A DNA stretch of 32,444 nucleotides from a virus. Positions 1 to 32,444 of this stretch are shown piece after piece (position 1 is the first letter of the stretch; every line of letters starts with the position of its first letter). A model generated the notes under the pieces. The model made no database searches. It was not told the origin of the DNA and was given only the letters and a program-made list of their open reading frames with translations. The stretch lies in IMG/VR virus record IMGVR_UViG_3300030419_005069, positions 1 to 32,444 of that record, one strand, 5' to 3'. Made by a program: the position numbers and the translations under genes.

Positions 1-48
1 CAGACCATCAATTGAAATCTTGCCTGCTTTTGACTTACTTTTTGCCAT
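1..48 (-). CDS. N-terminal fragment of an unidentified protein, cut by the window edge
   Basis: An ATG at 48 opens a frame that stays open for 16 codons to the window edge (reads MAKSKSKAGKISIDGL). The start lies inside the last codons of the upstream small membrane-protein gene, in another frame, with a GGAGAG-like ribosome site about ten bases before it. The overlap fits the tight coupling seen elsewhere in this cluster. The fragment is lysine-rich and too short to assign. It follows gp32 and DNA-metabolism genes, so a replication or recombination protein is possible, but that is only a guess from position. Confidence 0.55.
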   Translation of the reverse strand, partial: MAKSKSKAGKISIDGL

Positions 49-190
49 CGAATCTCTCTCCGTATCTTTCGTAAATTTCGTCTCTTACATCTTTGTGGAG
101 CATTGCCACATGTTCGCGGGTTTCTTGTATCTGGCGACGTAGCTCCAGTATATAAAATCCTATTATTACCAGAGCTACCGCCGTCCACAT
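35..190 (-). CDS. Small single-pass membrane protein, 51 aa
   Basis: The frame reads MWTAVALVIIGFYILEL at its N-terminus, a hydrophobic segment of about 16 residues. A charged, probably helical tail of about 34 residues follows, rich in R, E and K and ending DGKK. The start is supported by GGAG seven bases upstream, which overlaps the stop of the preceding lipoprotein gene (three bases apart). The 3' end overlaps the start of the next gene by 14 bases. An N-terminal membrane anchor with a short helical periplasmic or cytoplasmic tail, placed directly after a small lipoprotein gene, is the layout of a two-component spanin (inner-membrane plus outer-membrane subunit). At 51 residues it is very short for an i-spanin and no lysis gene is visible nearby. 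Function is therefore unassigned. Confidence 0.65.
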   Translation of the reverse strand: MWTAVALVIIGFYILELRRQIQETREHVAMLHKDVRDEIYERYGERFDGKK

Positions 191-193
191 AGC

Positions 194-358
194 CTACTCC
201 GCTGAATCGTCGTCGTCTCCTGCGGAGTCATCATCATCCGCAGCTGAGTCGTCGTCGTCCGCTGCAAGGTCGGTGCAGCTCGTAAATGTAATGGCGCCTA
301 GCCCCAAAATCAGGACCAGCAATGCCATAAGGCTCATTGGGTTAGTTCGTGCAATCAT
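194..358 (-). CDS. Small lipoprotein with DDDDSA repeats, 54 aa
   Basis: The frame starts MIARTNPMSLMALLVLILGL. This gives a basic n-region, a hydrophobic core at residues 9-24 and a lipobox-like TFTSC, with the candidate lipidated cysteine at residue 28. The mature part is almost entirely acidic: three tandem copies of DDDDSA (residues 34-53), with codon use that drifts between copies. AAAGGA sits at a good distance before the ATG at 358. It should be exported and anchored by signal peptidase II, exposing a flexible, very acidic tail. It precedes the 51-residue membrane protein by three bases, so the two are probably co-translated. Options are an outer-membrane spanin subunit or a superinfection-exclusion or host-surface lipoprotein. 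DDDDSA runs occur, as I recall, in secreted proteins of some delta-proteobacterial or myxococcal lineages, which would make this a host-derived piece. Confidence 0.7.
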   Translation of the reverse strand: MIARTNPMSLMALLVLILGLGAITFTSCTDLAADDDDSAADDDDSAGDDDDSAE

Positions 359-370
359 TATATATCCTTT

Positions 371-595
371 CTAGATTACGAATTCTTGTTCCGTAACGAC
401 TAGACAACCTTCGTTGACCAACCGTTCACGATGAGTATAATACCCTAAAAGACTGACGGTGTCAATCACTATTTTACGCATTATTTCAGATTTTCCTGTA
501 ATAATACGAACGGGGAGTTCATTGTTATATACAAAGCTGTATATGTGTTGAACTACCCCTTCGTGTTTTATACCGTGTAGGTCCAGTGTTTTCAT
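371..595 (-). CDS. Smr-domain protein, 74 aa
   Basis: A stand-alone Smr (small MutS-related) domain. The N-terminus has the family LDLHG motif (residues 4-8). The centre has IITGKS (about residues 31-36), matching the second conserved Smr loop, usually TGKG or HGKG. The C-terminal half (EGCLVV) fits the last strand. Smr domains bind DNA or RNA and often have nicking or RNA-cleaving activity. At 74 residues this is the bare domain without MutS parts. Its start overlaps the stop of the preceding gene as TAATG, so the two are translationally coupled. Small Smr proteins are found in marine T4-like phages, where their role is not established. Confidence 0.8.
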   Translation of the reverse strand: MKTLDLHGIKHEGVVQHIYSFVYNNELPVRIITGKSEIMRKIVIDTVSLLGYYTHRERLVNEGCLVVTEQEFVI

Positions 596-1080
596 TAACT
601 AAGAGTAAGGTTTCCGTGCTTAGTGGATACAACGACGTCAAATCCACTAACAAACGAATCTGCAGCTGCACCGAGTTCATATAGCTCTCCAGCAACGACC
701 TTAATGTTTGCCGCGACTTCACAAGTACCGCGCTTATGGTCATGACGTTCGGTGGAAATTGTCAGCAAATCATAATTATATGCCTCCTCCAAAATCTTTT
801 CGCACAGATAGTCCTCAAACCATCCTTCTCTGTCATAATCCTCAAGCATCCCCTCATCACGCATGGTTTCAAGAATGTCCTCATCGTAGCGCGATAGGAC
901 GGTAACTCCCGGAGTTGCGAGGCTGCGAGCTAGAACAAGCGCAGTATCTGTTTCGCCCAAAGCGGTATCAATATAGTCATCTGAAATATGCCAAACATCA
1001 GCTCGATCTTCGTAATTTAAATAAACATATTCTTCAGGACCAATATCAAGATTCCGAAGTGTATCAACAATAGTTCCCAT
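595..1080 (-). CDS. Conserved-type hypothetical protein, acidic, 161 aa
   Basis: A soluble, strongly acidic protein without signal peptide or membrane segment. The middle (residues about 70-100) is dense in D, E, W and Y and includes GWFEDYLCEKILEEAYNYDL. The C-terminal third contains a H-D-H-K-R-G-T-C segment (about residues 113-120) followed by a more apolar part. I do not recognise a family with certainty, although similar acidic proteins occur next to replication genes in marine T4-like phages. The gene is followed by the Smr gene with a TAATG overlap and preceded by a 67-base spacer holding a conserved hairpin. GGGA lies before the ATG. Confidence 0.7.
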   Translation of the reverse strand: MGTIVDTLRNLDIGPEEYVYLNYEDRADVWHISDDYIDTALGETDTALVLARSLATPGVTVLSRYDEDILETMRDEGMLEDYDREGWFEDYLCEKILEEAYNYDLLTISTERHDHKRGTCEVAANIKVVAGELYELGAAADSFVSGFDVVVSTKHGNLTLS

Positions 1081-1106
1081 ATTTTATTCCCTTTCTATAA
1101 TAAGTT

Positions 1107-1130
1107 GAGACCCCTGTATCCCCGGGCCTC
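1107..1130 (-). other. Intergenic hairpin B, upstream of the 161-aa gene
   Basis: On the minus strand GAGGCCC and GGGTCTC form a 7-bp stem (one G-U pair) with a 10-base loop GGGGATACAG. It is not followed by a U run, so it does not look like an intrinsic terminator. Its stem and loop closely match the hairpin at 1355-1379 in front of the next gene upstream, with an A-U to C-G exchange that keeps pairing. It lies 27 bases before the start codon at 1080. Confidence 0.55.
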
Positions 1131-1147
1131 CCTGCGGCTGTCAGAGT

Positions 1148-1336
1148 TTAACCCGCGTTTTTAGCTTCTTGAACCTCAACACGGAGTTCCTGTGCTAGCG
1201 TCTTCACTTCTTGCATTGCCTTACGAACTCGCGTTCCGGCGGCATTGTTTCCATTATTGAAAAACTTATCATGGTCTTCGCGAGTTTCCTCAAGAAGCGT
1301 AATCAGCTCTTCTAGACGGTTTGTATCAGTAGTCAT
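1148..1336 (-). CDS. Histone H1-like (Hc1 family) small DNA-binding protein, 62 aa
   Basis: A short helical protein with no membrane segment. The second half, NNAAGTRVRKAMQEVKTLAQ (residues about 30-49) and then ELRVEVQEAKN, matches the Hc1/histone H1-like family signature (typically GNKAAGTRARKALQE-like) found in chlamydiae, Bacteroidetes and many marine phages. The N-terminal half is an acidic coiled-coil-like helix. Such proteins are thought to bind DNA and affect compaction, but a phage role is not shown. It sits between gp32 and a hypothetical gene, separated on both sides by spacers that contain near-identical hairpins. AAAGGAAGAG gives the ribosome site. Confidence 0.75.
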   Translation of the reverse strand: MTTDTNRLEELITLLEETREDHDKFFNNGNNAAGTRVRKAMQEVKTLAQELRVEVQEAKNAG

Positions 1337-1354
1337 AACTCTTCCTTTCTTTTT

Positions 1355-1379
1355 GAGGCACCTGATAACCCTGTGCCTC
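1355..1379 (-). other. Intergenic hairpin A, between gp32 and the histone-like gene
   Basis: On the minus strand GAGGCAC and GTGCCTC make a perfect 7-bp stem with an 11-base loop AGGGTTATCAG. It is followed by AAAAAG and the ribosome site of the histone-like gene. No U tract follows, so a terminator on the coding strand is unlikely. It is a sister of the hairpin at 1107-1130. Possible roles are translational control or protection of processed mRNA 3' ends after gp32. Confidence 0.6.
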
Positions 1380-1395
1380 CCCGTGGGGGGGATAA

Positions 1396-2169
1396 TTAAA
1401 GAGCGCCAAGCTCTGCGAAAGCGGCATCAACAGCGTTAGCTTCGCCGTCGGCCTGGTTGCCATACTTCGTGGTCTCGCTGCTAACAGTCTCAGGGTCATC
1501 AACCTGAGAGTTAACAAACGTATCCAGAATCGTCTGCACATCGGCAGTCGTCTTTCGCTCGAATAGACCAGAAAAATCTGGAATGCTATCAAGAAGCTCG
1601 GAGCACCTCTCCGGTGTCATGTCCTCACAAAGGGAGGAGGATCGGCGTCGAGGCACCAGCTTCGTCTGAGGGAAGGAAGCGCCCGGAGGCTTTCCATAGG
1701 TCATCGTGAGATCCGTGCCAGTCTCGGTGTCGGTGATATCACCATACTCCGGGTTGAGCACGAGCGTCAGGAGGTTCTCATAGGCAGTCTTGCCATAACC
1801 CCATACACGCACACCCTTCTCTTCCTCGCCGCGAACCATCACGGGACTGAAGAAGCGCTGTCGCACGAAGAGAGACTTCGCGGTCTTCTTACTATGCTCG
1901 TCGTTGTTATCAACGCCTTCGCGCCATAGCTGTGAGGCGAACTCACATACGGGACACTCGTCGCCGTAGTTGCGCTTGGGACATAGGAAGCCGCCCTTCT
2001 CAAGGTTGTAGTGAAACCACATCTCCTTGAAGGGATCGCCATCCGGGGTGGGGACGATCCGAATATCTTGGTCCCCATCCTCGGGGCGCCAGAAAGTGTC
2101 ATTTGAGGAGTTTCCGTCTCCGCGTAGTGACGCGAGCTTCTCTCGCATCTTGTCTAAATTGATACCCAT
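1396..2169 (-). CDS. 32: Single-stranded DNA-binding protein, T4 gp32 family
   Basis: A 257-residue homologue of T4 gp32, the SSB that coats single-stranded DNA at the fork and organises the recombination machinery. The basic N-terminus (MGINLDKMREKLASLRG) corresponds to the cooperativity domain. The core carries the zinc site as His53, Cys63, Cys72 and Cys75 (H-x9-C-x8-C-x2-C), with FLCP and CPVC around it. Aromatic and basic residues continue through VRQRFFSPVMV and GVRVWGYGK. The tail is acidic (DAAFAELGAL), as in gp32, where the tail docks partner proteins. It is somewhat shorter than T4 gp32 (301 aa). AAGGAG precedes the ATG closely. It is the first gene after the tubulin-like gene with a clear spacer. 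Confidence 0.93.
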   Translation of the reverse strand: MGINLDKMREKLASLRGDGNSSNDTFWRPEDGDQDIRIVPTPDGDPFKEMWFHYNLEKGGFLCPKRNYGDECPVCEFASQLWREGVDNNDEHSKKTAKSLFVRQRFFSPVMVRGEEEKGVRVWGYGKTAYENLLTLVLNPEYGDITDTETGTDLTMTYGKPPGASFPQTKLVPRRRSSSLCEDMTPERCSELLDSIPDFSGLFERKTTADVQTILDTFVNSQVDDPETVSSETTKYGNQADGEANAVDAAFAELGAL

Positions 2170-2200
2170 TTTTATCTCCTTAAGTTGGGTTAAAGTACGA

Positions 2201-3058
2201 TCAGCTAATATCCTGATCGTCTAGTAGTTCACCATATGATTGTACCATAGATGAGTGTTTAATGCAATAGCAATATTTTTGTTCATAACTTGTTTCGAAA
2301 ACGCCATACGAAACGTTCAGTCCTTCGGAAATCTTAGATTTCACAAAATTATTGATACGTCTAAACAAGGTGCCGTCGTTTTTCAAGTCTTCCTTTCCAA
2401 TACCATAATAGTATACCACATCGCGTGGCTGTGTCAAGTTGTAAAACCAATTTTCTTTTTCATTGTCATCGTCTAATGTAACGATGCCCACGGTCGTAAT
2501 GCGGGCGATCTCATGGGGGGTAATAAAATTACCAATCACTGGTTCGGAATTTTCGAAAACATTAATCATGTGAATGGTGTTAACAATTGCTTGATTGAGA
2601 GTATCATAATACCCAACGATTGAAACATCCCCAATACTTCGTTCGATAAAAAGATTATCAATTAAATATATTCTGTCAAGGAGACCTGACCGTGCATACT
2701 CCTGAAGTACATTCTTCACAATTCGTTCCTGCGCCTTCTGGGTCTCACTCATCAGAGAGAGGTCGGGCTGAATGTATATTACTCGAATGCTATTGCTGCT
2801 TAACTGCTGCAGCAACCTAAGGGTCCCCCCTGACACAGATCCTGCGCCGCAAGAGATCAGTAATATTTCTTCGTTTTTAAACTTGAGCTTTCTTTTCAGA
2901 TCTGGGAAGGAGGCATCATACTCTTCGTGGGTATTCCTTTTCTTTATGGTGATGTCCGCATCCTTGGAAGTATCAATTCCAAACGTCTCGTATTGTGGGA
3001 ATTTAGAGAAAGCTTTGGCGATATTACAGCCCGCCTTTCCCAAACCTATAACTTTCAT
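2201..3058 (-). CDS. Tubulin/FtsZ-like GTPase-fold protein, 285 aa
   Basis: The first 140 residues follow the tubulin/FtsZ nucleotide-binding fold: strand and glycine loop KVIGLGKAGCNIAKAF (2-17), a second strand ending in GIDTS (27-31), then ILLISCGAGSVSGGTL (65-80) at the place of the tubulin signature loop (GGGTGTG in FtsZ). RVIYIQPDL and DRIYLIDN follow as later strands. The signature loop is degenerate, with GAGSVSGG instead of GGGTGTG. No T7-loop catalytic NxD is obvious. At 285 residues it is shorter than FtsZ or PhuZ (about 320-400). Related proteins next to gp32 in other marine T4-like phages fit my memory, but I cannot check this. A cytoskeletal or DNA-positioning role would be an inference. 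The next gene upstream overlaps it as ATGA. Confidence 0.65.
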   Translation of the reverse strand: MKVIGLGKAGCNIAKAFSKFPQYETFGIDTSKDADITIKKRNTHEEYDASFPDLKRKLKFKNEEILLISCGAGSVSGGTLRLLQQLSSNSIRVIYIQPDLSLMSETQKAQERIVKNVLQEYARSGLLDRIYLIDNLFIERSIGDVSIVGYYDTLNQAIVNTIHMINVFENSEPVIGNFITPHEIARITTVGIVTLDDDNEKENWFYNLTQPRDVVYYYGIGKEDLKNDGTLFRRINNFVKSKISEGLNVSYGVFETSYEQKYCYCIKHSSMVQSYGELLDDQDIS

Positions 3059-3375
3059 TCCTCAACCCACTCCAGAAGATAGCCCATTTCAAAGCCGCCG
3101 CGGGTGACATACTTCGATGCCCGGGCAGCGTCTATGGTGTGCTGCTGTATTCCCTCGCGTCGGCAAACAAACTCTAAAATCTCCATGATATCCGCGGCTT
3201 CCTCGGGGCACGGATGCTCGACAAACTCCTGAACCTCCTCATGCAACTTCTTCAGGGCTAGCCGCAACAAATCATCCCCGCTAACTTGGCGCGCGCGGAA
3301 GTCTTTTCCTGCGTCAAATATAATATCAGGGATTCTATCGCGAACAAGCTTGTGATATAACTTCTTCTTTTTCAT
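3055..3375 (-). CDS. MazG-like nucleotide pyrophosphohydrolase, 106 aa
   Basis: The N-terminus, YHKLVRDRIPDII (residues 7-19), is the hallmark of a MazG-like/phosphoribosyl-ATP pyrophosphohydrolase-like family. The metal-binding helices follow: EEVQE (46-50) and EEAAD (58-62), matching the EExxE plus ExxD pattern of all-alpha NTP pyrophosphohydrolases. It would hydrolyse (d)NTPs or related nucleotides to monophosphate and pyrophosphate. Phage MazG homologues have been linked to nucleotide-pool housekeeping or to host (p)ppGpp handling, with substrates varying. The gene overlaps the polymerase gene upstream and the tubulin-like gene downstream by four bases each, so the three are almost certainly one translational unit. 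Confidence 0.82.
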   Translation of the reverse strand: MKKKKLYHKLVRDRIPDIIFDAGKDFRARQVSGDDLLRLALKKLHEEVQEFVEHPCPEEAADIMEILEFVCRREGIQQHTIDAARASKYVTRGGFEMGYLLEWVEE

Positions 3376-4559
3376 AGCTTCAACTCCTTCAGCTCGCCAA
3401 GGTTTCTCCCGACGGAGACGTTGACTTTGAACATATCATAACGCGTTTTCTTGAACGTGTCAAGCAAATTTAGAATTTCGTACCGATCCTCTTCAGCGAG
3501 GTCAATATACACAGCGTCGTGAATAAGAAATGCGATGTGGCTTTTTCTCCCTTTCAAAAGCTCGTAGACTTTGTAAGCCTGCTCGTGCACCATGTCAATT
3601 GTGGTGCTTTGAACGATGTAATTGAGTGCATGGTGCTCGTCTACGTTCTCTATTATTCTACCATAATCCGTCTTAATTTTAAAGCCATCCCAATACTTAT
3701 TTCGCACGAAATCCTTGGTATAGAGGCGCTCTAAGTCCTTGTTTTCCTTACTAGAATACAGCCATGCAAAAGTCTTAACCTTGGCCTCTTCACGACTCAC
3801 CGAGCCCCCGAAAACGTTCTTTACATTCCAGTCATGAATATCGTTTTGAGGCTGTTCTTGGCCTGAAAGTGCCAGCAGAACCCGCAGCTCCGCAGCATTA
3901 AAATCCAACTCCAGAAGCCAGTCATTATTCGGCTTGATGCAGGAACGAAACTCTTTGCCCATCGTTAAAATCGGGAAGCTCTTAGGGTTTGCGGCGAGGC
4001 GACCAGTTACGGTGCCCCATGGGTTGTAATCACAAGTGTGGCGTACCGTTTGCACAGTGCGACGAAAATTCTGTCCCTTCACCGAACTCAGGAGGTGCTT
4101 AATTGGCGCGAGATCCACGTTGAGATGTCTCCCGCGAATGTCTGTCACCATTTCCACAAGATTATGGGTATGCTGATAGTTCTCTGGTCGTTCGTGCGTG
4201 TCAAGCACGTGCTTAGTTATCTTATTCTTTGCTTCAAGATATTGATATAGGAAATATTCCGGCACTAGATCATAGAAACAGTTTTCGTCCATATTTAATG
4301 CGGATGTATTAAAGGCCTTGAGACACGATTTAAGCGTCTTTTTGATCTTCTCCCAGTCTTCCTTCATATCCTCGGGGCAAACGTCTGTAATCGTCGCTCC
4401 GTGGCTGTAAATCCGCGCAATTTCATACTGGTTTCCTCGCAAATGAGTAGAGTAGTCCCAGGTGCTTCCTTCTAGTGGAATCTCGCGGACGGCATGAATT
4501 GCATTCTGGGCGTAATATCCAACACAATCTCTCTTATTATCAAGAACTTGAAATAACAA
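3372..4559 (-). CDS. Compact family A (Pol I-like) DNA polymerase without exonuclease domain, 395 aa
   Basis: Pol I motifs appear in order with correct internal spacing. TGRL is at 185-188. Motif A is D219-x4-E224. Motif B is R256-x3-K260-x3-F264-x3-Y268, matching Klenow R754, K758, F762 and Y766. N313-x3-Q317 matches N845/Q849. Motif C is H347-D348. Both catalytic aspartates (219 and 348) are present, but the glutamate of the usual HDE is Ala349, and the glycine after Tyr268 is Ser. No 3'-5' exonuclease motifs are visible in the first 180 residues. The fingers are shorter than in Pol I. The start is TTG at 4559, five bases after AGGAG. It lies 8 bases after a structural gene and overlaps the MazG-like gene. 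T4 itself uses a family B polymerase (gp43). Whether this is the replicase or an accessory enzyme cannot be told. Confidence 0.85.
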   Translation of the reverse strand: MLFQVLDNKRDCVGYYAQNAIHAVREIPLEGSTWDYSTHLRGNQYEIARIYSHGATITDVCPEDMKEDWEKIKKTLKSCLKAFNTSALNMDENCFYDLVPEYFLYQYLEAKNKITKHVLDTHERPENYQHTHNLVEMVTDIRGRHLNVDLAPIKHLLSSVKGQNFRRTVQTVRHTCDYNPWGTVTGRLAANPKSFPILTMGKEFRSCIKPNNDWLLELDFNAAELRVLLALSGQEQPQNDIHDWNVKNVFGGSVSREEAKVKTFAWLYSSKENKDLERLYTKDFVRNKYWDGFKIKTDYGRIIENVDEHHALNYIVQSTTIDMVHEQAYKVYELLKGRKSHIAFLIHDAVYIDLAEEDRYEILNLLDTFKKTRYDMFKVNVSVGRNLGELKELKL

Positions 4560-4567
4560 TGCAACTC

Positions 4568-6040
4568 CTAGTATAGCTGGCGGTTTGTACCATTCTCTAC
4601 TAGAATTCTATCACCTGTGACGCGATTGTCAAGGACTTTTGCATTTTCTTCCTGAAGAGCCACGGCGCCGATATCATAAATGTAGTTTCTATAAATAGTA
4701 TTAACATATGCAGCGACATTTTGCAAGGGCGTTATGGCTGGATTGGGGCGAAGTGTATATATTTCATAACATTGGGTTTTTAGAGTCTTAACTCGATGGG
4801 GAGCAAGGACACCCCCCACTTCTGCCTGCCGCAGGTCAACATAAAAATCTATCAAAAAGCGATCTGTTAAGACATCCGCGCCACCAAGGGTTGCGCGCAC
4901 ATCCTGAGGGGCGATCACTTGCATGGCGCCGCCTTCTTGGGCAGGAAAGGCGCCAGTGTGTTCCGCGGAGGCGGGATCCGTTATGGTAGGAAGCAACGCA
5001 GGAGTCTCTTCAACAAGGGGGGTACGAGGTCGCGAAACGACAGCGCAGTCGGAGGCAATCCTCCCCACTCCGGCGGCGGGGAGGCCGCGGTCTCGGAGTC
5101 CCCTGGTATCATCTTCATAGAAAGGCTCACGATTAACAAGGCCAATATATGAGTTGATGAACATATATTTAAGATCGTCAAAATCTGTTAAATAAGTTTT
5201 ATCATAAAAGACGTCAAAGAAGTTTTCCCGAGAGATATGGGTCCCACCAGCTGTGTAACGCGTCAAAGCAGCCTGTTCAAAGGCGGTGGTAAACATATCT
5301 GCTGTAAGAACCCAGGGAATGTTCTTGTCTATCATGAATCCAAATTTCTTTGCACACTTACGATAAAATTCAAAGTTGGGGTCGGTAAGAAATTCTTGAT
5401 TTTTAACAAAGTCACTCCCCGCGTCTTTATTCGCAACTGCGATGCACACTCCGCTATTGAATATATTGCAATTAGAAGTCAAAAGATAATTGGTCTTTGT
5501 TATGGGAACGTGGGATGCCGTGTCCAATAGGTAGTGCCTGTAGAACTGCAGAAACGTCCCAAAATCACGGATCCCCTTCCTCTCGCGATGTGACATCCTG
5601 TCCAGGTAAGCATTGTAAAGCCGCTGCACATGCTGTGCATACGACGCATTGGGTGATTCATAAGCACGGTGGGCTTTAATGTTCAATAAATTGGAATTCC
5701 CGCGAGGGTCAACGGCACTGACCAGCACAGCCTTGGCCATATGAGCCACAAATTTCTCAAAAATATCCACCACCACATTGAGAGCGCGCATGTTTGGCAT
5801 TGCGGCACTTGGAATCGTCTTGAAGTTTCCCAGCCCGGGCACGACAGAATTCTGAAATTGATCGACGCGGCCATATATTAACTTGTTGTACCACGTATCA
5901 AGAGGAGAAGGGAAATCGGGAGGATAGACCTTTTGCTGATAGAGCGACCGTTGGTAAAAGGCTGCGCGCGCACTCATCCCATTTTGTCCTCGCGGATTCA
6001 AGATATCATCAGGTTTATAATCAAATCTGTCTTTGGCCAT
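4568..6040 (-). CDS. Putative virion structural protein, 490 aa
   Basis: A soluble protein with no signal peptide. The first 300 residues are rich in aromatic and Asn/Arg residues, with segments such as PRGQNGMSARAAFYQRSLYQ and later VDIFEKFVAHMAKAVLVSAVDP. The region around 325-385 is low-complexity (AAGVGRI, PAQEGG), probably a linker. The C-terminal part (about 395-490) looks compact again (TDRFLIDFYVDLRQAEVGG, YVNTIYRNYIYDIGAVALQE). I do not recognise a named family. It follows the 1407-residue structural protein with a 3-base gap and a strong GGAGGA site, in the tail/baseplate run, so a baseplate or tail-associated role is likely. It is the last structural gene before the polymerase. Confidence 0.65.
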   Translation of the reverse strand: MAKDRFDYKPDDILNPRGQNGMSARAAFYQRSLYQQKVYPPDFPSPLDTWYNKLIYGRVDQFQNSVVPGLGNFKTIPSAAMPNMRALNVVVDIFEKFVAHMAKAVLVSAVDPRGNSNLLNIKAHRAYESPNASYAQHVQRLYNAYLDRMSHRERKGIRDFGTFLQFYRHYLLDTASHVPITKTNYLLTSNCNIFNSGVCIAVANKDAGSDFVKNQEFLTDPNFEFYRKCAKKFGFMIDKNIPWVLTADMFTTAFEQAALTRYTAGGTHISRENFFDVFYDKTYLTDFDDLKYMFINSYIGLVNREPFYEDDTRGLRDRGLPAAGVGRIASDCAVVSRPRTPLVEETPALLPTITDPASAEHTGAFPAQEGGAMQVIAPQDVRATLGGADVLTDRFLIDFYVDLRQAEVGGVLAPHRVKTLKTQCYEIYTLRPNPAITPLQNVAAYVNTIYRNYIYDIGAVALQEENAKVLDNRVTGDRILVENGTNRQLY

Positions 6041-6043
6041 CTT

Positions 6044-9000
6044 TTAGGCTCCTCCATAGCCCGTATAATCAGCAGCATCCGTGCCCGGCTGGCGGCGTTC
6101 CCTCTCTAGCTGTTGCAGTCTCCGTTCTTCGCGAGCGGCTGCCGCGGCTCGGTCGGCTTCGTGCAGGCGCTCTTCCTCTTCTCCATATCTCTCAAGGAGG
6201 CGCTGGGTGGCTTCTTCTTCTGCCTCCCTGCGAGCGGTCACGCTATCTGAGTCGTCTATGGGTGGATCGCCGCCGGCTCCAAAAGAGGCACCAACAACGG
6301 TAGGGGAATCACTAAACTCAAGGCCCTGCTGGAGACCCTGCACTGTAACTGTATACCCCTGCGGCCCTATCGTGTGGGAGACTGAAGAAGCCATAAAATA
6401 CCCCCCAATTCCAAGCAAGCGCGCCATGTCAGCAGTGCCTCCCACCAAGGTGGGATCTACAAAGAAGTACTGACCGTTCTTGTATAAATTGTTACCCACC
6501 ATCTCAATATTAACGGTATACAACTCCCGCAGTTGTTGAGCACCCAGTTCACCAAATTTTTGAATTTTTGCCTCACGTAAGTAGGGCTGATCCATGCGTT
6601 CAAAATTGATTTTTTTAACAAGGCCCACGGGCGAACCAATATAATTGTGATAAATACCGTCTGCGAGATCTGACTGGTAGCTCTTTCTGCCATAACGTTT
6701 TCCGGGCTTGGCGTCAGTGCTATACAATACGAGACCCTGTGTTACGTCGCACGTTCGTTTCTGATCCATGTTTTTTACATCGGTGGGAATGTCATTATAT
6801 TCGTTGATGTTCCCCATGTAGCTCGCGAGGTCGGTCGATCTCACGAGGCCCTGGTTTTTGCCGGGGCGCACGATAATTCCTCCTTCGGCGGTTTTGTTGT
6901 GAAAGTGTATCGGAGACGTATCAAATCTAATTTCATTAACAGAATTAGTCTCAAAACACCCAGTCCGCAAAGAATCAGAGATCAACTCGGCGCAAATATC
7001 CTTGATAAAGTGCATAAGATAATAATCCGGGCGCATCGGCTTAACCACCTTATCTTTATACCAAATACTAAATTGATCCAAAGAAATAGGAATGCTTCCT
7101 ATGTTGATAACCTTTCGCATTGCAGACTTTGCATCTTCTGGCAGGTCAAGAAGAAATCCAGCAGTTCGCAATTTTGATATTATTTCTACTTCGCTAACCT
7201 CATCGGCACACAGAACTGCTGAGATGTTGGCTATTTGATAGTATATCAGCGGATCTGTTATTTCGACGCCAGATAAAAACATTAAAAACTTTCTTTCATC
7301 TCCACTTAAATCTGGATTATTCTGGATGACTGAATCTATTAGATCACCTAAATAAAAATAGGGAATATAGATGGCATCGTTGCCGGCCAGGTTATCTTCC
7401 CATTGCTGTTTTAATTTTGCTTCGGTGCTTGTGCTCTCGTCGTCGTCATCTAGCGTGGCGAGAAGGTCAAGATTGCCACTAGTGTTTACTCCTGTTGGCT
7501 GACCCACTTTGTAGCCGCGGTCAGTCGCATTGGTCGACATCCTGCGCCTGGCCACCTTCTGCCTTTCCTCTAACCCCATTGAATGCAAGGGAGGCATAAA
7601 CAATTCCATAGGATCCACTTCAAGTGAATATATCTTGGGGCCTTCCCCCTTTATGGCTTCGTTGGAGGTGGCATCTCTTCCGTAAAGACGTGCCAAGAAG
7701 CGCTTATACTTTTTGGTTCTATCGAGATTTAAAATTTCTTTTTTACGAGTTATATATTTTTTTAATTGCTCATCGAAGGCGTCAATTTCCTGGCGCTGTT
7801 CAGCGCTAGCTTCGCTCTCGTCGCTGGGCAACTCCGCTCGGCCGGCCCTAGCTTGTCTTATTTGCTCCTCGATCGCGGCCAGTTCGGCTTGCGTTTCTCT
7901 TGTATTTGCTCCCAAGATATCCACTCGATTGGACGTTAGCATTCCGGCCAATGAAGCAACGTAATCAATAGACAAAGTTAAAGAACCGTCCTCATTAAAG
8001 TTAAGATGATGTCGAGTTTGTTGTAAATAAAGCGAAGTTCGGGTCGAGGCGAGAGCACTACTTAATTGTCGGCGCTGGGCGGGATCCATCTCAGGGGTAA
8101 GTTCATCGAAGTTAGGGGGAGTAGACCAGCCAGCAACCACCTTGATACGAAAATACTGCCCGTCATAAGCTCGCGAGGAGATAGCACTTACTGCGTCGCC
8201 ACATCCCTTGCTGGCTTCATCAATAGCTTGTGTTGGAACTGTTGCCGGTCGTATCGAAGCAAGTGTAGGGGGCGAAATAAGCAAATCAATAGGCTTTGGG
8301 GTGGCTCCGCCGGCTGCGCGGGAGCCCTGGAAAAAATCTTGGAGGCTTTGGAAGTAAAACGTGAGATTGGCCCTGATATTATTATCCACGGCAGCCGGCT
8401 GAAGACCTTCCAGACTCCAATTATAGGACTGAAGTCCCCAACCTCGGTATCGGCCGCCGCCTTTGCCAAGCAAACGGTCAATATCATCCTTCGGAACGTA
8501 ATTGGGGAGGGGCATTTCGTCTTGGGAGACCGGTATCGTACCATTCTCTTTGTCATACCATACCCGATATATTCGGATATACGGCGTGAGGAGAGCGTAT
8601 ACAGCCGGTGTAAGATTCATAAGTTTTTCTACAGATCCCTGTCGACCTTTGGCATTCAACACCGAAATAGTACTCCCTGGCTTGGCTCCGTTCTCTAGAC
8701 GAAGCAAATTATTATAGATGGCGTGTCTATCCTGATAGTCTGCTAATTGTGCAATATTTTCCACCAAAAAGCACTGAAAATCAAAGGGCTTCAAATGCCT
8801 AAACCTTAAGATTTTCTCCTTAGCTTCTCGCTTAAGTCCCATCAAGCTAATATTCTGGCCCGTCTCTCTTACACCCAGGGTTTGCAGATCGGTTCGCGAA
8901 GAAGGGTGTGTCGTGGCGCCGGCGCCGAAGAAATCTAGGATGCTCTCAATCCCCTCGCGGAGCCAATCCTCTTTTTCGTCTTCGGTCAAGCCTGCGTGGC

Positions 9001-10267
9001 GACTAGTGTAGTCAGCCACCTGCAGCGCATCAAAGTCCGCAACAGGGCCCGAGCCTTCTTGGAATTCATCATAAATTCCTACCCAGGTGGAGGCATGCTC
9101 ATTCTTCGCTATGGGCAGTGTAGGCCACACTATGCAGTTGGTGGGGGGGGCGCCCTCCAGGTGCGACCAGGAATCGTCGGAGCCGCCCTCGTCGGCGGCG
9201 GGGGGGGCATTGAACCAGACATCTTCGTCCGGGTCATACCATTGGTTCCACTGCCCGGGCACGGAATCGCTCACGCCCCATTTGGCTACATTAACCTCCA
9301 AATATTTTGTAGGGTTCCTGTCGGGGTTGGTGGCTGCGGACTCGGCGTCGTTCGTCAGCTGCTGTCTCACGAGGAGCAACTTCGACGCTTTGTCCGTCAG
9401 GCCAGAGGCGCCCTGAGCATAAAATAGAAACTGAGGGGATATAAAATGGCCCTTTGTGCCGTCCCGATATGCATCAGTCGCGGTAGCAAAATTCTCTATT
9501 TTGATTTTGTAATCATCGAATAGAGGGCCGGGGTCGGAGTCATCTAAATTAATTTTCAAAGCGCTTGAGACGTAAGAGTATTCCCCGGCGCGCTGGCGGG
9601 CAGCCTCATTGAATTTCCAAAACGCCTTTACCGGGTTAGCACCCAGGTTAGCTACATACTGTGCGGCTTGACTTGATCTTTCGGTGATTGTGATCCCGTC
9701 TGCCCTGCCGCGCGCTCTCACGGCCTCAAGAGCGGCGGCATCCATGGGGCTGTCCGAGGAGCCATAGTCTTCCGCTGAATCTGGCGTGGGTTCCGGAGCG
9801 CCGGGGACGCTCGTGATATACACAGGATCAGCAATAAGGGCTCTGGCTTCGTCCATGGTGGCGACTCTATCTGCAGTAGCTTCTGAGAATTGCGCCCACC
9901 ATTCTTCCCACTTCGTCGCGGATGCCGTGTCGGTCAAAACCGAATCCTTCTGCGATTGCATATTGAACCCCGTGACCAAACCAAACTTGCGCCAATGAGT
10001 TTGGGCCGCCAGCCAATTACTTCCGCCCTCAGCAGTGACAGGACCAAGGGCAGCCTTCGCCTGCTCTTTGCTTTGAATGGCTCCTCCGGATGCACCCTCA
10101 ATGTCCTTTGTCGCTTCTTTTATCCGCTCCAAATAGAGATCATCATAATTCTCTATGAAATACTCATATGCTTTCTCTATTCGAATCGCCGCTTGATATT
10201 TTGCTTCAAGATCCCTCCAACCGCGCTCAACCCAAGGTGCAACGAATTCACTTACTTCTTCAGCCAC
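6044..10267 (-). CDS. Very large putative baseplate/tail structural protein, 1407 aa
   Basis: The largest gene of the window. The N-terminal third is hydrophilic and helical, with acidic and Gly/Ser-rich linkers. Residues about 500-620 contain a passage (PAVYALLTPYIRIYRVWYD) reminiscent of large baseplate-hub proteins of marine myoviruses. A charged coiled-coil-like segment lies near 800-870 (EEQIRQARAGRAELPSDESE). The C-terminal domain (about 1230-1340) includes LYTVNIEMVGNNLYKNGQYF and a GGYFMASSVSHTIGPQGYTV stretch typical of tail-hub folds. The last 65 residues are a highly charged E/R helix. It starts at GTG 10267, after the stop of the gp53-like gene with an AGGGGG site. A hub or baseplate-periphery role is inferred from position. 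The exact T4 counterpart is not clear. Confidence 0.65.
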   Translation of the reverse strand: MAEEVSEFVAPWVERGWRDLEAKYQAAIRIEKAYEYFIENYDDLYLERIKEATKDIEGASGGAIQSKEQAKAALGPVTAEGGSNWLAAQTHWRKFGLVTGFNMQSQKDSVLTDTASATKWEEWWAQFSEATADRVATMDEARALIADPVYITSVPGAPEPTPDSAEDYGSSDSPMDAAALEAVRARGRADGITITERSSQAAQYVANLGANPVKAFWKFNEAARQRAGEYSYVSSALKINLDDSDPGPLFDDYKIKIENFATATDAYRDGTKGHFISPQFLFYAQGASGLTDKASKLLLVRQQLTNDAESAATNPDRNPTKYLEVNVAKWGVSDSVPGQWNQWYDPDEDVWFNAPPAADEGGSDDSWSHLEGAPPTNCIVWPTLPIAKNEHASTWVGIYDEFQEGSGPVADFDALQVADYTSRHAGLTEDEKEDWLREGIESILDFFGAGATTHPSSRTDLQTLGVRETGQNISLMGLKREAKEKILRFRHLKPFDFQCFLVENIAQLADYQDRHAIYNNLLRLENGAKPGSTISVLNAKGRQGSVEKLMNLTPAVYALLTPYIRIYRVWYDKENGTIPVSQDEMPLPNYVPKDDIDRLLGKGGGRYRGWGLQSYNWSLEGLQPAAVDNNIRANLTFYFQSLQDFFQGSRAAGGATPKPIDLLISPPTLASIRPATVPTQAIDEASKGCGDAVSAISSRAYDGQYFRIKVVAGWSTPPNFDELTPEMDPAQRRQLSSALASTRTSLYLQQTRHHLNFNEDGSLTLSIDYVASLAGMLTSNRVDILGANTRETQAELAAIEEQIRQARAGRAELPSDESEASAEQRQEIDAFDEQLKKYITRKKEILNLDRTKKYKRFLARLYGRDATSNEAIKGEGPKIYSLEVDPMELFMPPLHSMGLEERQKVARRRMSTNATDRGYKVGQPTGVNTSGNLDLLATLDDDDESTSTEAKLKQQWEDNLAGNDAIYIPYFYLGDLIDSVIQNNPDLSGDERKFLMFLSGVEITDPLIYYQIANISAVLCADEVSEVEIISKLRTAGFLLDLPEDAKSAMRKVINIGSIPISLDQFSIWYKDKVVKPMRPDYYLMHFIKDICAELISDSLRTGCFETNSVNEIRFDTSPIHFHNKTAEGGIIVRPGKNQGLVRSTDLASYMGNINEYNDIPTDVKNMDQKRTCDVTQGLVLYSTDAKPGKRYGRKSYQSDLADGIYHNYIGSPVGLVKKINFERMDQPYLREAKIQKFGELGAQQLRELYTVNIEMVGNNLYKNGQYFFVDPTLVGGTADMARLLGIGGYFMASSVSHTIGPQGYTVTVQGLQQGLEFSDSPTVVGASFGAGGDPPIDDSDSVTARREAEEEATQRLLERYGEEEERLHEADRAAAAAREERRLQQLERERRQPGTDAADYTGYGGA

Positions 10268-10272
10268 TTCTG

Positions 10273-10614
10273 TTAACCCCCTTGCAACGTGCGCAATACC
10301 CTCTCTAGCGGCATCGGAATGTCTACCAAGTCTCCTACCTGAAAAGATGACTCAGTGGGAGCCTTGTTATAGAGGGCGATTACCCACCAATACTGAGGAT
10401 CGTCATAATACTTGATTGCAAGTTTATAGAATTTGTCCCCCACCTTCCACGTGTGTTGAGCTGAAGAAAAGGAGGCCATTTCGTCAAATGTAGGATAACT
10501 CATACGAGCAGTGCCGTACTGTCGGATAAACGAGGTGCCGCGCTCTTCAAGAATACTTTCGTAACTCTCGTGCTCATTGCGAAAAACTGCTCTATCATTA
10601 TATCGGCTTGGCAT
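10273..10614 (-). CDS. Baseplate wedge protein, gp53-like, with LysM-like domain, 113 aa
   Basis: The second half, HTWKVGDKFYKLAIKYYDDP, continuing with WWVIALYNKAP and ending in VGDLVDIPMP, is a LysM-type module as seen in T4 gp53-like and other myophage baseplate or tail-hub proteins. In that module W..GD..Y.LA..YY.DP..WW.I...N is the core pattern. The N-terminal 55 residues are basic and tyrosine-rich. In contractile tails such small LysM-like proteins tie baseplate wedge or hub parts together. It lies between two structural genes with gaps of 8 and 5 bases, and GGAGAA precedes the ATG. The gp53 assignment rests on pattern and size (T4 gp53 is longer). Confidence 0.65.
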   Translation of the reverse strand: MPSRYNDRAVFRNEHESYESILEERGTSFIRQYGTARMSYPTFDEMASFSSAQHTWKVGDKFYKLAIKYYDDPQYWWVIALYNKAPTESSFQVGDLVDIPMPLERVLRTLQGG

Positions 10615-10622
10615 AGGTTATT

Positions 10623-11789
10623 TCATTCTCCGAAGAGTTCGCGAAGGGCATCTGCGCCGGCGCCGTAGTCTCTTCGCCGGTGACTTCCGGCCACAGATCG
10701 TTGTCGAAGGCGGTCGGTAACTCTCGTGCTCAATGCAGCTTGGCGTTCGTCGATGGCCTGTTGTCTTTCTCGAATTTGTCCCTCGATTGCGTCCCTTCTC
10801 GCAGCACCTTCTGTACTACCAAATGTCACCTCCCCATCTTGGGCTGTCTCGGAGTTGAAGAGGTCGTCAGCTTGCTGTAACCCTTCTGCTGTCTCTGCAG
10901 CGCGTTCTGCAGCGGTTGCACGGGCTTGAGCCACATCCTCCGACACGGGCGCATCGGTATATATGTTGGGGAAGCGATCATTATTCGTGAAATCGCCTCC
11001 AAAAATATAAGTGGCTTTTTGCACATTGGAGAGGCCTTCGTCGCCCAAAGCCTCCTTTAGTTCGTCGCTAAATTGGTCTGTGAGGGATTGAAGAGTTGGG
11101 TTAGACCAGCCGGGAAGGTGAGTGTGTAATACGGTGAAAGTAAAATTCAAAGATACCTGCTTGGGGATATAATTACGGATTGCTCTCTTGGTGTCCGCAG
11201 GGTTGGGAGCATGTTCTATTATTTGATCAAGCAAAAATCCTCCCTCATTCATGTCCGGGGCGTAATTGATGCCTCCGTTAATATAGCCAATAAGTTTATT
11301 GTCCACGTTATTGGGACTTGAAATAAGGTTGGTCCATTTAAACGCCATAAGGGGGGCGCCCTTCAATACATTGCTGTGCTGCAGCCCGGTTGATTGATAT
11401 ACCGGATATTGAAATTTTAAGAACCTCGCTATATTTTTCATATTATCTTCAGCAGATGCAAGCGAATCGCTAACTATATCAAACCCTAGGGAAATTTGTC
11501 GCGTTGTGCCTTGATATGTTGACAAGGGGTCCATGCGCCCATATACCTGCGTTTCGTTCCACCGCTGTGTATACGAATCAGAAAACTCAGTTACCCAGCC
11601 ATCAAATTTAACTTTTTGCCCAGTGGGAATGTGAGTAATATGAATTTGAAAGAAAGGCTCATTGAGCATACCCGGGTCGATACTACCAGGCTGCTGCAGC
11701 TGGGGATTGCGCACTGGGTCGCCCTGCTGGCGCGCAATACGTGCTGCTCTTTGGGCTCTTACGGCATCACCTAGTGGATCTCGGGCCAT
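10623..11789 (-). CDS. Putative baseplate / tail-tube-associated protein, 388 aa
   Basis: The centre of the protein (residues about 45-270) looks like a beta-rich tail domain: FFQIHITHIPTGQKVKFDGW, then SDSYTQRWNETQVYGRMDPL, then ISLGFDIVSDSLASAEDNM. That is a pattern I associate with tube-initiator or baseplate-hub-adjacent proteins of contractile phages. The N-terminal 40 residues are a basic linker. The C-terminal 100 residues are a charged helical tail rich in A, R, Q and E. The start overlaps the tape-measure stop as TAATG, so it is the first gene after the tape measure, the usual place for a hub or tube-cap protein (T4 gp48/gp54 role). The exact family is not certain. Confidence 0.6.
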   Translation of the reverse strand: MARDPLGDAVRAQRAARIARQQGDPVRNPQLQQPGSIDPGMLNEPFFQIHITHIPTGQKVKFDGWVTEFSDSYTQRWNETQVYGRMDPLSTYQGTTRQISLGFDIVSDSLASAEDNMKNIARFLKFQYPVYQSTGLQHSNVLKGAPLMAFKWTNLISSPNNVDNKLIGYINGGINYAPDMNEGGFLLDQIIEHAPNPADTKRAIRNYIPKQVSLNFTFTVLHTHLPGWSNPTLQSLTDQFSDELKEALGDEGLSNVQKATYIFGGDFTNNDRFPNIYTDAPVSEDVAQARATAAERAAETAEGLQQADDLFNSETAQDGEVTFGSTEGAARRDAIEGQIRERQQAIDERQAALSTRVTDRLRQRSVAGSHRRRDYGAGADALRELFGE

Positions 11790-14038
11790 TAGTATCTACC
11801 TCCTCCAAATGGCGAGACTGCTCTTCCGCTGCGCAAACCATCCTTGACAACGGTGGCGGCAAACTCTCTTCCATTATCTAGTACAAGCTGCATTTTTTCA
11901 CTTCCCTTGTTTTTGGCGGCTTCGGCGAGATCTCGTCTAAGTCCTTGTAGCTCATTAAGAACAGCCTCATTGGACTGAATAACATTTTTGGTGTCGTCGG
12001 CATTTGCGATCATCGTTCCTGTTGGAACGATGGCCAGCTCTTTACGGTTGGCTTCGTTCATGCGGATAGGAACGGAGGGTGACCCAGCGGAAGTTTCCAA
12101 CACCATGCCGCCATTAGAAAACCTCTTAAGTGGCCGCGGAATCATCGAGCCAAAAATGCGACCACCTTTAGCCATAGAACTAAAGCCACTAAGATCTTCT
12201 GCTGGGGCGTCCGAGGCTTCATTAGCGCCGGCGCTGGCCATGGCGCCGACGCCAACACTAGTGCCGACGATCGCCGAACCGAGGATAGCTAACGCGCCGA
12301 GCGAGAGTCCCTGCAGACCCGGGATAAGCATGGCTATGCCAGCCAACGCTGTTCCAACAAAAATCGCAGTGGAACCAAAGGTTCCGAGACTACGAATGCC
12401 CTCCCCGACCCACTGCATAAAATCAGCAAATCCAGTCACCATTGGAATTAATACATTAGTCAAGAAAGGCTCGGCATCCAAATACAGTTGTTTGAACGCG
12501 TTTGAAAGTTGGTCTGTAATGCTCTGCATCTCCTGGGCTTTTTGGGCTGCTTCTTCCATTTCCATTTGCTGTATTTGCAGTTCTTCGTTGCTCTTGCCAA
12601 GAAGATTTGCTGCGTCTGCAGCCGACATCCCAAGAGCATCGGCCCAAACCATGAGTTCCTGCCCGGATAAGGCCTCCACCGAATTTCCAGCTTCATCGAA
12701 GGCATCCTTAATCATTTGAACGCCGGCTGCGGGGTCTTCATAGGACGCATTGAGGAGATCCATAGCATTCAACATTGGACCGCCCATAATAGCGTTCAGG
12801 CGACCAACAGCCTCTGCGGCGCCATCAAAAGTTTTGAATTGATCAACGAGGCCTAAAAGTTGACTAACCTCCATCCCGACAGCCTTAGCTTGAACCGCCA
12901 TTTCTTTAAAGACTTCAGTGGCATTACCACCATAGCGCGCCAAGATATCTCGGTTTTTCTCAAACTCTTGGCCGAGCTTCTCAACATCTATGCCCAGGCT
13001 TGTAGCAGTGTTGTGTAAATCCAAAAGGAATCCTTGGGCGCCTTCGATGCTCATTCCTAAAGATTGGGTTGCAGTCTGGAGGATTTGAGACTGTGTTTCT
13101 GCCGTGAAGCCCATCTCTGCAAGAATGGTAACTGTCTTTCCGATCTCTTTTCGTGTTTCGTTACTAAAGTACGTAAAATCGGTGAAAGTATTCTTGAGCG
13201 ATCCCACCGCTTGGGCTGCTTCTTCCAGTGTAACACCTGCAATACGGCCGCTGGCCTCGATATCTTTCATAACTCCGTCGAATTCACGGCCGGCGCCTGT
13301 CGATTTTCTGAACTCTGAGAATACCTTGTCCTGCTCTAAAGCAAAATCGAAGGAAACCTCAACGAGTTTGAGCATTGCGCCGGAGGTTAAGCTGACGATA
13401 TTCTCCATCCCCACAAAACCAGAAACAAAGCCATCGATCGCTGCAGGGCCACCCTCGACAAGAGCTGCAACCTTGCCTAGGCCCCCGGATAGCCCAAGAA
13501 AAGAATCCTGAAGGGAGTCCGCCATGGCGGAACCCATCCCCATTTTTTCTTCATATTTTTCAAGAAGCGTTGCGGCCTCGGCCCACTGTTCGTTGGTAAT
13601 CGTTTGCTGATTGGCAAGTTTAGCTTGAACCTTCGCATATATTTCCTGGGCTTTCGTGTTCTTGCCTATGACCTTCTCAAGTTCGGCTTGAATTTTAGCT
13701 TGCTCGGCGGTGGCCTTGGTTCGCTCCGCGATGATGTCGTTGAGGTGCGCCTGGGCAGCGGCGTAGTCGGCGGCGGTGGTGGCCTGACGTCTTGCATCGT
13801 CCGCTTCTTGTTCGGCTTTTGCTAGTTTTTTTAGGTTCTCTTCGCCAGCTCTATAGGCTGCCGTCTGCGTCTGGAGCGCCTTTGTAACGGCCTTGAGCGA
13901 ATCAACCACTCCAGTAGACTTAGCTGCCAGTACTGCCTCTAAATCAGCCGTTGTTTTACTGGCCTGGTCCGACAGGTCTTCTAGTGCTTCTTGAAGTCTC
14001 TTTACAGCTGCTAGTCTTTTTTCTTCTTCAGTGGCCAC
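11789..14038 (-). CDS. Tail tape measure protein, 749 aa
   Basis: Long helical protein with the expected layout. Residues 1-180 are a charged coiled coil (KRLQEALEDLSDQASKTTA and similar). A helical middle has alternating A, E and Q. A hydrophobic stretch at about 557-591 (AIFVGTALAGIAMLIPGLQG onward) could enter the host inner membrane on ejection. A Gly/Ser-rich C-terminal part holds GGRIFG, FSNGGMV and VPTGTMIANADDT, which recurs in tape measure C-termini. The tape measure sets tail length, and 749 residues would suggest a tail of roughly 110 nm by the usual 0.15 nm per residue rule. The gene lies between the assembly-chaperone region and the tube/baseplate proteins, as expected. Confidence 0.85.
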   Translation of the reverse strand: MATEEEKRLAAVKRLQEALEDLSDQASKTTADLEAVLAAKSTGVVDSLKAVTKALQTQTAAYRAGEENLKKLAKAEQEADDARRQATTAADYAAAQAHLNDIIAERTKATAEQAKIQAELEKVIGKNTKAQEIYAKVQAKLANQQTITNEQWAEAATLLEKYEEKMGMGSAMADSLQDSFLGLSGGLGKVAALVEGGPAAIDGFVSGFVGMENIVSLTSGAMLKLVEVSFDFALEQDKVFSEFRKSTGAGREFDGVMKDIEASGRIAGVTLEEAAQAVGSLKNTFTDFTYFSNETRKEIGKTVTILAEMGFTAETQSQILQTATQSLGMSIEGAQGFLLDLHNTATSLGIDVEKLGQEFEKNRDILARYGGNATEVFKEMAVQAKAVGMEVSQLLGLVDQFKTFDGAAEAVGRLNAIMGGPMLNAMDLLNASYEDPAAGVQMIKDAFDEAGNSVEALSGQELMVWADALGMSAADAANLLGKSNEELQIQQMEMEEAAQKAQEMQSITDQLSNAFKQLYLDAEPFLTNVLIPMVTGFADFMQWVGEGIRSLGTFGSTAIFVGTALAGIAMLIPGLQGLSLGALAILGSAIVGTSVGVGAMASAGANEASDAPAEDLSGFSSMAKGGRIFGSMIPRPLKRFSNGGMVLETSAGSPSVPIRMNEANRKELAIVPTGTMIANADDTKNVIQSNEAVLNELQGLRRDLAEAAKNKGSEKMQLVLDNGREFAATVVKDGLRSGRAVSPFGGGRY

Positions 14039-14050
14039 CGTTCATTCACC

Positions 14051-14377
14051 CTAATTGGTAAAGGGCCAGCGCAATCCCGTTTCTTTTTCAAACGAGGCAA
14101 CTGCCCGCATCAAGTCATGACGGGAACTAAGAGTGCGATCATCGTTCAAGCCATATTTAATATAGGCATCCATATACTTTTTTTCTCTTTTAAGAGATTT
14201 CATAAACGAATCGATTTGAGAAGAGGTACCTATAAGTTTGAGAGGGACAGGCATGCCGGCGATATACAGATCCAACAATGCATTTCGCACCTGACCAGCA
14301 AACTTGGTATATACTCTTTCTGACAGCTTGCCATCTAAATTGTTGAGATAAAGTGTATCTTTAACTATATCGCCCAT
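14051..14377 (-). CDS. Conserved-type small protein between chaperone and tape measure, 108 aa
   Basis: A basic, soluble protein. Its start, VKDTLYLNNLDGKLSERVYT, and its middle, FAGQVRNALLDLYIAGMPVP then LKLIGTS, suggest a mixed alpha/beta domain. It ends TGLRWPFTN. Small proteins at this place, before the tape measure and after the chaperone, are frequent in marine T4-like phages, but I know of no function. It may help tape-measure or tube assembly. It is followed by the tape measure with a 12-base gap. No membrane segment or Cys motif is present. Confidence 0.7.
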   Translation of the reverse strand: MGDIVKDTLYLNNLDGKLSERVYTKFAGQVRNALLDLYIAGMPVPLKLIGTSSQIDSFMKSLKREKKYMDAYIKYGLNDDRTLSSRHDLMRAVASFEKETGLRWPFTN

Positions 14378-14410
14378 GCGGATTCCCTCAATTATAATTA
14401 GTCCTGAACC

Positions 14411-14440
14411 AAAAAGCGCGCCTACTTCTTCGCACGCGCT
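14411..14440 (-). terminator. Possible stem-loop terminator after the frameshift extension
   Basis: On the minus strand AGCGCG pairs with CGCGCT (6 bp, all G-C except one pair), with a 14-base loop, directly followed by a run of five U. The loop contains the TAG (14424-14422) that ends the +1 reading frame. The long loop makes it a weak terminator. It may instead slow ribosomes or polymerase between the chaperone and the 108-residue gene. Confidence 0.35.
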
Positions 14441-14607
14441 CTTTCAAGCTGTTCATTCTGATCTTTATACTCTTTAATTAGTCGCTGAACAAACCAACCG
14501 CGTAGGGGAATGGGCAGATTATATGCTTCCACGAAAGACCACCCCCCATAGTGCTTAAGAACGAAGAATTCCTCGTAAACACTTTCTTGATATTTAGGTG
14601 TTAGGCC
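14422..14607 (-). CDS. Out-of-frame C-terminal extension of the tail assembly gene, 61 codons
   Basis: A frame read as GLTPKYQESVYEEFFVLKHY, then GGWSFVEAYNLPIPLRGWFV, then QRLIKEYK, ending at TAG 14422. It looks protein-like: aromatic/basic with a helical tail. No credible start codon exists: in this frame a TAA lies only a few codons upstream of the seven-T run, and the only GTG falls mid-domain. It overlaps the end of the 286-residue gene in the +1 frame. A +1 (or -2) ribosomal slip at the U7 run would join it to residues 1-282 of that gene, giving a product of about 343 residues. A small domain with W.F.E...LP...R.W...RLIK fits the short second part of tail-chaperone pairs (G/GT style). 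An indel in the homopolymer from assembly is the alternative. Confidence 0.7.
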   Translation of the reverse strand, partial: GLTPKYQESVYEEFFVLKHYGGWSFVEAYNLPIPLRGWFVQRLIKEYKDQNEQLERARAKK

Positions 14608-15454
14608 AAAAAAACTGTGCCGTTAATGGCATCTGTACCTCACCTTCATGAGAGCAGTGTTCACAGTCAAAAGGATAGGCAATATCTAAATCTGGTTTAA
14701 TTTGTTCATAGGTGGTCCGAAGATGCTTTACATCTTGCAAGGGCATCATTTCCACGAACTGAGATAGGGCGGCGGGATCAGTATGACCACTCACCGAGAC
14801 AACGACAGCTTTCAGCAAATCAGTGCTGCGAGAGTCGGGCATCTTCATGCGTTTCTTCTTTTCGGCTGCTTGGGTTAGGTTGCGCTCATCTCGGGAGGTC
14901 AAAAGCCTGACCTTCAGTTCGGCGCCCGTCTGAGGCAATGTAAATGAAAAATGTCCATCGTCATCAACTGTGACTCCCTCCGGCAACTCGGAACCATCGC
15001 GGGTGCCAAGCTCTTCGAGATTAAAAACCAACTCATTAGTCTCCCGACACACGGGACACTTAACAGTTGTCTCATATAAGGACCCAAACCCAGTAATACG
15101 AGACGCCATCAAAAGAGCATTCTTGTCACCGACTAAGAGACTATCAATCTGGATGGTTTTATCAATAACAACCGATTGTAGTAGCCGGTCAATGGCCAGG
15201 CCCTTTTTGAGCAAAGATTCGGAAGTTAAAATATCTTCTTCCTTCGCGGTCATGTGGCGAATTTCCACCACATCTACTCCATGCAGTGGGTGCTCCTTCG
15301 GATAGAATCTTCCACCGCTTGGCAAATCGACAAATTCGGTGGGGGTTACAAACGAAAAGACGCTATTGGGAGTTTCTGCGCCCATCGGAGCCGGGGACAT
15401 TGTGTCTTGGGGTGTTGGGGCTCCGAGGCGCTCTGAATTTCTTCTTCGAGCCAT
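14594..15454 (-). CDS. gp26-type baseplate hub assembly / tail assembly protein, 286 aa
   Basis: Layout of the T4 baseplate-protein family (gp26 type). A disordered N-terminus of 30 residues is followed by TEFVDLPSGGRFYPKEHPLH (39-58), then KEEDILTSESLLKKGLAIDR. Next come GDKNALLMASRITGFG, a zinc-ribbon half CPVC (133-136), a beta region with LPQTGAELKVRL, and a second half CEHC (264-267). The ribbon cysteines are therefore CxxC...CxxC. In T4, gp26 acts in hub assembly. Here the gene lies where tail assembly chaperones lie, between tube and tape measure, and its end carries a U7 slip run and a downstream out-of-frame extension. So it may be a two-product chaperone. The zero-frame product ends QFFWPNT. 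Confidence 0.72.
   Translation of the reverse strand: MARRRNSERLGAPTPQDTMSPAPMGAETPNSVFSFVTPTEFVDLPSGGRFYPKEHPLHGVDVVEIRHMTAKEEDILTSESLLKKGLAIDRLLQSVVIDKTIQIDSLLVGDKNALLMASRITGFGSLYETTVKCPVCRETNELVFNLEELGTRDGSELPEGVTVDDDGHFSFTLPQTGAELKVRLLTSRDERNLTQAAEKKKRMKMPDSRSTDLLKAVVVSVSGHTDPAALSQFVEMMPLQDVKHLRTTYEQIKPDLDIAYPFDCEHCSHEGEVQMPLTAQFFWPNT
14608..14614 (-). promoter_or_regulatory. Candidate ribosomal slip site (U7 run)
   Basis: Seven T on the coding strand (14614 to 14608) fall on codons UUU UUU U|GG of the 286-residue gene. Movement of the P-site tRNA from UUU to the overlapping UUU by +1, or by -2, keeps full pairing and enters the 61-codon frame. Movement by -1 meets TAA two codons later. 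The two frames overlap for only about 26 bases, and this run lies inside that overlap. Confidence 0.6.
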
Positions 15455-15488
15455 TAATTACCTTCTTTCTTGCACGCCCAGAAAATTA

Positions 15489-16076
15489 CTACGCGCCAGA
15501 AGCAGCTTCGATAGCAGTCATACCGGGGGTGTATATAGCATAATCATAGCGCATTCCGACGGTAATGTTAAGAAGTTCAGTATCATTCTCGTAATTTAAA
15601 TCACCGAAAGTAGCGCTGGTTATCCAACCATTCACGAGCTGCCATGTTCCCACGACGCCACCTTCACCATTAAGCTCTTCAATAGTAACGATGCCTAGGG
15701 CGTCGCGAGTGGCGTCCAACTTATTAACAGTGCCTGGTGCCTGATTGGCCAAAACAACTTCTTCCTGCAGATTCGGCGGAAGATATCCCATTGAGAAAAG
15801 CGCATTCATAAGGAGAGCGTTGCCATCCGGGTTGATGGCGTTGACAATCTCAGCAGAGATCTCATTCCACTCCACAGAACCAGGATAATAGTAGGTGTTT
15901 CCCAAGAACTTATGGGTCGCAGTTCCCACAGTGTAAGCAGGCTTTGTAACTGAGCGGGCCAAATACTTCTGATACGTAAAGGCTTCATCTCCAGACGGAG
16001 AAGTTAAGCCAGGCATCTCCAAAATAAATCTATGGGCGCGTTTTGGCTCAGATAAAGCGCTAGTCCAGAATGGCAT
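15489..16076 (-). CDS. 19: Tail tube protein, T4 gp19 family, 195 aa
   Basis: Length and sequence fit gp19-type tube monomers. Features include the N-terminal RAHRFILEMPGL strand, then KYLARSVTKPAYTVGTATHK, then FLGNTYYYPGSVEWNEI, the commonest gp19 landmark, and a C-terminal ITVGMRYDYAIY strand. T4 gp19 is 163 residues, so this one has modest insertions (around 105-130). Tube rings stack inside the sheath and carry DNA at ejection. It lies directly after the sheath gene, with its own candidate late promoter 28 bases upstream and AGGAGA as ribosome site. Confidence 0.9.
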   Translation of the reverse strand: MPFWTSALSEPKRAHRFILEMPGLTSPSGDEAFTYQKYLARSVTKPAYTVGTATHKFLGNTYYYPGSVEWNEISAEIVNAINPDGNALLMNALFSMGYLPPNLQEEVVLANQAPGTVNKLDATRDALGIVTIEELNGEGGVVGTWQLVNGWITSATFGDLNYENDTELLNITVGMRYDYAIYTPGMTAIEAASGA

Positions 16077-16103
16077 CGTTTAGGTTCTCCTATAAAGTTC
16101 TAA

Positions 16104-16112
16104 ATTAAATAG
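16104..16112 (-). promoter_or_regulatory. Candidate late promoter of the tube gene
   Basis: CTATTTAAT on the coding strand, 28 bases before the tube start. It is one of five copies of CTATTTA(A/T/G)T in short spacers in front of virion genes. A short leader with AGGAGA follows, as for a T4 late promoter position. The motif differs from T4 TATAAATA in orientation, so this is a hypothesis. Confidence 0.45.
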
Positions 16113-16138
16113 TCCGTTTTTTAAAAACATCTTTTTAA

Positions 16139-19100
16139 TTAGTCGTCAAATGACGCCCCCGTCCGCGTAATATTGAAATCGATAGCGATATATTCAATAG
16201 CGCGAGTTGGCTTCAAGTAAATCTTGGCGTACATGATGTTCCTGTCAACCAAATCAGGCGTTGTCGTGGTGTTATCCAGCACAAGCTTGTAATCAGATAA
16301 ACCGAAGTTCGTCTTAATATCAGCCAGAATGGGCTGCACCAGCGAAATAAATCGCTTCCAAGTAGTCTCCACATTCGGATCGAAGAGAAGACGACTCGCA
16401 ACCTGCGAAATACGCTTCTTCACGAAAATCATGAGACGTCGCACGTTAATTCGGTCGAGGGCCGACGGAGTAACCTGCAGAGTCTTCTGACCGAAGATCA
16501 CAATACCTTCTGCCGGGAACTTGGCGATCGGGTTAATGTTAGCAGCATAGAGATCGTCGCGATCCTTGCGGCGCAGTTGATGAGCCACATCTACAACCGG
16601 AATTCCTGCTGCACCCTCGGTCAGACCGCCGCGGTTGAAGCCGGCCGGGGCGAACCAAACCTGAGTCTTGCGCTGCGAGCTAGAGAAAGTACCGATAGCT
16701 GCAACAGAGGGCGGCAGCCAGACATTTGATCCGTTGATCGTGTCACGTGCTCTCACCCACGGGAAGAAACAACAACCATACGAGGTGTTAAGTGCTCGAT
16801 CGCGTAGAGAGTTAATAACCTGCTTAACCTCAGAAGCTGTGTTGTTGCGTGCAGAGGTTTTGCCTTCGGTTCGCGGACGATAGCCGCCGGGGATATCAAT
16901 GACAGCCAGAGCGTCAGCACGATCTTCGCAAACGTCGATCAGATTTGTGGTCAGGCCCTCGTGGCGCAAGCCGGGGACCGATGCAAGATTCATTTCAACC
17001 ACTTCCGGATCAGCAATCGAATCAATGGCCTGCCGGATTGAATTAAACACATAACTATTGGTATCTGTTGCAGTCGACGGTAGGTTATTGTTACTACTGT
17101 TGAAAGGATCAAGTTCCTTGATATCCAGACCATCGAAACCACCATAAAGCGGCACTGTAAAACGATCATAACCCAGATCCAATACACCCGAAATGGCACC
17201 ACTGACACAGGTCAGGGAGGTTCCGGCTGTGTGAGAACCAGAGACCCACGTAGCACCATAGTCCGTTGTGTGCTTAATATCATCCAAAGTAAAGATCATA
17301 GAGGTGTTAAGCTTAGCCGTGGAATTAACGCCACCAAACATATTGGCAACTGCGCCGCCGCGGGGGCGTAACAGGTCGATGTTAGAGCCATCGAAGCGTG
17401 TTCCGCCAGCAGTTCGAGTTGTCTGGAAGCCAAAGTAGGCATCTGTAGGATTGTTGAGATTGCCCGCACTCGCACTAACTCGAAGCTCTGGGCTCGGATA
17501 ATAAAGGGAAGCGGTTAGTGCAACCATATCACTACCCTCAGCTGCAGTGGCGTAGAGAGATCCAGACCCTAGGCCGTCGCGGACGACCAGAATCGAGCCA
17601 GATGAATATTTCTGTCTGGCGGGGAAGGACATGGCGTTGACTGCAGTATTCAAAGCATCACCAAGTGCGGCGCGCTGTGTAACAGAACTAGAGGCAACCC
17701 AGTTGCCTTGTGTGATGGTTGTAACGCCGGTGCCAACACCATTGATAGCTAAGGCGCCATCTTCATCATCATACTTAACGATGCCCTTGAAACCAAAGGG
17801 AAGAAGGCTTGGGCTTTCGCCGGCAATATCTTCATTTACGGCCACACGAATATAGCTTGAAACATTATCATAGTCGCCCAAGCGCTGGTAACGCCTCTCT
17901 GATGTACTCCACGAAGTATAACGATCTCCAACTTTGCGCGCGATATAATTTAAGGAATCGGGGTTGAGATTGCAGTCATTAAACTGTTCGACCACTTGAA
18001 CTACGTTGTCGCTATCGGAAAGTGCGCGGACGACGACGGTGAAAGTACCATAGGGATCCGATTCATTAGTGGACTGCTTGATATCCTGAATGGAAACCTT
18101 GAGGTTTCGGTTTGTCCAATCGCCTGCCTGATCAAGAGCGTGAATAGTGAAAAGGGTAGGCATCTGATCCGAACGATAGGCGTTTGTGCTTGTTCCTCGC
18201 TCAAGGACGTCGCAACCAATGATTGCCGGTGACTGAGCTGACTGGAGAGCACTCCTGTAATCGTCGCCATCATTGGTGCCGTTTCCAAGCGGAAGAGCCA
18301 CTGCAAAGGTTTCGCCATTTAAAGCATCCTCAAGAACGTTGGAATTAACAAACCGATCAAATGTTTCACCCAAGAAGTAGTTAAGTTCGCTATCAACCAA
18401 ATTCGAGTTAACTCGTTGCGGCGTCGTATTAAAGACTTTTCGAATATACTTGGAGCTATTGCGGTTAAAGTTAAAGACCGTCTTCAGGTCGGTGGCGTCT
18501 GAATTAGAATCGGAAATCACGCATGTAAACTCACCTTTCACGCCGGTATCTTGTGCAACAAGGCCCGGGCCGACGAAGAGGGTCGTCTCATCGCCTAGCG
18601 AGTGCATCGAGATGGGCTCAATGCCGGTCTCGGTGGTAACTGCGATAGAACCACTGATGCTAACCTGGGTGGTTGCTTCAGTCGTATAAATAACAGCTGC
18701 CAAATAACCATCGCAGGCGCCTGGAGCGGCGGCCAAGGAAGAGGCCTCCCTAGTCTGGGCTGCGCCGGTAACAACGAAAATGCCCCATGCCTTTCCAGCA
18801 TCGGCAGTGTTGCCGTCAGCATCCCACCCAGCATAACCGTCGGCGGTGGCGTTGCTAGCCTGATTACCAAGCAAACGAACATAAGTCAACGGCGAACTAT
18901 TACGCAGATAGGCTTGAGCCGCATAAGCACCGTAGTTGGGCCCAGTTACATTAGCGCCCTGGCGCCAAATATCACCACTGGCGTTGCCGGGTGAAGGGGC
19001 GCCGAAAACTTGTACAAATTCAGAAAACGAATTTACTGTGACGGGTCTTAACGCAGGACCCTTTTCTGCGCGGCCAATAATGACAGGACCAATGCCCGCA

Positions 19101-19180
19101 GGGGTGGCAGGGATCTGAGAGTTATCGATTTCATTAACGAAAACTCCCGGTGAGACAAATCTATAATTTTTTACTGACAT
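16139..19180 (-). CDS. 18: Tail sheath protein, T4 gp18 family, 1013 aa
   Basis: The N-terminus YRFVSPGVFVNEIDNSQIPA and GPVIIGRAEKGPALRPVTVN are classical sheath strands. The C-terminal 250 residues hold the conserved core: GGLTEGAAGIPVVDVAHQLR, FGQKTLQ, DRINVRRLMIFVKK, and a last strand ending in AIDFNITRTGA. At 1013 residues it is much longer than T4 gp18 (659), and the excess lies between about residues 200 and 700, in the surface domains. Sheath subunits contract to drive the tube through the cell wall. A candidate late promoter lies 33 bases upstream, and AGGAG precedes the ATG. A 62-base spacer to the tube gene has its own promoter motif. Confidence 0.92.
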   Translation of the reverse strand: MSVKNYRFVSPGVFVNEIDNSQIPATPAGIGPVIIGRAEKGPALRPVTVNSFSEFVQVFGAPSPGNASGDIWRQGANVTGPNYGAYAAQAYLRNSSPLTYVRLLGNQASNATADGYAGWDADGNTADAGKAWGIFVVTGAAQTREASSLAAAPGACDGYLAAVIYTTEATTQVSISGSIAVTTETGIEPISMHSLGDETTLFVGPGLVAQDTGVKGEFTCVISDSNSDATDLKTVFNFNRNSSKYIRKVFNTTPQRVNSNLVDSELNYFLGETFDRFVNSNVLEDALNGETFAVALPLGNGTNDGDDYRSALQSAQSPAIIGCDVLERGTSTNAYRSDQMPTLFTIHALDQAGDWTNRNLKVSIQDIKQSTNESDPYGTFTVVVRALSDSDNVVQVVEQFNDCNLNPDSLNYIARKVGDRYTSWSTSERRYQRLGDYDNVSSYIRVAVNEDIAGESPSLLPFGFKGIVKYDDEDGALAINGVGTGVTTITQGNWVASSSVTQRAALGDALNTAVNAMSFPARQKYSSGSILVVRDGLGSGSLYATAAEGSDMVALTASLYYPSPELRVSASAGNLNNPTDAYFGFQTTRTAGGTRFDGSNIDLLRPRGGAVANMFGGVNSTAKLNTSMIFTLDDIKHTTDYGATWVSGSHTAGTSLTCVSGAISGVLDLGYDRFTVPLYGGFDGLDIKELDPFNSSNNNLPSTATDTNSYVFNSIRQAIDSIADPEVVEMNLASVPGLRHEGLTTNLIDVCEDRADALAVIDIPGGYRPRTEGKTSARNNTASEVKQVINSLRDRALNTSYGCCFFPWVRARDTINGSNVWLPPSVAAIGTFSSSQRKTQVWFAPAGFNRGGLTEGAAGIPVVDVAHQLRRKDRDDLYAANINPIAKFPAEGIVIFGQKTLQVTPSALDRINVRRLMIFVKKRISQVASRLLFDPNVETTWKRFISLVQPILADIKTNFGLSDYKLVLDNTTTTPDLVDRNIMYAKIYLKPTRAIEYIAIDFNITRTGASFDD

Positions 19181-19212
19181 TCGTTTTTAACTCCTAAGCC
19201 TGGGATATCGTT

Positions 19213-19221
19213 ATTAAATAG
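19213..19221 (-). promoter_or_regulatory. Candidate late promoter of the sheath gene
   Basis: CTATTTAAT on the coding strand, preceded by ATA as in the scaffold copy (ATACTATTTA), 33 bases before the sheath start. See the entry at 16104 for the family of sites. Confidence 0.45.
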
Positions 19222-19243
19222 TATTGACAGTTCGCAATAGTAA

Positions 19244-20176
19244 CTATTCTCTATAAAATCCATCCTTAATATTCTCCGGTATGTCTCCAAAGATTACCTT
19301 TTCTCTGGAGAGCTTGAACTCTACTGCGTTTTCTCGTCTCACAATCTTCGGCTGTTCCTGGTTTTCGCCCTGTCCAATAAGGTATCCCAACACTTCAATA
19401 TTAATCGTGTGTTCAAAATTTCGTTGCTCCATTCCCATCTCTGTCATGTTGGAGCCATTAACTATATCCCCTTCAATAAAAAGCTCATAGTAGTGATTTT
19501 CGAAACTAATTCGCTTGGGCATACGAGAATTACCCGGAATGGTTATAAAGGGTTGGACAAGCTCGTTTATTTGTTGTTGGTACTCAGTGCGCAGCGTAAT
19601 TTCATAATTCACCATCACCCACGTAGGAATGGGTATCGTGATTGTTTCATATACCGCTCGTTGAACCGTCATGTTACGCTTATTCGTGTTTGCCATTTTC
19701 GATGACACGTTCTTATCGGGGCCATATTTGCGCGCGGCGAAGGCATTTTGAAATTCTGCTGTCTTTTTTTGATTTAGTTCGCGGGCGATCGTAATCGTAC
19801 CGCCTTTAGGATCTGCAACAGGGTATAGATTAGCAAAAATACTCCCTTTACGAGACGGGTCTTTTGTCACTGACGCGCGGTTCACCGTTATGAGGGGCAA
19901 TATCAAAGTTTGCTCCGTATCACGCAAATCTTTATTATGCTTAAGCTGGTACGCACGCTCTGCACTGACCCATATAACCGGCGTCTTCTTAAATCCAGAA
20001 TTGGTTGTGGCATAAAGATTAAGTTCTTCATCAATAAAGCGCATCATGGCCCCATCAATTGTTTCTAGCGTGGAAGGCATGATTTCAATTTCCTGGAGCT
20101 TCTCGGCAACGGAGTCATCGCCCACATAATCGTATGTGGACGGGTTTTTTATCTGCTTTTCAGTACGGCGTGCCAT
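19244..20176 (-). CDS. 15: Tail terminator / sheath stabiliser, gp15-like, 310 aa
   Basis: The C-terminal two thirds follow the T4 gp15 pattern: IPTWVMVNYEITLRTEYQQQ and INELVQPF (I.YEL.I.T.Y...I.EQI.P.F in T4), then a Y-x-L-F-I-E-G segment and QRNFEHTINIEVLGYL (compare RRRIEWSLTFEVNG in T4). It is close to gp15 in length (272). The N-terminus is basic and has no signal. In T4, gp15 caps the finished tail and joins it to the neck. It stands between the connector gene and the sheath gene, as expected for a tail-completion function. The start lies three bases after the preceding gene's stop. Confidence 0.65.
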   Translation of the reverse strand: MARRTEKQIKNPSTYDYVGDDSVAEKLQEIEIMPSTLETIDGAMMRFIDEELNLYATTNSGFKKTPVIWVSAERAYQLKHNKDLRDTEQTLILPLITVNRASVTKDPSRKGSIFANLYPVADPKGGTITIARELNQKKTAEFQNAFAARKYGPDKNVSSKMANTNKRNMTVQRAVYETITIPIPTWVMVNYEITLRTEYQQQINELVQPFITIPGNSRMPKRISFENHYYELFIEGDIVNGSNMTEMGMEQRNFEHTINIEVLGYLIGQGENQEQPKIVRRENAVEFKLSREKVIFGDIPENIKDGFYRE

Positions 20177-20179
20177 GAT

Positions 20180-21451
20180 TTACCCTACATATATACCAGC
20201 GGGCACGTTTTCAAGCACGCGCTTCGTGGAATCCTGTAAAGTTGAATCCTTAGCGGCCATTTCGGCATAGGTAAGCTCATCAAGCGTAGTTTTCAACTCG
20301 TCGCGGAGCATATCCTGCTCGGCTTTCGCTTGAGCCAACAATTCCGCATGATTAAGGGTGACAGATTCACCGGGAATTGGAACCACAGCAAATTTCCCTC
20401 TAACTTGGCCCAACATTTCCTTAGTTATGGCTAATGCAAAGCGACGAATCCATTGCTTTCCAATCGCATTAATTTTTTCATACGGTATGTTCTGGAAAGG
20501 AAGGTTATTCATATTGTTGATGCCTTCAATTCCAGAGCGGGGCTGATCTGTCCCCTCTTCCCAGGGGGAATACTGGTTTTCAATAGTAAATTGTACCCAA
20601 AATTTGGTTGGACTATTGGCATCTGGGGTTGGGAATAGTGTTAACTCTGTGTTTTTAATCTCATAAGAGTAATGTGAGATTCGTGTCCATAGCGCATCCT
20701 CGTATGACATAGCTTGCAGCTTGTTTTGCCACACTGGAACGATTTCAAATGTTGAATCATCCGCAAACTGGCCATAAGTGCGTAAATTTCCAACTACGGA
20801 GAAGCCACCATAGTAGCCGTAAAATCTCCACATGGCGCGCGGTGTCTTAAAAAACACTTTACGGACCACAATACGCTTATCTTGAACCTGCCCATAATAA
20901 GAAGCACTAGCATCTGTTGCTGACGAAGCTGAAAGTATGGTCTGTAAGTTATATGTTGCCTGGTTGGCAACGCGCTCAATTGATCCCGAATAAATCGGTA
21001 GAGTTCCGCCACGACCTATCTCGGTAATTGACCTTTCAGACACACGACGTGCAAAACCATAATCAAATCGAGGATAACGCAAACTAACGTCCACACCCTC
21101 CAGACTATCTCCACTAGCAATCTGGCCATCTTGATCAAAAGAAGCAGTTTGTGCACCAAGAAGATTCGATAATGAGTTTTTGCTCTGATGAATGTTTAAT
21201 AAATAAGAGTATTCAAGAACCGCTTCCTCATAAGCCGAATATACGTTTCCTTCTGCCAATTCAATATCTAAGACATCGCCTCCTAATTTCTTATAAGTAT
21301 AGGCTACCTGGTCTGAGGCGCCCGAAAGGAAAGGCATAGACCCGGCATAAACTCCAAAAGGCAACGTAGCAGCTACGTTTCCAGGTGAGCCTGTGACGGG
21401 CAAAACGTTTGAATTTGTAGTAGATGCGGGACTTAAAGTTGGAATCGCCAT
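20180..21451 (-). CDS. Neck / head-tail connector protein, 423 aa
   Basis: An N-terminal Pro/Ser/Thr-rich linker (1-45) leads into YEEAVLEYSYLLNIHQSKNS (about 75-95), a helical segment usual in head-completion (gp13-type or adaptor) proteins. A beta-rich centre follows, with VVRKVFFKTPRAMWRFYGYY and LTLFPTPD. The C-terminal 80 residues are helical, with ITKEMLGQVRGKF and an AELLAQAKAEQDML region. Its place between major capsid and tail terminator supports the neck role. T4 gp13 is shorter (309), and I cannot prove orthology. The gene has its own promoter motif and follows a strong terminator stem-loop. Confidence 0.55.
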   Translation of the reverse strand: MAIPTLSPASTTNSNVLPVTGSPGNVAATLPFGVYAGSMPFLSGASDQVAYTYKKLGGDVLDIELAEGNVYSAYEEAVLEYSYLLNIHQSKNSLSNLLGAQTASFDQDGQIASGDSLEGVDVSLRYPRFDYGFARRVSERSITEIGRGGTLPIYSGSIERVANQATYNLQTILSASSATDASASYYGQVQDKRIVVRKVFFKTPRAMWRFYGYYGGFSVVGNLRTYGQFADDSTFEIVPVWQNKLQAMSYEDALWTRISHYSYEIKNTELTLFPTPDANSPTKFWVQFTIENQYSPWEEGTDQPRSGIEGINNMNNLPFQNIPYEKINAIGKQWIRRFALAITKEMLGQVRGKFAVVPIPGESVTLNHAELLAQAKAEQDMLRDELKTTLDELTYAEMAAKDSTLQDSTKRVLENVPAGIYVG

Positions 21452-21474
21452 TGATGTACCTCTGATGCTCTGTT

Positions 21475-21483
21475 ACTAAATAG
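21475..21483 (-). promoter_or_regulatory. Candidate late promoter of the neck gene
   Basis: CTATTTAGT on the coding strand, starting at the last base of the terminator stem and 24 bases before the neck start. Terminator and promoter thus sit back to back between the capsid and neck genes. Confidence 0.45.
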
Positions 21484-21514
21484 AAAGCCCCGCCTCAAAA
21501 GAGACGGGGCTTTC
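21483..21514 (-). terminator. Strong stem-loop terminator after the major capsid gene
   Basis: On the minus strand GAAAGCCCCGTCTC and GAGGCGGGGCTTTC make a 14-bp stem (one wobble) with a four-base TTTT loop, 28 bases after the capsid stop codon. The 3' side is TATTTAG, only mildly U-rich, but the very stable stem and its place after the most expressed gene support termination or 3'-end protection. Confidence 0.8.
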
Positions 21515-21541
21515 ACTATTTTGACCTTACGTCAAATATGA

Positions 21542-23332
21542 TTAGATTAAGTCTTCAACGATGACTAATCCATACATATCCGGACGGACCATCTTCTTGG
21601 CGTATCGGGTCATCACGCCCTTACGGGGCACGAAGTCTTCAACACCGAAGATTGTAGGTGTGGTCTGCAGCGGCACATAAGGTGCATACACATAGCCGCT
21701 CTCAAGGAAGCTACTTCCACGTCGGCCAACAAGGACCAAGTTACGTGGGAAGTAAGGATCGACAAGAATGTCGAACTTCTTCGAAAGGGAACCCACCTTA
21801 ACAGTACCCGCGTCGCCGCGGTCACTATCGGCCGTCACATTGGCACGGAAACCAGCCGTGAACTCAAGGATGTTAGCAACTTCAGGTGATGTCACCACGA
21901 AGTTAGCCGCACCACGCAGAGTCTTGCGGTGGATCTGAGCCGACACGTCGTTGATGGTCTCAACGAGAGTCTCATACCATTCACTCACGTTACCCGTGAA
22001 ATCAGGCGGAGCACTCACATTGGACTGATCAATACCAGTAGTCTTGTTGACGAACTTGCCAGGGCTTCGCGACCAGTGATAAACACCGGCAGTGGCACCG
22101 CGGACAAGGTCCTCAAGGATCTCGCGGTCGATTTCGAGAGCGATCTGCTCAGACAGAATCTGAGTAAGCTCGACCTCGGCGTCAAGGTTGTGGTAGGCGT
22201 TAAGATCTTGTCCTAACTCCGGGGTCCACTTGGCCTTGAGCTTCTTGGTGACCGCTGTGACGGACACACTGTCGACCTTGATGTCGATCTCAGGGATACG
22301 AGGATTACCCTCAAGTCCCCATCCAGGCGAGCTATCACCGACAATCGCACCTAGGGCGTGATCACCAGCAACATTCTGGAAATCATCCTTCATCGGGAAG
22401 GATGCAGTAAGTGCCCAGCTACCACCGCTATCGTCGGTCAGGGCCTGACGGGCAACGTCGCTACCGCGCAAAGTTCCCACTGTGTCAGCCTGGACCACCA
22501 CTAGAATGTTAGCAGAGTTGCTATAGTCCTCGCGAGTCAGGCGGCGGGCCTGAACAGCGCTGTTATTGAGCGCGTCCGCAACCGGATCAACTCCTTCATA
22601 GGACAGCTGAATGGCCACAAAGTCATCAGCATTCCACAGCTCCGAAGAAGCAGTGAAAGTAGACTTCGGAATTGTTGCAACAGCAACCATCGAGCCGGAA
22701 AGATCCGGATCCCACTGAACGAGGCGATCGCCTTCAGCAGCACGAGAACCACTCCAAGAGGCCGCAAGTCCAGTACCAACTGTACCAGAAGCAATGACGG
22801 TTGCCGTAACACCCACCGAACCTGTCGGCGATGAGTAACCGTTGTTCAGCGCATAAGGACCAGCCTGCGGGTTGTTACCCGTCGACAGGTTAACACCACC
22901 GGTGATCTGCGCACCAACGACGCCGCCACCATAGAGCGATGTATCAGCAACATAACCCAAACGGGCTTCTGAGCCATCCTGTCCAGCGCGATCACCCGAG
23001 AAGGTGAAATCGAGGAAGAAGATGAGACCACTTGGCAGACTCATCGGCTGAACGCTAACGAGTTCGTTGGCGATCAGGTTGCCGAAAACTCGGCGAACGA
23101 GGGGAAATGCAACAGCTGCAAAACCCTCGACGTCACCAGCAGCCATGCTGGACGACTCACGGAGTAGCTCTTTTGCTTGGTTCTCAAGCAGTCGAGCCAT
23201 ACCGTTCCGAAGGCCATCATCCGAAATTCCCTCAAGAAGACCGGTCTGCTCCCACTTAGAAATAAGTGCAGAACCTTCCTTCGCAAGGTCACGGTTAACG
23301 ATACCTTCGGTTAACTTTTGTACAATAGACAT
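21542..23332 (-). CDS. 23: Major capsid protein, T4 gp23 family, 596 aa
   Basis: Good match in layout to gp23. An N-terminal helical propiece includes ARLLENQAKELLRES, then DVEGFAAVAFPLVRRVFGNL (68-87). SVQPMSLPSGLIFFLDF (92-108) follows, the most recognisable gp23 stretch. A C-terminal core has VKVGSLSKKFDILVDPYFPR and FVPRKGVMTRYAKKMVRPDM. The N-terminal 60 or so residues are likely removed by the gp21-type protease during maturation. It is slightly longer than T4 gp23 (521), with extra sequence around 120-330. It directly follows the scaffold gene, AGGAGG is the ribosome site, and a strong terminator follows. Confidence 0.95.
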   Translation of the reverse strand: MSIVQKLTEGIVNRDLAKEGSALISKWEQTGLLEGISDDGLRNGMARLLENQAKELLRESSSMAAGDVEGFAAVAFPLVRRVFGNLIANELVSVQPMSLPSGLIFFLDFTFSGDRAGQDGSEARLGYVADTSLYGGGVVGAQITGGVNLSTGNNPQAGPYALNNGYSSPTGSVGVTATVIASGTVGTGLAASWSGSRAAEGDRLVQWDPDLSGSMVAVATIPKSTFTASSELWNADDFVAIQLSYEGVDPVADALNNSAVQARRLTREDYSNSANILVVVQADTVGTLRGSDVARQALTDDSGGSWALTASFPMKDDFQNVAGDHALGAIVGDSSPGWGLEGNPRIPEIDIKVDSVSVTAVTKKLKAKWTPELGQDLNAYHNLDAEVELTQILSEQIALEIDREILEDLVRGATAGVYHWSRSPGKFVNKTTGIDQSNVSAPPDFTGNVSEWYETLVETINDVSAQIHRKTLRGAANFVVTSPEVANILEFTAGFRANVTADSDRGDAGTVKVGSLSKKFDILVDPYFPRNLVLVGRRGSSFLESGYVYAPYVPLQTTPTIFGVEDFVPRKGVMTRYAKKMVRPDMYGLVIVEDLI

Positions 23333-23351
23333 TTGTATAACCTCCTATATG

Positions 23352-24491
23352 TTATTGTTTTGTTAAACCTGCTAAACGCAGCATACGACCCATCGCTGGG
23401 TCTTTTGTAGCCTCGTTGTTTCTCTTAGAGTTAATCAAAAGCGATGTAGGTCTTTGAACCGCTTCACGAAGTGTTTGTGGCCGTGTTCTCTGATCAGGAG
23501 TGGGCCCCACTGCGTTTTGAATTGTTTCAAAAATCATACTTGCTTCTTCAACAGAATTGGCAGATTGAACAGCTTCGACAATTTGTGCTTTTTGTCGCTC
23601 ATTCAAGGAGGCGCTGCTTAATGCCTTGTTTTGATAAACAAGCTTGGCGTTTTCCAAATTCAGCCTTGTGAGCTGAGATTTGGACTCAATTAAGAGAGCA
23701 CGTAGCTCTCTATTTGATTCTGTAAGTTCGGACGCTTTAGTTTCAAAAAGCTCCGCATCCGACACCACATCCGGAGCGGTGTGGACCTGCTCGGTTTCTT
23801 CTTCTTCTTCCAGATGGGCGTCCTGCGCGGCGGCCATGGCATCGTTATTGGCCTGCTCCACGCTATTGTAAGCCGAACCCTCGGCTGACCATCCCTGTGG
23901 TCGCGGGGTCATGTCCACCACTAATTCTTCGATCAGATCCGCGAGCATCTCTTCGCTAAGAGCTATTTCCTCGTCTAACTCTTCGCGATCAGAGCCACCT
24001 GCCGCAATAGCTTCGGCCTCTCCGGCGTTATCTTTCATCATCTCGTCCTCGGTATCTACCGTTGCGTTGCCCTCTTCTAGGGCCACTTCGGGATCCGGCG
24101 GTGTAGAAAGATCGGCGGCTAGATCAGGAGCATCCGTGAGGGCATCCGCGCCTGGGGCTGCGTCGGTAGTTGCTTCCTCTTCTTCAATCCGCGTCTTCAG
24201 GGCGTCGAAGTCAATCTCAATCAGTTCGTCTTCGCCCGGAGCATCCAGCTCTTCATTCTGAAAGGCAAACGGTACATCGTCGGTAAAGGAAATATCTGCA
24301 GGCGCGGCTTCATCCTCTGCGAGCCCAAGGTCGCCCATTCCAATCCCAAGTTCATCCTGCTCTAACAGGGTTGCAAGAGCACCCTTAACTTCCACAGCAT
24401 ACTTCTCCAGTACAGCATTTTCCGCGTTTTTAAGCGCAGCTTCCTTAAGGGCTTTAGCGTCGACAATCGCTTCTTCTAATAGTGAAGACAT
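23352..24491 (-). CDS. 22: Prohead core / scaffold protein, gp22-like, 379 aa
   Basis: Strongly acidic and helical, as scaffolds are. The N-terminus MSSLLEEAIVDAKALKEAAL is a coiled coil. Residues about 50-240 are a long D/E/A-rich low-complexity region. Residues 255-305 are a second coiled coil (ELRALLIESKSQLTRLNLEN). The C-terminus is basic and ends RMLRLAGLTKQ. The scaffold fills the prohead and is cleaved to peptides by the protease. I chose ATG 24491, because GGAG lies nine bases before it; an ATG 30 bases further up lacks a site. Its place directly before gp23, and order protease-scaffold-capsid, are as in T4. A promoter motif lies 32 bases upstream. Confidence 0.82.
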   Translation of the reverse strand: MSSLLEEAIVDAKALKEAALKNAENAVLEKYAVEVKGALATLLEQDELGIGMGDLGLAEDEAAPADISFTDDVPFAFQNEELDAPGEDELIEIDFDALKTRIEEEEATTDAAPGADALTDAPDLAADLSTPPDPEVALEEGNATVDTEDEMMKDNAGEAEAIAAGGSDREELDEEIALSEEMLADLIEELVVDMTPRPQGWSAEGSAYNSVEQANNDAMAAAQDAHLEEEEETEQVHTAPDVVSDAELFETKASELTESNRELRALLIESKSQLTRLNLENAKLVYQNKALSSASLNERQKAQIVEAVQSANSVEEASMIFETIQNAVGPTPDQRTRPQTLREAVQRPTSLLINSKRNNEATKDPAMGRMLRLAGLTKQ

Positions 24492-24522
24492 AGAATTACT
24501 CCAAATCTGATAACTTATCACA

Positions 24523-24531
24523 AATAAATAG
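24523..24531 (-). promoter_or_regulatory. Candidate late promoter of the scaffold gene
   Basis: CTATTTATT on the coding strand, with ATA before it, 32 bases before the chosen scaffold start. Its presence just upstream of ATG 24491 also argues against the more upstream start at 24521, which would leave no room for a leader. Confidence 0.5.
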
Positions 24532-24573
24532 TATTTAAGATGGGGAAATGACTAATAGTTCTGATTTATACCA

Positions 24574-26442
24574 CTAACCGCCTTCGTCGCCGAAGTGAAC
24601 TTCATTAATAATATACCACGCTGCGCCATCACTCTGTATCGTGAGAACATTATATTGTGTGTCTATGTCGCGATCGTTAGAGCTACCATCTATGGTTTCG
24701 CTCCCATTCGTTTTAACTTTACAGCCGTTGCTGTCGTTGCTGTCGATACGTTTAAATGTATAAATGCGCCCCTCCGTCCCGGCGACAGCGGGTAGTTGTG
24801 CAGCACAGTGACCTGATGTCGCGTCCATCAAAAGAGTAGAGTGAGTAGTGCCAATGTTGTTGCTGGTGCCGGTGATCGTGGCGATTGATTTGGCAAAGGA
24901 GCCCGTAACCGTGAATGTCGAGGAGGGCAAATTAGTGAGGATGCCGAACTTCGACAGCGACTCATCAAAATAAAAACCGGTCGTAGTATTTGTTCCATAC
25001 AAGTGAAAGTCTCGAGTCTCTGTGTCAATGTTGTTGAGAGAACTGAATGCCCCGATAGTCATGTAATGGTTGTCGGCTGTATCGCTACCAAACTGAATAA
25101 GAGGGCCATTATTAGGATCAATCACAACTCGATAATCACTCCCATCAGTCTCTTCCACAACAAGCCTAGCGCTTGAACCAGTGACAAATACTTCTCCCAC
25201 AAACATGCCGGCGACGAGGCCCTGGGATGCAGACACATGAAGTTTGTGTTCAGGAGTCGCCGTACCGATCCCCACTAAGTCATTCGCTGCGTCTGTGCGA
25301 ATCAGATTGGCGTCATTTTCGCCCTTCACCTGAAGGTCGATATCTAACCCTCCATAGTTGAGCATGAGCTTATCAGTCGAATCTTCCTGGCATTTTATAA
25401 AGCCGCGGCCGCCTGCATAGAGAATAATCTCATCGTTCTCGAATGCCACATAAGTGTCGGAATCCCCAATGTGCTGGATCTTGCTCCCCACCGCAATGTC
25501 TCCATCGCCGTTGCTCCCCGACACAGTTAAGCATGCAGACGGAAGTGACGTAACTTTCCCAATACCGACGCGGCCGTCCCCTCTCACGCGGAAAAGCGTA
25601 GTTGATTGAGACTCTAAATCTAAAACGTATGTGCCCGCTCCGGTCCCATCAGTCGTCACTTTGAGTGCGTGCCCTGCGGATGAGGCATCATTATCGATTA
25701 AGGTCAGATAGTTACTCGAAACATTCCCATATACATGGAGGCGCGAGGATGGATCATGGGTGCCGATCCCAACCCGCTTTGAGCCCGTCGCAAACAGCAC
25801 GGTCGTGCCGTCGGTCGTGTCGGCGCGGAGCATTTGCTGATCGTCAGACGAAGAAAGATGAAGAAGGGCGTCCGGGTGATTGCTTCCCGCAATACTTGCG
25901 CCGGCGCCGATGCCCACATAACCTAAGGCGGCCGCCTGGTCTGAAATTACAAAACGATACCCGTCGGTGCCGCCTGTCGTCTGGTCATGGATGATAAAAC
26001 CATAACCATCGGAGCCGATGTTGTACGATCGATAATTGGTGGCATTAAGCTGAATAATCGCTTGATTTGCGCCTTCAATGTCGAGATCTTTGCCCGGAGC
26101 GCTCGTGCCGATGCCCACTCTGTTGTTGCTATCGTCCCAGTAAAACTGGGCGCTCCCTCCTGTTGAGCCCCCGTTGTTATACTGAATCTGTCCGTCGCTT
26201 CCGGCTGGTGATGCTGTGGCAGTCACGTTCTCTAGGTTGGAGCCGTCACCGTAAAAGGCCGATGCTGACATATTCAGCGAAGAGCTAAGTCCCGTTGAGC
26301 CCGAAACAACCAGGGCGTCCACGCCCCCACAAACAAAGGCGACCGCGTCTTCACTCCAGTCAATGTAGGTGTTCCTCTGTGAATCATCCTCATAATAGAT
26401 ATCACCACGACGAACAGACCCTGTTGCAAACAAATATGCCAT
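24574..26442 (-). CDS. Fibre-like virion protein 3, VGIGT repeats, 622 aa
   Basis: From the chosen start MAYLFATGS, the protein has SASAFYGDGSNLENVT (about 60-75). Several copies of the fibre motif V-G-I-G-T-x-x-P-x-x-x-L-H-V follow (for example VGIGTHDPSSRLHV and VGIGTATPEHKLHV), as seen in phage and bacterial trimeric fibres. The C-terminus has a GSETIDGSSNDRDI region and WYIINEV, related to the ends of the two genes upstream. A TTG at 26523 would extend the frame by 27 codons but runs through a terminator stem-loop. ATG 26442 gives the same MAYxF..GS start as fibre protein 2 and is preferred. It may bind host receptors or decorate the head or neck. The ribosome site is weak. Confidence 0.75.
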   Translation of the reverse strand: MAYLFATGSVRRGDIYYEDDSQRNTYIDWSEDAVAFVCGGVDALVVSGSTGLSSSLNMSASAFYGDGSNLENVTATASPAGSDGQIQYNNGGSTGGSAQFYWDDSNNRVGIGTSAPGKDLDIEGANQAIIQLNATNYRSYNIGSDGYGFIIHDQTTGGTDGYRFVISDQAAALGYVGIGAGASIAGSNHPDALLHLSSSDDQQMLRADTTDGTTVLFATGSKRVGIGTHDPSSRLHVYGNVSSNYLTLIDNDASSAGHALKVTTDGTGAGTYVLDLESQSTTLFRVRGDGRVGIGKVTSLPSACLTVSGSNGDGDIAVGSKIQHIGDSDTYVAFENDEIILYAGGRGFIKCQEDSTDKLMLNYGGLDIDLQVKGENDANLIRTDAANDLVGIGTATPEHKLHVSASQGLVAGMFVGEVFVTGSSARLVVEETDGSDYRVVIDPNNGPLIQFGSDTADNHYMTIGAFSSLNNIDTETRDFHLYGTNTTTGFYFDESLSKFGILTNLPSSTFTVTGSFAKSIATITGTSNNIGTTHSTLLMDATSGHCAAQLPAVAGTEGRIYTFKRIDSNDSNGCKVKTNGSETIDGSSNDRDIDTQYNVLTIQSDGAAWYIINEVHFGDEGG

Positions 26443-26468
26443 CTTACAATAAGTAGACTCTCGGATAC

Positions 26469-26501
26469 AAAAAGGGTGGGCATCCCGAAAGATACCCACC
26501 C
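26469..26501 (-). terminator. Stem-loop terminator between fibre genes 2 and 3
   Basis: On the minus strand GGGTGGGTATC pairs with G-ATGCCCACCC (11 bp, one wobble), with a short loop, followed directly by TTTTT. This is a standard intrinsic terminator after the gene that stops at 26542. Confidence 0.85.
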
Positions 26502-26541
26502 TTAAAGTTTTTACCTCAGCCAAAGGGCTGATAACACTATC

Positions 26542-28194
26542 TTAGTAGATATACCAAGCAGAACCAGAAGCGACCAGTGTAACTGATGCTCCGGCGGTTT
26601 CCAAGAGCAATTCGTTGGCCGAACCATCGATATTCTCTCCAGCATTACCAACAATACCACAGCTAGCTGTCATACTCGGGTGTCGCTTGAACGTTGCAGC
26701 ATAACCAGTTTCGGCTGCCGGCAGGGTAACAGTAAGCTTGGTAGAACCAGTACCATTCATCAGATAATGAGAGTACATAATATCCCCCAAATCCACATTT
26801 TTCTGAACAGTGTACTGTCCCACAAAAGACTGCGCTCCATACAGCTCTAGCACAGGCTCGTCACCAGTAGCCACTCCGCTACCGATCACAAGATCCTTCT
26901 CCACCTGAACGCCTTCCTCCCCGTTGCTAGTAACAAACTTCAGGTAGCTAGTGCCAGCCTGATGAACATAAAACGCTGAGGCGAGATTATCAGTTAAGGC
27001 TAGACCAGAGTTGCCAGTTGTAGCAGACTTAAAGTTGAGGCTACCGTCGCCAAGAAACACCACGCCCATGTTGTCGGCCACCTGAACATTTTCACTAGCC
27101 AAGAGGCCAGCTGAACAAGTCAATCGATTGGTGTACAACAGATCATTCAGCTTAAGAGCCGAACCAGTAACATCGCGGAGACCAGTCGTGAGATCAGCAG
27201 CCGAGTTAAGAACAACAGCCTTAGAGGCGGCCGCAGTACCAGCAGTTACGCTGTCAAGGACGCCAATCTCTGCTGCAGTAATCGTGGTTGAATCAATGGT
27301 AATGCTTGTATCGCATGTCATTGTGCCATCAAAGTTAGCAGTGCTAGCAATTTGAAGGGCGCCATCAGCTTGAATTACACCAGCCTCCGAAATTGTAACA
27401 CCGGTAGAGCCATAACCACCACCAAAATCAGCAGCAAGGAACTTGCTTTCGCCGCCGTCGAACCTAAGAGCCGAACCGGTGACGTCGCGGAAGCTACTAA
27501 CATCCTTGTGGTCGTCAACGACAACAGCTTTATCAGCCGCAATAGTTCCGGCAGTAATGCCGTCAATCATCTCAAGCTCAGATTCCGTAATATCAGCGCT
27601 GCCGATAACAATTCGTTCACTCGCTCGCAAAGCCGAAGCAGAGACATAGCTAGCACCAATGACGGAAGATCCACTGATCGCACCGAATCCAGCAATATCC
27701 TTGGAACTGTCCACAACAACAGCTTTCGAAGCTGCAACAGTACCGGCTGTGATGCCATCAATTTGCTCAAGCTCGGATTCCGTAATATCAGCACTACCAA
27801 TGATAATGCGTTGACTTGCTTGCAGTGTCGAGCCAGAAACGTAATCGCCAGCTGTGATTGTTGAACCAGAAATACTAGCCATAGTGGTAGCACCATCAAT
27901 ATCCAAGGCTCCCTTAACAGTAAGCTTACCTGTCGAGGCGTTATAAGCCGGGAAGTTCCCGTCATCCATCGCAACCAGCGTAACACCAGTACCGGTGTTT
28001 TCAACACCTACGAGCTTAAACTCGGTATTTGCGTTTGTATCATCGACCTCAAAGCTATCCGCCGTAATCCCTGTAAGTTCAGAACCATTTCCGAAAAAAT
28101 AGGACGCCGACAATGCCGCGGATGACGACAACACGTTAGTTAATGTAATAGAGCCACTAAGTTTTGATGACCCTACTTGAAATTTATATGCCAT
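26542..28194 (-). CDS. Fibre-like virion protein 2 with 65-residue repeats, 550 aa
   Basis: Starts MAYKFQVGSSKLSGS, followed by SASYFFGNGSELTGIT (29-44), the motif shared by all three fibre proteins. Residues 126-245 are two tandem repeats of about 65 and 55 residues with IGSADITESELE.IDGITAG and KAVVVD. A third, diverged copy lies at 300-349 (TAAEIGVLDSVTAGTAAASK). This A.EL..LDG.TAGTA.ASKA pattern is common in phage fibres. The C-terminus (residues about 480-550) has GYAATFKRHPS and SGSAWYIY, related to the ends of fibres 1 and 3. It is beta-rich and likely trimeric. AGGAGG lies 9 bases before the ATG. A terminator follows. Confidence 0.78.
   Translation of the reverse strand: MAYKFQVGSSKLSGSITLTNVLSSSAALSASYFFGNGSELTGITADSFEVDDTNANTEFKLVGVENTGTGVTLVAMDDGNFPAYNASTGKLTVKGALDIDGATTMASISGSTITAGDYVSGSTLQASQRIIIGSADITESELEQIDGITAGTVAASKAVVVDSSKDIAGFGAISGSSVIGASYVSASALRASERIVIGSADITESELEMIDGITAGTIAADKAVVVDDHKDVSSFRDVTGSALRFDGGESKFLAADFGGGYGSTGVTISEAGVIQADGALQIASTANFDGTMTCDTSITIDSTTITAAEIGVLDSVTAGTAAASKAVVLNSAADLTTGLRDVTGSALKLNDLLYTNRLTCSAGLLASENVQVADNMGVVFLGDGSLNFKSATTGNSGLALTDNLASAFYVHQAGTSYLKFVTSNGEEGVQVEKDLVIGSGVATGDEPVLELYGAQSFVGQYTVQKNVDLGDIMYSHYLMNGTGSTKLTVTLPAAETGYAATFKRHPSMTASCGIVGNAGENIDGSANELLLETAGASVTLVASGSAWYIY
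27148..27819 (-). repeat. Three in-frame repeats inside fibre protein 2
   Basis: Units at residues 126-190, 191-245 and 300-349. The first two match at DNA level (gattccgtaatatcagc begins at 27581 and, with small changes, at 27776, a 195-base period, 65 codons). The third is more diverged and separated by about 55 residues. They probably arose by tandem duplication, and they are the obvious place for copy-number change in the fibre shaft. Confidence 0.75.
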
Positions 28195-28278
28195 TATTTA
28201 TTTCCTCCTGTAAATGACAAAACGGGTGAAAAAACATAAATTGGTTCGCGAACACTCATCGGAGGAGTAGTAAATTAA

Positions 28279-28317
28279 ATATAGGTATCCACATCCGTTC
28301 CTATTACATATAGGTAT
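28279..28317 (-). repeat. Direct repeat ATACCTATAT in the spacer before fibre gene 2
   Basis: Coding-strand ATACCTATAT occurs at 28317-28308 and again at 28288-28279 (29-base period). They are followed by GTAAT and TTAAT respectively, so both look like relaxed versions of the CTATTTAAT late motif, and could be tandem promoters for the gene at 28194. The 141-base spacer also holds two tiny ATGA-linked frames (28294-28256, 12 codons; 28259-28194, 21 codons, stop overlapping the fibre start), for which I see only one plausible ribosome site. I do not call them genes. Confidence 0.4.
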
Positions 28318-28335
28318 GTCGCTTCTAAAAAGCCC

Positions 28336-30306
28336 CTAATATATGAACCAATTTACGCCGTTAGAATATAAAAGCACAGAACCGTAAGGAGATTCAATAG
28401 TTACGTCTGTCGTACTTCCATCAATTGTTTGAGATCCAGATGACACCAAGGTGATTGTATCGCTCGCGCTTGCTGCGCCGCTTTCATCTTTTACAACCAC
28501 AACCTGGCCGTCGGAAAACTGAGTGGCATCGAATAAGATGGAGGTGGGTGCGGCAGTAACCCCCACAATGTAATCCATTACCGACGCAGTATAGCTTGTG
28601 GCAATCGCGGTGCGCTTATGAAGAAGTCCCCCTGAGAGGTATGTACTCCCTGCCACCGTCAGGGCGGAAGCGGAAACTGTCGTGAGTTCCGCCAGCGATC
28701 CACTAAATGATCCAGTTACTGTAGCGCCGTCGAACGTAAACGCAGACGACGCAGCAAAGGCGCCACTATCGTTGTATTGAATTTGAGTGTTGGAGCCGGC
28801 TGGACTTGTGGTGATACCGCTTAAGTTTGAGCCATCTCCGTAATAAGTCGACGCCGAAATTGCCACACTAGCGGTGAGAGAACCAGTAACGAGAGCCACA
28901 GTTCCGTCATAGGTAAACCCGGTGGTTCCCTCCATTGTGTTGGCATCAGTCCAGACGCCAATCTGATTGTCTACGGGAGTGCCAGAAGCATCAACAAGAG
29001 TGGCGCCCCAAACGCGGCTATCAATCTCATCTGTCACAATCGATGAGCCATCATATACTAGAACGGTATTGTCAGTCCCGGCTGCCACATTAGTTAGTGT
29101 TATCGTTTCAGCGTTAATGGTTACTGTATCGGTCGGCAGAACTCCGAAAGTGGCGCTTCCGGAAATAGTTGCAAATGAAGCTGTAAGATAACTGGATTGC
29201 AGAATAGAAGAACTTAATGAGATAGAGGCCGTCACATCTCCAATAATGTGCATAGTGGATGTGGGTGTGCTGGACGCCCCAATGGTTAAACTACTGGTAA
29301 CGTACGCCTGCGATCCGTTAAGCTCCGTAAAGATACCGCTCCCGGAGCCGCCGCCACCGCCGGATGACGAGGTTACAATAATGTTATTATTTGCATCAAG
29401 CCCCAAATAACTCCCCGCGCCCGCTAGCGCACCCGAAACAGGAGTGATATTCATGGCAGAGGCCGTAACTCTTGTGGCCGAAACAGCGCCCGTTACCTGA
29501 AGAAGAGAACTACCCGATAAGAAAGTCAGGTTTGCGGAGGCGCCGAAGTTTCCGGATCCCGCATTTAATTGTAGTTGTGCGCCAGAGCCAGCGGCAGATT
29601 GTGCGGTAGATGCAATCGTTATGCTATTCCCGGCGCCGGCGTCGTCAATCGTAATACCGCTTCCAGCCGTCAACACTCTCTCGTTGGGGAGCTTCGAATT
29701 TGCTGTGACCGTAATATAAGTGGCCTCTAGTGGCGGGTATGGTGCTGGGCGTGGTGCTGGAGCAGCGCTACCGTCTTCGAGCACGGTCGTATCAACCGAT
29801 CGAGAGATCGCGGGCATGACTTTAAAATCGCCGGCGCGTGCTGTAATACATTCAGCGCTGACCTGAAATTTGTGCTCTACCTGGCCGAAGTAATACCGAG
29901 TATCATTATACGTTCGTACAATCTCATAAAACTCTTCTCCATATTGGATGAAGTCACCAACACGAACAAAGAGATTCTGATCCTCTGTTAAGCGTTTCCG
30001 GTTGAAATTAACCGTGAGAGATGAGCGATATTCATAACCATATCGATCGTTTGTCTGCTCGTTATCGACCTCAACATAAGCGTATACACGCACAGGAGGA
30101 AGCGAAACCTTTTCAATGGCTTCTCCGTAAACGTCGTTAAAATTAGATTCTTCAATGCTTATTGGATAATAAGCAATAGGTTGGCCGACGACTCTTTCGG
30201 CCAGCTCATCATTAACCTGCTTTACAAGGTCGCGTTCTTTTTTGCCAAAGAACATCGGCGCCGGGGGAGCGGCCGGCTGCGTCCACTTATTTTTGGGATC
30301 AGCCAT
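28336..30306 (-). CDS. Fusion of a gp14-like neck domain with fibre repeats, 656 aa
   Basis: Residues about 25-165 follow the T4 gp14 neck pattern: AYYPISIEESNFNDVYGEAI, then LTVNFNRKRLTEDQNLFVRV, then GDFIQYGEEFYEIV, YYFGQVEHKF and ITARAGDF. T4 gp14 shows YY, FGE, GDLIYF..FEI and LGQ..I...KF in the same order. Residues 170-195 are a Pro/Ala linker. Residues 210-480 are Ser/Gly/Thr-rich beta repeats with a GGGGGSGSG stretch (316-324). Residues 485-500 hold TYYGDGSNLSGIT, shared with fibres 2 and 3. The C-terminus ends SVLLYSNGVNWFIY. I infer a neck-anchored fibre, comparable in place to T4 whiskers (fibritin) though not homologous. GGGAGAG precedes the ATG. A small frame overlaps the start as TAATG. 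Confidence 0.7.
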   Translation of the reverse strand: MADPKNKWTQPAAPPAPMFFGKKERDLVKQVNDELAERVVGQPIAYYPISIEESNFNDVYGEAIEKVSLPPVRVYAYVEVDNEQTNDRYGYEYRSSLTVNFNRKRLTEDQNLFVRVGDFIQYGEEFYEIVRTYNDTRYYFGQVEHKFQVSAECITARAGDFKVMPAISRSVDTTVLEDGSAAPAPRPAPYPPLEATYITVTANSKLPNERVLTAGSGITIDDAGAGNSITIASTAQSAAGSGAQLQLNAGSGNFGASANLTFLSGSSLLQVTGAVSATRVTASAMNITPVSGALAGAGSYLGLDANNNIIVTSSSGGGGGSGSGIFTELNGSQAYVTSSLTIGASSTPTSTMHIIGDVTASISLSSSILQSSYLTASFATISGSATFGVLPTDTVTINAETITLTNVAAGTDNTVLVYDGSSIVTDEIDSRVWGATLVDASGTPVDNQIGVWTDANTMEGTTGFTYDGTVALVTGSLTASVAISASTYYGDGSNLSGITTSPAGSNTQIQYNDSGAFAASSAFTFDGATVTGSFSGSLAELTTVSASALTVAGSTYLSGGLLHKRTAIATSYTASVMDYIVGVTAAPTSILFDATQFSDGQVVVVKDESGAASASDTITLVSSGSQTIDGSTTDVTIESPYGSVLLYSNGVNWFIY

Positions 30307-30398
30307 TACACTACTCTCCCTGGCGGGAAACCATTCTTAACTGCCGACGCAAGCCCCTCTAGCAACGTGCAATGCTTCATTTCCCACCATAGTCCCAC
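30306..30398 (-). CDS. Possible small protein, 30 aa, coupled to the neck-fibre gene
   Basis: A frame from GTG 30398 (AGGGAG nine bases before) reads MGLWWEMKHCTLLEGLASAV then KNGFPPGRVV, and its TAA overlaps the neck-fibre ATG as TAATG. An inner ATG at 30380 would give 24 residues. It begins in frame just after the amber stop (TAG) of the 135-residue gene, so readthrough of that stop would also produce it. The amphipathic, protein-like composition and coupling favour a real gene, but it is too short to be sure. Confidence 0.4.
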   Translation of the reverse strand: MGLWWEMKHCTLLEGLASAVKNGFPPGRVV

Positions 30399-30410
30399 CC
30401 ATGGTGCTCC

Positions 30411-30818
30411 CTAGCCTACGCCCGCTGAGCCGGTCCAATTAACATGTCCGGCTGAAGGAGATTTACCAGGGTTGTCAATATTGTCGGTTTGAATATATGT
30501 CAAACCGGCGCAAACAGATGTGCCGCCGTCAACCCCTCCAGACAACCACACCTGGCTTAGCTTAAGTTCCAATGGTCCAATTGTGCTGTCCCCAGGAACT
30601 TCCAGAAAATTGTTCGTTGTGTTTGCATCGTTAGAGACTCCCCTTTCCGAGAAGCCTACCCTCAAGGGCTGTGAACCACTATTGTGGACCTGCACCCACC
30701 GAGTCACAGATGGAAAATTAATATGCTGCGCTGTTCTAGCATCGATACTTCCTGACGCATATGGGCGCCCAGACACCTGGTATGAAGCCGCATTTCCTAA
30801 TCCTACTGTATAAGCCAT
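30411..30818 (-). CDS. Small virion protein, probably beta-rich, 135 aa
   Basis: Starts MAYTVGLGNAASYQVSGRPY and is beta-rich, with FPSVTRWVQVHNSGSQPLRV, then GFSERGVSNDAN and LELKLSQVWLSGG. It ends GSAGVG. Proteins with this V-G-L-G-N...Y-Q-V-S-G-R-P start and a W-V-Q-V-x-N centre occur, as I recall, in marine T4-like virions near the head genes. A head-decoration or fibre-adaptor role is likely, but not shown. Its own promoter motif is 18 bases upstream, GGAGAG is the ribosome site, and a small frame follows after the stop. No membrane segment or cysteine motif. Confidence 0.65.
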   Translation of the reverse strand: MAYTVGLGNAASYQVSGRPYASGSIDARTAQHINFPSVTRWVQVHNSGSQPLRVGFSERGVSNDANTTNNFLEVPGDSTIGPLELKLSQVWLSGGVDGGTSVCAGLTYIQTDNIDNPGKSPSAGHVNWTGSAGVG

Positions 30819-30835
30819 AATCTTTCTCTCCGTCT

Positions 30836-30844
30836 AATAAATAG
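30836..30844 (-). promoter_or_regulatory. Candidate late promoter of the 135-aa virion gene
   Basis: CTATTTATT on the coding strand, 18 bases before the start at 30818, the shortest spacing of the five copies. It lies in the spacer after the bS21 gene. Confidence 0.4.
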
Positions 30845-30860
30845 CATCCTAACACCGGTT

Positions 30861-31082
30861 TTATCTAAACAATTTATTATCCGATGTTCTTTGTCGCTTT
30901 TGTTGCTCTCGAATTGCTTTCTGGCGCTTCTGTCTCCGTCTAACCGAGGGCTTTATATAATAATCCGTACGGGCCCGATAAGTCTCAACAATTCTCTCTC
31001 TTTTACATTTCTTTATAAATCTTCGAATCAACCTCTCTGATGTTTCCCCTCTGCGAAGAGTGACGCTTGTATTAGTTGCCAC
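30861..31082 (-). CDS. rpsU: Phage-encoded ribosomal protein bS21, 73 aa
   Basis: A very basic protein with the bS21 pattern: RRGETSERLIRRFIKKCKRE (10-29), then a turn, RARTDYYIKPSVRRRQKRQK (37-56), and a basic helical tail. In bacterial bS21, the E...A..RF.R.C...G and R...YEKP..RRK features correspond. Length (70-75) also fits. In the ribosome it sits at the 30S platform near the anti-Shine-Dalgarno end, so a phage copy could alter initiation toward phage messages. Phage bS21 genes are known from pelagiphages and metagenomes. It lies inside the head module, after a GTG start with AGGTGA, overlapping no neighbour. Confidence 0.9.
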   Translation of the reverse strand: MATNTSVTLRRGETSERLIRRFIKKCKRERIVETYRARTDYYIKPSVRRRQKRQKAIREQQKRQRTSDNKLFR

Positions 31083-31089
31083 GTATCAC

Positions 31090-31542
31090 CTACTTTCTTT
31101 CTTTGGAATTATTCATATGAGCGTTCCAATGGTTACCAACAGCTCCAAACAAATTAGAAATATCAACTCCCGGGTCGGCTGGGGGCTGTCCGTGAAGTGG
31201 CGAAGCCTGTTGACTTGGCGATGTTTGATTGGGAGCTGCGGTGGTTCCCTCAAAGAGGTCTACACCGTTGAATGCGCTGGACCCTATGGCTGACATTAGT
31301 TTTGATTTTTGTTCCTTGAGTTTATCTGACTGCGCCTGATTGAAAGCATTTCTTTGCATTCTCTCGGCTAATGGATCTTTCACCGGTGCTGGGGTGGTCT
31401 CTAGCAACGCTGCAGGAGGGGTCGACATTCCCTTAACCACTTCCACAATAATGCCAGAAAGAAGGCCTCCTTCCAGGAGCGATTCTTTTATGCATTCTGC
31501 CACAATAGGTTTGATTATTTTCTTAAATTCTGATTTTTTCAT
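31090..31542 (-). CDS. Conserved-type small protein after the protease, 150 aa
   Basis: N-terminus MKKSEFKKIIKPIVAECIKE then SLLEGGLLSGIIVEVVKG, an amphipathic helical segment of about 40 residues. A Pro/Thr/Gln-rich disordered part (45-135) and a short basic end follow. Proteins with a K-I-I-K-P-I-V-x-E-C-I-x-E start are, as I recall, common at this place in marine T4-like genomes, but no function is known to me. The gene starts three bases after the protease stop, so it may be a core or scaffold-associated protein. No signal peptide. Confidence 0.65.
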   Translation of the reverse strand: MKKSEFKKIIKPIVAECIKESLLEGGLLSGIIVEVVKGMSTPPAALLETTPAPVKDPLAERMQRNAFNQAQSDKLKEQKSKLMSAIGSSAFNGVDLFEGTTAAPNQTSPSQQASPLHGQPPADPGVDISNLFGAVGNHWNAHMNNSKERK

Positions 31543-31544
31543 TT

Positions 31545-32309
31545 CTACTGCTCAAGTTGAGTTCTCAGGTTTTCAGCCTGGTCTAACAATTTTATCGCTT
31601 CTGCGGGGTCTCCGTCTTCTATTTTTTGCTTAGCTAGTACCTTTAGTGTTTCTATTTTTTCCAGCTTCGACTTCTGAGAAATCCCTCTGCGTATCCCGGC
31701 ACCTACGTCGGCACCCTCTAATATTTCATTCATCAGCGTAATAAGCTTATTGTTTTTAACAACCTGCTCATTCATGAGCTTATTTTCAGAAAGGGCCATA
31801 AAGGCGTTGGGGGTTGACGGTTCGGAAACAATATCAAAACAAATCAACTGGAAGTCATCTTCTACGATTGTTTTGCCCATTTGTTCGGTCACCGATCCCA
31901 TCCCCCGCGAAGAGATACCAATCTTCACGCCAGATTCTACTAAGGCGCGCAAGATTTGGCCAGAGGGAGTATTGAGAACCTTGCACTTACCCATTACGGA
32001 GGCACCATCCATCCACACCTCAGTCACCATGTGGGAAACATTGGCAAGGTTGATGATGGAAGAATCGGGGTGGTCTAGCTCGCCCAGTGCACGGTTATCT
32101 TCAACAATCTGTGCATATCGCTTGACCTCTCGCTCCATGATTCCTCTAGGATATACGCGGCCATTGCCGTTCTGGACATCTGCTTCTTGGAGTTTACCTG
32201 TCAGCATCATACCACCATTGCGCACAAAGGTCTTCTCGGCCTCTGTCAGTAAGTCCTGACAGACGCCGCCTTCGCACAGTTCATAAAATTCTCGTAATAG
32301 TTTAGCCAT
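31545..32309 (-). CDS. 21: Prohead core protease, T4 gp21 family, 254 aa
   Basis: Family landmarks in order: NGNGRVYPRGIMEREVKRYA (47-66), then GELDHP (76-81) with the probable catalytic histidine 80, SHMV, and GISSRG (131-136) with the probable catalytic serine. A C-terminal FDIVSEPSTPNAF follows. The last 80 residues are a helical, charged tail. The enzyme cleaves the capsid N-terminus, scaffold and itself when the prohead matures. At 254 residues it is close to T4 gp21 (212). The adjacent genes (portal-like fragment upstream, scaffold further down) match the T4 order 20-21-22-23, except for the inserted bS21 and fibre genes. Confidence 0.92.
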   Translation of the reverse strand: MAKLLREFYELCEGGVCQDLLTEAEKTFVRNGGMMLTGKLQEADVQNGNGRVYPRGIMEREVKRYAQIVEDNRALGELDHPDSSIINLANVSHMVTEVWMDGASVMGKCKVLNTPSGQILRALVESGVKIGISSRGMGSVTEQMGKTIVEDDFQLICFDIVSEPSTPNAFMALSENKLMNEQVVKNNKLITLMNEILEGADVGAGIRRGISQKSKLEKIETLKVLAKQKIEDGDPAEAIKLLDQAENLRTQLEQ

Positions 32310-32329
32310 CTTTGTTCTCTCAGTTTAAC

Positions 32330-32349
32330 GTGGGGCCTTTCGACCCCAC
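32330..32349 (-). other. Stable GAAA-loop hairpin before the protease gene
   Basis: On the minus strand GTGGGGTC and GGCCCCAC form an 8-bp stem (one wobble) closed by C-G over a GAAA tetraloop. No U run follows (GTTAAACTG), so it is probably an RNA stabiliser or processing site, not an intrinsic terminator. It lies 20 bases before the protease start, just before its ribosome site GAGAG. Confidence 0.55.
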
Positions 32350-32406
32350 CTAAAATATGCTACCTGAGCAGCACCTACGAACTGGTTGGATCATCCATTT
32401 TGTCAT
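32350..32406 (-). CDS. Possible micro-protein, 18 aa, with a near-perfect ribosome site
   Basis: ATG 32406 is preceded, seven bases away, by AAAGGAGGTGA, the best Shine-Dalgarno sequence in the window. The frame reads MTKWMIQPVRRCCSGSIF and ends at TAG just before the stable hairpin. It overlaps the probable C-terminus of the upstream gene in another frame. The strong site could alternatively serve a leader function for the protease. At 18 residues it cannot be proven from sequence. Confidence 0.3.
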   Translation of the reverse strand: MTKWMIQPVRRCCSGSIF

Positions 32407-32443
32407 GATTTCTCACCTCCTTTGTGGACCACTCGGATCCCGT
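32375..32443 (-). CDS. C-terminal end of an upstream gene, probably portal (gp20-like)
   Basis: The frame entering at the window edge reads TGSEWSTKEVRNHDKMDDPT then SS, ending at TAG 32375. It is hydrophilic and acidic, as portal C-termini are. Gene order (20-21-22-23) makes the portal the expected gene. Another frame (ending HKGGEKS at the ATGA at 32406) is also open to the edge, so the true frame is uncertain. Confidence 0.4.
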   Translation of the reverse strand, partial: TGSEWSTKEVRNHDKMDDPTSS

Positions 32444-32444
32444 A

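Follow-up and report, generated by a model that had tools for sequence, protein, structure and literature searches.

Judged by its sequence, a compact DNA polymerase of family A encoded by a marine T4-like phage belongs to, or is sister to, the divPolA1 branch, and on balance it is probably an active accessory enzyme that does no proofreading. In the reading favoured here, a phage-encoded family C replicase (DnaE) would carry out bulk replication, while the compact enzyme would most likely fill short gaps together with gp32, RecA, a separate 5′-3′ exonuclease (FEN) and a DnaB-type helicase, and/or extend recombination intermediates. Its accessory status is quite likely; gap filling as its particular task is put forward more tentatively. 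The window analysed is an entire virus record of 32,444 bases, itself a fragment, and the features discussed are collected in Table 1.

Table 1. Positions of the polymerase gene, its motifs and its neighbours in the window
Feature	Positions	Strand	Evidence
gp32-type single-stranded DNA binding protein	1396..2169	-	PF08804 E 3e-14; phrog_1192 E 8e-22
285-aa tubulin/FtsZ-fold protein (predicted)	2201..3058	-	AlphaFold2 pLDDT 88.8; structural matches; 64/64 covered loci
106-aa ORF, overlaps polymerase stop	3055..3375	-	MazG-like by eye (KLVRDRIPxII, EExAD)
Compact family A DNA polymerase, 395 aa, divPolA1-type	3372..4559	-	ORF; PF00476; 54-sequence conservation; AlphaFold2; Bst Pol I match
Motif C H-D-A, residues 347-349	3513..3521	-	HDA in 53/53
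N313-Q317 (N845, Q849 equivalents)	3609..3623	-	Alignments
Motif B / O helix RxxxKxxxFxxxYS, residues 256-269	3753..3794	-	Alignments; helix 256-268 in model
Motif A DFNAAELR, residues 219-226 (D219 catalytic, E224 = E710)	3882..3905	-	Alignments
T-G-R-L segment, residues 185-188 (R187 = R668 of E. coli Pol I)	3996..4007	-	Invariant in both alignments
AGGAG ribosome-binding site	4565..4569	-	Sequence read; ends 5 bases ahead of TTG
490-aa protein, upstream of polymerase	4568..6040	-	Relative upstream in 74/74 loci

The polymerase gene is a minus-strand open reading frame of 395 codons (the plus strand across 3372-4559 is riddled with stops) and opens with TTG at 4557-4559. A purine-rich site resembling its AGGAG precedes the gene in most relatives, and TTG, with a good ribosome site, is the start in about two thirds of them (loci of the 54-sequence set introduced below); it perhaps holds expression of the polymerase low. 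The only Pfam match of the protein is to DNA_pol_A (PF00476, E = 9e-17); there is none to PF00136, and a family B identity of the T4 gp43 type does not hold. The T4-like setting claimed in a preliminary description of this DNA is borne out by genes for a Gp23 capsid protein (E = 1.5e-72), a prohead protease S77 (E = 1.4e-32), a tail sheath protein (E = 8e-72), T4_baseplate (E = 4e-17) and gp32. The polymerase does lie between structural genes and gp32, as was said there, but two further genes, with products of 106 and 285 aa, separate it from gp32. Library searches gave no match for the 106-aa product, a relative of which is present in 63 of 72 covered loci, and none for the 490-aa product; an Rfam scan of the window found nothing.

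Alignment of the window protein with E. coli Pol I and T7 gp5 showed every residue named in the preliminary description to be correct. The catalytic aspartates D219 and D348 correspond to D705 and D882 of E. coli Pol I, and R256, K260, F264, Y268 and S269 of motif B to R754, K758, F762, Y766 and G767. Further, E224, N313 and Q317 are the equivalents of E710, N845 and Q849, and H347-D348-A349 stands in the place of H881-D882-E883. The replacement of the motif C glutamate by alanine, and of the O-helix glycine by serine, had thus been read rightly.

Conservation was followed in a set of 54 sequences, comprising the window protein and 53 relatives that are 69-90% identical; those of full length have 394-397 aa. 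D219, R256, K260, F264, Y268, N313 and Q317 are invariant in all 54, and HDA is found in 53 of 53, the remaining sequence being incomplete there. Serine at position 269 is present in 53 of the 54, and a more diverse set has 33 serines and 5 asparagines. The equivalents of D705, D882, R754, K758, F762, Y766, E710, N845 and Q849 are all invariant in 38 diverse members. That the catalytic aspartates, HDA and the motif B residues do not vary over the relatives points to strong constraint on the gene. A sequencing error behind HDA or the short fingers is ruled out by the 53 relatives, since 53-54 sequences all share HDA, both catalytic aspartates and R-K-F-Y.

As a special mark of this protein, however, HDA had been overrated. 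The HDE of canonical Pol I is absent, but the same column in full-length phage PolAs reads HDA (Vibrio phage VhaS-a), HDQ (immuto gp199) or HDS (SBSphiC), so HDA alone is not distinctive. In Klenow, D705 and D882 hold the metals and E883 is a less critical acidic residue; loss of the motif C glutamate alone therefore predicts no dead enzyme. (A literature search on E883 replacements in Klenow yielded nothing usable.) Catalysis by the compact enzyme could be weak, because this glutamate is gone in all three of the clades described below and the fingers are short.

An AlphaFold2 model of the polymerase (46 sequences; pLDDT 93.3, pTM 0.91) finds its best structural match in the large fragment of Bst Pol I (Z 25.3, 355 residues, 4.1 Å), with residues 1-391 of the model lying on residues 316-876 of Bst. 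The earlier characterization as a 395-residue Pol I-like enzyme without an exonuclease domain stands: no exonuclease family is matched, and the polymerase fold takes up residues 1-391. Since the Bst match starts within the exonuclease-like domain, the first ~60 residues, which are strand-rich in the model, are probably a remnant stub of that domain. A truncated thumb is among the features of divPolA1; at the thumb position the model here has two long helices, 101-121 and 128-142. The shortening of the fingers, also reported previously, is evident from the motif spacing. From motif A to motif B there are 37 residues (49 in E. coli, 43 in T7), and from Y268 to N313 there are 45 (79 and 81, respectively), so that relative to E. 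coli 12 residues are lost before the O helix and 34 after it. In the large relative records a family search found neither PF01612 nor PF00929, and exonucleases of the DnaQ or Pol I type were not found there.

The missing proofreading domain, the short fingers and the serine replacing the O-helix glycine would also suit a translesion or mutagenic polymerase for copying damaged DNA, and the top Foldseek matches include pol theta and pol nu, both translesion enzymes of family A. These rank alongside ordinary Pol I, though, and with VIA-align the best matches are the Pol I enzymes of Bst and Taq. Pol theta and nu bypass lesions via long insertions, whereas the window protein is shorter, and its gene is constant in a replication module, not in a damage-response context. 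A translesion role is accordingly judged unlikely.

Scanning viral contigs brought up 68 loci at first and later more than 470 candidates. No bacterial or archaeal relative was found in the genome_contigs collection of 84,980 species by pattern and tblastn searches, and cultured phages held no close relative, their best matches having 22-30% identity over part of the protein. The proteins of a sister clade (L308-L317), of about 395 aa and 38-40% identity, have H-D-N as their motif C, from which the clade is called HDN here, and isoleucine at the F762 position. The immuto clade (441 aa) has Y-D-A in motif C, histidine at E710 and tyrosine at R754 in 25 of 25 sequences; its members include Microcystis phage Mel-JY01 (408 aa) and an uncultured phage of 484 kb. 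In Mel-JY01 the compact PolA (L304 11947-13173) is annotated ‘hypothetical protein’ and the adjoining FEN (17342-18382) ‘DNA polymerase I’, both of which are likely annotation errors.

In a maximum-likelihood tree of 204 palm columns, with eight other PolAs as reference and divPolA2 left out, the window and HDN clades group at 98.7/100 and are joined by the immuto clade at 94.1/97, separate from the eight. Consistent with common descent, the profile-profile match to immuto gp001 is 98.7% (E 3e-16). Though well supported, this grouping is provisional, because the reference set is small and the branches are long. A tree that included divPolA2 was dropped, as in it AUR84708, on one very long branch, splits the window clade, a placement that looks like an artefact.

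The earlier proposal of a distinct branch of accessory polymerases is supported, but neither the family nor the branch is new, the latter being already published as divPolA1 (PMC11348598). divPolA1, an additional PolA carried by Flavobacterium phage immuto and phages related to it, was described from 14 genomes (Yutin et al. 2024, Virol J 21:200, PMC11348598). As marine GOV genomes are among the 14, the window clade may already be within the published sample. In both, an extra divergent PolA, its exonuclease gone and its motif C glutamate replaced, stands beside SSB, RecA, FEN, DnaB and RNR genes in T4-type phages of 150-195 kb that also have a regular polymerase. The catalytic residues D219, D348, K260, Y268 and R187 are invariant, and replication genes lie downstream (gp32 in the window; RecA, FEN and DnaB in covered relatives). 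Unlike the immuto clade, the window clade has 395 rather than 441 aa, retains E710, R754 and the motif C histidine (His, Tyr and Tyr there), has DnaE and not a second PolA as its regular polymerase, and includes a tubulin-fold gene in its module.

Other known polymerases were compared as well. The large fragment of Bacillus or E. coli Pol I shares the polymerase fold and catalytic motifs, but identity is ~15%, the fingers of the window protein are 46 residues shorter, it has HDA and not HDE, and beyond the probable N-terminal stub there is no exonuclease domain. T7-type PolAs (T7 gp5, HTVC041P) are likewise single-protein phage enzymes with a family A palm; T7 gp5, however, has an active exonuclease and HDE, is the sole replicase and lies apart in the tree. 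divPolA2 (AUR84708) is also a compact extra phage PolA without an exonuclease, but it has no Pfam match, belongs to its own family (phrog_4756), lacks HDA, differs in its N-terminal domain (PMC11348598) and has no PHROG in common with the window protein. T4 gp43 and the split polymerase of Rhodothermus phage RM378 are found in T4-like genomes too but, being of family B, are unrelated. A split PolA in RM378 was considered and dropped once genes p024 and p092 were read as a split family B polymerase; by motif reading, it consists of an exonuclease-type gene (L079 21996-22937) and a polymerase gene (L097 29587-31155).

In large relatives the gene order is 490/433-aa protein, compact PolA, 106-aa ORF, tubulin-fold protein, gp32, RecA, FEN, DnaB-type helicase, RNR and DnaE. 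Synteny holds for gp32 in 50 of 50 covered loci, for RecA in 32 of 32, for FEN in 28 of 28 and for DnaB in 25 of 25. DnaE (1145-1153 aa) is encoded about 14-16 kb downstream of the polymerase in 9 of 9 clade records with at least 16 kb of flank and is seen in none of the 8 with less than 16 kb downstream. FEN is encoded in 13 of the 17 records; each of the remaining four stops 5 kb or less downstream of the polymerase gene. A family B polymerase of the gp43 type was not found in seven large relative records. None of the records is known to be complete. Since the nine relative records with enough flank all encode DnaE along with a separate 5′-3′ exonuclease, and the search for a family B polymerase was negative, the suggestion that the compact enzyme is a replacement replicase is unlikely to be right. 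The window ends 3.4 kb downstream of the polymerase gene, and by extension from the relatives its phage would encode DnaE as well. The HDN clade has DnaE in its two longest records, and a second, full-length PolA (778-796 aa) is present in 6 of 7 large records of the immuto clade; the compact enzyme is thus repeatedly found beside another main polymerase.

The catalytic PDID and KFD motifs of the relatives’ DnaE are intact, and its frame is intact in 8 of 9 records (there are two frames in G004). The DnaE genes of L336 (G018) and L337 (G004) seem to be divided between two frames; close to the catalytic region they show intein-like C-terminal ends (VHN/C). The PHP domain of DnaE still has metal ligands (HxH, DHGN, E, DSH) that were lost from E. 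coli DnaE. In other bacteria with active PHP domains proofreading resides in DnaE, and with the ligands kept it may do so in these phages.

The conserved gp32-RecA-FEN-DnaB neighbourhood could be taken to mean that the compact polymerase is the main replicase or an equal one, for example for one strand, with DnaE as an auxiliary. In the published divPolA1 genomes the conserved replication neighbourhood is home to the compact enzyme, whereas regular polymerases sit in less telling ones, and Yutin et al. infer a replication role for divPolA1 (PMC11348598). This leaves room for a larger share of synthesis. Also counting against the favoured reading, the primase of G001 lies some 50 kb off. A main or equal role is nevertheless rather improbable: the compact enzyme has no proofreading and compact fingers, DnaE with intact catalytic motifs is encoded throughout the sampled clade, and the loss of E710, R754 and the motif C histidine in the immuto clade would be unlikely for a sole replicase.

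Further genes were seen in the relatives. DUF444 (YeaH), SpoVR and PrkA (YeaG), a bacterial stress/sporulation triad, form a phage-encoded run (L087 11981-16466 = G001 144981-149469; all E <1e-79) that is likewise in G002. A phage-encoded tmRNA has the tag peptide ANDADYDLALAA (L086 16121-16432; at about 130 kb in G001). A long series of sugar-nucleotide, epimerase and transferase-like genes at 105358-119529 of G001 is missing from G002 or differs there.

Loss of the motif C glutamate and of parts of the fingers, with motifs A-C decayed still further in the immuto clade, might instead suggest a catalytically dead protein retained as a structural or regulatory part of the replisome. This is highly improbable, given that the catalytic aspartates and nucleotide-binding residues are invariant among members only about 70% identical to the window protein, and that the full-length phage PolAs mentioned above also do without the glutamate. 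T7 RNA polymerase, too, lacks a motif C glutamate. A template-directed RNA polymerase or primer synthase, in favour of which there are also the histidine at the steric-gate position of the immuto clade and the raising of the same idea for divPolA2 (PMC11348598), is hardly credible when the steric gate E224 is kept in 38 of 38 members of the window clade and relatives encode a DnaG-type primase.

Next but one to the polymerase, between it and gp32, is the gene for the 285-aa protein, which its model indicates to have a tubulin/FtsZ fold. Structural matches extend over nearly its whole length (CetZ, Z 24.6; TubZ and FtsZ, Z about 22). Its position beside the compact polymerase is kept throughout the covered loci (relatives are, for instance, in L046, L043 and L309). 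Pfam and PHROG gave no match and NCBIfam no usable one; cultured phages contain no relative, and the PDB nothing that matches by sequence. In the window clade, segments GxGxAG and GxGxxSGG resemble tubulin-type T1 and T4 loops; they decay in the HDN clade, and the acidic residues of the FtsZ T7 loop are not apparent. A mixed replisome can be imagined in which DnaE would perform bulk synthesis, the compact PolA would finish or repair strands and the phage-specific tubulin-fold protein, forming one unit with it, would organise or position replicating DNA, but this is a long shot.

Short synthesis by an accessory enzyme fits the Pol I catalytic residues, the lack of proofreading, the short fingers, the gp32, RecA, FEN and helicase neighbours and the presence of DnaE. 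The job of bacterial Pol I is gap filling after RNA primer removal. In these phages FEN would remove the primers and the compact polymerase would then fill the short gaps, so that bacterial Pol I would in effect be divided over two proteins.

Members of a polymerase branch that has hardly been described, and that was published from 14 genomes, are now seen in hundreds of viral contigs. To what was known are added the scale of the family, its three clades with different active sites, the association of the window clade with DnaE and FEN, and the tubulin-fold protein encoded nearby, a companion that could be the more surprising part. The question raised is why a phage that owns DnaE and FEN should have a second, proofreading-less polymerase.
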